From Thermoclostridium stercorarium subsp. stercorarium DSM 8532 (GTDB lineage: Bacteria; Bacillota; Clostridia; DSM-8532), in contig NC_020134.1 of assembly GCF_000331995.1 (NCBI RefSeq), positions 2,454,627-2,518,626 on the forward strand: a stretch of DNA of 64,000 nucleotides. The letters run 5' to 3'. The first letter of the stretch is position 1, and every line of letters starts with the position of its first letter. The notes under the pieces are model-generated. The model did not search any database and was not told where the DNA came from. It saw only the letters and a list, made by a program, of their open reading frames with translations. This document shows positions 1 through 64,000 of the stretch, piece by piece. The translations under genes and the position numbers were made by a program.

Positions 1-177
1 GAGTGTTTTCAAATTTCTGCCGGAAACAGGGCCGGTGGCATCTTTTTTCTTTTCTGCAGGCCTGTCCTGCATTTCACTGCTCTCTTTTTTGCTCTTTACT
101 CCCTCCGTAGCTTTTAACTCACTCTCAATAAGCTCGTCCAGCACATCATTGCCATTTCCGTTCATTTTTCCATTCAT
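1..177 (-). CDS. hypothetical protein, 5' part only (runs off the left edge)
   Basis: The reading frame on the minus strand starts at an ATG at 177 (a second in-frame ATG lies at 165) and stays open to the window edge, giving 59 visible residues. A G-rich stretch (GGGGGG, near 187-192) sits upstream as a possible ribosome binding site. The visible part is very polar: it starts MNGKMNGNGNDVLDELIE and continues with many Lys, Glu and Ser residues, so it looks like a disordered N-terminal tail. It lies 16 bp downstream of the GME-fold gene on the same strand and may be co-transcribed with it. No family is recognisable from this fragment, and the function is unknown. Confidence 0.5.
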   Translation of the reverse strand, partial: MNGKMNGNGNDVLDELIESELKATEGVKSKKESSEMQDRPAEKKKDATGPVSGRNLKTL

Positions 178-193
178 TCCGTGTCCCCCCGTT

Positions 194-985
194 TTAAATC
201 GTATCTTTTTCATAAAGCGGGATCAGGCTTCCGTAATCATGAATGCCGTTACTGTCCAGATTTACCCACTTTACGCCATATTCCTTTAAAAAATCCTTTA
301 TTTCGTCACTGCTGTCCAACATGTCAATATTGCCTGCGAAAGCAATCAAATCTTTGTCTATAAACCCTGCAACACCGCCAATAAAGCCATAACTGTATCC
401 GGGTAGGAGTATGTTTTTCTGCGGCGGTATCTGAAGTACATTAAACCCCTCTTTACGCGCAGCTTTCGCAATTGACGGATCATCGGTAATAATGCTTTCG
501 GTCGATACAGGCAGGACAGAACATTTCGCATATCCCTGGTTAACATGGACAAGGCGGATATTGAACCGGGACAGAAATTCGGCAACCACCTTATCGGTGC
601 ATTTTGTGTTATGAAACGCCACCTGCCCGACTATTGCGACGTTATATGCCACATCCAGAGGGTAATCCTTTTGCAGTAACGTATTTCCGGTATACACATC
701 AAATCCGTACTCTTTCAGTTTTTTAAGAATATCCGACGGTAATCCGGGCTGACACACCAAAACATTATCACCGACGTGTATTAACTGCATATCGACGTGC
801 CCGGCTACAGGTTCCGCAAGCCCGCTGCAGGGAGGTATTTCAATCAGTTCAATTCCGTAATCCTTCAGAGTATTTTTCATCCGGGTTTCCATGCGTGCAT
901 CGACGGCCATCAGTGAAACGTTATTTTTCGGCAACAGCGTTTGTTTTAAAAAACCCAATATGCACACCTTCCCGATACTTTGCAT
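194..985 (-). CDS. DUF6873-like GME-fold protein
   Basis: A 263-residue protein that resembles the DUF6873 family, relatives of guanidino-group-modifying enzymes (amidinotransferase/arginine deiminase fold). The visible signs are a repeated alpha/beta pattern and a GHVDMQL segment near residues 63-69, which resembles the His-x-Asp of GME enzymes. A Cys stands in AKCSVLPV near residue 155, but I cannot show that it is the nucleophile. The enzyme reaction, if any, is unknown. The start at 985 has only a weak ribosome binding site. It is followed on the same strand by the partial gene at the left edge. The family call comes from recall of sequence style and is moderate. Confidence 0.55.
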   Translation of the reverse strand: MQSIGKVCILGFLKQTLLPKNNVSLMAVDARMETRMKNTLKDYGIELIEIPPCSGLAEPVAGHVDMQLIHVGDNVLVCQPGLPSDILKKLKEYGFDVYTGNTLLQKDYPLDVAYNVAIVGQVAFHNTKCTDKVVAEFLSRFNIRLVHVNQGYAKCSVLPVSTESIITDDPSIAKAARKEGFNVLQIPPQKNILLPGYSYGFIGGVAGFIDKDLIAFAGNIDMLDSSDEIKDFLKEYGVKWVNLDSNGIHDYGSLIPLYEKDTI

Positions 986-1070
986 ATGATAATACAGCCA
1001 AAGGTTTCAGGGCCCGGAACCTTCAGGCTTTACAGATAGAGCGCCGCATCCTGCTACCGGGGTGCGGCAT

Positions 1071-1298
1071 TCATTCTTTTATGTTCTGGATAATACTTTT
1101 TAATTCCGCAATAACCTCAAAGGGTATGGTTACGCCTTTTTGACTGGGCTTATAGGTATCGTCGGCAGGATCATACCAGAATGTTCTTATATCCAAATAT
1201 TCCTTTCCGTTTTTCACAACCTGCTTTATATGTATTTCTTCACGGCTGTTTTTCGGCAGTTTCCCCAGCAGTTCTTCACTGTCCCAAAAAGAGCTCAT
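1071..1298 (-). CDS. PC4/YdbC-like single-stranded nucleic acid-binding protein
   Basis: A 75-residue protein resembling the bacterial PC4 (transcriptional coactivator p15) family, which binds single-stranded DNA as a dimer. Visible features are a beta-rich core (EIHIKQVVKNGKEYLDIRTF), a tryptophan/tyrosine pair, a KGVTIPFE strand-to-helix turn and a C-terminal helix, as in this fold. I chose the ATG at 1298 (MSSFWDSEE) because an AAAGGAG sits about 9 bases upstream; an earlier in-frame start at 1358 lacks this support. It probably forms a separate small transcription unit. The role (transcription, replication or repair) cannot be told from the context. Confidence 0.6.
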   Translation of the reverse strand: MSSFWDSEELLGKLPKNSREEIHIKQVVKNGKEYLDIRTFWYDPADDTYKPSQKGVTIPFEVIAELKSIIQNIKE

Positions 1299-1500
1299 AC
1301 TTTTATCTCCTTTTAAAATCCAGTTTGCCATTTTGTTTTGACTGTAAAACATGTCCAAGTGCGATCATTATATCACAGCAAAACCAGGTACTTCAACAAT
1401 CAATAAAAATACCGGTTTAGCTTACTGAAAAATTGAATTTACAAAATTTTCTTTAAACATTTGGAGTATTTTTTTTAATAAAGGTCATACTAAATTTCGA

Positions 1501-1535
1501 GATCCCGTATTTGCATTTTTTATTATTTCGGGATC
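1501..1535. other. inverted repeat upstream of the DUF378 gene
   Basis: GATCCCG at 1501-1507 and CGGGATC at 1529-1535 form a 7-bp inverted repeat with a 21-base T-rich spacer. It lies 55 bases before the DUF378 start, so it could be a leader hairpin or an operator. There is no T-tract right after it, so it is not a good terminator. The remainder of the 1299-1589 gap is AT-rich and shows nothing else I can name. Confidence 0.3.
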
Positions 1536-1589
1536 CGAAGGTTTCCGGCTGTAAAAAGATTGTACTCTACTGTAAAAGGAGTTGTCGGT

Positions 1590-1796
1590 ATGAGAACATT
1601 TGACAGAATAGCAGTTCTGCTTCTGATTGTGGGCGCATTAGACTGGCTGACGGTGGGACTTTTCAGTTTTGATTTTGTGGCAGCCATATTCGGAGGAGTG
1701 GACGCCCTGTGGAGCCGGATTATTTATACGCTGGTGGGCATTGCAGGAATTTACAGCATAAGCCTTTTATTCAGGGAGGCTCCTGCTTCCGAATAA
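1590..1796 (+). CDS. DUF378 family small membrane protein
   Basis: A 68-residue protein of the DUF378 family (YuzA-like), found in many Firmicutes and of unknown function. It has two hydrophobic segments, roughly residues 5-30 and 38-60, separated by a GGVDALWSR loop, which fits a two-helix membrane protein. The conserved ALDWLTVGL stretch after the first helix is typical of the family. The ATG at 1590 (MRTFDRIAV) is preferred because AAAGGAG lies 7-8 bases upstream; the longer frame from 1560 has no ribosome binding site. It stands alone and ends in a clear hairpin terminator. Confidence 0.75.
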   Translation: MRTFDRIAVLLLIVGALDWLTVGLFSFDFVAAIFGGVDALWSRIIYTLVGIAGIYSISLLFREAPASE

Positions 1797-1826
1797 TTCA
1801 CACATTTACAGAACGGTTCTAAAATC

Positions 1827-1854
1827 AGGCGCATTGAATATGCGCCTTTTTTTT
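1827..1854 (+). terminator. rho-independent terminator after the DUF378 gene
   Basis: AGGCGCAT (1827-1834) pairs perfectly with ATGCGCCT (1840-1847) around a 5-base loop, followed by a run of T. It lies 30 bases past the DUF378 stop. The next gene on the minus strand ends at 1860, so the hairpin may also serve that gene, although the T-tract favours the plus direction. Confidence 0.85.
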
Positions 1855-1859
1855 AAATG

Positions 1860-2027
1860 TTACACGTATAAATTTGAGCCTGCGGACCTAAAATTAATAG
1901 TCAGTAACATTCTTTTGTCAAATACAAACTCAATTTTTTCCACTTTAAGGTCCATGGGCTTTAAAGCTTCGTTCATGTCTTTCCTGATAAGTTTTTCAAG
2001 GACTTCGACTGTAATTGTTTTTTCCAT
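1860..2027 (-). CDS. small hypothetical protein
   Basis: A 55-residue protein starting MEKTITVEVLEKLI, with a Lys/Glu-rich helical first half and a beta-like second half (KVEKIEFVFDKRMLLTINF). There is no signal peptide or membrane helix and I recognise no family. The ATG at 2027 is preferred over the frame start at 2048 because AGAGGGG lies upstream at a usable distance. It lies 140 bp downstream of motB on the same strand. Function unknown. Confidence 0.5.
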   Translation of the reverse strand: MEKTITVEVLEKLIRKDMNEALKPMDLKVEKIEFVFDKRMLLTINFRSAGSNLYV

Positions 2028-2167
2028 GGGAAAGACCCCTCTGCACAAAACCAGATCAGATAAAAAATTCCTTATTTTTGCTTTTATTTTATATTATTTC
2101 CCAAGAAAACAAAAGGCTTACCTGTAATAAGCAAACCCGTAAGGAAAACTCCTGCGTAACAATATCA

Positions 2168-2953
2168 TTATTTCATTACCTTAATCTCTATTCTCCGGTT
2201 TTTACTTCTGCCTTCCGCAGTATTGTTATCCGCTATCGGCCTGTATTCCCCGCATCCTGCGGCCGTTAACCTTGAAGGGGCAATTCCTATCTCGTTTACC
2301 AGGTAAATGACCACATTTGTCGCCCTTCGTGTTGATAATTCCCAGTTTGTGGGAAACAACGGGGTATTTATCGGTACGGTGTCGGTATGCCCTTCTACAA
2401 TAATTTCGCCATCCAGAGCTTTCAGCGATTCTCCAAGGGTTTTGAGTGTATTTTTGCCGTCCTCAAGAATTTCTGCGCTTCCCGGTTTAAACAATACCTT
2501 TTCGTTCAGTCTTATAAGGATATATTCCTTTTCTTCTATAAGATCCACCTGATTTGAAATCCCCAACTCGGAGATATCCTGTTTCAGCTGCTCTTTGGCT
2601 TTTTCAAATTTCTCTTCCCTTATTCTCTCCCGGTCGTCCAGGATAATTCCCTCAGCAGTCTGGATATAACGCTCGTTGTCAACTATTTTTTTACCAGTGT
2701 CATCGGGATTTATAAAATTTACTGTAAGTATCTTTTTCCCCATATTATGATACAAAATAGTTCCGGCGCTGCCTGATTTTATGAACGTATTTCTTATGGA
2801 TCTCGAAAAAGTTTCAAATTTTTGAGCATCAATTACCGACATTGAAAAGAGCATTACAAAAAAACAAAGGAGATTGGTAACCAAATCACTGTATGTAGTC
2901 AGCCAGTTGCCGCCGAAGTCCAAACCCTCTTGATTTCCTTTTTTTCGAGCCAT
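2168..2953 (-). CDS. motB: flagellar motor stator protein MotB (OmpA-like)
   Basis: A 261-residue stator subunit that anchors the flagellar motor to peptidoglycan and, with MotA, conducts the driving ions. It has one N-terminal membrane helix (about residues 20-42) preceded by a basic tail. Asp23 in TTYSDLVTNLL matches the essential ion-binding Asp of MotB. A linker follows, then an OmpA-type peptidoglycan-binding domain (about 140-258) with the motif VEGHTDTVPI and a closing NRRIEIKV. Twenty bases separate it from motA upstream, so the two form an operon. No other flagellar gene is in the window, so the rest of the regulon must lie elsewhere. A role as a non-flagellar MotB-like anchor is possible but less likely. 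Confidence 0.88.
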   Translation of the reverse strand: MARKKGNQEGLDFGGNWLTTYSDLVTNLLCFFVMLFSMSVIDAQKFETFSRSIRNTFIKSGSAGTILYHNMGKKILTVNFINPDDTGKKIVDNERYIQTAEGIILDDRERIREEKFEKAKEQLKQDISELGISNQVDLIEEKEYILIRLNEKVLFKPGSAEILEDGKNTLKTLGESLKALDGEIIVEGHTDTVPINTPLFPTNWELSTRRATNVVIYLVNEIGIAPSRLTAAGCGEYRPIADNNTAEGRSKNRRIEIKVMK

Positions 2954-2973
2954 TCCCTTTCACCGCCTATAAA

Positions 2974-3780
2974 TTACTGAAGCCTGTTTGCCTGAAAACT
3001 ACTTCCTCCGGCTATCATTCTCTCATAATCTTCCCTCTGTTCGGGCGAGAGGAATGTCTTCAGCCTGTGTTCCATAATTCTCGGGTTTTCACCGGCCTGG
3101 ATTGATAAAACCCCTTCAATTATCATTTCCTTAATTCTTATTTCTTCAGTGCTGAGTTCCTGTAATTTTGTGGCTACTGGAACACAAATCATGTTTGCCA
3201 GTATACTTCCGTAAAAAGTGGTTACCAGCGCCAGAGACATAGCCGCACCGATCTGGGAAGGATCATCCATAGACCTCAGAAGGTTTATCAATCCGAGCAA
3301 AGTTCCTATCATACCCCATGCAGGGAACTCAGCAGCCAGTGTCTTAAAAATTGAAATACACTTTCCGTGTCTGATGCTCATGTTATCAAGCTCGAGCTGC
3401 ATTGAATCACGGATGATTTCAGGCTCGACTCCGTCCACAACAAGCTCAAGGGCTTTTTTCAAATATTCATCTTCAATTTCCTCCTGGTTTGATTCCAGGG
3501 CCAGTAAGCCTTCCCTTCTCGCTTTCTGGGATAATTCCACAAGCAGCTGAATAAGTTTATACGGCGATTGTTCCTTTCTTTTAAAAAGCTTGGGAAGAAC
3601 TTTTAAAAGATTCCTGAAATCATCCAGCGTAAATGCAATGATGGTAGAAGCAAGTCCACCACCGAAAGTAACCGCCAGTGAACTTAAACTCCAGAATGCC
3701 GAAGGGTTTCCTCCGTCGTACATACCCCAAAGAATACATGCGATTCCTATTATAAGTCCTATCAGTGTTGCAAGATCCAT
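2974..3780 (-). CDS. motA: flagellar motor stator protein MotA
   Basis: A 268-residue inner-membrane protein of the MotA/ExbB superfamily that forms the stator ion channel with MotB. Four hydrophobic segments are visible: about residues 3-22 (LATLIGLIIGIACILWG), 30-50, and a pair at about 150-200 with the family signature AEFPAWGMIGTLLGLINLL. A large cytoplasmic loop lies between helices 2 and 3, as in MotA. The ATG at 3780 is chosen because AGGAG lies 8 bases upstream; the TTG two codons earlier would be only 2 bases from it. It is the first gene of the motAB operon. Confidence 0.88.
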   Translation of the reverse strand: MDLATLIGLIIGIACILWGMYDGGNPSAFWSLSSLAVTFGGGLASTIIAFTLDDFRNLLKVLPKLFKRKEQSPYKLIQLLVELSQKARREGLLALESNQEEIEDEYLKKALELVVDGVEPEIIRDSMQLELDNMSIRHGKCISIFKTLAAEFPAWGMIGTLLGLINLLRSMDDPSQIGAAMSLALVTTFYGSILANMICVPVATKLQELSTEEIRIKEMIIEGVLSIQAGENPRIMEHRLKTFLSPEQREDYERMIAGGSSFQANRLQ

Positions 3781-3846
3781 ACCCAATACTCCTATTTTCC
3801 GGTCTAAATTTTTTGTCTTATTTTGTAGTAAATTTTCTATAAGGAT

Positions 3847-3873
3847 ATATCGTAAATTTTTTCATTTAACTTA
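3847..3873 (-). promoter_or_regulatory. possible SigD-type promoter of motAB
   Basis: Read on the minus strand, TAAG (3873-3870), a 15-base spacer and TACGATAT (3854-3847) match the sigma-D flagellar consensus TAAA-N15-GCCGATAA/T except for a few bases. It lies about 65 bases before the motA start. The match is imperfect; the location upstream of motAB is what makes it plausible. Confidence 0.35.
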
Positions 3874-3987
3874 ATAACAACACACCATTTACATCCATTC
3901 TTTGTTCAAAAGCCGCATTGAGAAAATCATAAAAGCCTTAATTTCTTAATTGTCCGAACAATTTCCATAAAAAATCAAATAACAGTA

Positions 3988-4016
3988 TTGAATTTTTATT
4001 CGTTATAATGTATAAT
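3988..4016 (+). promoter_or_regulatory. sigma-A promoter of argF
   Basis: TTGAAT (3988-3993), a 17-base spacer and TATAAT (4011-4016) form a near-consensus promoter about 30 bases ahead of the argF start. Both hexamers lie inside the two ARG boxes listed next, so a bound repressor would block RNA polymerase directly. Confidence 0.75.
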
Positions 4017-4022
4017 TATACA
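3989..4022 (+). promoter_or_regulatory. tandem ARG boxes (ArgR/AhrC operator)
   Basis: TGAATTTTTATTCG (3989-4002) differs from the ARG-box core TGAATWWWWATTCA in one base, and TGTATAATTATACA (4009-4022) is a perfect palindrome differing in two. Their centres are 20 bp apart, so 18-bp boxes would be separated by 2 bp, the spacing used by ArgR hexamers. Arginine-dependent repression of argF is the direct inference. An argR gene is not in the window. Confidence 0.75.
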
Positions 4023-4045
4023 ATCATTCCCCCTGGAGGTGTGTT

Positions 4046-4975
4046 ATGAAACATTTAATAAGCTTAAGTGACTGGACTTCAGAAGAAATAGTTGAAGTGC
4101 TGGATTTGGCCGACAGGCTGAAATATGAAAACAAAAACCGGATTGCCCATAATCACTATCTGAGAGGTAAAACGCTGGGTATGATTTTCTCCAAGTCGTC
4201 AACCCGCACCCGTGTTTCCTTTGAAGTAGGAATACACCAGTTAGGCGGATACGCCCTGTATTTAAACGCTTCGGACATACAGCTCGGGCGGGGTGAAACA
4301 ATTCACGATACCGCCAGAACACTGTCCCGTTATCTGGACGGCATTATGATCCGCACATATAAACAAAAAGACGTGGAAGACCTGGCGGCATACGGCGATA
4401 TTCCAGTAATAAACGGGTTAACCGACGAGCTGCATCCATGTCAGATACTTGCCGATTTAATGACAATACGGGAAAAGAAGGGTAAGCTTAAAGGTCTTAA
4501 ACTTTGCTATGTCGGCGACGGAAACAATGTGGCTCATTCGCTGATGATAGGCTGTGCGAAGACCGGGGTTGATATTTCAGTGGCAACACCTGAGGAATAT
4601 ACATGCATGGACAAGTATGTCAACATAGCAAAACAAATCGCATTGGAGACCGGAAGCAGGGTTGAAATACTTACTAATCCGAAGGACGCCGTTAAGGACG
4701 CTGACATCGTATATACCGATACATGGGTCAGTATGGGTATGGAAAACGAAAAAGAAAAACGCGTTAAAGTATTTGCTCCTTACCAGGTGAACAGGGAACT
4801 GTTTTCACTCGCAAAACCCGATGCAATATTCATGCACTGCCTTCCGGCATACAGGGGGTATGAAGTTACCGAAGATGTAATAGACGGCCCCAATTCCGTT
4901 GTATTCGACGAGGCCGAGAACCGTCTTCATGCACAAAAGGCGGTAATGGTGAAACTTATGGCTGATTACGCCTGA
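4046..4975 (+). CDS. argF: ornithine carbamoyltransferase
   Basis: A 309-residue enzyme of arginine biosynthesis that makes citrulline from carbamoyl phosphate and ornithine in the cytoplasm. The carbamoyl-phosphate binding motif STRTR is at residues 52-56. Further family marks are ELHPCQ, the ornithine-binding DTWVSMG region and the HCLPAYRG loop, which favours a biosynthetic OTCase over aspartate carbamoyltransferase. Length is normal. GGAGGTG precedes the ATG. The gene stands apart from other arg genes, followed 12 bp later by a GNAT acetyltransferase, and its promoter overlaps two ARG boxes. A catabolic (arcB) role is unlikely given that operator. Confidence 0.93.
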   Translation: MKHLISLSDWTSEEIVEVLDLADRLKYENKNRIAHNHYLRGKTLGMIFSKSSTRTRVSFEVGIHQLGGYALYLNASDIQLGRGETIHDTARTLSRYLDGIMIRTYKQKDVEDLAAYGDIPVINGLTDELHPCQILADLMTIREKKGKLKGLKLCYVGDGNNVAHSLMIGCAKTGVDISVATPEEYTCMDKYVNIAKQIALETGSRVEILTNPKDAVKDADIVYTDTWVSMGMENEKEKRVKVFAPYQVNRELFSLAKPDAIFMHCLPAYRGYEVTEDVIDGPNSVVFDEAENRLHAQKAVMVKLMADYA

Positions 4976-4987
4976 GGAGGTATATTC

Positions 4988-5518
4988 TTGGAAAATTGCT
5001 TTGTTTTAAGGCATGCAGTGGTTTCTGATGCCGCTGAAATTCATGTCCTGTTACAGGAGGCTTTTAGGGAATACGCAGAATTTATAGGCGTAACCCAACT
5101 TGAGGCGTTAAATGAATCCATAAAGGACGTAGAATATGAAATAAAGAATAATACCGTATTTGTTGCAATCGCCGACGGTTGTATTATCGGAACAATACGT
5201 GTCCGGATATCGGGTGATGAAGCGTATATCAGCAGACTTGCCGTAAGCAAACCTCACCGCAACATGGGCGTGGGAGAATCCCTTATAAATCTCGTTGACA
5301 GGTTTCTTCAGTCAAAGGGTGTAAAAAAAGCAATCCTGTACACCGCCTCGAACAACCCTAACCTGGTTCGTTTTTATTACGGCAGGGGATTCTACATTGA
5401 TTCGGTCAGTCATGAAAGAGGCTACCCGAGAGCCAGGATGATCAAGGAATACCGGAATATCGATACCGATGAGGAACTTTGCTCCTGCCATAACAGTCAG
5501 ATAAACTCTTTTCGTTAA
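4988..5518 (+). CDS. GNAT family N-acetyltransferase
   Basis: A 176-residue GCN5-related acetyltransferase. The acetyl-CoA binding region is visible as ISRLAVSKPHRNMGVGESLI (about residues 80-99), with the R-x-x-G-x-G/A pattern RNMGVG, followed by FYYGRGFYIDSVS near the C-terminal end. The substrate cannot be read from the sequence. It starts with TTG at 4988, 6 bases after GAGGAGG, and follows argF by 12 bp, so the two are probably one operon under arginine control. A link to arginine metabolism is therefore possible but unproven. Confidence 0.85.
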   Translation: MENCFVLRHAVVSDAAEIHVLLQEAFREYAEFIGVTQLEALNESIKDVEYEIKNNTVFVAIADGCIIGTIRVRISGDEAYISRLAVSKPHRNMGVGESLINLVDRFLQSKGVKKAILYTASNNPNLVRFYYGRGFYIDSVSHERGYPRARMIKEYRNIDTDEELCSCHNSQINSFR

Positions 5519-5857
5519 AATAAGCCGTTTACGTAAAAAAACACTTATGTAGGCTGAATGCCCTTTTTTCTTTTTCTGTTTCCTTTCGTCATTTGTCTAT
5601 TCCAGGCTGTTTTTTACACATATTTACGTCAGCCATTATTCACTCCTATTTTGGTAATTTCATACCGGATCCGTTTACCATTAACTTCAAAAAAAACGTC
5701 TGCGAAATTCCTTTAACTCCGTAAAACCTTTCTTGGGGCGTAAAAGGGATAATTAAATCCGCCGTACAAACCCGTTTTCCCCTTAATTATAGACTGTCAT
5801 ATGAACTTATGGTAGAATTTCTGTGTTAACATAAAAATCCTTAGGGGCGTTGCAAAA
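5519..5857. other. 339-bp gap with only short open frames
   Basis: No full gene fits here. On the minus strand there are several short overlapping frames: one of 13 codons (MADVNMCKK...) with AGGAG in front, starting at 5635, and a longer start-less frame around 5650-5780 whose coding-like pieces (DLIIPFTPQERFYG and EVNGKRIRYEITKIG) are joined only across a run of eight T/A at 5690-5697. This could be gene debris, but the pieces are too short to assign. Confidence 0.3.
5790..5818 (+). promoter_or_regulatory. possible promoter of the HD-GYP gene
   Basis: TAGACT (5790-5795), a 17-base spacer and TAGAAT (5813-5818) lie 40 bases before the HD-GYP start. The -35 element matches 4 of 6 consensus bases and the -10 element 5 of 6. 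Confidence 0.35.
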
Positions 5858-7111
5858 ATGAAACAGCATATCGTTAATTTGGGAAATCTGCTTATTACTT
5901 TATCCGAAACCATGGATTTATCCAACCCTCTCGTATACCAGCATCAGCACAGAACAGCGTATATAGCACTGGAGATTTCAAAAAACGCCGGTATCACAGG
6001 CAAGCAGCTTGAAAGCATTTTTACAGCCGCCCTGCTGCATGATATAGGTGCTCTTACGGTGGAAGAAAAAATACTGCTCCATAATAACGAATCCGAAAAC
6101 GAAGAACTTCACACCATTCGCGGAGCGATTCTGTTAAGCCAGATACCGTGGCTGAAGGATATTTCAGAAATAGTCAGATTTCATCACAGAGACTGGAAGG
6201 ACTGGAATGAAGGACTTGAAAATCCTCTGGTTTTATCCTCGCAAATTGTTTATCTGTCAGATCAGGTTGAAAGACTAATTGACAGGAACAGATACATTTT
6301 GCATCAGACCGATGATATAACAGAGGCCGTCCGGAAACTGCAAAAAGAGAATAAAGTCTGTGAAAAACTCGCAGCTCACTTTATTGATATTTCAAAAAAA
6401 GAAGCTTTCTGGCTGAATCTGGTCTCTCCCTCGCTGTCATCGATATTATTGCATAATGGCCCCTTTAACAGTGTTTTTATTGATATGCATGATATCATGC
6501 TGATTTCCGGCATGTACCGCGACCTGATAGATTTTAAGTCACCGTATACCGCAACGCATACCACAGGCGTTGCGGAATGCGCGTCAAAACTTGCTGAATT
6601 TTTAGGATTTGCCGAACTTGACATAAGGGATATGAAAATAGCCGGAAACTTCCATGATATCGGGAAACTTCTGATTCCCAACAGCATCATTGAGAAGCCC
6701 GGGAAATTAACCGACCGTGAATATGCCATAATGCGATGCCATTCCTACTATACATACAGAACTCTTAATTCCGTCGGCGGCTTGCAAAAAATTGCCGAAT
6801 GGGCGGGCTATCACCATGAAAGGCTTGACGGCAGCGGTTATCCGTTCCGGTACAGTGGCGATGAAATCGGCACGGGGGCAAGAGTTATGGCGGTGGCCGA
6901 CATATTTACCGCACTTCTTGAGGACAGACCCTACAGAAAAGGTATGGAAACAAACCAGATTTATAAAACGATAAAATCCATGGCGGACAATAACAAACTG
7001 GACAGGAAAATCACCGAATTGCTGTTTGACAATTTTGACGCCGTCTATACTCATGTCAGGGAAAAACAGGCCGCCGCAAAGCATTTTTATGATAAGACAC
7101 TGGTGGCATGA
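5858..7111 (+). CDS. tandem HD / HD-GYP domain protein (c-di-GMP phosphodiesterase-like)
   Basis: A 417-residue cytoplasmic protein with two HD-type domains. The first (about residues 20-190) keeps LLHDIGALTVEEK and a later FHHRDW, so it is a plausible metal site. The second (about 220-400) is a full HD-GYP domain: HDIGKLLIPNSIIEKPG, HHERLDGSGYP and VADIFTALLEDRPYRKG are the classic motifs of cyclic di-GMP phosphodiesterases. No PAS, GAF, receiver or membrane segment is present, so the sensing part may be the first HD domain. It is a single gene between two strong punctuation sites. The substrate (c-di-GMP or another cyclic dinucleotide) is inferred from the family. Confidence 0.85.
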   Translation: MKQHIVNLGNLLITLSETMDLSNPLVYQHQHRTAYIALEISKNAGITGKQLESIFTAALLHDIGALTVEEKILLHNNESENEELHTIRGAILLSQIPWLKDISEIVRFHHRDWKDWNEGLENPLVLSSQIVYLSDQVERLIDRNRYILHQTDDITEAVRKLQKENKVCEKLAAHFIDISKKEAFWLNLVSPSLSSILLHNGPFNSVFIDMHDIMLISGMYRDLIDFKSPYTATHTTGVAECASKLAEFLGFAELDIRDMKIAGNFHDIGKLLIPNSIIEKPGKLTDREYAIMRCHSYYTYRTLNSVGGLQKIAEWAGYHHERLDGSGYPFRYSGDEIGTGARVMAVADIFTALLEDRPYRKGMETNQIYKTIKSMADNNKLDRKITELLFDNFDAVYTHVREKQAAAKHFYDKTLVA

Positions 7112-7132
7112 TAAAACCTTCTGCTTATAAAG

Positions 7133-7175
7133 CTGCCGGACGATTTATGCCTGCAAAAACCGTCCGGCAGTTTTT
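7133..7175 (+). terminator. terminator after the HD-GYP gene
   Basis: CTGCCGGACG (7133-7142) pairs perfectly with CGTCCGGCAG (7161-7170), followed by TTTTT and a second T-run. The GH35 gene on the opposite strand ends at 7180, so the hairpin sits between two convergent genes. Confidence 0.85.
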
Positions 7176-7179
7176 AGTT

Positions 7180-9510
7180 TTACATTATTTTAAAAACTGC
7201 TTCATGTATGGGTATAATTCTGACGCTTCGGAGCTCGGCCATCGCCTCTTCGGCTTTTTCAAGCCTTCCTGCCATCGTTGACGATACATCTATTTTTACA
7301 TTCTTTTTTACGGGGTTCAGAACAAAAGTTATTTTATTACCCTTACCCGGATTCCATGCACTTTTCAGGCCAATTTCCCAGACCGATCCGTTATAGAAGT
7401 TATCGGAAATAAGTTCCCCGTCGACAAAAGCATTCCCTATGTCTCCCATATATTCAATCTGAATCAGGGCTTCCTTGCAGTCATCATAACTTTCCGGTAT
7501 TTCCACTTCATATCTGAATTTCCCCAACTGTTTTACCGGAACAGAGACAATTCTCTCCTCCTCTTCGGTCCATTCAATCTCCACACCTTTCCATATTCCC
7601 TCTTCCACTTCACGGCAACTACCTGCTGTATCAATACGCTTCAAATTATGTGCGGGGTACATAAGCAATTTAACCTTTTGTCCGTTCATGCTTCTGTTTT
7701 CTATACGTATTTCAGCTCCGTCATATATAAGCGGGCTGTTACATAAAACTGCGGTTTCCCGGCCCCCGGCTTCTATCTTATAAAACATAAGGCTCTGTTC
7801 CCTTGTAAGTGTAACTATCCGGACCTCACCGTGTTTCCCGCCGATGACAAACGAAGACATTCTTCCGTTTTCGGGCCTGACCGATATCAGTTTTTCCGAT
7901 ACGCCCTTGCCGTCAATACTTTCAATTTCACCGCCGTCCCACACATATTCGGGCTCCATGCCTTCAGGGACAAAGAAGAAATATACAGGCGCCTTTTCAT
8001 CGCGGATTACTGACAACAACTGCGCCTTTGCATAAATAAGTCTGTATCCCCCCACATCCAGATTAAAAGGCAATATTGCCTCTTCTCCCGCTGCAAGGGA
8101 AATACCGGGTATTTCAATCTCCCCGTCGCGTAATTTGATTACCACTGTTTCGTCAGCTTTTGGCTTGCATTCAACATGATCCTGGAAATTGTTTATAAAC
8201 AGATAACCGCCTTTTCCGTCGGTTCTTGCGGCATATCTCAACGTATCCACGTCTTCGGGCCGGATGTCCTGCGAGCCTTCGGGCAGTATTGTGAAAGTTC
8301 TGCAAAAACTTTCAGTAAAATCCCGTACGAAAATGTGCAGTGCCTTAAGCCTGAAATAACTGGGCCTGAGCTGCCCGAACTCTCCGATTGGCGCCTGGTA
8401 GTCGTAGGATATTTTCGGGCACTGATGCTCATTTAAATACGGCAGTCTGGTTCCTTTCGGATTGCTTCCTCCGCGGTACATATAGTATCCGAGAAAATTA
8501 CAGCCCCCCGCCAGCTTAATGTTTGCCATTGCATCCACGCTTTCATAGGGCAGCTGGAATCTGTAATTATAAAAACAGGTCATGCCGCCGCCCATTTCGC
8601 AGCACGCATACGGAAAGCTCTCCGGGGCGTATCTTGGCTCAAAATTATATGTCTTAGGTACTTTATTATTATGATAATCCCTGTATATATACTCCGGCGT
8701 GGCGGGGTGTTCCCCGTCGTAATTGTAGAATATCCACGGCCAGTACGCATATCCGCCCCATAACGGAAGCATTTCCCCGGTGGGGGTAATCGCTCCTCCC
8801 CATGCGGTGCACGTATAAAAAGGTGCGATAATTCCCTCTTCCTGGGCAATCTGTTTCAGTTTAATCATGTATTCATCACCGTCATGGCCTCCGGGAATCC
8901 ACTCATTGGATGTACCGGTGGTCATCTCCCACGGCGCCGCGGAATGCATATATTCATTTTCTATCTGTACGCCGATAATCGGCCCCCCGTCCTTAAAATA
9001 CAGCCCTTCAAATTGTTCCGCGTATTTTCGGTAAATACGCCTTGTATATTCAAGGAAATCGGGATCAAGGCTTCGCACTTCAAAGGGTTTTCCGTACAGC
9101 CAGTCGGGCAGGCCGCCGTTTCTGACCTCGCCGTGGCAGAAAGGCCCAATTCGCACTATTACGTACATTTGGTGCTTGTGGCACAGCTGAAGAAATTTCC
9201 GTATATTTCTGTTTCCGCTGAAATTGAATACTCCCTCTTCTTCCTCGTGGTGAATCCAGAAGCAATATGTGGATACGATATTAAGACCGCCCATTTTCAT
9301 TTTTAGAATGGTATCTTCCCATCGACTTTCAGGTACTCTTGAATAATGGCACTCGCCGCTTATCGCAAAGAAAGGCCTGCCGTTGAATTCCATATAATAG
9401 TTCGTAAACGAAATCACGTTTCCGTCCGGATCGGTTCCACGGAATTTTTCGGAAAGAGGGAATATTCTTTTGTCTTCATAATTTGACAAATCCAAATGAT
9501 AAACCGCCAT
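7180..9510 (-). CDS. glycoside hydrolase family 35 beta-galactosidase-like enzyme
   Basis: A protein of about 776 residues with a GH35 catalytic (TIM barrel) domain in roughly its first 400 residues. The typical N-terminal signature is present (FFAISGECHYSRVPESRW). Counted from the start at 9516, Glu188 in IENEY is the likely acid/base and Glu307 in CCEMGGG the likely nucleophile. Beta-rich accessory domains follow, including a jelly-roll near the C-terminus. There is no signal peptide, so it should act in the cytoplasm on imported oligosaccharides, probably removing terminal beta-galactose. The start at 9510 fits the AAGGAAGG spacing better than the ATG at 9516. It follows the DUF5107/TPR gene by 59 bp in one operon. 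Confidence 0.85.
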   Translation of the reverse strand: MAVYHLDLSNYEDKRIFPLSEKFRGTDPDGNVISFTNYYMEFNGRPFFAISGECHYSRVPESRWEDTILKMKMGGLNIVSTYCFWIHHEEEEGVFNFSGNRNIRKFLQLCHKHQMYVIVRIGPFCHGEVRNGGLPDWLYGKPFEVRSLDPDFLEYTRRIYRKYAEQFEGLYFKDGGPIIGVQIENEYMHSAAPWEMTTGTSNEWIPGGHDGDEYMIKLKQIAQEEGIIAPFYTCTAWGGAITPTGEMLPLWGGYAYWPWIFYNYDGEHPATPEYIYRDYHNNKVPKTYNFEPRYAPESFPYACCEMGGGMTCFYNYRFQLPYESVDAMANIKLAGGCNFLGYYMYRGGSNPKGTRLPYLNEHQCPKISYDYQAPIGEFGQLRPSYFRLKALHIFVRDFTESFCRTFTILPEGSQDIRPEDVDTLRYAARTDGKGGYLFINNFQDHVECKPKADETVVIKLRDGEIEIPGISLAAGEEAILPFNLDVGGYRLIYAKAQLLSVIRDEKAPVYFFFVPEGMEPEYVWDGGEIESIDGKGVSEKLISVRPENGRMSSFVIGGKHGEVRIVTLTREQSLMFYKIEAGGRETAVLCNSPLIYDGAEIRIENRSMNGQKVKLLMYPAHNLKRIDTAGSCREVEEGIWKGVEIEWTEEEERIVSVPVKQLGKFRYEVEIPESYDDCKEALIQIEYMGDIGNAFVDGELISDNFYNGSVWEIGLKSAWNPGKGNKITFVLNPVKKNVKIDVSSTMAGRLEKAEEAMAELRSVRIIPIHEAVFKIM

Positions 9511-9569
9511 ACCCATACCCCTTCCTTTTTATGAATTCCGGCAAAGGCATACTTTTTAATAAATAAGCG

Positions 9570-12500
9570 CTAAGTTCTATCTGCAAGGTACCTTTGGTAA
9601 ACCCTGCACATCATATGAGAAGGCTCAATTTTTACCGCTTCGTCAAGGAAATTCTTCGCCTTTTCAAAATTACCCAGTCCTATATTACCAAGGGCCATCA
9701 GGTAAAAGCAATGGGCACGGTTTCTTATTGTATAATCCTCCTCAAAAATTCCGAAATCAGGCAGTGAAACCGCAAAGTAATCAATTTTGACTTCATCGTC
9801 CAAATGCTGTTCACCGTAATCAATCAGGCGGTAAAACCGGGATTTTGCCTCTGCGATCCTTCCCAGTTTCTGATAAGCCAATCCCTGATACAGAATCATA
9901 TCGGCAGGCTGGTCGTAATAATACATAATCCCTTTAGGTTCGTAATTTCCTTCTGTAGCCCGTTCATAACATTCCTTTGCCTCCTGGATTTTTCCCAGCG
10001 CCTCCAGCACCAGTCCAAGATTATAATAAATGTGGTTATCCTTCGTTCCTTCAAGTTTGCCTTCGCCCAGATTTTCGGGATATACAAGGGCCTGCCTCAG
10101 TAATCTCTCCGCATCGCAAAAATGTCCTTCAGCCTTCGCCTTTGCTGCCATCTCAAGAAGGGACAGCTTATACTGAGTTGCAATTTTGCCTTCCCCGCCT
10201 TCCCATGGATGGAACCTGTGCCCCATTATGCATTCGTAGGCCTTTTCATAATAACCGCACATGTTAAGCAGAGTTACGTATTCGGTGTATAAATCATCCC
10301 GTCTTTCAATCAATTCCTTATGTGCTTCATAATTTTTCAGACGTTCTTCAAAACTCATTCCCAGTTTTTTATACAACTGATCCAGTTCCATAAATACCCG
10401 CTCATCACGGGGATTCAGTCGAAACGCCTTTTCCATTTCCGCTTTGGCTTTGTCCCGGGCTTTCAGTTTGTTGTAATAGGCTACCGCCAGGTTCCGGTGA
10501 ATTATGTAAAAATCAGGTTCTGCTTCAGCGGCTTCTTCCCACAGCAAAACCGCCTTCTGCCACTGCAGCTTGTCGTAATAGAGATTCCCAAGGTAGTATT
10601 TCGCTCTGACCCCGTTTCCGAAATCAATGGCAAAACGGAGCACCGCAATATCTTCCGGTTTGTTCGGGAAACAATAGTCTGTCGGGCGGCTTTCGGCTTC
10701 ATTTATAAGTTCCCGAACATTGTCATCGCTTTCTCCCGTTAAATGCCTGTAGTATGCTTCATAATACTTCAGCATCGGGTATTTGCCCGTACATTCGTTA
10801 AGTAACGCCACTGCTTCTTCATAAGCGCCGAACTCAGCGTAATCCCTTGCTGTCATAAGATAGTTTTCATGGAAATTTCGCATTCTTCTGTTCAATTCCA
10901 CTCTAAGTTCGGCACTGTTACCGTTTATAATAACTTTCTCGTTTCCCGACACGAAATCGAACGGATCCAGCCTGAGATTTTCTTCTATCAGCGCTTTGCA
11001 TTCATTTATCCGTCCCAGTTTTCTGAGTATATATGCTTTCAGGCCTCTTGCCTTAATATTGTGGGAGTTCTTAACCAGTCCCCTTTCCACGTGTTCCAAA
11101 GCCTTTGTGAAATTTCCCTTTTTCGCATCGATTGCCGCCAGAAAATAATACGACATTTCCTGCTGTTCGTTGCTCCACGTCGCCTTATAGAAAGCGTCAT
11201 AGGCCTCCTCGTCCCTGCCCTGGTATAAGAGGACCAGACCCAGAAGATAATAGCTTTCGCTGTTATATGGATTGGGGTTTCTTTCGGTCAATCGTTTCAA
11301 TGCCGTCCTGAAATGTTTTTCTGCGTTTGCAAAATCGCCCCTTCTCATTAACAGCAGACCATAAGCGTTGTTAATTCTTATGTCTCCGGGATCCCTCTTC
11401 AGTCCCTCCAGATAATACGGATCGGGCAGATACGTAGCATGCCTGTACTGTTCAATATGAAGTCCGGTTAAATACAATTCCTCGTTCGTCATAATCTCGG
11501 TGGGATCCTTTGCAGCCTTTGCCGGTTCGGGCATCTTCTGAATTTCCTCAGGTTCCGGCTGATACTCCACAAGGCATTTTCCATCGGCAAAAACGCGCAG
11601 TTTCAGCTTCTCATCCTCCGCTTTCCCCAGACCTAATTCCTTTTTCTTTAAAATCCTTTTATAAACGTCCACAGGTGAAAGCTTAACATTTTCCCTGAAA
11701 ATTTCGATCAAGCCGTAAGTCAATACTACCTCGGCATTTTCATAAATACCGGTGGCATAAGCGGCAATGAATATTTCCTCATCATTACAGCTTAAATTTA
11801 TTGCGGCTTCTGCTGTAGCGTTTTTAACCTGTCCAATCTCCTTATAGGGCATGAAATACTGTCTGAAGGTTTTCTCTTCAAAAGGCTTTAGCCAGCTGAA
11901 ATCGGGCTGATTGTCGGTATAAACGCCCGTCATCAGTTCGATATATGGCCCGTCCTCATCGGTCAGATTCCTCTCCCACGCCTTTCCAAAATCTCCACAA
12001 CCCCACGTCCATTGTTTCTTTCCGGGTGAAATGTGATGATCGGCTACATGAAGTATTCCCGCTTTTTTCCCGTGATCATAACCGCCAATAAAGTCATATT
12101 TGGATTTCTCGGCCATGAATGAAGTGGGAACCGGAATATTCTTATAACGGGAAATATCCACACCCTCACTGTAATCCTTCTTATAGTAAATTCCTGTGGC
12201 AACCGGAAAACGTGAAACATCCCTCTTGCCGTGATCCATAACGGCGTGAACATCGGGCGGGAAAATTGACTGGGTATTTTCATTTGCCGGGAAAGCGGGA
12301 TTTGCCCACCAGAGAAAAGTCTGCGGAAGATGCGTGCGGTTGTATAGCTGTCCTGTAATTTCAATATAAGCCTTTCCGGGGTAAAGGGTGATTTTTGCAA
12401 TTGCCTTTGTGCCGTACATCTGATCCACGTCATGCAACAGCACCGACTTGCTCCCGTCTTCGTTATCAAAAAGAATAAAGTCCACCGGAAGGAAAGTGGT

Positions 12501-12875
12501 TGGTCTGTGATGCTGTGGCCAGTTGAATTCAATGCCCCCTGAAATCCACGGGCCCAACAGTCCTACCAGCGCGGGTTTTATTACCCTGTTGTGGTAAACA
12601 AAATCAAAACCGTTGGTCTTGTCGTATGCCCGCTGTATTCTGCCGCCCAGCTCGGGCAAAACCATAACTTTCAGATATTCATTTTCAAGAAAGACGGCGG
12701 TATATTCCTTGTCTTTCTTTTCATCGCAGATTTTTTCAATCACCGGGTACGGATACACTTTTCCGCTGCTTCCCTGATAAACCCGCTTTTCAAGAAACAT
12801 TGGAACTTTTTCAGGTTCCCCTGTGCCATAAGTGGGTATTATAACTTTTTCAACCCAAGCCTTAACACCGTTCAT
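9570..12875 (-). CDS. DUF5107 domain protein with C-terminal TPR repeats
   Basis: A very large cytoplasmic protein (about 1101 residues). The first 400 residues match the DUF5107 type, a galactose-mutarotase-like beta-sandwich, with motifs such as LPELGGRIQRAYDK and ISGGIEFNWPQHH. A region of about 100 residues follows, then many tetratricopeptide repeats to the end (for example NNAYGLLLMRRGDFANAEKHF and YYNLGLVLEALGKIQEA). Proteins of this build are found beside glycosidases; the reaction is not known to me, but the fold suggests sugar binding or epimerisation. The ATG at 12875 has AAAGGTGATT upstream. It is the first gene of the GH35 operon, divergent from an AraC regulator. Confidence 0.75.
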   Translation of the reverse strand: MNGVKAWVEKVIIPTYGTGEPEKVPMFLEKRVYQGSSGKVYPYPVIEKICDEKKDKEYTAVFLENEYLKVMVLPELGGRIQRAYDKTNGFDFVYHNRVIKPALVGLLGPWISGGIEFNWPQHHRPTTFLPVDFILFDNEDGSKSVLLHDVDQMYGTKAIAKITLYPGKAYIEITGQLYNRTHLPQTFLWWANPAFPANENTQSIFPPDVHAVMDHGKRDVSRFPVATGIYYKKDYSEGVDISRYKNIPVPTSFMAEKSKYDFIGGYDHGKKAGILHVADHHISPGKKQWTWGCGDFGKAWERNLTDEDGPYIELMTGVYTDNQPDFSWLKPFEEKTFRQYFMPYKEIGQVKNATAEAAINLSCNDEEIFIAAYATGIYENAEVVLTYGLIEIFRENVKLSPVDVYKRILKKKELGLGKAEDEKLKLRVFADGKCLVEYQPEPEEIQKMPEPAKAAKDPTEIMTNEELYLTGLHIEQYRHATYLPDPYYLEGLKRDPGDIRINNAYGLLLMRRGDFANAEKHFRTALKRLTERNPNPYNSESYYLLGLVLLYQGRDEEAYDAFYKATWSNEQQEMSYYFLAAIDAKKGNFTKALEHVERGLVKNSHNIKARGLKAYILRKLGRINECKALIEENLRLDPFDFVSGNEKVIINGNSAELRVELNRRMRNFHENYLMTARDYAEFGAYEEAVALLNECTGKYPMLKYYEAYYRHLTGESDDNVRELINEAESRPTDYCFPNKPEDIAVLRFAIDFGNGVRAKYYLGNLYYDKLQWQKAVLLWEEAAEAEPDFYIIHRNLAVAYYNKLKARDKAKAEMEKAFRLNPRDERVFMELDQLYKKLGMSFEERLKNYEAHKELIERRDDLYTEYVTLLNMCGYYEKAYECIMGHRFHPWEGGEGKIATQYKLSLLEMAAKAKAEGHFCDAERLLRQALVYPENLGEGKLEGTKDNHIYYNLGLVLEALGKIQEAKECYERATEGNYEPKGIMYYYDQPADMILYQGLAYQKLGRIAEAKSRFYRLIDYGEQHLDDEVKIDYFAVSLPDFGIFEEDYTIRNRAHCFYLMALGNIGLGNFEKAKNFLDEAVKIEPSHMMCRVYQRYLADRT

Positions 12876-12905
12876 AACCAATCACCTTTTTAAATTTATT
12901 TTTAT

Positions 12906-12928
12906 TGTCATGGCTTTTCCTAATGTCA
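12906..12928. promoter_or_regulatory. direct repeat in the AraC / DUF5107 divergent region
   Basis: TGTCA occurs at 12906-12910 and 12924-12928, 18 bp apart on the same face, between the divergent AraC and DUF5107-GH35 genes. AraC-type activators often bind such spaced direct repeats upstream of the -35 region. The repeat is short and could be chance. Confidence 0.25.
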
Positions 12929-13060
12929 CTTTTAATATAAACGATGCCCAAAGATGAAACATTATTTATAATTGCTGAGTTATTTAGAATTTTTGCTATT
13001 GCCTGTTTGCTTGTCAGTCCCTTAAAATATTGGTACAAACCGGTTCCGGAGGTGCATGTT

Positions 13061-13909
13061 ATGAAGTCCTGCGAAGAGCTTGTCGCGCACGAATCGGAGT
13101 ATTTCATCTATTATCCCAGCAAAACCGCCCAAAAGATGTTTCTCTATCCCCTATACGCCGGATATTTTATATACAAAAGCGGTTATTCACTGAGGAGAAA
13201 CTCCTATGACAGCTTTTTAATCATGTATATCCAGAAAGGAAAACTTACTCTTGAATACGAAGGCCGTACACAGGATGTAACGGCAGGTAACTTTGTATTT
13301 ATAGACTGCTATAAGCCGCACGCCTATTATTCAGATACCGGCTGGGAATCGCTCTGGTGCCACTTTGACGGCGTAACTGCAAGAGCACACTATGAAAGTA
13401 TTGTTTCCCGCCTCGGAAATTCATTTTTTATGCCCGATCCCTATCCGGTGTTATCAAAGCTGTCGGCTATATATAACACTTTTTATTCGGGTGATGTCAT
13501 CAAAGAACCCCTTATGTCCAAGTACCTTAACGATATTCTGACGGCCTTTCACCTGTATACCCCCAACAGTGTACTGCCCCGGGATTATATAAACGTAGTG
13601 GAGGAAACCATTTCCTATATCAACAAGAATTTTGCCCGGAACATTAACGTTGAACACCTGGCTGAACGGACCGGATTCAGCCCGTACCATTTTATCAGGA
13701 TATTTAAGAAAGAAACAGGCCTGACGCCGTATGAATACATTGTCAACGTGCGCATCAATACGGCGAAATATCTGCTCAGAAACTCCCGCCTTTCGGTAAA
13801 GGATATCTGTTATTCCACGGGATTCTCCAGTGAAAGTGTCTTCTGCAGCGCCTTTAAAAGGCGCCTGGGCGTAACTCCCACCGAATACAGGACAATGAAA
13901 GGGAATTAA
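13061..13909 (+). CDS. AraC family transcriptional regulator
   Basis: A 282-residue regulator with an N-terminal cupin-like sugar-sensing domain (about residues 20-150, including YIQKGKLTLEYEGR and a CYKPHAYYSD metal/ligand-type segment) and a C-terminal double helix-turn-helix (about 180-280) with FSPYHFIRIFKKETGLTPYEYI and SVFCSAFKRRLGVTPTEYR. The ATG at 13061 is used because GGAGG lies 8 bases upstream; the longer frame from 12944 would add an unrelated hydrophobic leader. It diverges from the DUF5107-GH35 operon, which it probably activates in response to the substrate sugar (inference from layout). Confidence 0.88.
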   Translation: MKSCEELVAHESEYFIYYPSKTAQKMFLYPLYAGYFIYKSGYSLRRNSYDSFLIMYIQKGKLTLEYEGRTQDVTAGNFVFIDCYKPHAYYSDTGWESLWCHFDGVTARAHYESIVSRLGNSFFMPDPYPVLSKLSAIYNTFYSGDVIKEPLMSKYLNDILTAFHLYTPNSVLPRDYINVVEETISYINKNFARNINVEHLAERTGFSPYHFIRIFKKETGLTPYEYIVNVRINTAKYLLRNSRLSVKDICYSTGFSSESVFCSAFKRRLGVTPTEYRTMKGN

Positions 13910-13976
13910 GCAGGTTGCCTAAACTAAAAAGTATATTATAATGATTATAAACTACTGTCATCAGGGAGATGAAAAA

Positions 13977-14681
13977 ATGCGACTGTATATTATACGCCAT
14001 GCTGATCCTGATTACGAAAACGATACGATAACCCCCGACGGGCATCTGGAAGCCAGGGCTCTTGCAGAGCGGATGCGCAGGACAGGGCTCGACAAAATAT
14101 TCTGTTCACCGCTGGGACGGGCAATGGCAACAATGAAATATACCGCCGATGCTTTAGGCATGGACTATGAAATCCTGGACTGGACCAGGGAACTGCATGA
14201 ATTATGGTTTGAAAACACCCCATGGGGCCCGTCGATGACATGGGATATTCCGGGTGAATTCATACGAAGCCGCGACACAATGCCAAACCATGAAACATGG
14301 ATGAAGGAGGAGTTTTTTAACCAGCCAATTATTTCCGAAGCTTTTGAAAAAGTAAAAAAAGGTTCGGATGATTTTCTGAAGAGTCTGGGCTATGAGAGAA
14401 TCGGTGGCAGGTACAGAATTTTAAAACGGAACACGTACAAAATTGCGGTCTTCTGTCATAACGGCCTTGCTCTGACGTGGCTTGCCCATCTTCTCGAAAT
14501 TCCTTTGACATTAATGTGGTCGGGGTTCTGGCTTGCTCCGACGTCGGTGACCACCGTTCTTTTTGATGAACGCTCAGATGAGTGGGCTGTTCCGAGGTGT
14601 CTGTATGTAGGGGACATTTCTCATTTGTATCACGCCGGGCTGCAGGAAAAGCCAAGCGGCATAATCAGAAACTTTTATTAA
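13977..14681 (+). CDS. histidine phosphatase (phosphoglycerate mutase-like) family protein
   Basis: A 234-residue protein of the histidine phosphatase superfamily. The catalytic motif is at the N-terminus as RHADPD (the family R-H-G is R-H-A here), with a second core element CSPLGRAMATM and a later FCHNGLALTWLAHLL carrying the distal His. The substrate is unknown; many such proteins dephosphorylate small molecules. The ATG at 13977 follows a CAGGGAGA site, which rules out the longer frame from 13941. It is 67 bp past the AraC gene and may be read from the same promoter. Confidence 0.8.
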   Translation: MRLYIIRHADPDYENDTITPDGHLEARALAERMRRTGLDKIFCSPLGRAMATMKYTADALGMDYEILDWTRELHELWFENTPWGPSMTWDIPGEFIRSRDTMPNHETWMKEEFFNQPIISEAFEKVKKGSDDFLKSLGYERIGGRYRILKRNTYKIAVFCHNGLALTWLAHLLEIPLTLMWSGFWLAPTSVTTVLFDERSDEWAVPRCLYVGDISHLYHAGLQEKPSGIIRNFY

Positions 14682-14692
14682 TTCCGGAAACG

Positions 14693-14722
14693 GGGATGGA
14701 GAAACCCAAATATCCATCCCTC
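14693..14722 (+). terminator. weak terminator-like hairpin after the histidine phosphatase
   Basis: GGGATGGA (14693-14700) pairs with TCCATCCC (14713-14720) around a 12-base loop, followed by only a short T-poor tail (TCTTAATTG). It lies 11 bases past the stop codon. Confidence 0.4.
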
Positions 14723-14817
14723 TTAATTGCAATCTTGTTTAAAGGAAATTATCACTCCGATTACACAGAAACGGACTATAAAAATATAAGGCTTTCATTA
14801 TGAGTAAGCGGAACTTT

Positions 14818-15222
14818 TTATGTAAAACGGAGTTTATACCGCTTTATATATTTCCTTGAATTTTTCAGCAAAAAATCCTTAAACAGATTAAGGTTCTCCA
14901 CATCCTTTTTTCTTATTAATGTAGCCTGGTTTGCCGTTAAATATAAAATAAAACAGTCTTTGCTTTCCAATACGGCATAAAACTGATTATATTTCAATTC
15001 TCCTTTTGACCTGAGCGCATCATTTTCAAAAACAATCCTGTCGACATAAAATTTTAAAGTATTTACGTTGTCAAAAGTCCCGGTTTTGTCGGTTTTCACC
15101 CGTTTTGCGTTTACCCTCTCAACCTTCAGTACTACGGTTAATACCGCAACGGCATATAAAAACACCCAGCCTAAAATGAATTTTACCGCGCTAAAATTCC
15201 CGTTGTCAAAAACAATAACCAA
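14818..15222 (-). CDS. YcxB-like membrane protein, start unclear
   Basis: A protein of at least 134 residues with an N-terminal hydrophobic part (a helix near LGWVFLYAVAVLTVV, and another just before the chosen start) and a YcxB-like C-terminal domain containing ELKYNQFYAVLESKDCFILYL and NLNLFKDFLLKN. YcxB proteins are of unknown function. The only clear start is a TTG at 15222. The frame stays open upstream to a stop near 15270 and that extra part encodes most of a first membrane helix, yet it has no usable start codon. The N-terminus may therefore have been lost by mutation. It stands alone between two plus-strand genes. Confidence 0.55.
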   Translation of the reverse strand: MVIVFDNGNFSAVKFILGWVFLYAVAVLTVVLKVERVNAKRVKTDKTGTFDNVNTLKFYVDRIVFENDALRSKGELKYNQFYAVLESKDCFILYLTANQATLIRKKDVENLNLFKDFLLKNSRKYIKRYKLRFT

Positions 15223-15349
15223 ACCGCCAAGCAGTGCAACAAAAATTTTAATCTTTTGTTTAAATTAAGTTCATATTTGCCAACTATAATGAAGGACAAG
15301 AAAAGGCAAAGTCAAACCCATATAAAATCAGAATATAAAAGGTGAAGAT

Positions 15350-16018
15350 ATGTTAAAAAGGAAAAGGCAAAGCAATACACAGCTCGTGGTGGCAGGGCGT
15401 CAGGTGGATATAGCCGACCAAATTCAGGATTTTCTTGAGTTAAGGCAACTGTATAATGCAGCAATGAGAAAAGTCAAAACCAAAGTTGAAATCCTGGGCG
15501 AGGAATTTCAGGTAAGGTATAACCACAATCCGATACATCATATTGAATGCAGGCTGAAAACCCCTCAAAGCATTATTGAAAAACTGAACCGCAAAGGATA
15601 TGAATTAAGTCTGGAATCAATCAGGAAAAATATTATGGATATAGCGGGTATCCGTGTTATATGTAATTACATCGACGATATTTACACAATCGCGGATTTG
15701 TTACTGAAACAGGATGATGTTGCATTAGTCCGGAAAAGAGACTACATAGCCAACCCGAAAGAAAACGGGTACCGCAGTCTGCACCTTGTGGTTGTTACAC
15801 CCGTGTTCTTGTCCGACAGGAAGGAACATGTTCCGGTGGAAGTTCAAATCCGTACCATTGCGATGGACTGCTGGGCCAGCCTTGAACACAATTTAATCTA
15901 CAAATCCTCCAGACCGTTGCCCGATAACATTAAGGAACAATTAAAAGAATGCGCCGATGCAGTGAATGCCATTGATATGAAAATCCGGGATATTTACAGG
16001 CAATTATGGCAATTGTAA
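15350..16018 (+). CDS. relQ: small alarmone synthetase (RelA/SpoT domain, YjbM/RelQ type)
   Basis: A 222-residue single-domain (p)ppGpp synthetase, which transfers pyrophosphate from ATP to GDP or GTP. The RelA/SpoT synthetase domain fills about residues 45-190, with DIAGIRVICNYIDDIY, the ENGYRSLHLVV substrate loop and EVQIRTIAMDCWASLEH carrying the catalytic Glu. There is no HD hydrolase or TGS/ACT domain, so this is a small alarmone synthetase and not the long Rel enzyme. An AAAGGTGA site precedes the ATG. Its stop at 16018 lies 1 base from the stop of the convergent rtcB gene. YjbM and YwaC types cannot be told apart with certainty here. Confidence 0.85.
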   Translation: MLKRKRQSNTQLVVAGRQVDIADQIQDFLELRQLYNAAMRKVKTKVEILGEEFQVRYNHNPIHHIECRLKTPQSIIEKLNRKGYELSLESIRKNIMDIAGIRVICNYIDDIYTIADLLLKQDDVALVRKRDYIANPKENGYRSLHLVVVTPVFLSDRKEHVPVEVQIRTIAMDCWASLEHNLIYKSSRPLPDNIKEQLKECADAVNAIDMKIRDIYRQLWQL

Positions 16019-16019
16019 T

Positions 16020-17126
16020 TTATTCCGCGGTTTTAAAATTATAAAGCGGGCGTATGATGTCGACTATTTCAACCGTATCCCGGATATTGTCAATAATTTC
16101 ATCCATTGGCTTATACGCCAGAGCGCACTCGTCCAGAGTGTCATAATTGACGGTGGTGGTATATATGCCCTCCATGGTTTTTTTAAAATCCTCAAGGCTT
16201 ATGGTTTCCTTTGCCTTTCTTCTGCTCATAATCCGTCCCGCGCCATGGGGTGCCGAATAATTCCATTCCCTGTTGCCCTTTCCTGTGCAGATCAGGCTTC
16301 CGTCCCTCATATTAAGGGGTATTAACACTCTTTCGCCTTTTTTGGCGGATATGGCGCCCTTTCTTAGAATCATGCCATCCAGATCAATATAGTTGTGGAT
16401 TGTAGTAAACCTGTCTTCCTCCTCCAGACCCATTCTTGTCAAAATCTCATCAATAATGGCTTTGCGGTTATACACGGCATATTGCTGAACTATTTTCATG
16501 TCATTGAGGTAATTCCGGAAACTCTCCCCATGGACATAAGCCAGGTGCTTGCCTACATTAACGTCTTTCCTTCTAAGCTCCTCATACGCCAGTTTCTGAT
16601 AATATTCCGCCACCTGTTTTCCAAGATGCCTGCTGCCTGTATGGACAACCAGGTACAGATTGTCATGGCTGTCCCTGTTGACTTCTATAAAATGGTTTCC
16701 GCCGCCAAGCGTTCCTATACTCAGTCTTGCCCTGTCAAGATTGACATGATTTTTGCAGGCAAGTCTGCTCAGATCAATATATTCAGCGTATTTATGAGGT
16801 TTTTTCCTGATATCGAAACCGGAAGGTATATAATCATAAATTATTCTGTCAAGCTTTTTAAAATCGATGTTTCTTTGCCTAAGTTTTACCGTTTCCATTC
16901 CACAGCCTATGTCCACACCCACCAGATTGGGCACAATTTTATCGGTAATTGTCATCGTGGTACCAATGGTACAGCCAATGCCCTCATGCACATCAGGCAT
17001 AATTCTTATTATGCTGTCCTTTACAAATTCCTGATCACACAATTCCTTAATTTGATCCAATGCTCCGCTTTCCACATTGCATGTAAATATTTTGGCGGTA
17101 TTGTATTTTCCTTTTACCAGAATCAT
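16020..17126 (-). CDS. rtcB: RtcB family RNA ligase
   Basis: A 368-residue protein of the RtcB family, which joins 2',3'-cyclic phosphate or 3'-phosphate RNA ends to 5'-OH ends using GTP and manganese. The metal and guanylate sites are visible: GVDIGCGMETVKL (Cys ligand), GGGNHFIEV, VHTGSRHLGKQ and SAPHGAGRIMSRRKA with the His that receives GMP. It is shorter than the archaeal enzyme (about 480), as are many bacterial RtcB proteins. The ATG at 17126 follows AAAGGGTG, so the longer frame from 17174 is not used. No RtcA or RtcR gene is near; the RNA target is unknown. Confidence 0.88.
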   Translation of the reverse strand: MILVKGKYNTAKIFTCNVESGALDQIKELCDQEFVKDSIIRIMPDVHEGIGCTIGTTMTITDKIVPNLVGVDIGCGMETVKLRQRNIDFKKLDRIIYDYIPSGFDIRKKPHKYAEYIDLSRLACKNHVNLDRARLSIGTLGGGNHFIEVNRDSHDNLYLVVHTGSRHLGKQVAEYYQKLAYEELRRKDVNVGKHLAYVHGESFRNYLNDMKIVQQYAVYNRKAIIDEILTRMGLEEEDRFTTIHNYIDLDGMILRKGAISAKKGERVLIPLNMRDGSLICTGKGNREWNYSAPHGAGRIMSRRKAKETISLEDFKKTMEGIYTTTVNYDTLDECALAYKPMDEIIDNIRDTVEIVDIIRPLYNFKTAE

Positions 17127-17247
17127 CTTTTCACCCTTTATTTCGGTATCGGACTGTCGCTGAGAAGCTGACAAAATCGGCGGTTACATTAAGGACAAGG
17201 CAGTAAAGGCTGAAAACGGGAACAAGAAATTTTTGCAACTTAAGAAA

Positions 17248-17279
17248 AAGACAAGCCTTTGATACAAAGGTTTGTCTTT
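17248..17279 (-). terminator. terminator downstream of the transketolase genes
   Basis: A 14-bp stem (17248-17261 with 17266-17279, one G-T pair) is followed on the minus strand by TTTTTC. It lies 80 bases past the transketolase C-subunit stop and just upstream of rtcB, and would isolate the two units. A second hairpin (GCAGGCGG 17308-17315 with CCGCCTGC 17327-17334) sits between it and the gene. Confidence 0.7.
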
Positions 17280-17361
17280 TAAAAAACGCCGGTAAAAAAT
17301 TCAGAGGGCAGGCGGTTGCCATTCCCCCGCCTGCTCAGCCAAATATCATTTCATGTTATTT

Positions 17362-18294
17362 TTACAGCATCTGCATGGCTTCAATTGCTTTTGCCGCTAT
17401 GTTTTCAGCGGTAAGTCCGTACATTTTAAGTAATTCATACGGGTTCCCCGATTTACCGAACTGGTCCTGAATTCCGACCATTTTTACCGGTACAGGATAT
17501 TCGCTGCATACAACCTCGGCAACGGCACTTCCAAGCCCGCCTACAACCGAGTGTTCTTCGGCAGTGACAATGCATCCTGTCTCTTTTGCGGCTTTTAATA
17601 TGATATCCCTGTCTATCGGTTTTATTGTATGAATATCAATGACTCTTGCGCTGATATCCTGTTCTTCGAGAATTTTGGCTGCTTCCAGGGCGTATTGAAC
17701 CATTAAGCCGTTTGCTATAATGGTCACATCGGTGCCGTCCCTGAGAAGGACTCCCTTCCCGAATTCGAAAGTGGCGTTTTCATCGTAAATCTGAGGAACT
17801 GCAAGCCTTCCGAACCTCAAATACACAGGACCTTCCTTCTCTATTGCTGCCTTTACCGCAAAACGTGTGCTCACAGCATCACACGGGCTTATAATCGACA
17901 TGTTCGGCAGGGATCTCATCAGCGCAATATCCTCAATCGCCTGGTGAGAGGCTCCGTCTTCACCCACAGATATTCCTGCGTGGGTTGCACCTATTTTTAC
18001 ATTAAAATTCGGGTAACAGATTGAATTTCTTATCATTTCGAAAGCCCTTCCGGCGGCAAAAACCGCAAATGAGCTTGCGAAAACAATCTTTCCGCAGCTT
18101 GCAAGGCCCGCCGCGGTACACATCATACCGGCTTCGGCTATACCCATGTTGAAATGCCTTTCAGGGTATTTTTTCTTAAACAGATCGGTTTTCGTGGATT
18201 TCGATAAGTCCGCATCAAGCACGACAATTCTCTCATCTGCTCCAAATTCGGCCAAAGCTTCTCCATATGCCTGACGAGTTGCTATATTTGCCAT
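17362..18294 (-). CDS. transketolase, C-terminal subunit
   Basis: A 310-residue protein matching the pyrimidine-binding and C-terminal domains of transketolase. Together with the N-terminal subunit it moves two-carbon units between sugar phosphates in the non-oxidative pentose phosphate pathway. Visible marks are VVLDADLSKSTKTDLF, the cofactor-binding FAVFAAGRAFEMIRNS, GVSEDG-like SVGEDGASHQAIED, and a C-terminal domain with VVGGLGSAVAEV. GGAGG precedes the ATG. It lies 44 bp after the N-terminal subunit gene in one operon. Split transketolases of this kind are common in Clostridia and archaea; a DXP synthase role is excluded by the motifs and subunit split. Confidence 0.88.
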   Translation of the reverse strand: MANIATRQAYGEALAEFGADERIVVLDADLSKSTKTDLFKKKYPERHFNMGIAEAGMMCTAAGLASCGKIVFASSFAVFAAGRAFEMIRNSICYPNFNVKIGATHAGISVGEDGASHQAIEDIALMRSLPNMSIISPCDAVSTRFAVKAAIEKEGPVYLRFGRLAVPQIYDENATFEFGKGVLLRDGTDVTIIANGLMVQYALEAAKILEEQDISARVIDIHTIKPIDRDIILKAAKETGCIVTAEEHSVVGGLGSAVAEVVCSEYPVPVKMVGIQDQFGKSGNPYELLKMYGLTAENIAAKAIEAMQML

Positions 18295-18338
18295 AAATCG
18301 TTCAACCTCCGTTTTCTGTAAACTTAATTAACTCAAAG

Positions 18339-19196
18339 TTACAGAGCCTGCTCCTCCGCATCCAGCGATGCCAGGTACGCATCCAGTTCCGCCAGACCTC
18401 TCTCACATTCTTCAGGTTTCGGAGCCACTCCATGCCAGCCCGGCTGATTCTCCATGAAAGATACGCCTTTTCCTTTTATGGAGTGGGCAACAATCATATT
18501 GGGTCTGCCTTTCTGCTTCTTTGCGTTTTCCACTGCCTGCTCAATCTGATTGAAATCATGGGCATCTATTGACTGAACATACCAGCCAAAGGCCGTAAAT
18601 TTATCAGCTATTGGTTCAGGATTCATAACCTCGGTGATTTTTCCGTCTATCTGAAGCCCGTTGTAATCAACGAAACAGATGAGATTATCCAGCTTATAGT
18701 GGGCAGCAGCCATTGCCGCCTCCCAGACAAGCCCTTCTTCAAGCTCGCCATCGCCCATTCCTACAAATACACGGTAATTTTTCCCGTCCAGTTTTCCGGC
18801 CAGTGCCATTCCAACAGCCGTAGACAACCCCTGCGCCAGAGAACCGGTAGACATGTCAACACCCGGCGTGCTCTTCATGTTCGGATGACCTTCAAGGTAG
18901 CTTGTGGTTTTTCTAAGCGTAATCAAATCCTCTTTCGGGAAAAAACCCCTTTCAGCAAGGGTTGCGTAAAGCACGGGCGCACAATGCCCCTTTGACATTA
19001 CAAACCTGTCCCTGTCCGGGTTGCGCGGATCTTTAGGGTCTATATTCATCTCCTTAAAATATAAATAAGTCATAATATCAGCTATCGATAAGGAACCTCC
19101 GGGATGACCGCTGCCGGCCGCACAGGTTGCTCTTAAAATATTCTTTCGTATATTTGTGGCTATTCTTTTCAGACGGAGAATTTCCTTCTTGTCCAT
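18339..19196 (-). CDS. transketolase, N-terminal subunit
   Basis: A 285-residue protein matching the thiamine-diphosphate-binding domain of transketolase. The ThDP motif runs from GMGDGELEEGLVWEA to the Asn-Gly segment (DYNGLQIDG), and the His residues of AAGSGHPGGSLS and MSKGHCAPVLY are in their usual places. The ATG at 19196 is used because AAAGGA lies 8 bases upstream, better than the GTG at 19202. It forms an operon with the C-terminal subunit gene, and both are needed for activity. Confidence 0.88.
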   Translation of the reverse strand: MDKKEILRLKRIATNIRKNILRATCAAGSGHPGGSLSIADIMTYLYFKEMNIDPKDPRNPDRDRFVMSKGHCAPVLYATLAERGFFPKEDLITLRKTTSYLEGHPNMKSTPGVDMSTGSLAQGLSTAVGMALAGKLDGKNYRVFVGMGDGELEEGLVWEAAMAAAHYKLDNLICFVDYNGLQIDGKITEVMNPEPIADKFTAFGWYVQSIDAHDFNQIEQAVENAKKQKGRPNMIVAHSIKGKGVSFMENQPGWHGVAPKPEECERGLAELDAYLASLDAEEQAL

Positions 19197-19404
19197 ACGC
19201 ACAATCCTTTCTATTATGAATTATAGTATATAAATTCCCAATTACTTACTTGTTAAATCAAGCAAAGCGCCGATATAGTATGTATTTTGGTATTCATAAA
19301 TCAATAAAAAGTATAACCTAAAAATAAAAGTACGTCCACTTTTTAATATATTTAATATAAAAATTAAAACAGATCAAATATCCGAAATACATAGCCATAT
19401 TTTC

Positions 19405-20301
19405 CTAACTTACATGATGCGAAGTAAATCCCTCGCCTAAAACCTCCCTGACATCGGTAAGCAATACAAAAGCGTTGGGATCTATTTTCTTTACTTCGTT
19501 TTTAACCCTGTGAATTTCTTCCTTCTTAACCACACATAACAATATCATATACGGATTGTCGGTATACATGCCTTTTCCGTATATACCCGTAACCCCTCTG
19601 TCAATATTCTCCATAAGGGCCCTGGCAATTTTCTCCGATTCCCGCGAAATAATCATCAACGACTTGGCATAATTAAGTCCTTCGAGGAACCTGTCCAATG
19701 TCCGTGCGGAAACGTACAGGGCAACTACAGAATACAAGCCAAGCCTGAAGCTTTTGAACACCACCGTTGCAATCAGAATAACCAACCCGTCCAGGATCAT
19801 GAGCAAAGTTCCGACAGGAATCCATGGAAAGGCCTTGTTCAGAAGCGAAGCGGCCATGTCAGTACCGCCTGTAGTGGCATCCTCCTTAAAAACAAAGCCA
19901 AGCCCGATTCCCGACGCAAAACCGCCTGCCAGCGCAAAAAGCAATATGTCGGCGGAGCTGTAATCCGCCGAAGCGAGAACAAGCTCACGCAACCTGGATA
20001 TTCCCTGCTCGGTAATGTCAATTATTACCGACAGGAATACTGCGCCAAGGGTCGATTTTATAATGAAATTTCTGCCTTTGATTTTCATGGCCGCGAGAAA
20101 TAACGGGATATTTATTGCAAGCATCGTAAAACCGACGGGTATTCTTTCTCCGGAAACGTGGTAAATGACGGTGGCAATGCCTGAAACACCGCCGGGCGCG
20201 ATTTTATACGGTATAAGAAAAATGTTCATCGCAAGAGCAAGAATTATTGAACCAAAAAAAATCTGTAACAATGAAGTGATTTTATAATGTGAAAACTTCA
20301 C
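19405..20301 (-). CDS. YitT family membrane protein
   Basis: A protein of about 298 residues with five to six hydrophobic segments in its first 200 residues (DUF161-type YitT repeats, for example IIATVIYHV and GGTDMAASLLNKAF) and a C-terminal DUF2179 domain (about 215-290) with YGKGMYTDNPYMILLCVV. The function of YitT proteins is not established. The start is assigned to a GTG at 20301, because AAAGGG lies 8 bases upstream; there is no ATG start. A promoter lies about 90 bases upstream, and it forms its own unit. Confidence 0.82.
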   Translation of the reverse strand: MKFSHYKITSLLQIFFGSIILALAMNIFLIPYKIAPGGVSGIATVIYHVSGERIPVGFTMLAINIPLFLAAMKIKGRNFIIKSTLGAVFLSVIIDITEQGISRLRELVLASADYSSADILLFALAGGFASGIGLGFVFKEDATTGGTDMAASLLNKAFPWIPVGTLLMILDGLVILIATVVFKSFRLGLYSVVALYVSARTLDRFLEGLNYAKSLMIISRESEKIARALMENIDRGVTGIYGKGMYTDNPYMILLCVVKKEEIHRVKNEVKKIDPNAFVLLTDVREVLGEGFTSHHVS

Positions 20302-20386
20302 GCACAACACCCTTTGCACAACTGTTATAGATAGTTTCCTTCAAAACTTCGGCAATCATTCGGCTAATACTCAGAAATACAGGATA

Positions 20387-20414
20387 ATTATAACACATCG
20401 TATCAAATGAACAA
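20387..20414 (-). promoter_or_regulatory. promoter of the yitT-like gene
   Basis: On the minus strand, TTGTTC (20414-20409), a 16-base spacer and TATAAT (20392-20387) lie about 85 bases before the GTG start. The -35 element touches the rpmE terminator. Confidence 0.55.
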
Positions 20415-20419
20415 AAGAA

Positions 20420-20440
20420 AAACCGGGCTTTACCCGGTTT
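20420..20440 (-). terminator. terminator of rpmE
   Basis: AAACCGGG pairs with CCCGGTTT around a 5-base loop, and on the minus strand the stem is followed by TTTTTCTTTTG. It lies 49 bases past the rpmE stop codon. Confidence 0.85.
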
Positions 20441-20488
20441 ATTGCGCTTAGCAGCGTTTTTGAACACACCAGTCCGCAACGGCATAAT

Positions 20489-20689
20489 TTATTTGAGACC
20501 GTACTTTTTCTTAAATCTGTCTACACGTCCGCCTGAATCAACAAATTTCTGTTTCCCTGTAAAGAACGGATGGCATTGTGAGCAGATTTCCACACGAAGT
20601 TCGGGTTTTGTTGAGCCTGTTTCAAATGTATTGCCGCAGGCACACCTGACAATTGCCTTTCCGTAATTTGGATGGATTCCTTCCTTCAT
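20489..20689 (-). CDS. rpmE: 50S ribosomal protein L31
   Basis: A 66-residue L31 that sits in the central protuberance bridge between ribosomal subunits. It is the zinc-binding (C+) form: a CAC pair near residue 15 and [20 protein letters not shown], with Cys residues placed as in that form. The ATG at 20689 follows AGAGGTGATA; the three extra codons upstream are not used. It has its own promoter and terminator and is not part of a ribosomal operon, which is normal for rpmE. Confidence 0.95.
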
Positions 20690-20764
20690 GCTTATCACCT
20701 CTCTTAGTAGCTAATTATCTATTCACATATGCTTACATGCCCTTCCGAAAAAGCGCTGAGTGTA

Positions 20765-20793
20765 ATTATAGCATAACGTCTCGGCCATATCAA
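20765..20793 (-). promoter_or_regulatory. promoter of rpmE
   Basis: On the minus strand TTGATA (20793-20788), a 17-base spacer and TATAAT (20770-20765). It begins 9 bases past the galE stop, so rpmE can be transcribed independently of the gal operon. Confidence 0.75.
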
Positions 20794-20801
20794 GGGAAAA
20801 A

Positions 20802-21788
20802 CTATTTTTTATACCCGTTAGGATGCGATGAATGCCATTTCCACGCCGATTCAATTATTGATTCAAGGGTGGTGTATTTTGGTGACCAGCCAAGCTCCTT
20901 CTTTATTTTTTCTGATGAGGCCACCAGGATCGCAGGGTCTCCCGGTCGTCTGCCCGTTACTTCCTCACGTATTGGTTTCCCTGTTACCTTTCTTGCCGTT
21001 TCAATCACTTCCTTAACAGAAAAGCCCATTCCGTTTCCAAGATTATAAACCGTACTTTCCCCTCCGTTTCTGAGCCGGTTCAGGGCAAGAATATGGGCGT
21101 CAGCCAAATCGGTAACATGGATATAATCCCTTATGCACGTACCGTCGGGTGTGTCATAGTCATTACCGAAAACATAAACGGCTTCCCGCTGCCCCAGCGC
21201 CGTCTGGAGAACTATCGGGATAAGATGTGTTTCGGGTGTGTGATCTTCACCAATTTTGCCGCTTTCATGCGCTCCTGCGGCGTTAAAGTATCTGAGGCAT
21301 GTGTATTTAATTCCATAGGCTTTGTCGCACCACTTGAGCATTTTTTCAACGGCAAGTTTAGTCTCTCCGTACGGATTTGTAGGTTCGGTTTTATCGGTTT
21401 CCATAATCGGAATATTCTCAGGCTCTCCGTATGTAGCCGCCGTGGATGAAAAAACAATATAACGAACACCGTAGTCTCTCATTTTTTCAAGGAGTACCAT
21501 TGTTGCCATCACATTGTTGTTATAATAAGCCAGCGGCTCGCTTACGCTTTCGCCCACGAGTGAAAAGGCGGCAAAATCAATAACGGCTTCAATTTCATTT
21601 TCCGAAAAAACCCTGTCCAGAAACTCGCCGTCCCTTAAATCGCCCTGATAAAACTTGCCGCCCAGTACGGCTTCCCTGTGTCCTTTGAAAAGATTATCAA
21701 TAACCACAACCTCTTCGCCTGCTTCAAGAAGCTCAAGAACGGTGTGGCTTCCTATGTATCCTGCCCCTCCGGGAACCAGTATAGCCAT
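20802..21788 (-). CDS. galE: UDP-glucose 4-epimerase
   Basis: A 328-residue short-chain dehydrogenase/reductase family enzyme that interconverts UDP-galactose and UDP-glucose with bound NAD. The NAD-binding [10 protein letters not shown] motif opens the protein. The catalytic Tyr and Lys appear in [29 protein letters not shown] and [12 protein letters not shown] are characteristic of GalE. It follows galK by 1 base and is the last gene of the Leloir operon galT-galK-galE. AGGAGG precedes its ATG. Confidence 0.95.
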
Positions 21789-21789
21789 C

Positions 21790-22974
21790 TTATATTACCT
21801 CCTCACGTCCTCCGTCACCGATTTCCGAAATATAAAAGCTTGCAGCGTATCCTATTTTCTTTTCGTATGCCTCTCCGACCTTATCGATAAATTCAGTAAT
21901 ACTGTCTTTATGAACCAGACTTACGGTACATCCGCCAAAACCGGCTCCTGTCATTCTCGAACCCAAAACCCCGTTTATCTTTCTTGCCTCGTTAACCAGC
22001 GTATCAAGCTCATTGCCTGTTACTTCATACAAATCCCTCAGTGAATCATGGGACTCATTCATAAGCTTTCCGAATGCAGTCAAGTCATTATTCTTGAGTG
22101 CCTTCACCGATTCCAGCACCCTCTGGTTTTCATATACCACATGTTTTACGCGTTTTTTGATTGTCTCGTCGGTAATAAGATTTTCATACTTTACAAAGTC
22201 CTCAACCGATACCTCTCTGAGACAGGTAATGCCGGGTAAGGCCTTCTGAAGCATCAAAAGACCTTCTTCGCATTCCCGTCTTCTTTCATTGTATTTGCCC
22301 TCGCCAAGGCTTCTTTTCTTGTTTGTATTGGAAATAACCAGCTTATAATCATTCATTTTCAGCGGAACCAGTTCATATTTCAAATCCCTGCAGTCCAGGA
22401 AAATGGCCATGTCCTTTTTGCCCATTGCCGATGCAAACTGATCCATAATTCCGCATTTTACGCCGACATAGTTATGCTCGGCCCGCTGCGATATCAATGC
22501 CAGTTCCACCATGTCAATTTCCCGGTTTATGCCGTTTGCCGCAAAACCCAGGCTTACCAGCGCCAGCGCGGTGGCTATTTCTATTGCCGCAGAAGACGAC
22601 AACCCGCTGCCCAGGGGTACTTTGTCATAATACATCAAATCACAGCCGCACAGGGGATAACCGGCTTTCTGAAGCTCGTCCGCAACACCAAGCTGGTAAT
22701 TTCCCCATTTCAAATCCCTGTATTGATCCAGGTTATCCAAATCGGCATTTACCATTTGTTTCAGATCTGTTGCAATCAAGTTGATTTTTCTGTCACTTCT
22801 CGGTCTTGCCAGTACGGTCGTGCACATTGTCAGCGCCGCAGGAAAAACAAAGCCGCCGTTATAATCGGTGTGTTCGCCTATGAGGTTCACCCTGCCCGGA
22901 GCTTTGAATACCCTGATCCCTTCACTTGTGCCGCCAAAATATTTAATAAAGGTTTCAACAAGCACATTAATCAT
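21790..22974 (-). CDS. galK: galactokinase
   Basis: A 394-residue GHMP kinase that phosphorylates galactose at C1 with ATP. The galactokinase signature is near the N-terminus ([15 protein letters not shown]), the ATP-binding [13 protein letters not shown] follows, and [15 protein letters not shown] is near the C-terminus. Length is normal. An AGGGGG site lies 8 bases upstream of the ATG. It is the middle gene of the galT-galK-galE operon. Confidence 0.95.
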
Positions 22975-23068
22975 AAACTGTACCCCCTGTTTTTATCCCG
23001 GTATACCGGTCTTAATTTTCATGACATACAAAAGCATACCTTAAAATTTTTCTGAGCTCATAAACAAG

Positions 23069-24040
23069 TCATTTCGTTGATACAAACTTCCGGTATGCGA
23101 CTTTCAGTTCCTCCGCCTTTTCTTCGGGCGCCGTGGGATTACAGTGAGCCCACACACCGGTTTCACTGGACGCGTTAAATTTCTGTTTGTCCTTTGAACG
23201 CATCGGCGGGAAAAACTCGATATGGAAATGATAATAATCTTCTGTGTTTTCACTGTTTACGGGATTCTGGTGCATGCACATCATATACGGGAAAGGCATG
23301 TCAAATAACGCATCCAGCATTCCTGCGGTTTCCCTGACAGCCTTCGCCAGGTTCCGTTTTTCCCTTTCAGTCATCTGAGCAAGATTCTGAAAATGGCGTT
23401 TTGAAACAATATACACTCCGTACGGGTACTCAACAAAGAACGGAAGCACAACCGAAAAGTCCTCGTTTTCAAAAATAACCCTTTTGCCAAATTTCTGTTC
23501 TTCCTTCAAAAACCTGCACATCAGGCATTCGTGATGTTCCTCAAAATGCTCCTTCGACGCCTCCAGTTCCAGCTGTATCTTCTTCGGTATGAAGGAATAA
23601 CCGTATATCTGGCCATGGGGATGGGGCATTGTTACGCCAACCACTTCTCCCCTGTTTTCAAAAATAAAAACGTATTTTATTTTTTCGTCCTTTGAAAGTT
23701 CGATAAATCGCTGTGTCCAGAGCTCCACCAGCTTTTCCACGTGTTCTTCAGGAAGCTCGGGCAATGTGACGGTATGTTCAGGGGAATACAAAATAACCTC
23801 GCATTTCCCATATGCTTCTTTCACTTTAAAGAAATCATTGCCCACCGGATCGGGTTCGGGCGGGTTTTGCATCAAAGCCGGAAAGTCATTGTCATATTTC
23901 AGCACCTCATAATTATCGGGCACCTTGCCTGAACCGGGACAGAACGGACACCAGTCCTTAGGCATCTGAGGCCTGTTCTGCCTGTGGGATGCAATCATTA
24001 CCCAGTCCTTAATAAACGGATGCCAGCGTAATTCAGCCAT
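23069..24040 (-). CDS. galT: galactose-1-phosphate uridylyltransferase
   Basis: A 323-residue GalT (HIT superfamily) that exchanges UDP between glucose and galactose 1-phosphates. The active site is PHPHGQIYGYSF, with the His that carries UMP. Zinc ligands are seen in CPFCPG, and the second HIT-like part holds YYHFHIEFFPP. The ATG at 24040 follows AAGGGAGAA; the longer frame to 24100 is not used. It is the first gene of the operon, and the gap to galK (94 bp) holds no clear signal. An AraC gene diverges from it. Confidence 0.94.
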   Translation of the reverse strand: MAELRWHPFIKDWVMIASHRQNRPQMPKDWCPFCPGSGKVPDNYEVLKYDNDFPALMQNPPEPDPVGNDFFKVKEAYGKCEVILYSPEHTVTLPELPEEHVEKLVELWTQRFIELSKDEKIKYVFIFENRGEVVGVTMPHPHGQIYGYSFIPKKIQLELEASKEHFEEHHECLMCRFLKEEQKFGKRVIFENEDFSVVLPFFVEYPYGVYIVSKRHFQNLAQMTEREKRNLAKAVRETAGMLDALFDMPFPYMMCMHQNPVNSENTEDYYHFHIEFFPPMRSKDKQKFNASSETGVWAHCNPTAPEEKAEELKVAYRKFVSTK

Positions 24041-24100
24041 AACAATTCTCCCTTCGGTAATCTTTTTAACCCATAAGGCCGAAAAAGCCGATTGTTCCAA

Positions 24101-24178
24101 AACCAGTAAACCAGTACTTATGTTATTATTTCATTTTTATTGTATTATTGCCGCGGGACAATGTAAATGGTACAATGT
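24101..24178. promoter_or_regulatory. direct repeats between galT and the AraC gene
   Basis: AACCAGTA occurs twice back to back (24101-24108 and 24109-24116), and ACAATGT occurs at 24158-24164 and 24172-24178, 14 bp apart. They lie in the 172-bp divergent region of the gal operon and the AraC gene, where an AraC-type activator would bind. Which pair, if either, is the operator is inference. Confidence 0.4.
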
Positions 24179-24212
24179 TTTTGGGATATGTGTTTTTGTT
24201 GTATGGGCAATT

Positions 24213-25055
24213 ATGATTGAGAAATATTATTTTCACCAGTCCGACCAGACCGATTTGAATATATATCGATGCGGCATACAGGAATGCAAACCGGGATATA
24301 CGTGGGGACCGGGTATTCGCGACCATTTCATTGTCCATTACATACTGGACGGCACGGGTATGTTTTCAAACGGAAAAATTCAGAAAAAGCTGTTCCCCGG
24401 TGATGGTTTTGTCGTTTTTCCCGACTGCCTGGTCACATATTCGGCGGACCCGGAAAATCCGTGGACGTATTCGTGGGTGGGCTTTCACGGGCTCAAGGCA
24501 GAGACATTTCTTAACAAGGCGGGCATTTACCGTGAATCCCCGTTTTTCACCTATAACGCCGACAACAGGCTTAGAGACTGCCTAAGCGATATGATATCCG
24601 AAGCGCGGCGGAATACCGTGTCTGAACTTATGCTTCTCGGGCATTTGTACATTTTCCTTTCAATTCTTATACAAAACAATCACAAAACCCTGCAAAATAC
24701 CTCCCGGTACATGAATCAGGAGAAATACGTTAAGAAAGTTATCGAATTTATATCAAAAAATTATTCCGAAAAAATATCCATATCCGAGATTGCCCGAAGT
24801 ATAGGCCTTGACAGAAGCTATTTATATATAATTTTTAAGAAAACAATGAAAATGTCGCCCCAGGAATATCTGATAAATTACAGAATTGAACGGGCGGTAA
24901 GCCTATTGAGAAATCCGGATCTTACAATAGGCGACGTCGCCCGTTCGGTAGGATATGAAGACAGACTTCAGTTTTCTAAAATTTTTAAGAAAGTTAAAGG
25001 CATATCTCCAAATCAGTTCAGAAAGATGCAGAATTCCGAACCGCAAAAAAACTGA
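24213..25055 (+). CDS. AraC family transcriptional regulator
   Basis: A 280-residue regulator with an N-terminal cupin-type ligand domain (about residues 15-150; FIVHYILDGTGMFSNG and LFPGDGFVVFPDCL) and a C-terminal AraC double helix-turn-helix (about 178-275; RSYLYIIFKKTMKMSPQEYL and RLQFSKIFKKVKGISPNQFR). The ATG at 24213 is chosen by family alignment; its ribosome binding site is weak. It diverges from galTKE and so probably controls galactose use in response to a sugar. Its stop is 6 bases from the convergent glutamine synthetase gene. Confidence 0.85.
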   Translation: MIEKYYFHQSDQTDLNIYRCGIQECKPGYTWGPGIRDHFIVHYILDGTGMFSNGKIQKKLFPGDGFVVFPDCLVTYSADPENPWTYSWVGFHGLKAETFLNKAGIYRESPFFTYNADNRLRDCLSDMISEARRNTVSELMLLGHLYIFLSILIQNNHKTLQNTSRYMNQEKYVKKVIEFISKNYSEKISISEIARSIGLDRSYLYIIFKKTMKMSPQEYLINYRIERAVSLLRNPDLTIGDVARSVGYEDRLQFSKIFKKVKGISPNQFRKMQNSEPQKN

Positions 25056-25061
25056 GCGGCG

Positions 25062-27158
25062 TTATTCCATGCCAAAAAACATCTCGCCGTAAGTAGGTAT
25101 AGGCCAGTATTTTGAATCCACCATGGTCTCAAGGGTGTCTATATCCTCGCGGAGACTCTGCATAACGGGAATAACCTTATCCCTGTACGCAATTCCCTGA
25201 GCAGTAACGTCTCCAATTGAAGAAGCCTCATTTACCGCTTCTTTTAATTTTGCCACCTTTTCTTCCGCCGACACCGCCAGCGTGGACAGATCTTTCAAAA
25301 GTTTTTCCCGTTTTTCCAGGATGATGTGTATTCCGGTCGCCCTCACCTGATTTATGCATTCGGCTATTTCTTTTATATACCGGTAAACCGCCGGGAGAAT
25401 ATCCCTCTCAACCATGTCTATCGCCGTAAGGGCTTCAATTTTTATGGTCTTGTTGTAGTTTTCCATCAAAATTTCATAACGGGACAGACATTCTTTTTCC
25501 GAAAGAACGCCCATTCTAGCAAACATCCTGATATTTTTTTCAGCAATGAGCGTTCTTTTTGCGTCAACAAAATTCGTAATGTTGGGCAATCCTCTTCTTT
25601 CGGCTTCCTTAACCCATTCTTCCGAATAATTATCGCCGTTGAAAATAACGCGTTTATGCTCATGAAAATATTCCCGTATAATTTTCTTTGCCTCTTCTTC
25701 GGGATTGCCTGACGCCTCAAGCCTGTCCGCCACGTCGTGAAGAATATCCGCAACGGCGGTGTTTATGATAAAATTCGGACCGGCTATGGACGCCGACGAG
25801 CCAACCATTCTGAATTCAAACTTGTTACCGGTAAATGCAATCGGGGAAGTCCTGTTCCTATCGGTTATATCCCGTGCAAAAACCGGGAGCGCTGACGCGC
25901 CCATTTCCAGTTTGGTGGAGCAGATGGATTTCTTAGCCTCGCCTTCCTTTTCAATCTGATCAATAATGTCGGTCAGCTGATCCCCCAGAAAAACCGAAAC
26001 AATAGCCGGCGGAGCCTCATGGGCGCCAAGACGGTAGTCATTGCCTGCATTTGCGGCCGAACTTCTTATAACGTCGCCATATACGTCAATGGCTTTTATT
26101 ATTGCAGCAAGGAAAAGCAGAAATATTGTATTCTTATGGGGCTCAGGGCCCGGATCAAGCAGATTGACCCCGTCATCGGTACCTATTGACCAGTTGTTGT
26201 GCTTACCCGAGCCGTTTACGCCGGCAAACGGTTTTTCGTGCAGCAGGCAGGCCAGGCCATGCCGCGCGGCAACCTTTTTCATTACTTCCATCATCAGCTG
26301 GTTTTGGTCTGCTGCGACATTGACAACATTATATATGGGCGCAATCTCATGCTGGGCGGGTGCTGCTTCATTATGCCTCGTTTTCCCGGGGATGCCCAGT
26401 TTCCACAGCTCTACGTCCAAATCCTGCATAAAATTCAGAACCCTTGTCTTTATGGACGCGTAGTACTGGTCACCCATTTCCTGCCCCTTCGGAGGCCTTG
26501 CACCGAAAAGGGTGCGCCCTGTAAATATAAGATCCTTTCTTTTCATGAAAAGCTCTCTGTCTATAAGAAAATATTCCTGTTCGGCGCCTACATAGGCTAT
26601 GACCTTTCTGGCGGTTTTATTGCCGAGAGCACGCAGGACCCTCAGTCCTTCTCTGTTCAGCGCATCCATCGATCTCAGCAGGGGCGTTTTCTTATCCAGT
26701 GCCTCACCGCTGTATGAACAAAAGGCGGTAGGTATGTAAAGGGTTTTATCTTTCACAAAAGCCGGGGAAGTAAAATCCCACGCAGTATAACCGCGGGCTT
26801 CAAAAGTGGCGCGAATACCTCCGTTCGGAAAGGACGACGCATCTGATTCACCCTTTATCAGATCCTTCCCCGAGAATTCGGTAATAATTTTCCCTTCTTT
26901 TGATGTTGAAATAAAGGAATTATGTTTCTCCGCAGTCAGTCCGGTCATGGGCTGAAACCAGTGGCAGTAATGAGTGGCTCCCCGCTCCATTGCCCATTCT
27001 TTCATGGCGCCTGCCACAATTTCAGCCAGATTGGGATCCAACGTCAGATTATTGTCAATTATATTCCTGAATGCGTCATATACAGCAGTAGGAAGTTTTT
27101 CCCGCATTACCGCGTCGGTAAAAACATTTGACCCGGATATTTTTGAAAGTTCAGACAT
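25062..27158 (-). CDS. glnN: type III glutamine synthetase
   Basis: A 698-residue GSIII enzyme that makes glutamine from glutamate, ammonia and ATP. It has the GSIII-specific N-terminal region (THYCHWFQPMTGLTAEKH) and the metal and ATP sites of the family (GVNGSGKHNNWS, FTGNKFEFRMVGSS and NRTSPIAF). GSIII is dodecameric and differs from the usual GlnA in sequence, though not in reaction. AGAGGAG precedes the ATG. It stands alone with its own promoter. I see no convincing GlnR site in its promoter. Confidence 0.93.
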   Translation of the reverse strand: MSELSKISGSNVFTDAVMREKLPTAVYDAFRNIIDNNLTLDPNLAEIVAGAMKEWAMERGATHYCHWFQPMTGLTAEKHNSFISTSKEGKIITEFSGKDLIKGESDASSFPNGGIRATFEARGYTAWDFTSPAFVKDKTLYIPTAFCSYSGEALDKKTPLLRSMDALNREGLRVLRALGNKTARKVIAYVGAEQEYFLIDRELFMKRKDLIFTGRTLFGARPPKGQEMGDQYYASIKTRVLNFMQDLDVELWKLGIPGKTRHNEAAPAQHEIAPIYNVVNVAADQNQLMMEVMKKVAARHGLACLLHEKPFAGVNGSGKHNNWSIGTDDGVNLLDPGPEPHKNTIFLLFLAAIIKAIDVYGDVIRSSAANAGNDYRLGAHEAPPAIVSVFLGDQLTDIIDQIEKEGEAKKSICSTKLEMGASALPVFARDITDRNRTSPIAFTGNKFEFRMVGSSASIAGPNFIINTAVADILHDVADRLEASGNPEEEAKKIIREYFHEHKRVIFNGDNYSEEWVKEAERRGLPNITNFVDAKRTLIAEKNIRMFARMGVLSEKECLSRYEILMENYNKTIKIEALTAIDMVERDILPAVYRYIKEIAECINQVRATGIHIILEKREKLLKDLSTLAVSAEEKVAKLKEAVNEASSIGDVTAQGIAYRDKVIPVMQSLREDIDTLETMVDSKYWPIPTYGEMFFGME

Positions 27159-27232
27159 TTTAACAGCTCCTCTTTGTACGGAAAACTTATAAAGAAAATA
27201 TCCGCTAAATATATATTGCAGTGCAAATTTAT

Positions 27233-27261
27233 ATTTTACAGAATGTTACTGCACTTTTCAA
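27233..27261 (-). promoter_or_regulatory. promoter of glnN
   Basis: On the minus strand TTGAAA (27261-27256), a 17-base spacer and TAAAAT (27238-27233), about 75 bases before the start. A short inverted repeat (AGTGCA / TGCACT, about 30 bp apart) spans the promoter and could be a regulator site. Confidence 0.55.
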
Positions 27262-27325
27262 CTTATTATATCTATTTTTCCAAATACTTCCTTATTGTCT
27301 TTAATTATATTTCTTCTGCAAGATT

Positions 27326-28168
27326 TCAATCGGCTTTTTTGAACTCTATCGTCCAGTGCCTGCCCGTGCCAATGCTGTATGCCTTGGCGAAATTCCCCTG
27401 ATTAATTGCCACGGCCATTCTGTCAAGCGAATTAACATAAATAACCGGCTCACTAACATATACATCGCCGAAAGATTTTCCGTACGTTACCCTGTTATTG
27501 TAAACAAGAGTTGGGCCGTTTTTGATTACCACCTCAATTCTGTCCCCGTATTTAAACCCCATTTTTACAAAGTCTTCGCGCCTGATATTTGTCCAGAGGC
27601 TGCCGAATCTTACATCCAGAATATCAATGCATCCCTTTATGCCGTTTTCGGTATATGTAACCTCACTCAGTTCCAGCCCAATGATATTGTCCACGCCGGT
27701 TTTTTCACCGATGTCGTCAAAGCCAATCTTTCCCGACGCCAGTTTTGCACCGACGACGGCAAAAACATCCCTGCCGTGAAATGTATTGGAATACAGCGAG
27801 CCCGAACGTCTGTGCTTGGATTCATCTATTACACGGACTTCGGTTATTCCGACGTAATTTTTTATATGCGTCAAGGTACCGTTGTCCGGGGTTACAATAT
27901 AGTGTCCCTTTTTTGTCAAAGCAACCACACTCTTTCTGTCGGTTCCGACACCGGGGTCCACCACCGATACGAAAACCGTTCCGCCGGGCCAGAAAGTGGC
28001 TGCCTGAAAAAGCCTGTATGACGCCTCCCAGGTATTATACGGCGTTATATCATGGGTAAGGTCGAAAATCTTAAGCTCGGGATCCACGTCAAGAGCCACT
28101 CCGTACATTGCCGCAACGGCACCGTCGGACAAACCGAAATCACTCTGAAAAACCAGTATTTTCCGCAT
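27326..28168 (-). CDS. SAM hydroxide adenosyltransferase (DUF62), second copy
   Basis: A 280-residue DUF62-family enzyme. Members split S-adenosylmethionine with water/hydroxide into adenosine and methionine and are related to fluorinase. Visible family motifs are the opening FQSDFGLSDGAVAAM (Asp that binds the ribose), DLTHDITPYNTWEAS, VVDPGVGTDRKSV and TPDNGTLTH, followed by a beta-rich C-terminal domain. The ATG at 28168 follows GGAGAAGTG. It is the last gene of a five-gene operon and a tandem paralogue of the gene just upstream. That both copies are kept suggests different substrates or partners. Confidence 0.85.
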   Translation of the reverse strand: MRKILVFQSDFGLSDGAVAAMYGVALDVDPELKIFDLTHDITPYNTWEASYRLFQAATFWPGGTVFVSVVDPGVGTDRKSVVALTKKGHYIVTPDNGTLTHIKNYVGITEVRVIDESKHRRSGSLYSNTFHGRDVFAVVGAKLASGKIGFDDIGEKTGVDNIIGLELSEVTYTENGIKGCIDILDVRFGSLWTNIRREDFVKMGFKYGDRIEVVIKNGPTLVYNNRVTYGKSFGDVYVSEPVIYVNSLDRMAVAINQGNFAKAYSIGTGRHWTIEFKKAD

Positions 28169-28200
28169 AATATCACTTCTCCGATCTATCCTAAGAAAGT

Positions 28201-29043
28201 TCACTTCTCAAACTCAACTTCCCATGCGGGACCATAGGACAAGCCGTATATTTCGCAGAAACTTCCCTGGTTTACCGCCATTGCAATATTCATAAGCTCA
28301 TTGTTGTAAATAATCACATCTCCCTTTTTGGCGAAACCGAAGGATTTCTCGAAAAGAACCTTCCCGGAAAATTTTACTTCGCCGTCATGTCTGACGGTTA
28401 CATAAACATAATCACCGTAGTTGAACCCGGCTTTAACAAATTCGGCGGTAGGTATGTTCGTCCAAAGGTTCCCGAAATTGGGATCGTTAATTTCAAATAT
28501 GCCTTTTACATGATTAGGCTTGATATCCGGATCCAAAATCGGATGTTCGACAATCTCGTCCACGCTGTATGCCGGCCCTACCTCCTCAAAGGTTATAATA
28601 CCGCTGGCAAGCCTTGCGGCACAGTATGCAAACAGATCCCGTCCGTGAAAAACACTGACGTTCTCGGTTCCTTTTCCTTTTAGCCTGTTCACCGTTTCAT
28701 CAATCTGTCTTATCTCTGCAATACCGATTTTCCTTTTAACATGGGTTAAGGAACCGTTATCGGGTGACACCACATAGTATCCGTCGCACGTTTTCGCGAC
28801 CGCCGCTTTTCTGCCTGTTCCTACCCCGGGGTCCACCACCGATACGAAAACCGTCCCTTTGGGCCAGAATCTCATGTACTGGTAAAGCCTGTATGAGGCG
28901 CTCCACGTGTCATATTTCGGTATTTCATGGGTGGCGTCCATTATTTCCAGCTCACGGTCAACGCTTTTAACAACGCCGTACATCGCGGAAACAGCGCCTT
29001 CTTTATATGTGAAATCGGTCTGAAACACAAGAATTGGTTTCAT
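28201..29043 (-). CDS. SAM hydroxide adenosyltransferase (DUF62), first copy
   Basis: A 280-residue DUF62-family enzyme with the same layout as its downstream paralogue: FQTDFTYKEGAVSAM, DATHEIPKYDTWSAS, VVDPGVGTGRKAA and SPDNGSLTH. The reaction expected from the family is SAM + water to adenosine + methionine. The ATG at 29043 is used because AAAGGAAG lies at the right distance. It starts 52 bases after ecfT in the operon, so transport and SAM hydrolysis are linked. The two copies are clearly diverged along their whole length, so this is not a recent duplication. Confidence 0.85.
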   Translation of the reverse strand: MKPILVFQTDFTYKEGAVSAMYGVVKSVDRELEIMDATHEIPKYDTWSASYRLYQYMRFWPKGTVFVSVVDPGVGTGRKAAVAKTCDGYYVVSPDNGSLTHVKRKIGIAEIRQIDETVNRLKGKGTENVSVFHGRDLFAYCAARLASGIITFEEVGPAYSVDEIVEHPILDPDIKPNHVKGIFEINDPNFGNLWTNIPTAEFVKAGFNYGDYVYVTVRHDGEVKFSGKVLFEKSFGFAKKGDVIIYNNELMNIAMAVNQGSFCEIYGLSYGPAWEVEFEK

Positions 29044-29095
29044 AAAACCAAGCTTCCTTTCGCAAAACATTTTTGAATTTTAAAATAACGAACGG

Positions 29096-29929
29096 TCAGA
29101 TAAACGGATTGTAGAACCTGCTTCCGTTTATAAACACCGAAATCAGTATGGATGCGGTGAATATAACCACCGCCAGCAAAATGGCGATATAGTCATGCAC
29201 CGTCAGTTTCTTTTTACTGTACCACGATCTTTTCTTCAGCTTTCCAAAGCCTCTCAAATCCATGGCATTACTGATATATTCAATTCGCTCAAGGGTTGAA
29301 AAAATCAGCGGTATGATAATCATCAGTGAGTTTTTAAACCTGGTCATGAATTTGGCTTTTTTGGACATTTCCAGGCCCCGCGCCTGCTGGGCCTGGCTTA
29401 TATTCTGGTAATCCCTCTGAATTTCGGGAAAATAACGCAGCGTCAGCGATACCGCATATGCCACTTTATACGGAACACCCACACCGTTTAAAGACGCAGC
29501 GAACTCGCTCGGGTTGGTTGTTAACAAAAATATGATTCCCAGCGGGATGACCGAACCGTATTTAAATACTTTCGTAATCTGATAAAACAATTGTTCAATG
29601 GTGACATTATAACGGCCGGAAATTCTGAGCAGTTCATGCCGTGTGCCGTAGATTTCCACCCCGTATTCCGGGGCAAACAGAAAAGTCAGAACAAAGTTAA
29701 CGGCAATAAAAATCACCACATAAATGATCATAAGCCTTATCTGCGAGAATTTTATTTTCGAAATCTTTAAAATTACAATTGAAAACACCGTCACAAAAAG
29801 TATAAACCTGATATCATATGAATACATTACCGCAAAGGTCAGAAGAAGAAAGCAAATAAGCTTTGTAAGGCCCGACAGTCTGTGTATCGGCGTGTCTAAA
29901 ACATTATATGAGAAAAGCTTAAGTTTCAT
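29096..29929 (-). CDS. ecfT: energy-coupling factor transporter transmembrane protein EcfT
   Basis: A 277-residue membrane subunit that couples ATP hydrolysis to substrate-binding S components in ECF transporters. It has an N-terminal cluster of hydrophobic helices (about residues 15-80), a cytoplasmic part with the coupling-helix motifs (SLTLRYFPEIQRDYQNISQ and AQQARGLEMS, each ending in Ala-Arg-Gly-like positions) and a last helix near residues 245-265. It overlaps the ATPase gene by 11 bases. It belongs to the S component - ATPase - EcfT - two SAM hydrolases operon. Confidence 0.88.
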   Translation of the reverse strand: MKLKLFSYNVLDTPIHRLSGLTKLICFLLLTFAVMYSYDIRFILFVTVFSIVILKISKIKFSQIRLMIIYVVIFIAVNFVLTFLFAPEYGVEIYGTRHELLRISGRYNVTIEQLFYQITKVFKYGSVIPLGIIFLLTTNPSEFAASLNGVGVPYKVAYAVSLTLRYFPEIQRDYQNISQAQQARGLEMSKKAKFMTRFKNSLMIIIPLIFSTLERIEYISNAMDLRGFGKLKKRSWYSKKKLTVHDYIAILLAVVIFTASILISVFINGSRFYNPFI

Positions 29930-31637
29930 TGTTTTTCCTTAGCTCCCTTTCGTAATCAATAAAACTTTGGACAAATGCGGTTTTATCCTCAATATCCGCC
30001 CTTTCGGCAAGAAAATAAAGAGATGTTTCTTTAAGATTGGCCTCCCTAATTAATTCCGGATCGGTCAATACAACAGAAGCCTTGGCATCGGCAAGGATTT
30101 TCCCGTCGGACATTACAATTGCCCTTGGCGTATATTCCAGCATCAGGTGCATGTCATGGGTAATCATGATTATCGTAACACCCATTTTATTGAGTTTTTC
30201 AAGAAAATTCATAATCTCGGTATAGTGATAATAGTCCTGACCCGCAGTGGGTTCATCCAAAATAATTATTTTGGGTTCCAGCACCAGTATTGACGCTATT
30301 GTAACCCGTTTTTTCTGGCCATAGCTCAAAGCCGAGACAGGCCAGTCTATAAAAGGCGCAAGCCCGCATACTTCCAGCACCTTCTCCACACGTTGCTTTA
30401 TCTCCTCCTCGGGAACGTTGCGCAGCCTTAACCCCAGGGCGACTTCGTCATATATCATCGCCTTTGATATCATCTGATTGGGGTTCTGCATTACAAGCCC
30501 GATGATTTCTGCCCTTTCCTTTATGCTTTTATCCCTGATGTTCTCCGCATAATAATATATGTTTCCGGAATCCTGCCGTTCAAACCCGCACAATACCTTT
30601 GAAAGCGTGGATTTGCCCGCGCCGTTTCTCCCCACAATCGAAACCATTTCACCTTCCCTGATAGTAAAACTGACGTTGTCAAGCGCTTTTCGCCTGCCGT
30701 CATATGAATAGGTCAGATTCTCAACGGTAAGGATTGCAGGTCTTTCCTCCTCTTTCACCGGTTTTTCAATGGATTTGTGCCATGACTTTAAACGTCCGGC
30801 AACGGTATCCATTTTAAGCCTGTCCAGATTACTGGGGTTCATGTCGCTGCGGACGGTTATGCCGGCATATTTTAACGCGGTAATATATAAAGGCTCCCGA
30901 ATACCGATCTCGGATAATATTGACGACGATACCAGGTCGTCGGGAGACATATCGGCTATAATCCGCCCTTCGTTTATTACAATGATCCTGTCCACATCGC
31001 GGTGCAGGACGTCTTCAAGCCGGTGCTCAATAATTATGATTGTTTTCTTTGTTTTTTTATGAATATCATCAATTATTTCTATTGCCGTTTTCCCGGTGGC
31101 AGGATCGAGATTGGCCAGAGGCTCGTCAAACAGCAGCACATCCACATCGTCCACCATAACCCCGGCCAGCGACGTTCTCTGCTTTTGCCCGCCTGAAAGT
31201 TCATAGGGCGAAGAGTCAAGGAATTTTTCCATTCCCACCATTGTCGCCACTCTGCGGACAATTTCATGCATTTCCTCGGTGGGGACATTGTCGTTTTCCA
31301 GCGCGAAGGCTATGTCTTCGCCCACGGTAAGCCCTACAAACTGTCCGTCGGAATCCTGAAGAACCGTTCCGACAATTTTTGAAAGCTTAAATATATTCTG
31401 TTCGGCGGCAACCAACCCTTTTATTTTCAGCGTACCTTTTATTTCGCCCTTGTAGGCAAACGGAATAAGCCCATTAATGCAGTGGCCTAGTGTACTTTTA
31501 CCACTTCCACTAGGCCCGACGATTAATATTTTTTCACCAGGATAAATTTTCAGATTGATGTCATATAACGTTGGTTCTGCCTGAGTGAAATACTGAAAAG
31601 TAAAATTCGTGAATTCGATTATCGGATTTTCCTTCAT
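29919..31637 (-). CDS. ECF transporter double ATPase (two ABC domains, DUF3744-type linker)
   Basis: A 572-residue fusion of two EcfA ABC domains. The first has Walker A GPSGSGKST, signature LSGGQKQR and Walker B VLLFDEP; the second has GRNGAGKST, LSYGQKKR and IIILDEP. A linker of about 100 residues (DUF3744-like) joins them. In other ECF systems EcfA1 and EcfA2 are separate proteins, so one polypeptide supplies both sites here. The ATG at 31637 follows a GGAG; an earlier TTG at 31658 is less likely. It lies 27 bp after the S-component gene and overlaps ecfT. Confidence 0.88.
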   Translation of the reverse strand: MKENPIIEFTNFTFQYFTQAEPTLYDINLKIYPGEKILIVGPSGSGKSTLGHCINGLIPFAYKGEIKGTLKIKGLVAAEQNIFKLSKIVGTVLQDSDGQFVGLTVGEDIAFALENDNVPTEEMHEIVRRVATMVGMEKFLDSSPYELSGGQKQRTSLAGVMVDDVDVLLFDEPLANLDPATGKTAIEIIDDIHKKTKKTIIIIEHRLEDVLHRDVDRIIVINEGRIIADMSPDDLVSSSILSEIGIREPLYITALKYAGITVRSDMNPSNLDRLKMDTVAGRLKSWHKSIEKPVKEEERPAILTVENLTYSYDGRRKALDNVSFTIREGEMVSIVGRNGAGKSTLSKVLCGFERQDSGNIYYYAENIRDKSIKERAEIIGLVMQNPNQMISKAMIYDEVALGLRLRNVPEEEIKQRVEKVLEVCGLAPFIDWPVSALSYGQKKRVTIASILVLEPKIIILDEPTAGQDYYHYTEIMNFLEKLNKMGVTIIMITHDMHLMLEYTPRAIVMSDGKILADAKASVVLTDPELIREANLKETSLYFLAERADIEDKTAFVQSFIDYERELRKNNET

Positions 31638-31664
31638 GTCCAAACTCCGGTTTCTCAAGATGTA

Positions 31665-32240
31665 TTAGACCTTTTTCGTAAGACTTCCTTTCTTTGTCCG
31701 CGTTGCGGCATATGCAATCAGCAGCAGCGTACCTATGATACCCGTGCTGATGGAATTCATCACGACTGCAGCAACCCCCTGCGCAAACACCTTGTTTGCA
31801 GGCTCGGCATATATAACGATATCAAGTACGGGAGCCACAACAATCCATGCAATAATATTACCGATTATCTGAATAATATTAAATTTCAGAATATCCTTGC
31901 CTTTAAATTCGCCCTCTTCAACCTTCGTGCTTTTGTATGCAAAGCCAAACACAAAACCTGAAATTCCACTCGCTATAACCCAGCTCCACCACGGTGAGCC
32001 GTACTGGACAGCATCACTTATGGCATGTCCAATAAACGCAATCAATCCACCGGCTACAGGACCGAACAGCGTTGCAAAAAACGCACTTACTCCATAGGCT
32101 GTCTGGAAACTCGTCTCAGGGATGGGAGAAGGTATTTTTACGTACATGAACAACAGTGTAAAAATGGCCGCACCAAGCCCTGTGGCAACAATGGTTTTTG
32201 TGCTCACCTCAAATTTTTCCGCAATTGCATGTTTTTTCAT
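31665..32240 (-). CDS. UPF0397-type ECF transporter S component
   Basis: A 191-residue membrane protein with about five to six helices that matches the UPF0397 group of ECF S components (substrate-binding subunits). Typical features are GLGAAIFTLLF, a conserved SPIPETSFQ loop, GPVAGGLIAFIGHAISDA, PWWSWVIASGISG and the C-terminal AATRTKKGSL. The substrate of UPF0397 proteins is not established to my knowledge. Its place in front of two SAM hydrolases suggests a nucleoside, methionine-related or SAM-related compound (inference). AGGAGAG precedes the ATG at 32240. It is the first gene of the operon, behind a strong promoter and a structured leader. Confidence 0.85.
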   Translation of the reverse strand: MKKHAIAEKFEVSTKTIVATGLGAAIFTLLFMYVKIPSPIPETSFQTAYGVSAFFATLFGPVAGGLIAFIGHAISDAVQYGSPWWSWVIASGISGFVFGFAYKSTKVEEGEFKGKDILKFNIIQIIGNIIAWIVVAPVLDIVIYAEPANKVFAQGVAAVVMNSISTGIIGTLLLIAYAATRTKKGSLTKKV

Positions 32241-32270
32241 ATTTTTTACTCTCCTTCTATGTATTGGAAT

Positions 32271-32359
32271 TTATTATCAGGGCAGAACTGCCCATAATAA
32301 CTGAGTTTCCACGCCTTATGACTCTGCCGATATCAAAATTCCCCCAAGCAATATCGACA
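32271..32359 (-). promoter_or_regulatory. structured leader of the ECF/SAM-hydrolase operon
   Basis: Between the promoter and the start codon the minus-strand RNA can form, in order: a 9-bp helix (32351-32359 with 32325-32333), a 4-bp helix GAGT/ACTC (32321-32324 with 32303-32306), and a long imperfect palindrome (32271-32300: seven A/T pairs, a two-base bulge, then GGGCAG/CTGCCC). No T-tract follows the last hairpin, so it is not a simple terminator. It could be a riboswitch-like leader or an operator. It does not match the SAM, purine, THF, preQ1 or TPP consensus sequences that I know. Confidence 0.45.
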
Positions 32360-32364
32360 CCAAT

Positions 32365-32392
32365 ATTATAACATATCCCAAAAGCCTGTCAA
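32365..32392 (-). promoter_or_regulatory. sigma-A promoter of the ECF/SAM-hydrolase operon
   Basis: On the minus strand TTGACA (32392-32387), a 16-base spacer and TATAAT (32370-32365): both hexamers are consensus. The start site should be near 32358, which gives a leader of about 118 bases. Confidence 0.85.
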
Positions 32393-32442
32393 TTGCTGAA
32401 ACAGCGGCCTTTCATGTTAATTTAACATTTTGGGTCAGTATC

Positions 32443-33429
32443 CTAACTTACAAATTCCCCGTCCCTTAAACTGATATATACAAGCCAGTAACCGGTCATG
32501 TCACCAAATTCAGAATTTTCAACCGAAACCCATCTGCATACGTTTTCAAAGGGTTTCCCGTCGGTTTCATCCTTTGCAGGCACTCCCAGGACAAAATAGG
32601 TCAGATTATTTATGTCCGAACGGTAAAAGCCCGCGAGCAAATGCCTGTATTTGAACAGACCGACCAGGATTTTCGGATTTGCAAACAGCGGTATTGTCAA
32701 GTTACATGTATACAGTATATTGCTCAGCTTTGCTATGTCATTTACTTTATACCATGAATAGTCATGCCGGGGATTGGAAAACGGATCCATGGCCTCAAAA
32801 GTATCTTTTAGCATCTTCTCAAGTTTAACGTCGTCCACTTTATTGTTTGAACTTTTTGTACCATTATTATCCCTGTGATTTGCCGTTTCGGCTTCAGCCT
32901 GCCTATTTTCCCTGTTTTCCTTATTTTCTTTGCTTTCCTTATTTTCTTTGTGTTCTCCTTTTTTGTCTTTTTCTTTCCTATCTTCCCTGTCTTCAGCCGT
33001 TTTCTCCCTGTGCAGAAGCCGGTCGCGAAGAGATTCATCCCATTGTTCAGCCTTTTTGCAACAGGCAATCAGCGGTATGTAAATTTTATCTTTCTGCTCC
33101 GACGCAATCAGGATATATTTGATTTTCTCCGGTTTGAGCTCAAGCGATTTAAGGGTGGGATTATCCAGGAATTTGCGGAAGCTTCCGACCATTGAAACAA
33201 CCTGAAGCGTTCCCACTCTGAAAACTCCAAGCCCGCTGTCCTTGTCGTATATCAGAATAACCGTGTAAGGCAGACCGTCGTCTTTCAAAAATCTTATCTG
33301 AAGTGCCAGGGCAACCCCGTCCCTGTATCCTTCAAGGCGGGCGAAACCGTCAGGTGATCTGTGTGCGCCAAAACCCGGATCCAGCTGTTCAAAAATAACA
33401 TATTTCCTGAAATAACCTGGCCGTTCCAT
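32443..33429 (-). CDS. hypothetical protein with Lys/Glu/Asn-rich linker
   Basis: A protein of about 328 residues with two folded parts joined by a low-complexity linker (roughly residues 150-205) rich in Lys, Glu, Asn and Arg, including repeats such as KENKESKENKENRENR. The N-terminal part (FEQLDPGFGAHRSPDGFARLEG and onwards) and C-terminal part (FSNPRHDYSWYKVNDIAKL, then a beta-rich end) seem conserved folds, but I recognise no family. There is no signal peptide. The ATG at 33429 is used with a GGGGG site; the frame is open to 33456. It is placed between ksgA and the ECF operon. Function unknown. Confidence 0.55.
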   Translation of the reverse strand: MERPGYFRKYVIFEQLDPGFGAHRSPDGFARLEGYRDGVALALQIRFLKDDGLPYTVILIYDKDSGLGVFRVGTLQVVSMVGSFRKFLDNPTLKSLELKPEKIKYILIASEQKDKIYIPLIACCKKAEQWDESLRDRLLHREKTAEDREDRKEKDKKGEHKENKESKENKENRENRQAEAETANHRDNNGTKSSNNKVDDVKLEKMLKDTFEAMDPFSNPRHDYSWYKVNDIAKLSNILYTCNLTIPLFANPKILVGLFKYRHLLAGFYRSDINNLTYFVLGVPAKDETDGKPFENVCRWVSVENSEFGDMTGYWLVYISLRDGEFVS

Positions 33430-33513
33430 GAACATACCCCCTGCATATTTCTTCATAAATATATATGCAGAGGAATTTAAAATAAAAACGAAAAAAATGG
33501 AACCCGTTAACAG

Positions 33514-34371
33514 TTAAATACCACCGCACCGAATCTTTTCTGCGACCATATTTGAAAGTAAAATGAACTGTTCCACCGAGAGCTCCTCTCCCCTTACCTG
33601 TTCCTTCAGGTTAAGGGCAGATAGCATGTCCTTTACCATTTCCTTATCAATTTTAAAAAACGGAGAATTCCCGAGGGAATTCACCAGTGTCTTTCTACGC
33701 TGAGAAAATGCGGCTTTCACACATTCATGAAATATTTTACGGTCCGATATTCTCTTTCTGTATTCGTCGGTAATAATAACCCTTACAACCGCCGAATCAA
33801 CTTCCGGCTTCGGGATAAAACAATTCCTTGAAACACTGAAAAGTATCTTTGGTATCCCTGCAGCCTGTATTCCCACCGACAGTGCCCCGTAATCCTTTGT
33901 CCCGGGTTTGGCCGTCATTCTCTGTGCCACTTCTTTCTGAACCATCAAAACCATTCTTTCAATGGGATAATTTCCTTCCAGAAACATCATAATTATCGGA
34001 GTGGTTACATAATAAGGCAAATTCGAAATGACCTTTACATTTCCGTGCCAGCCGTCAATAAGCCCATATATGTCAACCTTTAAAACATCGGCGTTTACAA
34101 GCGTTACATTGTCAAACCCACCCGTGGTTTCTTCCAGGGCAGGAATAAGTTTTTTGTCTATTTCTACGGCAATCACCCTGCCCGCCTTTTGGGCAAGATT
34201 AACCGTCAACGCTCCTATTCCGGGCCCTACTTCAACAACAAGATCTTTCTCGGATAATTCACCTGCATCGGTAATTTTTCGTATTATGTTTGCATCGGTA
34301 AGAAAATTCTGCCCCAGGGTCTTTGTTAAACGGATATTGTATTTGTTTAAAATTTCATTTGTATTTATCAA
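33514..34371 (-). CDS. rsmA: 16S rRNA (adenine1518/1519-N6)-dimethyltransferase KsgA
   Basis: A 285-residue SAM-dependent enzyme that dimethylates two adenines in the 3' hairpin of 16S rRNA. The motifs are KTLGQNFLTDANII at the N-terminus, the SAM site VEVGPGIGALTVNLA, the catalytic NLPYYVTTPII, and a small C-terminal domain. It starts with TTG at 34371 (protein LINTNEILNKYN), placed behind GGGGGAG; the extra N-terminal residues of the long frame to 34464 are not conserved. It is downstream of yabE, as in many Firmicutes, but the usual rnmV gene between them is absent. Confidence 0.92.
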   Translation of the reverse strand: MINTNEILNKYNIRLTKTLGQNFLTDANIIRKITDAGELSEKDLVVEVGPGIGALTVNLAQKAGRVIAVEIDKKLIPALEETTGGFDNVTLVNADVLKVDIYGLIDGWHGNVKVISNLPYYVTTPIIMMFLEGNYPIERMVLMVQKEVAQRMTAKPGTKDYGALSVGIQAAGIPKILFSVSRNCFIPKPEVDSAVVRVIITDEYRKRISDRKIFHECVKAAFSQRRKTLVNSLGNSPFFKIDKEMVKDMLSALNLKEQVRGEELSVEQFILLSNMVAEKIRCGGI

Positions 34372-34482
34372 AAAGCCACTCCCCCTTAAAATAAAAGCAA
34401 AATATGCCCCCTGTGTAAAAATTATACCGGAACAGTTCATGTTCCGGTATACAGATGACCTCATTTTACATTTTAACCCCGC

Positions 34483-35670
34483 TTATTTGGTATAGTCGGT
34501 TTTTTTCCACCTGTCGTCATCCTGCTCGTTGAGGATATAAACCCTTACTTTTTTTACGCCCCATTTCCTTACGGCCTCTCTTGTGTCCAGGTATACGTCA
34601 ATCGTATTACCCTTTACCGCGCTTCCTATATCCCCGGCTATGGCAAAACCATAATCGGGTTCGTTTCCAATCACTTCAACATAAACTTTAGTATAAAGCG
34701 GGATTACATTCGGATCAACCGCTATAATCCCTTCCCTTGCTTTCAAGCCGGTATAGCATATTCCGAAATCAGGATCGCCGGGATTTTTCCCGGTATCCTC
34801 ATAAGATGAAGTATAAGCTGTTGCACGCATCTCAATCACTTTTTTATATCTAACAAGTTCACCACGGGAGGTTACAAAGTTCGGAACTGTGCCGTATTCA
34901 ACTATTTCGGTTACAGGTTCTTCTATTACCTTTTCGCTCAGGAATTCACGTGATACTATTCTGCCGTCTTCATAAGTTAATTTATAATATTTTTCCATCG
35001 TTCCTTCAACGCCGGCCTGAATGACGCGTTTTTCTCCTTTGTTCATTTTCTCATTGGGTATTTCCTCTATTGCATATGGAATTTTTTCTGTTTCTGTTAA
35101 AACTTCTTCGCGGACCCGGACAATTTTTATATTCATACCCATTTGTATCGGATCGTCCAAATCAAGTCCCTCTATCCTGTCCAGCGGTCCTAAAACTATT
35201 CCGTTATTTTTTATCGTTTCGCCCACCGTATCATAATAAGTCATCACCTCGGTTGTTTTTCCGTCAATTGTAATCGTTACCGGTACCGCCCGTTTTATAA
35301 ATACCTCCTGAATAACATCATTCGTAAGCTTTGTAGAAAGGGGCGCACTGACGTAATCATACGATTCAACCAAAACCCCCAACTGGTTTAAAGCCGTTTC
35401 TATATCGTCACCCATTGTGCTGACAATTACCTCGCTGTCTCCGTCCACAATTTTCAGTTCTTTTTTCAGCCTGTCATATATTCCGTAACCAACCAGGACC
35501 GATACACCCATGATAACGAGCAGTATAAAAACACTTACATGGCTTTTTACAAATCTTACAATACTTATCGTAAGAGTTCCTTGCCGGGGCAGGCGTTGTT
35601 TCGCGTTTGGATTTCCCATTATCGACTTCCTTTCGTTTTCCCTGTAAGACATTACCCCATTCTGTCTCAC
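34483..35670 (-). CDS. yabE: YabE-like protein with DUF348, G5 and 3D domains
   Basis: A 395-residue protein of the resuscitation-promoting-factor-like YabE group, linked to peptidoglycan remodelling. A membrane helix is at about residues 45-65. Two DUF348 repeats (YDYVSAPLSTKLTNDVIQE and onwards) follow, then a G5 domain (about 195-275), and a C-terminal 3D domain with ATAYTSSYEDTG, GYAVDP-type segments (IIAVDPNVIPLYTKVYVE) and the Asp residues of AGDIGSAVKGNTIDVYLD. The GTG at 35670 has AAAGGAGG 8 bases upstream. An inner ATG at 35619 also has a site, so the exact start is open. It belongs to the metG-tatD-yabE-ksgA cluster. Confidence 0.85.
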   Translation of the reverse strand: MRQNGVMSYRENERKSIMGNPNAKQRLPRQGTLTISIVRFVKSHVSVFILLVIMGVSVLVGYGIYDRLKKELKIVDGDSEVIVSTMGDDIETALNQLGVLVESYDYVSAPLSTKLTNDVIQEVFIKRAVPVTITIDGKTTEVMTYYDTVGETIKNNGIVLGPLDRIEGLDLDDPIQMGMNIKIVRVREEVLTETEKIPYAIEEIPNEKMNKGEKRVIQAGVEGTMEKYYKLTYEDGRIVSREFLSEKVIEEPVTEIVEYGTVPNFVTSRGELVRYKKVIEMRATAYTSSYEDTGKNPGDPDFGICYTGLKAREGIIAVDPNVIPLYTKVYVEVIGNEPDYGFAIAGDIGSAVKGNTIDVYLDTREAVRKWGVKKVRVYILNEQDDDRWKKTDYTK

Positions 35671-35888
35671 AGCCGGTTCCTCCTTTTTGTCCAGAATTAC
35701 GGTTTTCTTTCTGATTTTTCCGTTTCCGTACCTGACGAAGAACCTCTAACTCAGTCAGCAAGGGCATTCTACGGGATTATTCTTGCCTCACATTACCTCC
35801 CCTGGTAAACTTAAGCCATATAATCATAAACCATTACCCATGAATTGTCAAATTTTATAACATTATATACCATTTACGGAAAATTATT

Positions 35889-36641
35889 TTATGTCCCTGT
35901 TGAAGAATTACCATCTCCTTTTTCAGCTGATTCGGAATTTTCAGCAGACTCGGAAGTCACAGACGTAATAATCCATTGTTCAAGCCTGTCGTTATATGTA
36001 AAATCTAATTCAATAATATTTAATCCGTCTTTCAGATATTCGGTAATACCCTTTTCATTCAAATCAACTTCAACTTTAATAACGGCCTTTACGTTAAAAT
36101 CGGGTGTCTGATATGGAATTATTTCAATCAATGGTTTACTGGTATCCGTGTCCAATACGGGCCGTATATAATTTACATTATGCACAATATAATTCGCAAA
36201 CATACGCGGTGACCAGTTATTTCCCCAAAAAGTACACAGAGCTGAAAATTTAGGAAGTGCCTTGTCAAAATTTTTTTCAGATAATGAATTTATCCATTCA
36301 TAAGCTTCTGATATAATTGGTTCGGGATTTATATGAGACTTAAGATTAACAATGAACTGATTCATTTCATTGATAACATTTTGCTGTTCGGAATTGGCGT
36401 TTTCAAGTTCAGTTATTTTTTCATTAAGTTCCTCTATTTGCGCCCGCATTTCTTCTATCTGCCGGGTTAGTTTGCTATTCTCTTCGCTCAAATTCATATT
36501 TATGCGGCTCAACGCATCAATACTGGCCTGATTGGATTCTTTCAGGTTTACAAGGCTTTCCCGGTCCCACAAAAGATAATTGAGGGCAATAAAAACAAAA
36601 ATAATAAACAAAGAAGTAACTATCGCAACAAAGCGTTTCAT
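35889..36641 (-). CDS. membrane-anchored coiled-coil protein of unknown function
   Basis: A 250-residue protein starting MKRFVAIVTSLFIIFVF, one membrane helix (about residues 4-26), then a heptad-like coiled coil (about 35-105; QIEEMRAQIEELNEKITELEN) and a C-terminal globular part (about 120-235) that ends in a Ser/Glu/Thr-rich tail. It most likely faces outward, though a cytoplasmic orientation cannot be excluded. AGGAGG precedes the ATG at 36641. It lies inside the metG-tatD-yabE-ksgA cluster, where other Firmicutes have no such gene at this place (from general knowledge of this gene order). Function unknown. Confidence 0.6.
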   Translation of the reverse strand: MKRFVAIVTSLFIIFVFIALNYLLWDRESLVNLKESNQASIDALSRINMNLSEENSKLTRQIEEMRAQIEELNEKITELENANSEQQNVINEMNQFIVNLKSHINPEPIISEAYEWINSLSEKNFDKALPKFSALCTFWGNNWSPRMFANYIVHNVNYIRPVLDTDTSKPLIEIIPYQTPDFNVKAVIKVEVDLNEKGITEYLKDGLNIIELDFTYNDRLEQWIITSVTSESAENSESAEKGDGNSSTGT

Positions 36642-36697
36642 ATCCCATCCTCCTGCTAAAAAAAACAATGCCACCACATCAACAGGGACGTTTTTTG

Positions 36698-37468
36698 CTA
36701 TAAACCAAGTCCGAACAAAATATTTGCATTTTTGGCCGTTGTTTCGGCGATAACATTGAAATCTTCGTTCCGAATCTCTGAGATTTTTCTGATTATTTCA
36801 TGCAGATATCCGGAATTATTACGCTTGCCCCTGTAGGGTACCGGTGCCATATAAGGACTGTCGGTTTCCACAAGAAGCCTGTCGAGGGGCACGTACCCTG
36901 CAACCTCAACAGGTTTTTTGGCGTTTTTGAAAGTAACAGCACCGCCCAGTGCTATATAAAAGCCCAAATCAAGCACTTCCTTCGCCATTTCAACGCTTCC
37001 CGAAAAGCAATGAAAAACTCCGCCCGCCATATACCCTCTTTCAGCCCTGATAATATCGAGGGTATCCCTGTGTGCCTCCCTGTCATGAATAATTACAGGC
37101 AGCTTCAGTTCCAAAGCCAGTTGAATATGCGCGGCAAAACATTCTTTCTGCAGTTCCGGCGGCGAAAAGTTATAGTGATAATCCAGACCGATCTCGCCTA
37201 TGGCGACCACTTTTTTGAAAGAAGCCAGTTTGCGGACGCTTTCCAGAGCATTTTTTGAAAATTCATTGGCGTCGTGGGGATGAATCCCCACGGCGCAGTA
37301 TAAAATATCATATTTTTCGGAAAGTTCTATACATTTGCGGGCAGATTCCAGATTGCTTGACGGATTCACAACCCGTACCACGCCCTGTTGCCGTATGCTG
37401 TTTAATACCTCGTCCCTGTCGGTATCAAACTGTTCATCGTCATAATGAGCATGGGAATCAACTATCAT
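36698..37468 (-). CDS. tatD: TatD family metal-dependent hydrolase
   Basis: A 256-residue TIM-barrel amidohydrolase/DNase of the TatD family, which acts on DNA 3' ends. Metal ligands are visible: DSHAHYDDEQFD at the start, GEIGLDYHYNFSPPELQ with the catalytic Glu, PVIIHDREAHRDTL, HCFSGS and ETDSPYMAPVPYRGKRN. AGAGGG precedes the ATG. It lies 54 bp after metG in one operon, the usual place in Firmicutes (yabD). Confidence 0.92.
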   Translation of the reverse strand: MIVDSHAHYDDEQFDTDRDEVLNSIRQQGVVRVVNPSSNLESARKCIELSEKYDILYCAVGIHPHDANEFSKNALESVRKLASFKKVVAIGEIGLDYHYNFSPPELQKECFAAHIQLALELKLPVIIHDREAHRDTLDIIRAERGYMAGGVFHCFSGSVEMAKEVLDLGFYIALGGAVTFKNAKKPVEVAGYVPLDRLLVETDSPYMAPVPYRGKRNNSGYLHEIIRKISEIRNEDFNVIAETTAKNANILFGLGL

Positions 37469-37522
37469 AATTACCCTCTTCTGCCTTATATCTTAAAATT
37501 TTATCCGGTTTACTGAATAAGT

Positions 37523-39478
37523 TCAGCTTATCTTACTGCCGGCGGGAATATCACCGTCAACAGTAACCAAAACAAGTTTATCCTCATTGCTGGCGGCCAG
37601 TATCATTCCCTGCGACTCAATTCCCATTAATTTTGCCGGTTTGAGGTTTGCTATCATAACAACCTTTTTGCCTATAAGATCTTCAGGCTTATAATACTTG
37701 GCTATGCCCGAAACAACCTGGCGGGTTTCAATGCCAATATCCAGCTCAAGTTTAAGAAGTTTTTCGGATTTCTTGACCTTTTCACAGGAAATTACCTTTG
37801 CAACCCGCAAATCCAGCTTTGCAAAATCATCAATGAGGACCTGCGGAAGTATCCCCGGAATGTCCTTTAAATTTTCTGCGCTCTTGGCTGTATTATTGTT
37901 CATTCTTTCCAGTTCAGCCATTTCCTTTTCCAGGTCTATTCTCGGGAACAAAGGTTCCCCTTCTTCCACAGCTCCTGCGGATTTATACAAACCCCATGTT
38001 TTGGCACTCTCCCAAGTCCTTATTTCTTCGGTAATTCCGAACTGTTCCCAAATCTTTTGCGGGGTATCGGGCATAAACGGCTGTATCAGTATCGAAACTA
38101 TTCTTATGCTTTCAGCAAGGTTAAACAAAACCTGGGCCAGACGCGGCCTGTTCTTTTCATCCCTTGCAAGTATCCACGGCGTAGTTTCGTCAATATATTT
38201 GTTCGTTCTGGAAACTGCTTTCCATATTTCCTGCAGTGCGGTGCTGAACTGTAACTGATCCAGCAGCTTTTCAACGGCTGCAGGGGTATTTATGACAGTT
38301 TGTATCAAATCGTTGTCAATATCGTCTGACTGCCTTTCTTCAGGGATAATTCCGTCAAAATACTTCTTAATCATTGCAGCCGTTCTGCTTACGAGGTTGC
38401 CCAAATCGTTTGCAAGATCCGAATTGATCCTGTTTATTAAAGCCTCGTTTGAGAACACGCCGTCAGAACCGAACGGTACTTCCCTCAGCAGGAAATACCT
38501 GATGGCGTCAAGACCGTACTTCTCAACCAGAACGGCGGGATCAACCACATTACCTTTGGATTTGGACATTTTTCCGCCTTCAAGGATAAGCCAGCCATGT
38601 CCAAAAACCTGTTTCGGCAACGGCAAGCCCAGGGCCATAAGCATACACGGCCATATAATGGTATGGAAACGGACAATTTCCTTACCTACAAGATGTACAT
38701 CGGCAGGCCAGTAACGCCGGAAATCCTCGTCATTGTCCGACAAGTATCCAAGCGCGGTGATGTAGTTTGACAGGGCGTCAATCCAGACATAAATGACATG
38801 CTTTTCATCAAATGTCACCGGAATACCCCATTTGAAGGAGGTCCTTGATACACAGAGATCTTCAAGCCCGGGTTTGATAAAATTGTTGATCATTTCGTTT
38901 CTTCTGGATGCAGGCTGAATGAAATCCGGGTTTTCCTCATAGTATTTAAGCAGCCGATCCTGGTACTTTGAAAGCCTGAAAAAGTAAGCTTCTTCCCTCG
39001 TTAATTCCACATCGCGGCCGCAATCAGGGCATTTGCCGTCTTTAAGCTGAGTTTCGGTCCAGAACGATTCACACGGGGTACAGTACCAGCCTTCATATTC
39101 GCCTTTATAAATATCGCCCTGATCATACAGCTTTTTGAAAATCTTCTGTACAGCTTTGACATGGTAATCGTCGGTTGTACGGATAAATTTATCATTGGTA
39201 ATCTTCATCAGTTTCCACAGCTTCTTTATTCCGTCCACAATTCCGTCAACGTATTCTTTCGGGGATACGCCCTTTTCTTTTGCAATCCTTTCTATTTTCT
39301 GGCCATGCTCGTCAGTGCCGGTAAGAAACATTACGTCGTATCCCTGAAGCCTCTTATACCTGGCCATTACGTCTGCAGCAACGGTCGTATATGAATGGCC
39401 TATATGGAGCTTTCCGCTTGGGTAGTAAATCGGTGTCGTGATATAATAAGTCTTTCGATTTAAATTTTTCCCTTCCAC
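37523..39478 (-). CDS. metG: methionyl-tRNA synthetase
   Basis: A 651-residue class I aminoacyl-tRNA synthetase that charges methionine onto its tRNAs. The HIGH motif is in KLHIGHSYTT and the KMSKS motif in GKMSKSKGNVVDP. Two CxxC pairs form the zinc knuckle (CTPCES and CPDCGRD). The C-terminal tRNA-binding (Trbp111-like) domain covers about 545-651, with LRVAKVISCEKVKKSEKLLK and GMILAAS. It starts at GTG 39478, with GGAGG 7 bases upstream. It opens the cluster with tatD and the others. Its leader is about 100 bases long and no T-box is evident. Confidence 0.95.
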   Translation of the reverse strand: MEGKNLNRKTYYITTPIYYPSGKLHIGHSYTTVAADVMARYKRLQGYDVMFLTGTDEHGQKIERIAKEKGVSPKEYVDGIVDGIKKLWKLMKITNDKFIRTTDDYHVKAVQKIFKKLYDQGDIYKGEYEGWYCTPCESFWTETQLKDGKCPDCGRDVELTREEAYFFRLSKYQDRLLKYYEENPDFIQPASRRNEMINNFIKPGLEDLCVSRTSFKWGIPVTFDEKHVIYVWIDALSNYITALGYLSDNDEDFRRYWPADVHLVGKEIVRFHTIIWPCMLMALGLPLPKQVFGHGWLILEGGKMSKSKGNVVDPAVLVEKYGLDAIRYFLLREVPFGSDGVFSNEALINRINSDLANDLGNLVSRTAAMIKKYFDGIIPEERQSDDIDNDLIQTVINTPAAVEKLLDQLQFSTALQEIWKAVSRTNKYIDETTPWILARDEKNRPRLAQVLFNLAESIRIVSILIQPFMPDTPQKIWEQFGITEEIRTWESAKTWGLYKSAGAVEEGEPLFPRIDLEKEMAELERMNNNTAKSAENLKDIPGILPQVLIDDFAKLDLRVAKVISCEKVKKSEKLLKLELDIGIETRQVVSGIAKYYKPEDLIGKKVVMIANLKPAKLMGIESQGMILAASNEDKLVLVTVDGDIPAGSKIS

Positions 39479-39586
39479 GTTAAATCCTCCATTTTCACTC
39501 TATACTGAAATTCCACCGCCGGTCACAAAAATGACGGGGTGGTGTCGGTATTCACAGCGGCCTGTAAAGTCTTTTTTATGTATTTA

Positions 39587-39615
39587 ATACTATCTTAATC
39601 CACTGTTTTTTTCAA
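39587..39615 (-). promoter_or_regulatory. promoter of metG
   Basis: On the minus strand TTGAAA (39615-39610), a 17-base spacer and TAGTAT (39592-39587). The RNA leader between it and the GTG start can fold a small hairpin (CCACC ... GGTGG with an inner GTCA/TGAC). Confidence 0.5.
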
Positions 39616-39778
39616 GTCAGGGGTTTACAGCCAAAAAAACAACTATACCTTGAAGTTTTTGCCATAATGCTATATTCTTATACATGGTAAGAGCAGTTTC
39701 AGGCATCAGATATACATGATTCGCGTATATATCCGAATGCCGGTGATTCTTACCAGTCAACAAAACAAAGGTGATTAC

Positions 39779-40252
39779 ATGTTCAAGGTTGCGATAGGTC
39801 AGGACAGCCACAGATTTGATTTTGACAATCATGACAAGAAGCTTGTGCTCGGCGGGGTTTTTTTTGATGGTCCGCCTCTTAAGGGCAACAGCGACGCTGA
39901 TGTGGTGCTCCATGCACTAACGAACGCAATATCGGGAATAACCGGGGTTAATATATTGGGCGAAACAGCCGACAGGCTCTGTCTGGAACAAGGCATAACC
40001 GACAGCAGCGTATATGTCAGGGAAGCATTGAAATATTTAAACGGAGAAATCTGCCATGTATCTTTTTCTGTTGAATGCTTAAAACCGAAAATAAGTCCTA
40101 AAATTCCCGACATGAAAAAATCCATTGCCCGATTGCTTAATATTGATGAAAAAAATATAGGAATCACCGCCACCACGGGCGAAGGTCTGACAGACTTTGG
40201 AAAGGGTTTGGGAATTCAGTGTTTCTGTATACTTACAGCGTTGGTAAAATAA
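39779..40252 (+). CDS. divergent IspF-like protein (MECDP synthase family)
   Basis: A 157-residue protein of the 2-C-methyl-D-erythritol 2,4-cyclodiphosphate synthase family. It has the metal-binding start (GQDSHRFD, where classic IspF has D-V-H), LKGNSDADVVLHALTNAISG and the end motif GLTDFGKGLGIQC. In classic IspF the second block is G-H-S-D-A-D-V; here the His is Asn, and the following D-A is N-A. It keeps most active-site residues but not all. The ATG at 39779 has an AAAGGTGA site. This is likely a diverged second copy; whether it makes MECDP is open. It is a single gene. Confidence 0.7.
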   Translation: MFKVAIGQDSHRFDFDNHDKKLVLGGVFFDGPPLKGNSDADVVLHALTNAISGITGVNILGETADRLCLEQGITDSSVYVREALKYLNGEICHVSFSVECLKPKISPKIPDMKKSIARLLNIDEKNIGITATTGEGLTDFGKGLGIQCFCILTALVK

Positions 40253-40324
40253 CCGGCCTTTTTACCATGAGCGGTGATTTTAAGTTTACCGAAAATCACC
40301 ATACCATTCAAAGGAGTCTGAGAA

Positions 40325-41032
40325 ATGCTTCGTATTGAAAACCTGACAAAAAAATACGGTAACAAGACGGCGGTTGACAACCTTTCGCTGCATGTCAAAA
40401 AAGGACTGATTTATGGTTTCATCGGCCATAACGGTGCCGGAAAAACAACCACTATTAAATGCTGCTGCGGTATACTGCATTTTGATGCCGGTGAAATTTA
40501 TATTGACGGAGTATCCATTAAGGAAGATCCCCTCGGCTGCAAACGTAAAATAGCCTATATTCCGGATAATCCTTACTTATACGAATTTCTCACAGGCATA
40601 AAATACCTGAACTTCATCGCGGATATTTTCGCTATCCCGCAAACAGAAAGGGAAGAAAAAATAAGAAGATATGCTGATTTATTTGAACTCACCGCCGATC
40701 TTCCCCTTCCAATTTCAGCTTACTCCCGCGGCATGAAGCAGAAGCTGGCAATTATATCGGCGCTAATTCACGACCCAAAGCTTGTAATACTGGATGAACC
40801 TTTTGTGGGTCTTGATCCCAAAGCCACTCATCATTTAAAAAACATAATGCGTGAAATCTGCAGCAACGGAGGGGCGGTATTTTTCTCCACCCATGTTCTT
40901 GAAGTTGCTGAAAAGCTTTGCGACGAGGTTGCCATAATTAAAAACGGAAAACTTGTGATATCGGGCAGCATGGAAGAAGTTAAAGGCAACGACTCCCTTG
41001 AAGACATCTTTCTTGAACTGGAGGGAGAATAG
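40325..41032 (+). CDS. ABC transporter ATP-binding protein
   Basis: A 235-residue ATPase with Walker A GHNGAGKTTT (about residues 37-46), a Q-loop region, a signature of the YSRGMKQKL type (near residue 135) and Walker B LVILDEPFVGLDP. The SRGMKQ signature is typical of ATPases paired with ABC-2-type export permeases. AAAGGAG precedes the ATG. The permease gene starts 3 bases after its stop, so the two form an export pair. The substrate cannot be told from the sequence. Confidence 0.9.
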   Translation: MLRIENLTKKYGNKTAVDNLSLHVKKGLIYGFIGHNGAGKTTTIKCCCGILHFDAGEIYIDGVSIKEDPLGCKRKIAYIPDNPYLYEFLTGIKYLNFIADIFAIPQTEREEKIRRYADLFELTADLPLPISAYSRGMKQKLAIISALIHDPKLVILDEPFVGLDPKATHHLKNIMREICSNGGAVFFSTHVLEVAEKLCDEVAIIKNGKLVISGSMEEVKGNDSLEDIFLELEGE

Positions 41033-41035
41033 GAT

Positions 41036-42640
41036 ATGCTTAAAGCTTTGATAATCACACGGCTTCATGCTTTATATAATTCCTTTTTCCACAAACCGGT
41101 ATCAAGTAAGAAGCGTAATTTCGGTCTAAAAATAATAGTTGCCTTTTTTTCCCTGTATGTCATTGCAAGCTTCGTTTTTATGTTCAGCGCTTTTTTCTCC
41201 GGCATTTGCCAGCCGATGGTAAGTTCAGGCTTTACATGGCTGTATTTTGGTATTGCTGCAACTACGGCGATAAGTTTATGTTTTATCGGAAGCGTGTTTT
41301 TAACCAAAGGACAGTTGTTTGAAGCTCAGGACAATGAGCTTCTGATGAGCATGCCAATACCACCGGGGTATATTCTTTTTAGCAGAATTCTTGCACTTCT
41401 TTTTCTGAACTATGTCATTGAACTGTTTGTGCTGGTCCCTGCAGGCGCCGTTTACTGCATAAAATATAAAGTAACGACGACCGGTGTAGTTTTCTTCTTA
41501 ATTGAATTTTTATTCCTTCCACTTATACCGCTGACGTTGTCCTGCATTTCAGGCTGGCTGCTCGCGTTTATAAGTGAAAGAGTACGTTACAAATCCTTTA
41601 TCGTTACACTTTTGTCACTGATCTGCCTTGCTTTATACATCTATTTCATGGCACAGATTAATAAATATCTCGAAGCTTTGATCCGGAATGCAGGCTCCAT
41701 CGGAATTAAAATCAAAAATTTTGTGTTGCCGGTATACCTTTTCGGAGCGGCATTGGAAAATAAGAATATATATAACCTGATAATATTCATTCTATGGGCC
41801 TTCGTTCCTTTCGCCGCAATTTATGCCTTACTGGCGCATAATTTTATCAGAATTGCCACAGCCAGAAAGGGACTTGCCAGAATAAAATACAAAAGACATC
41901 GGCTTAAGGTAAGCAGTCCAAAGTCCGCATTACTGCAGAAGGAGCTAAGGCGTTTTTCATCCAGTCCGACATATATCCTGAATGCTTCTTTCGGAGTTGT
42001 ATTAATCCTTGCCTTTGCCGTAATACTGATTATTTATCCCAATTTGCCGGATTTAATAACCGAAAATTTTTCCGGGTCCGAAACATTCATTAATCCACTG
42101 CTTATTGCAATTATTTGTCTTTTATCATCAACGAACATTATATCCGCACCTTCCGTATCCCTTGAAGGTAAAAGTCTTTGGATTATGCAGTCATTACCGG
42201 TAGACGGGGCCGATGTACTGATTGCGAAGGCAAAGCTGCATATCGTAATCTGCCTGCCGGCCGTGTATTTCGCATCGCTGATCTGCATATTTGCGGCTAA
42301 AATGACACCGGTACAAATTTTCCTGATACTTACGCTTCCTGCAGTCATTACGGTATTCTGCGCAATGTTTGGAGTGGTTATAAACCTTCACTTCCCGAAA
42401 TTTGACTGGATAAATGAAACAGTTGTTATAAAACAAAGCATGAGTACCGGTGTAGCGTCGCTCGCTGCCGTGGCTTTCATAATTCTTCCCATATTACTGT
42501 ACGCTTTCCTGCTCGCCCGGATAATGCCGGCGGAAATTTTCATGCTTATTTGCTTAATCATATTCAGCGCACTGTGCCTTTGGATGTACCGATACCTTAA
42601 AACGAAGGGAAGCGTGATTTGGGCCAATCTTGGGCAATAA
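41036..42640 (+). CDS. ABC transporter permease (large ABC-2-like exporter)
   Basis: A 534-residue membrane protein with about twelve hydrophobic segments in two groups (about residues 25-270 and 310-525). The sequence DNELLMSMPIPPGYILFSR between early helices, and a similar SLWIMQSLPVDGADVLIAK in the second half, are repeats of the same type seen in large exporter permeases. It has no substrate-binding domain. It lies 3 bases after the ATPase gene, and both are read together. The cargo is unknown. Confidence 0.82.
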   Translation: MLKALIITRLHALYNSFFHKPVSSKKRNFGLKIIVAFFSLYVIASFVFMFSAFFSGICQPMVSSGFTWLYFGIAATTAISLCFIGSVFLTKGQLFEAQDNELLMSMPIPPGYILFSRILALLFLNYVIELFVLVPAGAVYCIKYKVTTTGVVFFLIEFLFLPLIPLTLSCISGWLLAFISERVRYKSFIVTLLSLICLALYIYFMAQINKYLEALIRNAGSIGIKIKNFVLPVYLFGAALENKNIYNLIIFILWAFVPFAAIYALLAHNFIRIATARKGLARIKYKRHRLKVSSPKSALLQKELRRFSSSPTYILNASFGVVLILAFAVILIIYPNLPDLITENFSGSETFINPLLIAIICLLSSTNIISAPSVSLEGKSLWIMQSLPVDGADVLIAKAKLHIVICLPAVYFASLICIFAAKMTPVQIFLILTLPAVITVFCAMFGVVINLHFPKFDWINETVVIKQSMSTGVASLAAVAFIILPILLYAFLLARIMPAEIFMLICLIIFSALCLWMYRYLKTKGSVIWANLGQ

Positions 42641-42643
42641 AAA

Positions 42644-42663
42644 AGAGTACCTCGCGGTACTCT
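42644..42663 (-). terminator. terminator at the rex / ABC permease junction
   Basis: AGAGTACC pairs perfectly with GGTACTCT around TCGC, followed on the minus strand by TTTTTTATTG and on the plus strand by a looser T-run. It starts in the rex stop codon itself, and the convergent permease ends only 3 bases away, so it serves both. Confidence 0.8.
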
Positions 42664-43321
42664 AATTTTGTTTATCCTTTTTTTTCTGCTCCTGTTCCTC
42701 CATTTCCTTTATCCGATAGCCCAAAACCGCCAGACCATCACTCAGGTGCACGTTTTCAATCACCACATTGTGAGAAAGTTTAAGATCCTGAGGCGAGAAA
42801 TTCCATATACCCTTAACGCCGAGTTCTGCGACTTTCTCCGCAACTTCTGCGGTTGCGTGGCTTGGAACGGTGAGTATTGCTATATCAACCACGTGAGTTT
42901 TCATAAACTCTTCAAGCCTGTCCATATGCATAATTTCAATCCCGTTTATATACTGCCCAACCCGGTTGGGGCTAATGTCAAAGATCCCTATAAGATCAAA
43001 ACCCCGTTTTTTAAAATTTTCATAATTTGCCAGAGCATTACCCATGTTACCCGCGCCGATTATTATAGTTGTAAACCGTCTTTCCACGCCAAGTATTTTA
43101 CCTATTTCTTTATAAAGGGTTTCGACGTTATATCCGTAACCCTGTTGCCCAAAGCCTCCGAAACAGTTTAAATCCTGACGTATCTGCGAAGCCGTGATTC
43201 CCATCCTTTCACTGAGCTCTTTTGACGATATTCTTTTTATATCCACTCTTAATAAGTCGGCCAGATATCGGTAATACCTGGGAAGCCTCCTTATAACGGC
43301 CATGGAGATTTTCTTTCCCAT
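42662..43321 (-). CDS. rex: redox-sensing transcriptional repressor Rex
   Basis: A 219-residue repressor that senses the NADH/NAD+ ratio and controls fermentation genes. It has an N-terminal winged helix (about residues 1-80, ISSKELSERMGITASQIRQDL and the GGFGQQGYGYNV turn) and a Rossmann NADH-binding domain (IIIGAGNMGNALANY) with a C-terminal swap helix. The ATG at 43321 follows AGGAGGAG. It lies alone, with a strong promoter that may carry its own operator. The targets are not in the window, apart from a possible autoregulatory site. Confidence 0.93.
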   Translation of the reverse strand: MGKKISMAVIRRLPRYYRYLADLLRVDIKRISSKELSERMGITASQIRQDLNCFGGFGQQGYGYNVETLYKEIGKILGVERRFTTIIIGAGNMGNALANYENFKKRGFDLIGIFDISPNRVGQYINGIEIMHMDRLEEFMKTHVVDIAILTVPSHATAEVAEKVAELGVKGIWNFSPQDLKLSHNVVIENVHLSDGLAVLGYRIKEMEEQEQKKKDKQN

Positions 43322-43433
43322 ATTTAAACTCCTCCTGTATTTCATATAACTGCATTGAGACATTTAGCTGCACTCGGTTCTTAAACCGGCCGGCTGGAAA
43401 TAATTATATAATAAATTGTAAATGTCTGGATTT

Positions 43434-43463
43434 ATTATAGCACCTTTGTGATTTTTTTGTCAA
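43434..43463 (-). promoter_or_regulatory. promoter of rex with a possible Rex operator
   Basis: On the minus strand TTGACA (43463-43458), an 18-base spacer and TATAAT (43439-43434). The plus-strand segment TTGTGA-N6-TGTCAA at 43446-43463 agrees with the Rex box TTGTGA-N6-TCACAA at 10 of 12 positions and covers the -35 element. Autorepression is an inference. Confidence 0.45.
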
Positions 43464-43520
43464 GCTTTGTTATTAGGCAGAAATTCCCCATTCTCAGAGC
43501 GTACCCTGAGTGCCGGTTTT

Positions 43521-44288
43521 TTATTCAGGTATCTTTACTTCAAGCCCCATGCTTCTTAAATACAGTTTTAAATCCATTATTTTTATTTCCCCGAAATGAA
43601 ACAGCGACGCCGCCAGTACCGCATCGGCCTTTCCTATGGTCAATGCGTCACGGAAGTGTTCAAGTTTTCCTGCCCCTCCTGAGGCAATTACAGGAATATT
43701 CACCGCTTCTGCAACCTGGCGTATCAATTCTATGTCATAGCCACTTTTTGTACCGTCCCTGTCCATGCTGGTAAGAAGTATTTCGCCTGCTCCCAGCAAT
43801 TCAAGTTTTTTCGCCCACTCAACGGCATCAAGTCCGGTATTAACCCTGCCGCCGTTAATATAAACATCCCAGCCTGATGAGTCATTCCGCCTTTTCGCAT
43901 CAATTGCCGCTATTACGCACTTGCTGCCGAAATTCATCGCCACTTCGGAAATCAACTCAGGATTTTTCATTGCCGCAGAATTTATCGCAATTTTATCGGC
44001 TCCTGCCAAAAGAACGCGTCTGAAATCGTCTACAGAGCGAATACCGCCCCCTACAATCAACGGTATACGTACTTTTTCCGCTATGCGTGAAATCATATCT
44101 GTAACGATGCCTCTGTTTTCAGTGGTTGCCGTAATGTCAAGAAAAACAATCTCATCCGCTCCTGCCTTCGAATATGCCACTGCGCATTCCACCGGGTCCC
44201 CGGCATCAATCAGATTCACAAAATTCACGCCCTTAACAACGCGTCCGTTATGAACGTCCAGACAGGGAATAACCCTTTTTACCGACAT
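43521..44288 (-). CDS. hisF: imidazole glycerol phosphate synthase subunit HisF
   Basis: A 255-residue TIM-barrel cyclase that, with the glutaminase HisH, makes imidazole glycerol phosphate and AICAR in histidine synthesis. The catalytic Asp residues are visible: [17 protein letters not shown] near the start and [12 protein letters not shown] later, with [11 protein letters not shown] and [10 protein letters not shown] marking the phosphate sites. The ATG at 44288 matches the family start; the frame to 44393 is an upstream extension. Its ribosome binding site is only moderate. It is apart from other his genes, which must lie elsewhere. Confidence 0.92.
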
Positions 44289-44461
44289 ACCATCAACCCC
44301 GCTTGATTTATGGAATATTATAACCTTTTCCTTACGCCGATAGCAACACCTTTTTACACTTAGGTTTGCCATGTTATATACAAAACCAAACATACTGCTG
44401 CCGACAAAATTTTTAATACAAAAAGCGACTGTGCCTCTGAAAACTTAAGGATCAACAAAAA

Positions 44462-44594
44462 ACCGGGATGAAATTTTCCCGGTCTTTTATCGTTATAAAA
44501 AAGCATTAAAACTCGTATCAGACTCAAAACACACTGCAAATTTGTCAGTCTTTTCATGTAACGTTCTGACAAGAAAAAACGGGGAATTGTCCCC
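44462..44594 (-). terminator. two tandem terminators after the class II aldolase gene
   Basis: Near the gene, GGGGA/TCCCC (44581-44594) is followed on the minus strand by GTTTTTT; 97 bases further, ACCGGGA/TCCCGGT (44462-44468 with 44477-44483) is followed by TTTTTTG. Between them is an inverted repeat TTGTCAG / CTGACAA. I see no gene between the two. Confidence 0.7.
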
Positions 44595-44601
44595 ATGCTT
44601 T

Positions 44602-45891
44602 TCAATCAAGATGAAAAGCTTTTTTCAAGTCATCAATCTGCTGATCATTGATTTCAACAACATTCCCTATGCTTTTTGCGGCAATCAGGGCTTTAGCGCT
44701 GAATTCCGCAACCTCAAGCCTGTCATACGCATTCAGCAGCGAGTTTCCCGTTACAATGACACAGTCATTCTCCACAAGGACTATCGGTGTCTGTGGCACA
44801 AATAAATCTGCCACCATTGCGGGCTGCATAAAACTTGAGCCAAACGGTATTTTAGGAATATCCCTGAGCAGAATATAGCTTTCGGGTATGGTCCTTGAAT
44901 CGAAAGGCACGTCTGTAACCGCAAACGTCATTATATTGAACGGGTGAGCAATTATAATCGAGTTAACGTGGGGATGCTTTTCATATATATACTTATGCAA
45001 CAAAACCGAACGGCTCGGAGTTTTTCCAGCTTCCTTCCTGCCGTTTTCTATGCGTACAAGCTGATCAACGTCGATGTATTTGCGATCCACGTTGTAAGGA
45101 GTAATGACAAAAGAGTTTTCATCAAGACGTGTGGAGAATGTCCCCTGAGTGCTGGTGAACAGCCTTTGATTGTAAGCCCTGTGTATAAGATCGCACATTT
45201 CCTTTCTTACAAGCCTTTCGTAACTGCTGTAGCCTTTCGGGACAAATTCCTCCATTTCAACATGTCTCTTTTGCTTTGAAATTTCCACATATCTTGGAGT
45301 AAGCGAAACAGGATTTCCTATTCTCCGGGCGTTTATTTCCAGGCGCGCACTGAAATCAAGGGTCTCAAATGCCATAAATGCCTGGAACAGATCCTTTCCC
45401 ACCACAACTGCGCCGTGATTTTCAAGCAATACCGTGTTTATTCCCTGCCTCAGTACTTTTGCAATTTTTTCGCCGAGCTCATCACTTCCGGGAAGACCAT
45501 ACTCAGCCATACCAACTTCCCCGCAGATAAGATTAACATCGGGTATGAGCCTTGTATCAGGAATTTTTCTTACAATACTGAAAGATACCAGCGCAGGCGA
45601 ATGGGCGTGCAGAACCGCGCCGACATCGGGTCTTTGCTTATATGTGGAAAGATGAAACGGAAGCTCGCTGGAAGGCTTGTGTTTTCCGATGATTGTTCCG
45701 TCGGGTTTCACCTGGACAATGTCCTTTGTTGTAAGTGAACCCTTGTCTATACCGGCAGGGGTTATCCAAACATCTCCGTTTTCGTCCTTAATTGATAAAT
45801 TCCCTCCTGATGTCGTGGTCATCCCGTACCCATAAATCCTTTCCATTATCATAACAATCTGTTCCGCCGGATGCAGCAATTCAAATTTCAT
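44602..45891 (-). CDS. class II aldolase/adducin family protein with two aldolase domains
   Basis: A 429-residue protein made of two class II aldolase domains (about residues 1-210 and 215-425). The first has the zinc site (VLHAHSPALVSFSI and LLENHGAVVVGK) and TTTSGGNLSIKDE, as in fuculose/rhamnulose phosphate aldolases. The second has a matching layout, but its zinc ligands look lost: IIIAHPFNIM lacks the first His, and LVENDCVIVTG has Asp for His. So the first domain is probably the enzyme and the second structural. The ATG at 45891 follows AAAGGAG. The substrate is unknown. Confidence 0.75.
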   Translation of the reverse strand: MKFELLHPAEQIVMIMERIYGYGMTTTSGGNLSIKDENGDVWITPAGIDKGSLTTKDIVQVKPDGTIIGKHKPSSELPFHLSTYKQRPDVGAVLHAHSPALVSFSIVRKIPDTRLIPDVNLICGEVGMAEYGLPGSDELGEKIAKVLRQGINTVLLENHGAVVVGKDLFQAFMAFETLDFSARLEINARRIGNPVSLTPRYVEISKQKRHVEMEEFVPKGYSSYERLVRKEMCDLIHRAYNQRLFTSTQGTFSTRLDENSFVITPYNVDRKYIDVDQLVRIENGRKEAGKTPSRSVLLHKYIYEKHPHVNSIIIAHPFNIMTFAVTDVPFDSRTIPESYILLRDIPKIPFGSSFMQPAMVADLFVPQTPIVLVENDCVIVTGNSLLNAYDRLEVAEFSAKALIAAKSIGNVVEINDQQIDDLKKAFHLD

Positions 45892-46121
45892 AAAATACAC
45901 TCCTTTTCATAAGACCCCCGACAGTCTCGGAAATTCTCGGTTCCGGAACTTTATTACAATTTTGAACAGGAGCCGGAAATTAAATATTATATATCTTAAG
46001 CATGCACTGCACTGTCAGCAGCATTCAAATATCATTCGGCAGTTTAAATAATATAATAGCACAAATTTATGATTTCGGATTAACAAAAGCTTAACATAAT
46101 TGAAAGAAAAATTTTAATGTT

Positions 46122-46149
46122 TTGACCAATACAAATGTGGTTATATAAA
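46122..46149 (+). promoter_or_regulatory. promoter of ccdA-like gene
   Basis: TTGACC (46122-46127), a 16-base spacer and TATAAA (46144-46149) lie about 30 bases before the GTG start. The rest of the 45892-46178 gap, upstream of both genes, shows nothing else definite. Confidence 0.55.
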
Positions 46150-46178
46150 AATATATTCTTGTGCGCAGGGGTGGTAAA

Positions 46179-46850
46179 GTGGATTATTTTCTAACATTCC
46201 TTGAGGGAATAATAACATTCATCTCTCCATGCCTGCTGCCTATGCTGCCGGTTTACATTTCATATTTCGCAGGGCAGGATTCAAAGGGCGACAGGAAAAA
46301 AGCATTAATAAACGCCCTGGGTTTTGTGGTCGGTTTTACAATAATTTTCATTATCATGGGAGCACTCGCAGGTTCGGTGGGAGGTTTTCTGAGAAAAAAT
46401 CAGGTGTTTGTAAACCTGATTACAGGGCTGATTGTGATTGTTTTCGGCTTAAACTTCTTGGGTGTCGTGAACATTCCACTGCTTAACCGTACAAGGATTC
46501 TGGGTTTATCAAATAATGATCCCAAGTTTCTTCATACCGTGCTTTTCGGCCTGGTATTTTCAATCAGCTGGACGCCTTGTGTAGGCGTATTTCTCGGCTC
46601 GGCACTAATGCTAGCGGCCTACGGCGGAGAAAGTTTAAAAGGAATATTAATGCTGTTGTGCTTTTCACTGGGGCTCGGTATTCCGTTTGTCATAAGTGCG
46701 GTATTAATAGACCGGTTAAAAACATCCTTTGATTTCATAAAAAGAAATTACCGCGTTATCAACACATTATCGGGATCGCTGCTTGTGCTGATCGGCATTC
46801 TGATGGCAACCGGCCTTATGGGAAAATTTGTTTCACTGCTGTCGTCATAA
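46179..46850 (+). CDS. ccdA: cytochrome c biogenesis protein CcdA-like
   Basis: A 223-residue membrane protein with about six helices that passes reducing equivalents from cytoplasmic thioredoxin to outside thiol proteins. The two conserved Cys-Pro elements are ITFISPCLLPMLPVY near the N-terminus and SISWTPCVGVFLGSALML in the fourth helix. It starts with GTG at 46179 behind AGGGGTGG. The next gene, 31 bases on, is a TlpA-like thioredoxin, which is the natural partner. The pair may support cytochrome c maturation, or, as no cytochrome genes are near, general thiol reduction. Confidence 0.88.
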   Translation: MDYFLTFLEGIITFISPCLLPMLPVYISYFAGQDSKGDRKKALINALGFVVGFTIIFIIMGALAGSVGGFLRKNQVFVNLITGLIVIVFGLNFLGVVNIPLLNRTRILGLSNNDPKFLHTVLFGLVFSISWTPCVGVFLGSALMLAAYGGESLKGILMLLCFSLGLGIPFVISAVLIDRLKTSFDFIKRNYRVINTLSGSLLVLIGILMATGLMGKFVSLLSS

Positions 46851-46881
46851 TATAAATAACATTTAACCACTGGAGGTTTCT

Positions 46882-47586
46882 ATGAGCTCAAAAGTCAGAA
46901 CAATAACCGGAATGCTTTTGTTAGCCGTTATTTTAGCCGGAGCATATATAGCCTACAACAAATTAAGCCTGATGAACCAACCTGATATCACAGTCCCCGG
47001 CGCAGGCAAAACAGGGCAGGCGAATAACAGCACGTCGGGCGAAACAATAACCGATATCTCCGGAAACAATGAAAACACCGATACCACCGACAATTCAGAT
47101 ACCGGTGCACCGGGAAAAAACGAGGATATGCAGTCCGGAGATGAAAAACAGCAGAGCGAGGAACAGAAATATAAAGCCTTTGATTTTACCGTATATGACA
47201 GTGAAGGCAAAGAAGTTAACCTTTCGGAGTTCTTCGGAAAACCTATAATTATAAATTTCTGGGCCACGTGGTGCCCGTACTGCATACAGGAAATGCCTCT
47301 TTTCGAACAGGGCTTCAGTAAATACAAAGACGACATTCACTTTATGATGGTGCAAAGCATTGACGGAATAAAAGACACAAAGGAAAAGGGGGAAAAATTC
47401 ATAAATGATAACGGTTACACTTTCCCTGTTTATTTTGACCTCGATCTTGACGCAACTGCTACATACCAGGCTTATTCCCTGCCTACAACCGTGTTCATCG
47501 ACAGGGACGGATATCTTAAGGCATACCATCGCGGAATGCTGACCGAGGAACTTTTTCAGAAAGGAATTGACTTACTTCTTGAATAG
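46882..47586 (+). CDS. TlpA/ResA-like membrane-anchored thioredoxin
   Basis: A 234-residue protein with one N-terminal membrane anchor (about residues 10-27), a Ser/Thr/Asn/Asp-rich spacer (about 30-95) and a thioredoxin domain (about 96-234). The active site is WATWCPYCIQEMP, with a cis-Pro later in YSLPTTVFIDRDGYL. The domain faces outward and takes electrons from CcdA. A GGAGG site lies before the ATG. The stop is 12 bases from the end of the convergent DUF4130 gene. ResA-like reduction of cytochrome c haem thiols is possible, but the target is not known. Confidence 0.88.
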   Translation: MSSKVRTITGMLLLAVILAGAYIAYNKLSLMNQPDITVPGAGKTGQANNSTSGETITDISGNNENTDTTDNSDTGAPGKNEDMQSGDEKQQSEEQKYKAFDFTVYDSEGKEVNLSEFFGKPIIINFWATWCPYCIQEMPLFEQGFSKYKDDIHFMMVQSIDGIKDTKEKGEKFINDNGYTFPVYFDLDLDATATYQAYSLPTTVFIDRDGYLKAYHRGMLTEELFQKGIDLLLE

Positions 47587-47598
47587 TTTGCAGAAAAT

Positions 47599-48336
47599 TC
47601 AGTCCTGCATTTCAGTAAGGTTTTTCCAGTATTTTTTAGGCATAAAACGCATCTGGGCGCGGGGATTCCTGCGCTCTTTTATTGCTATTGATTTGAAAAA
47701 GGCTTTCCAAAGAGCTGCATATTCATCTTCTTCGACGGTTTTTTCATCACCGACCTGAGGAACCTTGTCGGTTATCACCAGTTCGCTGCCGTCAAAAACC
47801 GCACTTATGTTTCTCTTTCTGTCATGAATTATAAAGGACTGCATTGAAAGCCTTCGCACAAAATGAGGCGCAATTAAAATGGTAATGTTATAATCAGGCT
47901 CATATCCTGCATAGAAAATTCCCTCTGTAACTTCCTTGAACCTCAGAAGCCCGAGAAATCGGTGGGCTTCCCTTCCCACTTTTCTGTCGAGGTCAATTAT
48001 TTTGCTTATTCTTTGATCCTGCAGATAGTCGGTAACCCTTCCGCCCATTTTGTAGCCAATTCTCAAAAAATAATAAATCAAATCGGGCGCATTTTCATCT
48101 TCACTCAGCCATGCACGGTAAACAATCTCCTGCGCCCTTTGGGATATTTTTTTTGGAATGGACAAATACACCCGCTCAAACTTGCCCATATCGGTTTCAA
48201 TTTCCTTAACCTCATCCAGAAAGGACGGGATGTAGGTCGCTTTGTTTTTAATTGACACATCCCGTTCCTTTGATGAATATGCTTCAAATACGCAGGTTAA
48301 CAAGCCTTCAAAACTGCCGTCGAACAGATAAACCAT
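47599..48336 (-). CDS. DUF4130 (TIGR03915-type) DNA metabolism protein
   Basis: A 245-residue protein of the TIGR03915/DUF4130 group, which is called a probable DNA metabolism protein and is often found with a radical SAM protein and fused to uracil-DNA glycosylases. The visible features are VYLFDGSFEGLLTCVFEAY at the start, LDRKVGREAHRFLGLLRF in the middle and the positively charged end PRAQMRFMPKKYWKNLTE. Its reaction is not known. It starts 4 bases before the Hsp33 gene ends, in an operon with a glycosylase-alkyltransferase fusion. The usual radical SAM partner is not in the window. Confidence 0.82.
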   Translation of the reverse strand: MVYLFDGSFEGLLTCVFEAYSSKERDVSIKNKATYIPSFLDEVKEIETDMGKFERVYLSIPKKISQRAQEIVYRAWLSEDENAPDLIYYFLRIGYKMGGRVTDYLQDQRISKIIDLDRKVGREAHRFLGLLRFKEVTEGIFYAGYEPDYNITILIAPHFVRRLSMQSFIIHDRKRNISAVFDGSELVITDKVPQVGDEKTVEEDEYAALWKAFFKSIAIKERRNPRAQMRFMPKKYWKNLTEMQD

Positions 48337-48340
48337 AAAA

Positions 48341-49258
48341 TCACTCTTTCACCTGTTCATTCCCTTCAGTATTCTTTTCCTGCTTCGCACGCTCAAAAAT
48401 TTCTCTAATCTCCGACGGGCTGAACACATATTTCGATCTGCAGAAATGGCATACAAGTTCTGTCTCCTTATTATCGGCGGCTATTTCCTCCAAATCCTTA
48501 ATACCAAGGCTAAGCAAGTTTCTTTCCATCCTCTCCCTTGAACAGGTACATTTAAACCTGACCGGTCTGGTATCCAGATATACCAGTTCTTTCCCCGGCA
48601 GTACCTCGTCGAGGATATTCTCCAGCGTTCTGTCAGGTGCAAGCATTTTCGTTATAGGCGGCATTTTCTCTACGCATTTCTCAAGCCATGAAATGTCTTC
48701 TTCGCTGCACCCAGGCATCAGTTGTATGAAAATCCCGCCGGAGTTCACAATATCGCCGTTCCTGTCAACAAGAACCCCAAGGCTTGTTACGGTTGGTGTC
48801 TGCTCCGAAACGGCGTAATAGTAAGTTATATCTTCGGCAATTTCCCCCGATACCAGTTTCACACGGCCTATATATGGTTCCTTTAAACCAAGGTCGGTGA
48901 TCACGTCCAGGTAACCTTTCCCCACGGCGCCCGCTATGTCAAACTTGCCTTTGTCATTTAACGGCATATCCAGGTACGGGTTATGGACATAACCCCTTAC
49001 ATTTGAACGGGCATCAGTCACTGCAAGAATACCGCCCAGAGGCCCGTCCCCTTTTATCTGTATTGTAATAGTGCTTTTTTCACTTTTCAGCGTGCCGCTC
49101 ATCATAGCCGCTGCGGTTAAAGTTCTTCCCAGAGCCACCGCCGGAGTGGGAAACAGATCGTGAACCTTTTTGGCATACGCAACGGTATTAGTGGTAACAG
49201 CGGCGTATATACGTATCTGTCCGTCTTTCGTCATCGCCCTGAGCATATAATCTTCCAT
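48341..49258 (-). CDS. hslO: Hsp33 redox-regulated chaperone
   Basis: A 305-residue chaperone held inactive under reducing conditions by zinc bound to four Cys, and activated by oxidation. The Cys motif is at the C-terminal end: CTC (FKCTCSRERMER) followed by CHFCRSKYVF, the C-x-C...C-x-x-C set of Hsp33. GDGPLGGILAVTDA and RGYVHNP are typical of the folded domain. The ATG at 49258 is the conserved start, though AGAGGAG lies 13 bases away, which is long. It is between the glycosylase fusion and DUF4130 genes in one operon, so a link of oxidative and DNA damage responses is suggested. Confidence 0.9.
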   Translation of the reverse strand: MEDYMLRAMTKDGQIRIYAAVTTNTVAYAKKVHDLFPTPAVALGRTLTAAAMMSGTLKSEKSTITIQIKGDGPLGGILAVTDARSNVRGYVHNPYLDMPLNDKGKFDIAGAVGKGYLDVITDLGLKEPYIGRVKLVSGEIAEDITYYYAVSEQTPTVTSLGVLVDRNGDIVNSGGIFIQLMPGCSEEDISWLEKCVEKMPPITKMLAPDRTLENILDEVLPGKELVYLDTRPVRFKCTCSRERMERNLLSLGIKDLEEIAADNKETELVCHFCRSKYVFSPSEIREIFERAKQEKNTEGNEQVKE

Positions 49259-49313
49259 CGTAAAATAATCACTCCTCTTGAATTTTCCGCAGTAATTATA
49301 TTTTTTGAAACTA

Positions 49314-50345
49314 TCAATCCGCACTTTCAGCAAAGGAATATTTTCCGGAATATTCAGCTTCCAGCTCAATAAGCATTTTTTGAAGGGGGTTGCCGCCAAT
49401 TCCCATAAACCCCACATATCTGCCCTTTGACCCAATTACACGGTGACACGGAATAATCAAAGGCAAAGGGTTCTTCTTAAGGGCCTGCCCGACCGCTCTT
49501 GCAGCATGCTTGTTCCCCGCCATTTCAGCAAGCTCCCGGTACGTTACCGTGCACCCGTAAGGCACTTTCAAAAGGGCATTGTATACATTTTTTTCGAAGT
49601 TTGTTCCCCGTATTTCAAACGGAATGTCAAACGACCGTATTTTTCCCTTGAAATATTCTTCAATCTGATTTTTAGCCAGCTCTGAAATCCTGTTTCCCGA
49701 AAATAAGGCAAAACCATCAGTTTCCGGCTCACTGCCGGGCAAAAACACTCCGGTTACAACCCGGTCATCCGCAAGGACAATGATTTCGCCAATCTCAGTT
49801 TTTGCCACCGATTTATATTTTACCCGGTTTTCCAAAGTATGCCTTATATAGCGCCACATACGCATTTTTTCTTCCGGCGGAACCGAAGCATTCGCCGGGC
49901 TTGTGGACGGCAGCCTTAGAAAATAAATTTCCCGCTTGATTTCAGGCAGCACATGCCTTCTAAAATGTTTCTCGGATGTTTCTCCGTTGCAGAAAACGTA
50001 TTTTATGTTCGGGTATGCGTTCAATAGCCCGGCGACATCATTCGGAATTTCATCGCAGATGTTTGAATCAAGGCTTCCTTTACGCCTGCATGACTTATAA
50101 ACATCCCACAGCGCAATCTTTTTGCTTCTCAGAAAATCAATTTTTTTATTATAATCGGCATCAGGATTTTCATCAAATATACCGTAAATAAGCGGCCAGA
50201 ACAGATTTCTTGGATGAGCATAATACTGCCGCTTTCTTAAAGACTCGGCGCCGGGCATCGTACCGAGGATCAAAACCTTGCTTTGACTGTCCGCAATCGG
50301 GTCAAAGGATCTCAATATTAAATTTGAATCATCAAAGTTTGTCAT
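49314..50345 (-). CDS. fusion of DNA-deoxyinosine glycosylase and O6-alkylguanine-DNA alkyltransferase
   Basis: A 343-residue protein made of two repair domains. The N-terminal part (about 1-170) matches hypoxanthine-DNA glycosylases of the uracil glycosylase superfamily: ILGTMPGAESLRKRQYYAHP, NLFWPLIYGIF, KIALWDVYKSC and RLPSTSPANAS. The C-terminal part (about 175-335) is an O6-methylguanine-DNA methyltransferase, with TVTYRELAEMAGNKHAARAVG, the alkyl-accepting Cys in PLIIPCHRVIGSKG and YVGFMGIGGNPLQK. The first domain removes deaminated bases and the second repairs alkylated guanine directly. The ATG at 50345 has AAAGGCGG. It is the first gene of an operon with Hsp33 and DUF4130. Confidence 0.85.
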   Translation of the reverse strand: MTNFDDSNLILRSFDPIADSQSKVLILGTMPGAESLRKRQYYAHPRNLFWPLIYGIFDENPDADYNKKIDFLRSKKIALWDVYKSCRRKGSLDSNICDEIPNDVAGLLNAYPNIKYVFCNGETSEKHFRRHVLPEIKREIYFLRLPSTSPANASVPPEEKMRMWRYIRHTLENRVKYKSVAKTEIGEIIVLADDRVVTGVFLPGSEPETDGFALFSGNRISELAKNQIEEYFKGKIRSFDIPFEIRGTNFEKNVYNALLKVPYGCTVTYRELAEMAGNKHAARAVGQALKKNPLPLIIPCHRVIGSKGRYVGFMGIGGNPLQKMLIELEAEYSGKYSFAESAD

Positions 50346-50523
50346 TTTTCCGCCTTTCATAAAAATTCCGTTATAAAAACGTGCAAACAGGAAATATAAT
50401 CATTAGCAGATGTTTTTCAACTGACACAACATATAATATACCATATAATGATCATGCTTTAAATATATGAATTTGTCGCAAAACTGCCAGATTTTGAAAA
50501 AGGTGAAACGGAAGGAACTACTT

Positions 50524-51222
50524 ATGGATCCGTTACGGTTGTTCGTAATAGCGGTTACACCCGGAATTGCCCTTGCAATGGGGTTATACCTTACCGACAG
50601 ATACGACAGAGAGCCGGTAGGGCTTCTTGTAAGGCTTTTTCTCCACGGAATGCTGGCTGCTGTTCCGACAATATTCGTGGAAAGATTTTTAAGCAATATA
50701 AACATATTCAGCGGTATATTTTCCGCAGTCTGGACGGCATACATTGTGGCAGGTTTCACTGAAGAATACTTCAAGCGCCTTGTGGTCATGCGCCTGGCTT
50801 ATTATCATGTCTCATTTGACGAAAAACTTGACGGAATTATTTACTGCGCATACTCGGCCCTTGGCTTTGCAACAATTGAAAATATTATGTATGTTTTTTC
50901 GGGGTATGACGCAGATCCTTACATTGGATGGTACCGCGGTATCTTAAGTGTTCCCGCTCATATGCTGTTTGCCATCACAATGGGTTATTACCTGTCGCTG
51001 GCAAAATTCAGCCCTGACATAATAAACCGAAAAAGATACTATTCACTGTCACTTATTATGCCTATGCTCTTACACGGAACCTTTAACTTTATTCTCCTCT
51101 CACAGAACCATATGCTTATGTTTCTGTTCATACCGTTTGTCATTTACATGTGGATAACAAACTTAAGGAAACTGAACAAGTATTATCAGGAGTCAAAGGT
51201 CTGGAACAAATTTGACCTATGA
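50524..51222 (+). CDS. PrsW family intramembrane metalloprotease
   Basis: A 232-residue membrane protein with about seven helices, of the PrsW/CPBP-like protease group. The metal motif is TEEYFKRLVVM (Glu-Glu) near residue 78, with His residues in later helices (VPAHMLFAI and LLHGTFNFIL). PrsW in Bacillus cuts the anti-sigma factor RsiW; the substrate here is unknown. GGAAGGA precedes the ATG at 50524. It diverges from the glycosylase fusion gene and overlaps the end of the AlkA-like gene by 6 bases. Confidence 0.85.
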   Translation: MDPLRLFVIAVTPGIALAMGLYLTDRYDREPVGLLVRLFLHGMLAAVPTIFVERFLSNINIFSGIFSAVWTAYIVAGFTEEYFKRLVVMRLAYYHVSFDEKLDGIIYCAYSALGFATIENIMYVFSGYDADPYIGWYRGILSVPAHMLFAITMGYYLSLAKFSPDIINRKRYYSLSLIMPMLLHGTFNFILLSQNHMLMFLFIPFVIYMWITNLRKLNKYYQESKVWNKFDL

Positions 51223-51819
51223 CTCCTTCGCAATTTCCCACAGATATATGGAAGCCGTCGTACAATACGGGGAATAAAGGGATCGGTATTCGTCAAATTT
51301 TTCTTTTGTGAGCCTGTCAATGCCATGGAGTTTCATTAGCCCTTTCCTGATACCAAAGTCGCTGAAGCTTAAAACATTCGGCCTGGCAAGGGAAAATATC
51401 AAAAGCATTTCCGCAGTCCATATACCAACGCCCGGGAGGGTTGTAAGAATGTCTATCACCTCCCGGTCGGGTTTGGCTTTAAGGCCGCCAAAGTCAACTG
51501 TTCCGTTTACAGCGGCCTCTGCAATTTTCCTTATATATTCAGCCTTTCTTAAAGACATACCGCAGGCCTTAATCTCTGAAATATCAAGCTCGGCCAGCCT
51601 TTCGGGCGCTATTTCTCCCGCCCTGGCGACCAGCCTGTTGAACACGGTATCCGCCGCCTTTCCTGTAATCTGCTGTCCGACTATGCTGTAAACAAGGGCC
51701 CGGAAGGGATCGGGAATAATCCGGCGCTTAACGAAACCAATCCTGTCAATCGCTTCTCCAAGCTTTTTATCCCGTTCCTTCAAATATTCTGTTTCTTTTT
51801 CCCCATATTCGAAATACAC
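51217..51819 (-). CDS. AlkA-like HhH-GPD DNA glycosylase
   Basis: A 200-residue DNA glycosylase of the HhH-GPD superfamily, close to 3-methyladenine DNA glycosylase II without the N-terminal AlkA domain. The helix-hairpin-helix and catalytic region is clear: LPGVGIWTAEMLLIFSL, then LSFSDFGIRKGLMKLHG with the catalytic Asp. A VGQQITGKAADTVFNRL segment fits the base-flipping domain. It starts with GTG at 51819 after a GGTGAT. Its end overlaps prsW by 6 bases in convergent orientation. With the fusion protein nearby it strengthens the DNA-repair character of this region. Confidence 0.85.
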   Translation of the reverse strand: MYFEYGEKETEYLKERDKKLGEAIDRIGFVKRRIIPDPFRALVYSIVGQQITGKAADTVFNRLVARAGEIAPERLAELDISEIKACGMSLRKAEYIRKIAEAAVNGTVDFGGLKAKPDREVIDILTTLPGVGIWTAEMLLIFSLARPNVLSFSDFGIRKGLMKLHGIDRLTKEKFDEYRSLYSPYCTTASIYLWEIAKES

Positions 51820-51852
51820 CGTTGATCACCATATACCCCAATTTTCGGTAAA

Positions 51853-54336
51853 TTAGTTTGTTTCATATACCTTGACCAGGCAAACGGGGCCAATCAGACC
51901 TGATTTAAGTTTCGCCCCGCTGATTTTGTTTGCCATGGAATTTGTTACTTCTGCACGGACGGTGTTCACGCCCGATTTCATCCAGCGTGTAATGTCAAAA
52001 ACATAAGGTTTCCACATTCTTACACCTGCGTCGTGTCCGTTAATATACAACCGGACTATTTCATGTACCTCTCCCAGATCCAGCAGATACCTGCAGTTGC
52101 CTTTTTCACTCTGAATGAATGACGTCTCGTAAATCAACGTTCCCGTAAAAGCATCCATGCCCGGCCATTCGGTCCATGAAACCAAACTGTTTTCCCTTTC
52201 TTTAATCAGCCTTTGGTTGTCAAAAATGCTCCAGCACAGCTGAAGTTCCTGCTTCTGCACCTTTCGGGCGAAACCTTTGACTCCAGGCACGGCTTTTTCG
52301 GACCGATCAATGCAGACTACAAGGCTTTCTCTCCGCGGAAGGCTTATTTCAATGCTCATATCATTCTCACCGCAAGCTATCGGATCAATTTCGGTCACCG
52401 CACCCCTCCACGCGTCCCAGAGCTCAGCCCTCCCCGTTATTCTGGTCCGGAGCACAGTATTGATTGTGTTTTCGCCTTCGTTTGTGAGGACATAAAGGTG
52501 GCACCCGCCCTTTACCACATGGCTAACCCTTAAATCGGGATGACGGGGTTCAAAGGAATAATCATATCCCCCGTGCTCTTTGATAAATTCTATAAACTCT
52601 TCCGGGCTGCTTACAGACTCAAATCCCAGCAAATTATCTTTGTTGGCGCCGTCATTATAGACAACGACTTTCCCGCCTTGACGGATAAACACCGAAAGCC
52701 TATCTTTCACCTCATCTGAAAGGATGTCTGGCTCCTCTATTACCGCTACCGTATATTCCTGTTTCTCAATTTTTATCCTGCCGCCTTCAATTTTGCATTT
52801 TTCGGAAAGCAGAAGTTCGGTTTCAAGGTAATTGAACTCCATCTGGTTCCGGTAAAGGTGTTTTGCCGCTTTCCACGGAAGACCGCTGCTTCCGCAAAGA
52901 ATACAGACATTCGTCTGATTTACCGAGTCGGTCATAATAAAGCACATTCTTTTAATATAGTCGGAAACAAAATTATAATATTTCCACCATACATTATTGG
53001 GCCCGACATCGGGCGGCCTTTCTCCGAAACGCCTTTCACCTTCAATTGAGTAAAAGAAGGCATGGGGATACAGCAGATTCACACCCCGCACAAACATCCA
53101 ATCCATATACCATTTCATGTCGTCCATCGAAAATGCCCAGTGAATGCCTTCAGGGCCGCAGCATCCAAAGCATTCGTTCGAGTTTCTGCGCCTGCCCCGG
53201 TGCCGCGCGGAGTCTGAAGAGCACTTTGCCATTGTGCTGTGTTCTCCTTCAATTCCCCTGTTATTCTCGGGGGCAACCCATCTCCATACAATATCCTGCC
53301 CGGGTATGTGAAAATATTTCAAAAGACCGATCTCGTCGCTTTTTTCGGGGTGTCCTGTTAAAGCAATGCCGTGTTTTTCACACCACTCGGAAATTTGCCT
53401 GTAATAGGACCATTCAAGTCTGAGATTTACGGCATTACTGTAATTCCTTCGGATTTCTTCGGTTTTCCCGCCGCATTCCCACCATAACGCGGGAAGGCTT
53501 GTTTCTTCGTTACCAGCCGATATAAAGCATTCCAGGAAATCATCGGTCCACGGTATCAGTCCTTTTCTATGGTTTCTTCCAAGAATGCACGGCTCATCTG
53601 TAAACATTGCAATTACCGTGTTTCCGAAATACTTCTTCAACACCTGGTAATATCTTTCATGGGTAATTTCTATGAAAGCTGCAACAGCATCGGGGTTTAA
53701 AAGATCTGCAGAAGGCGGTGCAAAGGGTTCTCCGTCGTCTTCGCCGAAATGAATTCCCCTTATTGTGCCTCCTGAAAAGCACAGCGTAAAAACCACCAGT
53801 GACCATTTTCCGTCTTTCGGCACCTTAAAGCGCACTTTTCCATTTTCCGCATGAAGTTTTTTGGTGCTTTCATAAACAAAGGAATCGGCAGACTTCTTTT
53901 CTACGGCAAGAATTGAAACAATCCTCTCGTTATTGGGAATGGGAAATTCTATTTCGTCAATATCATCCAGCGGATATTCGGTCATGCTTAAACCTTTTGA
54001 GGCATACTCGGGATTTTTCTTAACCACAAGTCCGTGGGCGGAACCTGACGGATACATGCCTTCATCATAGAGAACCACTTTCATTCCAAGCCGTGCTGCT
54101 TCGGCAACGGCGAACCTGACCAGTTGCATGAACCTGTCGGAAAGGTATTCAATATTCTTCGGTATTCCTATTCTCGGGTGTATTACAAAACCCATCACGC
54201 CCTTTTCCCTGAAATCATGAATCTGCCTTCTTATTTCCTCTTCATTCAGTGAATCATTCCAGAACCAGAAGGGAATTGGGGTGAATTCGTCGTCCGGGTG
54301 CAGAAATTTTTCCTTAAGCGCTTTGATCATACACAT
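51853..54336 (-). CDS. large glycoside hydrolase (GH106-like, with GH2-type jelly roll)
   Basis: An 827-residue protein. The first part looks like a TIM-barrel glycosidase: FWFWNDSLNEEEIRRQI, GVMGFVIHPRIGI, VVLYDEGMYPSGSAHGL and TDEPCILGRN, similar to GH106-type rhamnosidase relatives. The C-terminal part (about 690-827) is a GH2-like sugar-binding jelly roll with YLLDLGEVHEIVRLYING and YVFDITRWMKSG. No signal peptide is present, so it works in the cytoplasm. Family and substrate are a guess from style; alpha-rhamnosidase is one possibility. The ATG at 54336 follows AAAGGACAG. It is 40 bases after the nitroreductase gene. Confidence 0.6.
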   Translation of the reverse strand: MCMIKALKEKFLHPDDEFTPIPFWFWNDSLNEEEIRRQIHDFREKGVMGFVIHPRIGIPKNIEYLSDRFMQLVRFAVAEAARLGMKVVLYDEGMYPSGSAHGLVVKKNPEYASKGLSMTEYPLDDIDEIEFPIPNNERIVSILAVEKKSADSFVYESTKKLHAENGKVRFKVPKDGKWSLVVFTLCFSGGTIRGIHFGEDDGEPFAPPSADLLNPDAVAAFIEITHERYYQVLKKYFGNTVIAMFTDEPCILGRNHRKGLIPWTDDFLECFISAGNEETSLPALWWECGGKTEEIRRNYSNAVNLRLEWSYYRQISEWCEKHGIALTGHPEKSDEIGLLKYFHIPGQDIVWRWVAPENNRGIEGEHSTMAKCSSDSARHRGRRRNSNECFGCCGPEGIHWAFSMDDMKWYMDWMFVRGVNLLYPHAFFYSIEGERRFGERPPDVGPNNVWWKYYNFVSDYIKRMCFIMTDSVNQTNVCILCGSSGLPWKAAKHLYRNQMEFNYLETELLLSEKCKIEGGRIKIEKQEYTVAVIEEPDILSDEVKDRLSVFIRQGGKVVVYNDGANKDNLLGFESVSSPEEFIEFIKEHGGYDYSFEPRHPDLRVSHVVKGGCHLYVLTNEGENTINTVLRTRITGRAELWDAWRGAVTEIDPIACGENDMSIEISLPRRESLVVCIDRSEKAVPGVKGFARKVQKQELQLCWSIFDNQRLIKERENSLVSWTEWPGMDAFTGTLIYETSFIQSEKGNCRYLLDLGEVHEIVRLYINGHDAGVRMWKPYVFDITRWMKSGVNTVRAEVTNSMANKISGAKLKSGLIGPVCLVKVYETN

Positions 54337-54376
54337 AACCTGTCCTTTATTTTTTTTATTGCCGAACCAAGAAAAC

Positions 54377-54880
54377 TTATCTGTAAATGACCAGTTCCTC
54401 AAGAGCCTTTCTCCTTCTGGGGGTCTGTTCTCCCTTAGGATATCCCAGCGGAGTTAATACAATGGGTTCCAAATTGTTTCCAAGCTCCAGGACTTCGGCA
54501 GCGGCCTTCGGATCAAACGCTCCAATCCAGCAGGTACCAAGGCCTAACGCCGTCGCCGCAAGAATTATGTGATCCATAACGATTGTGGCATCGACATCTG
54601 CAAAACTTTTCTGATCGCTCCTTACCCAGCCCTTGCCTTTTTCGGCACAGACAGCAATTATATAGGGTGCCTCGGCAAACCAGCCCCGGGGGTATATTTT
54701 CCTAATCTCTTCCTTTCGGCCTTCGGTTTTGGCCACCACCACCTTAAATGCCTGCAAATTGCAAGCTGTTGGTGCAAGCCTTGCAGCTTCAAGTATTTTC
54801 TGTATTTTTTCAGCTTCAACTTCATCGGGGAGATAGGATCTTACACTGTACCTCCTGTTAATCACATCGAAAAAATCCAT
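54377..54880 (-). CDS. nitroreductase family protein
   Basis: A 167-residue flavin-dependent oxidoreductase of the nitroreductase family. The FMN-binding motif RRYSVRSYLPDEV opens the protein, followed by AARLAPTACNLQAF, then ALGLGTCWIGAFDP and LTPLGYPKGEQTPR, which are the usual FMN contacts. The substrate is unknown; such proteins reduce nitro groups or quinones with NAD(P)H. The ATG at 54880 has AAAGGAGG. It is the first gene of an operon with the large glycosidase, which is an unusual pairing. Confidence 0.88.
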   Translation of the reverse strand: MDFFDVINRRYSVRSYLPDEVEAEKIQKILEAARLAPTACNLQAFKVVVAKTEGRKEEIRKIYPRGWFAEAPYIIAVCAEKGKGWVRSDQKSFADVDATIVMDHIILAATALGLGTCWIGAFDPKAAAEVLELGNNLEPIVLTPLGYPKGEQTPRRRKALEELVIYR

Positions 54881-54941
54881 AATCAAACCTCCTTTTTATA
54901 TGCAGCTGACCAATTACGATTAATTTATTCCGTCATAATCG

Positions 54942-54970
54942 AATATATTTTATATACCCCAAAATGTCAA
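54942..54970 (-). promoter_or_regulatory. promoter of the nitroreductase-glycosidase operon
   Basis: On the minus strand TTGACA (54970-54965), a 17-base spacer and TATATT (54947-54942), about 60 bases before the ATG. The rest of the 54881-55171 gap holds the divergent start of the coiled-coil gene; I see no other feature. Confidence 0.7.
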
Positions 54971-55171
54971 TTTACATCCCGGAGCCTGAAGATTTCGTCT
55001 TTATAATTTCATAGTGGAAGATTTTCGGGCAACATGATATAATTTCTTACATGAGCATTATTTGTTTTATAACGGCTTTTAAGCGGTGTCGTAAGGTCGA
55101 GGCTCTTTAGGATCTTTAAGTAAAGCATGCGGGTAATCAGTAAGCATTATCTTTCCGGGGGTTGTAGTGTT

Positions 55172-56290
55172 GTGCTGGCAAAAAGATTTGGTTTTTTCAT
55201 TATAATTGCCGTCATAATAGCCCTAATTTCCGCAAATATTCTTTCCGGTCAGGTTTTAAGCCAGGTCCAGCCAATAACCGAGGTCGAAGAAAAGCTTCAG
55301 GATATCTCCGAAATTGAAAAAACCGTGCTTGAAAATCTGTTTACCCTTTCCCAGCAAATAGAGGAAACCGAAAGGCAAAAGGAAAAAATCTCTGCGGAAG
55401 TTCAACGGTTGAGGAGCGATTCAGAAAAACTTGCAAAGGAAATTGAAGAAAAGCAAAATACATACAACAGCCAGCTCAATGTCCTTAAAAAAGTGCTCGT
55501 AAGTTACCAAAGGAAAGGCCCCGCGTCTTTTCTCGAAACAATTCTGAAATCGGAAAATCTATCGGATTTCATTCAAAGTTTGAATATCATACGTCAAATA
55601 AGCCGAAATACAGATGAACTGCTGAACAGGCTGGAAAGCAGGAAAAAGGAACTGGTTTCCGAAAATGAAAAACTGAAAGCAAAGGAAGAAGAACTGGAAA
55701 AGTATATTGCCGAGCTTCAGAATACTTTGGATGAAATGTACGCATTAAGGGAGGAACAGGAAACAATACTCAATTCCGTAGGCGAGGCCAGGGAGATGTA
55801 TCAAAACGAATTGCAGCGCCTTCAGCAGGAGTGGAATGACTTAAAAGTATTGTTTTCGGAAATCGTGGAATATTTCACCGAAATAGCAAAAAGGGGAGAC
55901 TTCCCGGTTGAAGCTCTGAATCTGAAAATCAGTTTTCCGAAAATATCAGGTAAAATATATGATCAGACACTGAACTCGATTTGGGAAAAACAGTCCGATC
56001 TCCCCAAAATGGTGTTTGAATTCAGACCCGAAGGAATATGGGTTAACGTTCCGGAAAAACAGTTATCCCTCCGCGGGATTTTTAAAATTGAAAATAAAAC
56101 CCTTTTAAAATTTGAAGTGGAAGAAGGCACATTTTGCGGTATGCCCCTTACCGAGGCGTCCATTGCGGAACTGTTTAAAAACGGGCAGATAGTTATAAAT
56201 TTCGAAGAAATAATGGCGGGAAGCGTGACTTTGGAATCTGTTGAAGTTTTTGACGGATACCTGGAATTCGTAATAACACCAAGCTTTTGA
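55172..56290 (+). CDS. FtsEX-linked membrane-anchored coiled-coil protein
   Basis: A 372-residue protein with an N-terminal signal/anchor helix (about residues 5-27), a long coiled coil (about 40-245; EETERQKEKISAEVQRLRSD and EKLKAKEEELEKYIAEL) and a beta-rich C-terminal domain (about 250-372). The coiled coil resembles those of PcsB/CwlO/EnvC, which FtsX uses to control peptidoglycan hydrolases. However, no NlpC/P60, CHAP or M23 hydrolase domain is present; the C-terminal part instead loosely resembles lipid-binding DUF2993/LmeA-like sheets. It starts at GTG 55172 (GGGGG upstream); the frame reaches ATG 55127. It lies 22 bp before ftsE, in one operon. Confidence 0.7.
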   Translation: MLAKRFGFFIIIAVIIALISANILSGQVLSQVQPITEVEEKLQDISEIEKTVLENLFTLSQQIEETERQKEKISAEVQRLRSDSEKLAKEIEEKQNTYNSQLNVLKKVLVSYQRKGPASFLETILKSENLSDFIQSLNIIRQISRNTDELLNRLESRKKELVSENEKLKAKEEELEKYIAELQNTLDEMYALREEQETILNSVGEAREMYQNELQRLQQEWNDLKVLFSEIVEYFTEIAKRGDFPVEALNLKISFPKISGKIYDQTLNSIWEKQSDLPKMVFEFRPEGIWVNVPEKQLSLRGIFKIENKTLLKFEVEEGTFCGMPLTEASIAELFKNGQIVINFEEIMAGSVTLESVEVFDGYLEFVITPSF

Positions 56291-56312
56291 CAAATGCATG
56301 GAGGATAGCGGT

Positions 56313-56990
56313 ATGATTGAGGCCACCAATGTTTCTTTAAGATATGGCGACGGCACCCTTGCCCTTCACGATGTAAACCTGAAAATAAAACAGGGAGAAT
56401 TTGTTTACATTGTAGGGCCCAGCGGTTCGGGAAAAACCAGTCTGCTCAAGCTTTTAATGGGTATGGAGTTTCCTACGTCGGGCTCCCTTTATGTAATGGA
56501 TCAGCTTATGGCAAAAAGTGAAATCAGAAACATAAGGAAACTCCGCAGGAAAATTGGGCCGGTTTTTCAGGAATTCAGGCTTATTCCGGGAAGAACGGCC
56601 TTTGATAATGTATTGATAGGCATGCGTTTCTTGGATATTCCGAAACGCCAGATGATGGATAATGCAAAAAACTCTCTTGAAAAAGTAGGGCTTGGGCACA
56701 AGGCTTCGGTAATGGTGGATAAGCTTTCTTACGGGGAAGCCCAAAGGGTCGCAATAGCAAGAGCGGTGGCCAGGAAGCCCTCGCTGATTCTTGCCGACGA
56801 GCCTACAGGCAATCTGGATTATGATAATGCAATCAATATCATGAACCTTTTTTATACGTTGAAAGATAAAAACACCACCGTACTTGTCACAACCCATGCA
56901 ACGCATTTAATCGGAAATTACAAAGATGCCACAGTCATTCGTGTTGAGCAGGGCAATATTACCGTTGAACGCCGGGGTGAACACATATGA
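56313..56990 (+). CDS. ftsE: cell division ATP-binding protein FtsE
   Basis: A 225-residue ABC ATPase that, with FtsX, transmits ATP hydrolysis across the membrane to control peptidoglycan hydrolases during division or growth. It has Walker A GPSGSGKTS (about 36-44), the signature LSYGEAQRVAIARA (a Tyr in place of the usual Gly) and Walker B LILADEPTGNLDYD. GGAGG lies before the ATG at 56313. It overlaps ftsX by 4 bases. Placement between the coiled-coil gene and ftsX supports FtsE over a generic ATPase. Confidence 0.88.
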   Translation: MIEATNVSLRYGDGTLALHDVNLKIKQGEFVYIVGPSGSGKTSLLKLLMGMEFPTSGSLYVMDQLMAKSEIRNIRKLRRKIGPVFQEFRLIPGRTAFDNVLIGMRFLDIPKRQMMDNAKNSLEKVGLGHKASVMVDKLSYGEAQRVAIARAVARKPSLILADEPTGNLDYDNAINIMNLFYTLKDKNTTVLVTTHATHLIGNYKDATVIRVEQGNITVERRGEHI

Positions 56991-57856
56991 AAAACGCTTC
57001 ATACTTTTTAAAAGAAGCCATAAGGATAGTCCTTACCAATAAGCTTTCAAACCTGTTTTCCTTTTTGGGAACCGCCCTTATTCTGTTTTTGCTTGCCCTC
57101 GTTATAGCCATCTGGAGCATAAGCAGCCAGTTGACCAGAATGCTTAGGGATGAGGCCGAAATTAATGCATATTTTAACAAGGCTGCTGCAAATACCGAGG
57201 AACTGCTTAATTTAATCCGGCAAATTGACGGAGTACGGGAAGTAAGGCTGGTCAGCGAGGAAGAAGCCAAAATACGCATGGAAAAAATTTTGGGCGAAGA
57301 GTCGGGTATACTTGACCTGTTTGATGAAAATCCCTTTGAAGCCTACTTTGAGGTGAAAATTGAGCTCGAAAAGCTGGATTCCGTTTTCACTCAAATATCC
57401 TCCCTTCGCGGGATAAATTACGTACGGGAAAACAGGGAGGTCCTTGAAAGAATTGAAGGGATAACGAAAGCCTTTGAGGTTCTCGGCTATCTGGTCATAG
57501 CAGCGGTAAGTATAACCACTCTGATAATTATATCCCATATGATAAGACAGGGTATCTATCAAAACCGCGAACAAATCCGGACCCTTGTGCTTTTGGGAGC
57601 TCCCGACAATTTTATCAATTTCCCTTACATATTGCTTGGTTTTTTGCTCACCTTCTGTGGAGGAATCGTTGCAACGGTATTTATCAACATATTAATAAAT
57701 CAGGGATATTCAAGGCTCAGCAGCACTATCCCCTTCATACCGCTGCCGCCCAGGAACCAGCTGGTTTACGGGCTCAGCATATTCCTCCTTTCGGTAAGCG
57801 CATCCCTTGGAATACTGGGCAGTTTATTCGGTGTTTCCACATCAAAGAAGAGTTAG
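56987..57856 (+). CDS. ftsX: cell division protein FtsX
   Basis: A 289-residue membrane protein of the FtsX type with four helices: about residues 22-47, then an outside loop of about 120 residues (50-165), then about 166-190, 210-240 and 260-285. The outside loop is where FtsX binds its coiled-coil partner. LGTALILFLLALVIAIW and the C-terminal pair match the family. It starts in the 4-base ATGA overlap with ftsE. The partner is expected to be the coiled-coil protein encoded first in the operon. Confidence 0.88.
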   Translation: MKNASYFLKEAIRIVLTNKLSNLFSFLGTALILFLLALVIAIWSISSQLTRMLRDEAEINAYFNKAAANTEELLNLIRQIDGVREVRLVSEEEAKIRMEKILGEESGILDLFDENPFEAYFEVKIELEKLDSVFTQISSLRGINYVRENREVLERIEGITKAFEVLGYLVIAAVSITTLIIISHMIRQGIYQNREQIRTLVLLGAPDNFINFPYILLGFLLTFCGGIVATVFINILINQGYSRLSSTIPFIPLPPRNQLVYGLSIFLLSVSASLGILGSLFGVSTSKKS

Positions 57857-57868
57857 GGCATATATAAA

Positions 57869-58972
57869 CTATCTGTAATACACCGAATAGCCCATTTGTT
57901 TCAGGATTTCATAACTTCTTTCCTGGCTTTCGCGATCATAGAAACTTATAGCCAGCGCCCCGCCTTCCATTTCACGGCTGTTATTGATGCCTATGTTTTT
58001 GATGTTAATCCGGTGTTTGCCCAGCTCACTTGCTATGGATGCAATAACGCCGGGCTTGTCCTCCACATCCACCGTAATGTCATACGTTTTTATCAAAGCC
58101 CCGACTCTTCTGTCGGAGAAAGAATCCCTGTATTCCTTTGCGTCCTTAAACAATTGCCTCAACTTTCTATCATCATTGCTGTTTAATGCTTCAACGAAAG
58201 AATTGATATTTTTTGCGAACTCCCCAAGAACCCTGATTATATTATCTTTGTTTGTAAGGCAGATACTTTCCCATACCGCCGGCTCGGAAGAAGCAATCCT
58301 TGTAATGTCCCTGAATCCTCCGGCAGCCAGCGTATGCATCAGTCTGTCGCTGCCGTCCAGCCCCTTTATTGTATTAACCAGCGCGCTGGCTATTACATGA
58401 GGTACATGGCTGATGGCCGCGGTGGCATAATCATGGACATGCGGATCAATTATTACCGGCAGCGCCCCCAATAATTTAAGAAATTCAGAAAGTTTATTTA
58501 TGTAAACCTCATCAGTTCCCTCCAGAGGAGTTAAAACATAATACGCGTTTTCAAACAGCGTATGTCTTGAAGCCCTGTATCCCGATTCTTCGGAACCCGC
58601 CATAGGGTGTCCGCCTATAAACGGGCAGGAAAGTTTCAATTTTTTCACCGTTTCCATAACATTGCCTTTCGTACTGCCCACGTCTGTCAGAATACAGTCT
58701 GATTCCACTATTTTGTCCAATTGTTTCACTATTTCGGGTATGCTCTTTACCGGCACACATATAAAAACCATTTCACAGCCTTTAAAGGTTTCATCAATGC
58801 CTTGTGCCGCTTTATGGATAGTGCCTTCCTTTAATGCCAGCTCCATTGTATTTTCATTCTGGTCATAGGCAACAACCGTTTCGCACAATCCTTTTCTTTT
58901 TACTGCCTTGACCAGCGAACCGCCGATTATTCCAAGACCTATAACACCTATTTTTTTAACTGAGCTTCCCAT
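57869..58972 (-). CDS. tyrA: prephenate dehydrogenase with ACT domain
   Basis: A 367-residue enzyme of tyrosine synthesis that oxidatively decarboxylates prephenate with NAD+. The Rossmann motif VIGLGIIGGSLVKAVKRKG opens the protein, GGHPMAGSEESGYRAS carries the substrate-binding His, and a C-terminal ACT domain (about 295-367, TVDVEDKPGVIASIASELG) is the likely site of tyrosine feedback. The ATG at 58972 is 15 bases from an AAGGAG that lies in the tail of the pseudogene; a TTG at 58984 is only 3 bases away. The exact start is therefore uncertain. It follows the peptidase E pseudogene. Confidence 0.88.
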   Translation of the reverse strand: MGSSVKKIGVIGLGIIGGSLVKAVKRKGLCETVVAYDQNENTMELALKEGTIHKAAQGIDETFKGCEMVFICVPVKSIPEIVKQLDKIVESDCILTDVGSTKGNVMETVKKLKLSCPFIGGHPMAGSEESGYRASRHTLFENAYYVLTPLEGTDEVYINKLSEFLKLLGALPVIIDPHVHDYATAAISHVPHVIASALVNTIKGLDGSDRLMHTLAAGGFRDITRIASSEPAVWESICLTNKDNIIRVLGEFAKNINSFVEALNSNDDRKLRQLFKDAKEYRDSFSDRRVGALIKTYDITVDVEDKPGVIASIASELGKHRINIKNIGINNSREMEGGALAISFYDRESQERSYEILKQMGYSVYYR

Positions 58973-58973
58973 A

Positions 58974-59668
58974 TTACAAAACAAATTCTCCTTCTTCCAG
59001 TTCTATTTTTATTAATTTATTGTCCGATACTTTCAGCAAATATGCCTTCCTTCCCCTGTCTTCGTTCAATATTCTGTAACGGCCGTCTGTCTCGACCAAT
59101 GACGTTCTATCCTCCAGCGCTATTCCCGGGATGGTTTCGTTTCTCATCATTTCATCAAAACTTTCCCTTCCCTCTTCATTATAATGAGGGCAATGCGCGG
59201 CAGGTATCAGCCCCAGCCCGTATGCGCGCACATAATCCCACTGTTCTGGGTTTATAAACCAATCACTGTCGCTGTGTCCAAACACAAACCAGCAAATCGC
59301 CCCGGCACTTAAACCAGACAACACAATCCCCTTTTCGTATGCTTATTTCAGATATTTATCCACGCCATGTTTCCAGCATTCTTACGGTGTCACCGCCACC
59401 TACATAAACGATATCAGAACCAAGAATCATGTCTCTGATCTGCCCGGCACTGTATGTATTTGACACAAGGCATAATGCGTCCGCACTGCAGCCCAGTTCT
59501 CCGAATCTGCTTTAACCAGCTCAATATATTCTTCTGCGTCTCTGCTTACGGTGGGTATGAAAAGCAATTTCGGATTTGCCTTTCCCGACAGTTCAACAAT
59601 AAATCTGTTAATCCCTGTGTTTCACCTTTTCTGAGTTCACCGCCGCCAATGGCAACAATCTTCCCCAT
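58974..59668 (-). pseudogene. peptidase E-like (S51) pseudogene
   Basis: The sequence encodes the parts of a peptidase E/cyanophycinase-type S51 protein, but broken across frames. An intact start (ATG 59668 with GGGAGG upstream, MGKIVAIGGGELRKGET) is followed by a frameshift near 59612-59618, then the family stretch IVELSGKANPKLLFIPTVSR. A second shift is near 59507-59515 and a third near 59355-59366, then an in-frame TAA at 59343-59345 where family members have a Glu codon. The 3' part (58974-59324) keeps the catalytic GLSAGAICW motif and an unbroken frame. Four lesions in 700 bp make sequencing error unlikely, so the gene is dead. Confidence 0.8.
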
Positions 59669-59894
59669 AATTGAACCTCCCACGCCGGAAAAACCCCATC
59701 GTGTTACACCGGGAAGATTTTCAGTTTCCTTGTGTTTTTCAGCAATTCAATTGTATTTATAAATTTTTCGGCCAATATCGTTTTACTCATTATATAACAA
59801 AATATTCCAATACTCAATATTTGCTGCGGGAATCACGCCTTACAAATATAAATCCGAAGTTGTTAATTAATTAACTATTTTCATAATACCGGTG

Positions 59895-59923
59895 TTGACA
59901 ATACTTATTTTTGAATGTAGAAT
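59895..59923 (+). promoter_or_regulatory. strong promoter upstream of speD
   Basis: TTGACA (59895-59900), a 17-base spacer and TAGAAT (59918-59923). The speD start is at 60125, so the leader RNA would be about 195 bases, which is long. The leader is AT-rich, with a small hairpin near 60064-60082; I found no known riboswitch core in it. Confidence 0.65.
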
Positions 59924-60124
59924 TTACTATGTTCTTGGGGTTTAGCCTTAACGGATTATTATTACTTAACAAAAGGTTTACAATCTTTTTTACTTTTTTC
60001 CTTGGCCTTTTTGGTAATACCATTTGATTTAATATTAAATTAATAATCTTATGTTAGGTTTTCTTGGCTGTGAACCAAAGATTTTGTCCGTAATATTATA
60101 AATCTAAAAGAAGGGGGTATTGGG

Positions 60125-60880
60125 GTGAAAAACAAAATTAAACTCTACGGATTTAACAACCTAACAAAATCCTTATGCTTCAATATCTTCGACGTCTGTT
60201 ATACCATGTCGGAACAGGATCAGAAAGAATATGTCGAGTACATTGATGAACAGTACAATTCCGAAAGGCTTACCAATATATTGCTTAACGTTTCGGATAT
60301 GATAGGTGCCAAGGTTTTGCACGTGTCCAAACAGGATTATGAACCCCAAGGCGCAAGTGCAACCGTTCTAATTGCGGAAAATAATTTTCATGGCAGCGAA
60401 ACCCTCGCTCATCTGGATAAAAGCCATATTGCCGTTCACACATATCCCGAATGTCATCCGGTATCCTCTCTGGCGACATTCCGTGTTGATATAGATGTCT
60501 CAACCTGCGGCGAAATTTCCCCGTTGAATACTTTGAATTATTTAATAAGCAGCTTTGATTCGGACATTATTACAATGGATTACAGGATCAGAGGCTTTAC
60601 GCGGGATATTGACGGAAACAAACTCTTTATGGATCACACCATCTCGTCCATCAGGGATTATATAAACAAAGAGACACTTGAAAAATATGAATCGGTGGAC
60701 TTTAATATGCCCGAATGCAATCTGTTCCACACACGGATGATGATTAAGAACATTAACCTGAACAATTACCTGTTGCACACCGATGAAAATGAATTGTCCG
60801 AAGAAACCCGCCTTCAAATTATAAACAGCATAAAACGCGAAATGGAGGAAATATTCTGGGGTGAAATAAAGAAAAAATAA
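60125..60880 (+). CDS. speD: S-adenosylmethionine decarboxylase proenzyme (E. coli type)
   Basis: A 251-residue pyruvoyl enzyme that decarboxylates S-adenosylmethionine, giving the aminopropyl donor for spermidine. The self-cleavage site is HLDKSHIAVHTYPE, where Ser100 becomes the pyruvoyl group. The length and the NIFDVCYTMSEQDQKEYVEYI N-terminus match the longer E. coli-type SpeD and not the short Bacillus type. It starts at GTG 60125 with AAGGGGG upstream. speE follows 29 bases later, so the two form a spermidine operon. Confidence 0.92.
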   Translation: MKNKIKLYGFNNLTKSLCFNIFDVCYTMSEQDQKEYVEYIDEQYNSERLTNILLNVSDMIGAKVLHVSKQDYEPQGASATVLIAENNFHGSETLAHLDKSHIAVHTYPECHPVSSLATFRVDIDVSTCGEISPLNTLNYLISSFDSDIITMDYRIRGFTRDIDGNKLFMDHTISSIRDYINKETLEKYESVDFNMPECNLFHTRMMIKNINLNNYLLHTDENELSEETRLQIINSIKREMEEIFWGEIKKK

Positions 60881-60909
60881 CATTTAATTATTTGAAAGGG
60901 TAGATCAGA

Positions 60910-61770
60910 ATGAGTTTATGGTTTAGTGAAAACTATGCTGATGGTGTTGTTTTTTCAATAAAGGTAAACAAACAGCTTGCCAGCGTAAAAAGTGAATTTC
61001 AGCAAATAGATGTATATGATTCCGACGATCTTGGCAGGATTTTGGTCATAGACGATTACCTGATGCTTACAGAAAAGGACGAATTCATCTATCACGAAAT
61101 GCTGGTCCATGTTCCAATGGCAGTCCACCCCAAGGTTGAACAAATTCTTGTCATTGGAGCCGGCGACGGCGGAATAGTACGGGAACTGACCCGTTATGAT
61201 TATGTTAAGAAAATAGACCTCGTTGAAATAGATGAAATGGTTATAAAGGTTTGCAGGGAGTTTTTCCCGCAGATCGCGTCTAAATTCGACGATGCCCGGG
61301 TAAATATTCATATCCAGGATGGGCTGGAATATGTAAAATATTGCCAAAATCAATACGACCTCATAATCGTGGATTCCACCGATCCTGTGGGCCCCGGGGA
61401 AGCGTTATTTACGGAAGATTTTTATAGAAATTGTTATAAAGCCCTAAAAGATGACGGCATAATGGTTAACCAACATGAAAGCCCGTTTTATCCCATAGAT
61501 GTCGCCGGAATGAAAAAGGCGCATAAAAAAATATACAGGGTTTTTGACATAAGTGAAGTGTATCAGGCACATATTCCTACATATGCTTCAGGGCACTGGC
61601 TGTTTGGATTTGCATCGAAAAAATACCATCCGACAAGGGATTTTAATGCCGACAGATGGAACTCCCTCGGCATAAAAACGAAATACTACAATACCGACTT
61701 GCATATCGGCGCATTTGCACTGCCAAACTATGTGAAGGAATTACTTAAGGAAGCGGAAAACGAAGTCTAA
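60910..61770 (+). CDS. speE: spermidine synthase (polyamine aminopropyltransferase)
   Basis: A 286-residue enzyme that moves the aminopropyl group from decarboxylated SAM to putrescine. The SAM-type fold shows VIGAGDGGIVRELTRY, the catalytic Asp in IIVDSTDPVGPGEALF and an N-terminal beta part with LGRILVIDDYLMLTEKDEFIYHEML. AAGGG lies before the ATG. It is co-transcribed with speD, and a terminator follows. It is the partner in the SAM-consuming polyamine pathway. Confidence 0.94.
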   Translation: MSLWFSENYADGVVFSIKVNKQLASVKSEFQQIDVYDSDDLGRILVIDDYLMLTEKDEFIYHEMLVHVPMAVHPKVEQILVIGAGDGGIVRELTRYDYVKKIDLVEIDEMVIKVCREFFPQIASKFDDARVNIHIQDGLEYVKYCQNQYDLIIVDSTDPVGPGEALFTEDFYRNCYKALKDDGIMVNQHESPFYPIDVAGMKKAHKKIYRVFDISEVYQAHIPTYASGHWLFGFASKKYHPTRDFNADRWNSLGIKTKYYNTDLHIGAFALPNYVKELLKEAENEV

Positions 61771-61805
61771 AGTCAAATGATATATCAAACGCGTATTAAA
61801 GCGGC

Positions 61806-61851
61806 CACAGCGGTCCGGTAGCGGTTGCCACGGCCGCTGTGTCTGTTTTTT
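61806..61851 (+). terminator. terminator of the speDE operon
   Basis: CACAGCGG (61806-61813) pairs with CCGCTGTG (61834-61841), with further pairing inside the GC-rich loop, followed by TCTGTTTTTT. It lies 36 bases past the speE stop. Confidence 0.85.
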
Positions 61852-61883
61852 CACCCGAAAGCATAAATAAATAATTGTTTTTA

Positions 61884-62483
61884 TTAAATTAAATAGTTGG
61901 AGTTTTTCTTTTTATTTCTCACTTTTTCATTAACAACCTCATACATTTGTTTTATACCGTTCTGAGAAGCTTCAAAGCCATACGCATCATTGCGGTTAAT
62001 CCCAATACTGCCCGCTTCCTTAACCACGTCGATGTTGGCGCCAAGAAATATGAATTCCCAGTTGTATTTTTCCCTTTGCCGCTTAATAAGCTGTTTTACC
62101 GTTTCGTACGTGAATTCCCTGCTTGAGTTTTCCATACCGTCAGTTGTAATGACAAAAATCACCCTTCCGGGGCGTTTGCTTTTCTTGGTTTTTAAGATTC
62201 TGTTGTGAACATCCAAAATTGTTTTTCCGACGGCATCGAGCAGCGCGGTCATTCCCCTGACATAATACTCCTTGTCGGTAAGCTTTATATCTTTTATATT
62301 CACTCCGTTCCAAAGAATTTCGTACCGATCGTCGAACAGTACCGCCGTTATAATCGTCTCTCCCGGTATTTCCTTTTGTTTTTCAATAAAAGCATTGAAA
62401 CCTCCTATTGTTTCGCTTTCAAGGCCTGCCATGGAACCGCTTCTGTCAAGAAGAAAAATTATTTCGGTCAAATCTTTGTTCAC
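61884..62483 (-). CDS. von Willebrand factor A domain protein
   Basis: A 199-residue protein that is almost all one vWA domain. The MIDAS metal site is at the start (IIFLLDRSGSMAGLE), with later TTDGMENSS and GMTAL elements that complete it. There is no signal peptide, so it acts inside the cell. The GTG at 62483 is preferred because GGGGG lies 9 bases upstream; the frame is open to 62537. It diverges, with a 100-bp gap, from the HTH protein gene. Similar vWA proteins work with partner ATPases or toxins, but I see no such partner. Function unknown. Confidence 0.8.
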   Translation of the reverse strand: MNKDLTEIIFLLDRSGSMAGLESETIGGFNAFIEKQKEIPGETIITAVLFDDRYEILWNGVNIKDIKLTDKEYYVRGMTALLDAVGKTILDVHNRILKTKKSKRPGRVIFVITTDGMENSSREFTYETVKQLIKRQREKYNWEFIFLGANIDVVKEAGSIGINRNDAYGFEASQNGIKQMYEVVNEKVRNKKKNSNYLI

Positions 62484-62583
62484 AACACTCAACCCCCTTA
62501 AACGCTTTTGTGTTATGCTATAATAATAAAAAATCACAAAAAATAAATGGTCGCCTGGCAGGCGACATTTTCAGAGGTTTAAT

Positions 62584-63075
62584 ATGCTTTCCGAAAAAGT
62601 GCTTGATGAACTGCAGTCATTTATATACAAAAACTTCCAATCATTTAAGGTTTCCGAAAGTGTGCCATATACAGTGTCAGAACCGTTTCATCAGGAACTG
62701 GAAAACTTTATTGAGGAAAACATAAAACCTTCTTTCAGTCAGACACTTATGAAATTTATTGAAAAAAAGGGACTGACCGCTTCCCAGGTTTACAGAAAAG
62801 CGGGCATTGATCGCAGACATTTTTCAAAAATACGCTCAAATAATGAATACAAACCAGGCAAAAACACGGTTATCTGCCTGGCGTTAGCCCTTGAGCTGAA
62901 CATGAACGAAACCAACGAACTGCTGGCTTCTGCGGGATATTCCTTATCGAAAAGCGAACTGTCGGATCTTATAATCCTTTTCTGCATACAAAAAAAGATA
63001 TACAAAATAGAAGACATAAACGAGGCTCTTATGCATTTCGGATTAAAGCCCATTGGCCGTGTTATTGAGAAATAA
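62584..63075 (+). CDS. helix-turn-helix (XRE-like) protein
   Basis: A 163-residue protein with a helix-turn-helix region at about residues 60-120 (KKGLTASQVYRKAGIDRRHF and the following KIRSNNEYKPGK) that resembles XRE-type DNA-binding domains. The first 50 residues (FKVSESVPYTVSEPFHQELE) and the last 40 have no family I recognise. AGAGG lies before the ATG. It diverges from the vWA gene and overlaps the end of the metalloprotease gene by 14 bases. It may control the vWA gene by binding the shared gap (inference). Confidence 0.7.
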   Translation: MLSEKVLDELQSFIYKNFQSFKVSESVPYTVSEPFHQELENFIEENIKPSFSQTLMKFIEKKGLTASQVYRKAGIDRRHFSKIRSNNEYKPGKNTVICLALALELNMNETNELLASAGYSLSKSELSDLIILFCIQKKIYKIEDINEALMHFGLKPIGRVIEK

Positions 63076-63769
63076 CCGGTAAAGCCTTCAGTTCCTTTCT
63101 TAATTTCCGCCATCCGGGCAAAAACATGTCCATAAATGCATAAAACCTTTTATTGTGGTATCTTTCAATAAGATGTGTCATTTCATGTACCACTATGTAT
63201 TCAAGATATTCAGGGGCCATTTTTGCCAGTTCAAGATTAATCCATATCCTGCCTGTAGCGGGATTGCACGTTCCCCATCTGGTTTTCATCAGCTTAACGC
63301 CAAAACTCCTGACATTAACCCCCATTACTTTTTCCCACCTGGCGATTAAATCCGGAAGCCGTTCTTTAAGCTTGTTCCGGTACCATTCGGTGAGTATCTT
63401 CTTTCTCTGTTCAGCATTGCTGTTTTCGCGGACGTAAAGATTTATCTCCCCTTTTTCCTCGCACAACTCAACTCTTTGCCTGTTGTTCGTATATATAACG
63501 TTCAGAAAATACTCCCTGCCCTGATAATAATGTATTTCTCCTGAAACAAATCTTTTAAGGGGACCTGCTTTGTACTCCCGGTATTTTGCACGGTGTTTTT
63601 TTATCCAGTTAAGTTTTGAGACCGCAAAATTTCTGATGACGCTTTCCTTCACCCTTAAAGGCGCAGTAATGCGTACCCTTCCGTCGGGCGGCAGCACGTA
63701 CAAATGCATGTTTTTAATTTTTTTCCTTATTACTTCAATTTCAATCCCGTCAATATTAATATTGCTCAT
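63062..63769 (-). CDS. YgjP-type metal-dependent hydrolase
   Basis: A 235-residue protein of the YgjP/DUF45 (SprT-like, M48-linked) metalloprotease group. The zinc motif is VVHEMTHLIERYHNKRFY near residues 190-210 (H-E-x-x-H plus a third His), and LMKTRWGTCNPATGRIWINLELA just before it is the classic YgjP core. The N-terminal half is beta-rich (IKNMHLYVLPPDGRVRITAP). The substrate is unknown. It overlaps the convergent HTH gene by 14 bases. The start codon ATG at 63769 has only a weak ribosome binding site. Confidence 0.85.
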   Translation of the reverse strand: MSNINIDGIEIEVIRKKIKNMHLYVLPPDGRVRITAPLRVKESVIRNFAVSKLNWIKKHRAKYREYKAGPLKRFVSGEIHYYQGREYFLNVIYTNNRQRVELCEEKGEINLYVRENSNAEQRKKILTEWYRNKLKERLPDLIARWEKVMGVNVRSFGVKLMKTRWGTCNPATGRIWINLELAKMAPEYLEYIVVHEMTHLIERYHNKRFYAFMDMFLPGWRKLRKELKALPVISQ

Positions 63770-63947
63770 GGTTTAATATTGTCCCTGTTTAAAAATAATA
63801 ATAGCTTTATTATACATCAATCAGGGTACCTTTTTAACCTTTGCCATAAAAATTTTCGCATAATTCGGGGATGGCGCTCCCATGAATGTTTTCCCCGACC
63901 GGATTTAAACCGATTTGTCGGAAAAAAACATAAAGAAAAGCAAAAAA
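63770..63947. other. gap with two stable stems of unknown role
   Basis: Within this gap a perfect 7-bp stem TCGGGGA/TCCCCGA (about 63867-63900) is followed by CCGAC/GTCGG, and a possible minus-strand promoter for the YgjP gene (TATAAT near 63808-63813) lies to the left. The first stem encloses an inner GGGA-loop-TCCC that looks like part of a fluoride (crcB) riboswitch, but the required pseudoknot partner is absent. It could be a leader, a small RNA or simply a hairpin-rich spacer. Confidence 0.3.
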
Positions 63948-63984
63948 ACAGGATACATTGTTTCATGTATCCTGTTCCTTTTTT
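63948..63984. terminator. bidirectional terminator at the right edge
   Basis: ACAGGATACAT (63948-63958) pairs perfectly with ATGTATCCTGT (63965-63975). A T-run follows on the plus strand (TCCTTTTTT) and a seven-base T-run on the minus strand, so it can end transcripts from both sides, probably including a minus-strand gene beyond the window. Confidence 0.8.
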
Positions 63985-64000
63985 AACAGCCCACCGGTTT

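Follow-up and report, generated by a model that had tools for sequence, protein, structure and literature searches.

A rare fusion of a predicted deoxyinosine glycosylase with an O6-alkylguanine-DNA alkyltransferase, so far found in a single clostridial genus

The gene analyzed here has its closest described functional counterpart in AGTendoV, a protein of Ferroplasma acidarmanus (Kanugula et al. 2005, PNAS 102:3617). AGTendoV combines an O6-alkylguanine-DNA alkyltransferase (AGT) with endonuclease V in one polypeptide and acts on both O6-alkylguanine and certain deaminated bases (PMC10779285). Fusions of the AGT-endonuclease V type keep only the C-terminal part of the AGT (PMC10779285). The same source gives as AGT features the acceptor Cys, its His and Glu partners, an Arg finger, a Tyr and an Asn hinge, and describes alkyltransferase-like (ATL) proteins as having lost the acceptor Cys (PMC10779285). 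Within the window, the whole 64,000-nucleotide stretch of Thermoclostridium stercorarium DNA under study, a gene at 49314..50345 on the minus strand encodes a protein that resembles AGTendoV in joining an AGT to the repair of deoxyinosine or deaminated bases, an activity that is here predicted. In the archaeal protein the partner is endonuclease V, which is a nuclease and folds differently, whereas the clostridial protein is bacterial and carries a glycosylase of the UDG superfamily; the partner lies at its N terminus, its AGT retains the N-terminal domain, and a Pfam search of the protein gave no match to the endonuclease V domain PF04493. A sequence-only reading of the locus had called the pairing unusual and had named Ada-type regulators and AlkA as the known partners of AGT. 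That list is incomplete, since it missed AGTendoV; the exact fusion was not found outside the genus in the genomes searched, but the pairing of functions has this Ferroplasma precedent (PMC10779285). What is new here is the glycosylase as partner, the bacterial host and a variant AGT loop, the functional pairing being already known.

The gene is an uninterrupted open reading frame of 343 codons, with full-length orthologues in two congeners. The ATG at 50345 is preferred over an upstream ATG at 50360 (which would give 348 aa) because the Shine-Dalgarno-like sequence AAAGGCGG (50350..50357, minus strand, read from sequence), followed by AAAA, lies directly ahead of it and makes a good ribosome-binding site. 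This choice agrees with the boundaries first proposed for the gene. Further upstream, a promoter-like TTGAAA-16-TATATT is found at 50393..50420 on the same strand, as a match to consensus only. In the encoded protein, about 12 residues link the two domains.

The N-terminal glycosylase domain, of UDG superfamily family 6, spans residues 13-164 (49854..50309, minus strand). It matched the NCBIfam profile for DNA-deoxyinosine glycosylase, TIGR04274, over its entire length (positions 1-150/150) with 174.1 bits against a cut-off of 80, and the Pfam UDG family with 42.6 bits, above the curated cut-off. Residues N47, F49, W50, D81, C86, N102, S147 and S149, invariant across 73 glycosylase sequences, are all kept, as is N120, present in 68 of the 73. 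The family's motif residues are likewise all in place: the Asn after GxMPG, the N-G motif and the STSPAN motif. In structure 2l3f the counterparts of N47 and N120 by alignment are positions 39 and 113, which we take to be the catalytic Asn residues reported for the M. barkeri HDG. In the AlphaFold model this half has pLDDT values mostly above 90, and its top Foldseek match is 2l3f itself, a Methanosarcina protein (TMt 0.84). Whole profile, diagnostic residues and fold all liken it to the Methanosarcina-type HDG of UDG family 6. Deoxyinosine is the predicted substrate on the basis of the family name, base specificity being variable among members of the UDG superfamily. The TIGR04274 members inspected differ from the fusion in being mostly stand-alone proteins of about 160-200 aa, a few of which have unrelated C-terminal extensions. 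One such extension (L025, 1495-2595) is alpha/beta-hydrolase-like, near or below the Pfam cut-off; two others (L013, 1438-2565, and L006, 1504-2355) have no family assignment.

Residues 177-330 make up a complete AGT, in which the N-terminal ribonuclease-like domain (PF02870, Methyltransf_1N; residues 177-245; 49611..49817, minus strand; 24.2 bits, cut-off 21) is followed by the catalytic, DNA-binding domain (PF01035, DNA_binding_1; residues 249-330; 49356..49601, minus strand; 99 bits, above the curated cut-off). The NCBIfam profile TIGR00589 (ogt) scored 88.1 bits against a cut-off of 46.4. With UDG, Methyltransf_1N and DNA_binding_1 all above their curated cut-offs in the 343-residue protein, the Pfam and NCBIfam scores bear out the original proposal that a UDG-superfamily deoxyinosine glycosylase and a complete AGT occur in that order in one protein. 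The motifs on which that proposal was built (ILGTMPGAES, STSPANAS and the acceptor Cys in IPCHRV) are present in the sequence, the Cys being C300 (codon at 49446..49448, minus strand), a Cys in all 29 aligned AGTs. Y269, N292, P299, C300, H301 and R302 are invariant across the 29 sequences and kept in the fusion, and so are R283 (28 of 29) and E329 (26 of 29). The described AGT features can thus be assigned one by one: C300 as acceptor, H301 and E329 as its partners, R283 as the Arg finger, Y269 as the Tyr and N292 as the Asn hinge. When folded alone with an AGT alignment, this half reached a pLDDT of 87.7 and had as top match the DNA-bound M. tuberculosis OGT, 4wx9 (TMq 0.81); in the full-length model, where the alignment is shallow over this region, much of it falls below 50 and the relative placement of the halves is unreliable. 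The protein has neither the zinc-binding nor the AraC-type regulatory domain of Ada, and the full Ada model scored 68 bits against a cut-off of 345. It also differs from ATL proteins, in which the acceptor Cys is replaced, usually by Trp. As a two-domain AGT with PCHRV it is like standard Ogt (TIGR00589, PF02870 plus PF01035), from which it departs by its junction to a glycosylase and by its active-site loop.

That loop, FMGIGGNPLQ (49380..49409, minus strand), is two residues longer by alignment than in 26 other AGTs, and in all three fusions a Gln occupies the position at which nearly all other aligned AGTs keep a Lys. After PCHRV the three fusions read GFMG(I/V)xxNPxQ. The PCHRV signature itself is intact, and in place of the common loop form GY/F-x-GG-xxxK (usual, and not a signature) the protein has GFMGIGGNPLQK. 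Both the insertion and the Lys-to-Gln change were seen in one alignment and again in a repeat with another set of AGTs. Judged from these alignments, the two-residue insertion and loss of the conserved Lys are a new, lineage-specific feature of the fusion. In AGT structures, the region of the loop following PCHRV adjoins the alkyl pocket, and the AGT activity or substrate range of the fusion may differ from that of other AGTs.

The full fusion occurs in two other species of the genus (G149 and G304) at 67-70% identity. A fourth species (G235) shows neither the fusion nor Hsp33, and the AGT seen in it is a distant one (31%) at a contig end. Creation of the fusion by a frameshift or misassembly was among the outcomes that would have refuted the initial proposal; nothing was found in favor of such an artefact, and the recurrence of the fusion at full length in three genomes, each assembled separately, leaves it practically no chance. 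Among about 1,960 other genomes of four phyla (391 from the class and 399 from the phylum, with 396, 399 and 380 from three further phyla, overlapping entries included), no further fusion was found and the halves occurred only apart. The phylum-level searches listed strong matches only (E at most 1e-30 to 1e-45), a threshold that two ordinarily conserved halves should exceed and that a very diverged fusion could escape. No match covering 80% of the query was obtained from plasmids (417 records with a match) or phages (34), nor was a relative of the fusion found in viral contigs. A conserved-peptide scan of a collection of 84,980 species returned fusions in the two congeners only. At the glycosylase loci inspected outside the genus no AGT lay in the stretches of surrounding DNA covered, and no precursor in the form of adjacent separate genes was seen. 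Long open frames elsewhere were considered as further examples; some turned out to encode different fusions, and the rest ran from stop to stop with no AGT beside the glycosylase. A widespread distribution is rejected at the depth searched, and the rarity that had been suspected holds: so far this is a rare fusion, seen in three species of one genus. No description of it was found in the open-access literature, most subscription papers lying outside the scope of that search. When a tree was built for each half, the three fusions grouped as a single clade both times; the deeper placement is weak (support of 0.74 and 0.87 for the two halves) and does not fix the origin of either half.

Other AGT fusions came to light in the survey. 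The most similar in plan is an AlkA-AGT protein from the same phylum (L090 of G416, 1093-2514, 474 aa), which also has a glycosylase N-terminal to the AGT; this glycosylase is, however, an HhH-GPD AlkA and not a UDG-superfamily member, making the protein analogous and not an orthologue. A 792-aa protein (L087 of G076, 1184-3559) begins with a NYN domain and has a complete AGT in its middle. Two more (L086, 2-2701, 900 or more aa; L088, 502-2187, 562 aa) carry the AGT at the N terminus, and their remaining several hundred residues have no Pfam match.

In the 2.97 Mb genome the fusion is the only PF01035 protein, and a search with the fusion protein matched nothing but itself, giving no second copy of the glycosylase. 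Endonuclease V (PF04493) was found in none of the four congeners by a search that matched 6 of 14 control genomes. With a sole AGT, no second glycosylase of this kind and no endonuclease V, the genome has in the fusion its obvious source of both functions. An AlkA-like HhH-GPD DNA glycosylase encoded near the cluster, beyond a PrsW gene (51217..51819, minus strand; PF00730, 61.5 bits), is a possible second hypoxanthine enzyme. Of the two congener loci, one has a conserved copy of its gene (L002/L036), and the 10,990 bases of the other (L035) gave no match.

On conserved domains and residues, we think it probable that the fusion is bifunctional in repair, excising hypoxanthine with one half and reversing O6-alkylguanine with the other. 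The N-terminal half would flip out deoxyinosine (hypoxanthine arising from deaminated adenine) and hydrolyze its glycosidic bond, the resulting abasic site passing to ordinary base excision repair. The C-terminal half would flip out O6-alkylguanine and accept the alkyl group on Cys300 in an irreversible transfer. One gene would supply the genome's only AGT together with the only TIGR04274-type glycosylase found by search, and tethering would link the repair chemistries for two lesions that may occur jointly. Nitrosation can cause both, since it deaminates adenine and generates alkylating N-nitroso compounds, and this may be the rationale for joining the two halves and the source of a benefit from tethering. 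A different view of the junction is that two active, independent domains came together by accident and became fixed in a single lineage, uncoupled from each other. This opposes the benefit of tethering and not bifunctionality, and its likelihood, which we place somewhat below an even chance, overlaps with that of the bifunctional protein. The restriction to three species of one genus, the short linker with separate active sites and the joining of AGT elsewhere to AlkA (L090), NYN (L087) and unassigned regions (L086, L088) are all in keeping with a chance event; against it, the fusion has been conserved while the sequences diverged to about 68% identity, none of the three having split again, and Ferroplasma too joined AGT to deoxyinosine repair, with an unrelated enzyme.

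The unusual loop raises another alternative, in which only the glycosylase half is catalytically normal, the AGT half now serving as a sensor of lesions or acting on bulky O6-adducts. In this role it would bring the glycosylase, or other repair proteins, to damaged sites, in a manner reminiscent of ATL proteins. The two-residue insertion and the Lys-to-Gln change, common to all three fusions and absent from 26 other AGTs, speak for this possibility, but the acceptor Cys, His, Glu, Arg finger, Tyr and Asn hinge are all retained. ATL proteins, moreover, lose the Cys (PMC10779285), which the fusion does not, and the genome would be left with no ordinary AGT; we regard this alternative as unlikely. 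Repair of deoxyinosine and of O6-alkylguanine has been brought together in two unrelated lineages, in Ferroplasma through endonuclease V and in the clostridial genus, on its predicted activities, through a glycosylase of the UDG superfamily. This convergence suggests that deamination of adenine and O6-alkylation of guanine threaten cells in a linked way, plausibly via nitrosation. The clostridial fusion is a compact protein for testing that link, and its AGT is of interest for the unusual active-site loop.

Two genes follow the fusion gene on the minus strand, as originally proposed: Hsp33 (HslO; 48341..49258; PF01430, 324.5 bits) after 55 bp, and DUF4130/TIGR03915, a putative DNA repair protein (47599..48336; 258.6 bits), 4 bp after Hsp33. 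The order fusion gene, Hsp33, DUF4130 is the same in all three genomes, with the PrsW gene adjoining on the other strand. Consensus matching revealed no terminator-like site between the three co-directional genes on their strand, and this together with the conserved gene order fits co-transcription; the fusion may be co-expressed and induced together with Hsp33 and DUF4130. DUF4130 is predicted to be an enzyme related to mutagenesis, with links to UDGs and to SplB-like radical SAM proteins (PMC3765255). A more speculative scheme, which we consider improbable, has the halves working together and not independently: the AGT half, its loop remodelled, would recognize alkylated or nitrosation-derived guanine adducts and recruit or orient the glycosylase, in a coordinated nitrosative-damage machine with DUF4130. 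The usual radical SAM partner of DUF4130, TIGR03916, is encoded about 250 kb away in the genome (G000:C1:2755161-2756372, L031), where it adjoins an IS30-like transposase (named by eye). In addition to the Hsp33 beside the fusion, G149 has a second one (50% identical; G149:C39:675-1553, L071). Linkage of glycosylase to Hsp33 is not a general rule, only one other case having been seen (L024/L094): in another family of the class (G362; L094, 673-6925), a uvrB-uvrA-deoxyinosine glycosylase-Hsp33 cluster separately places a glycosylase gene directly before Hsp33.
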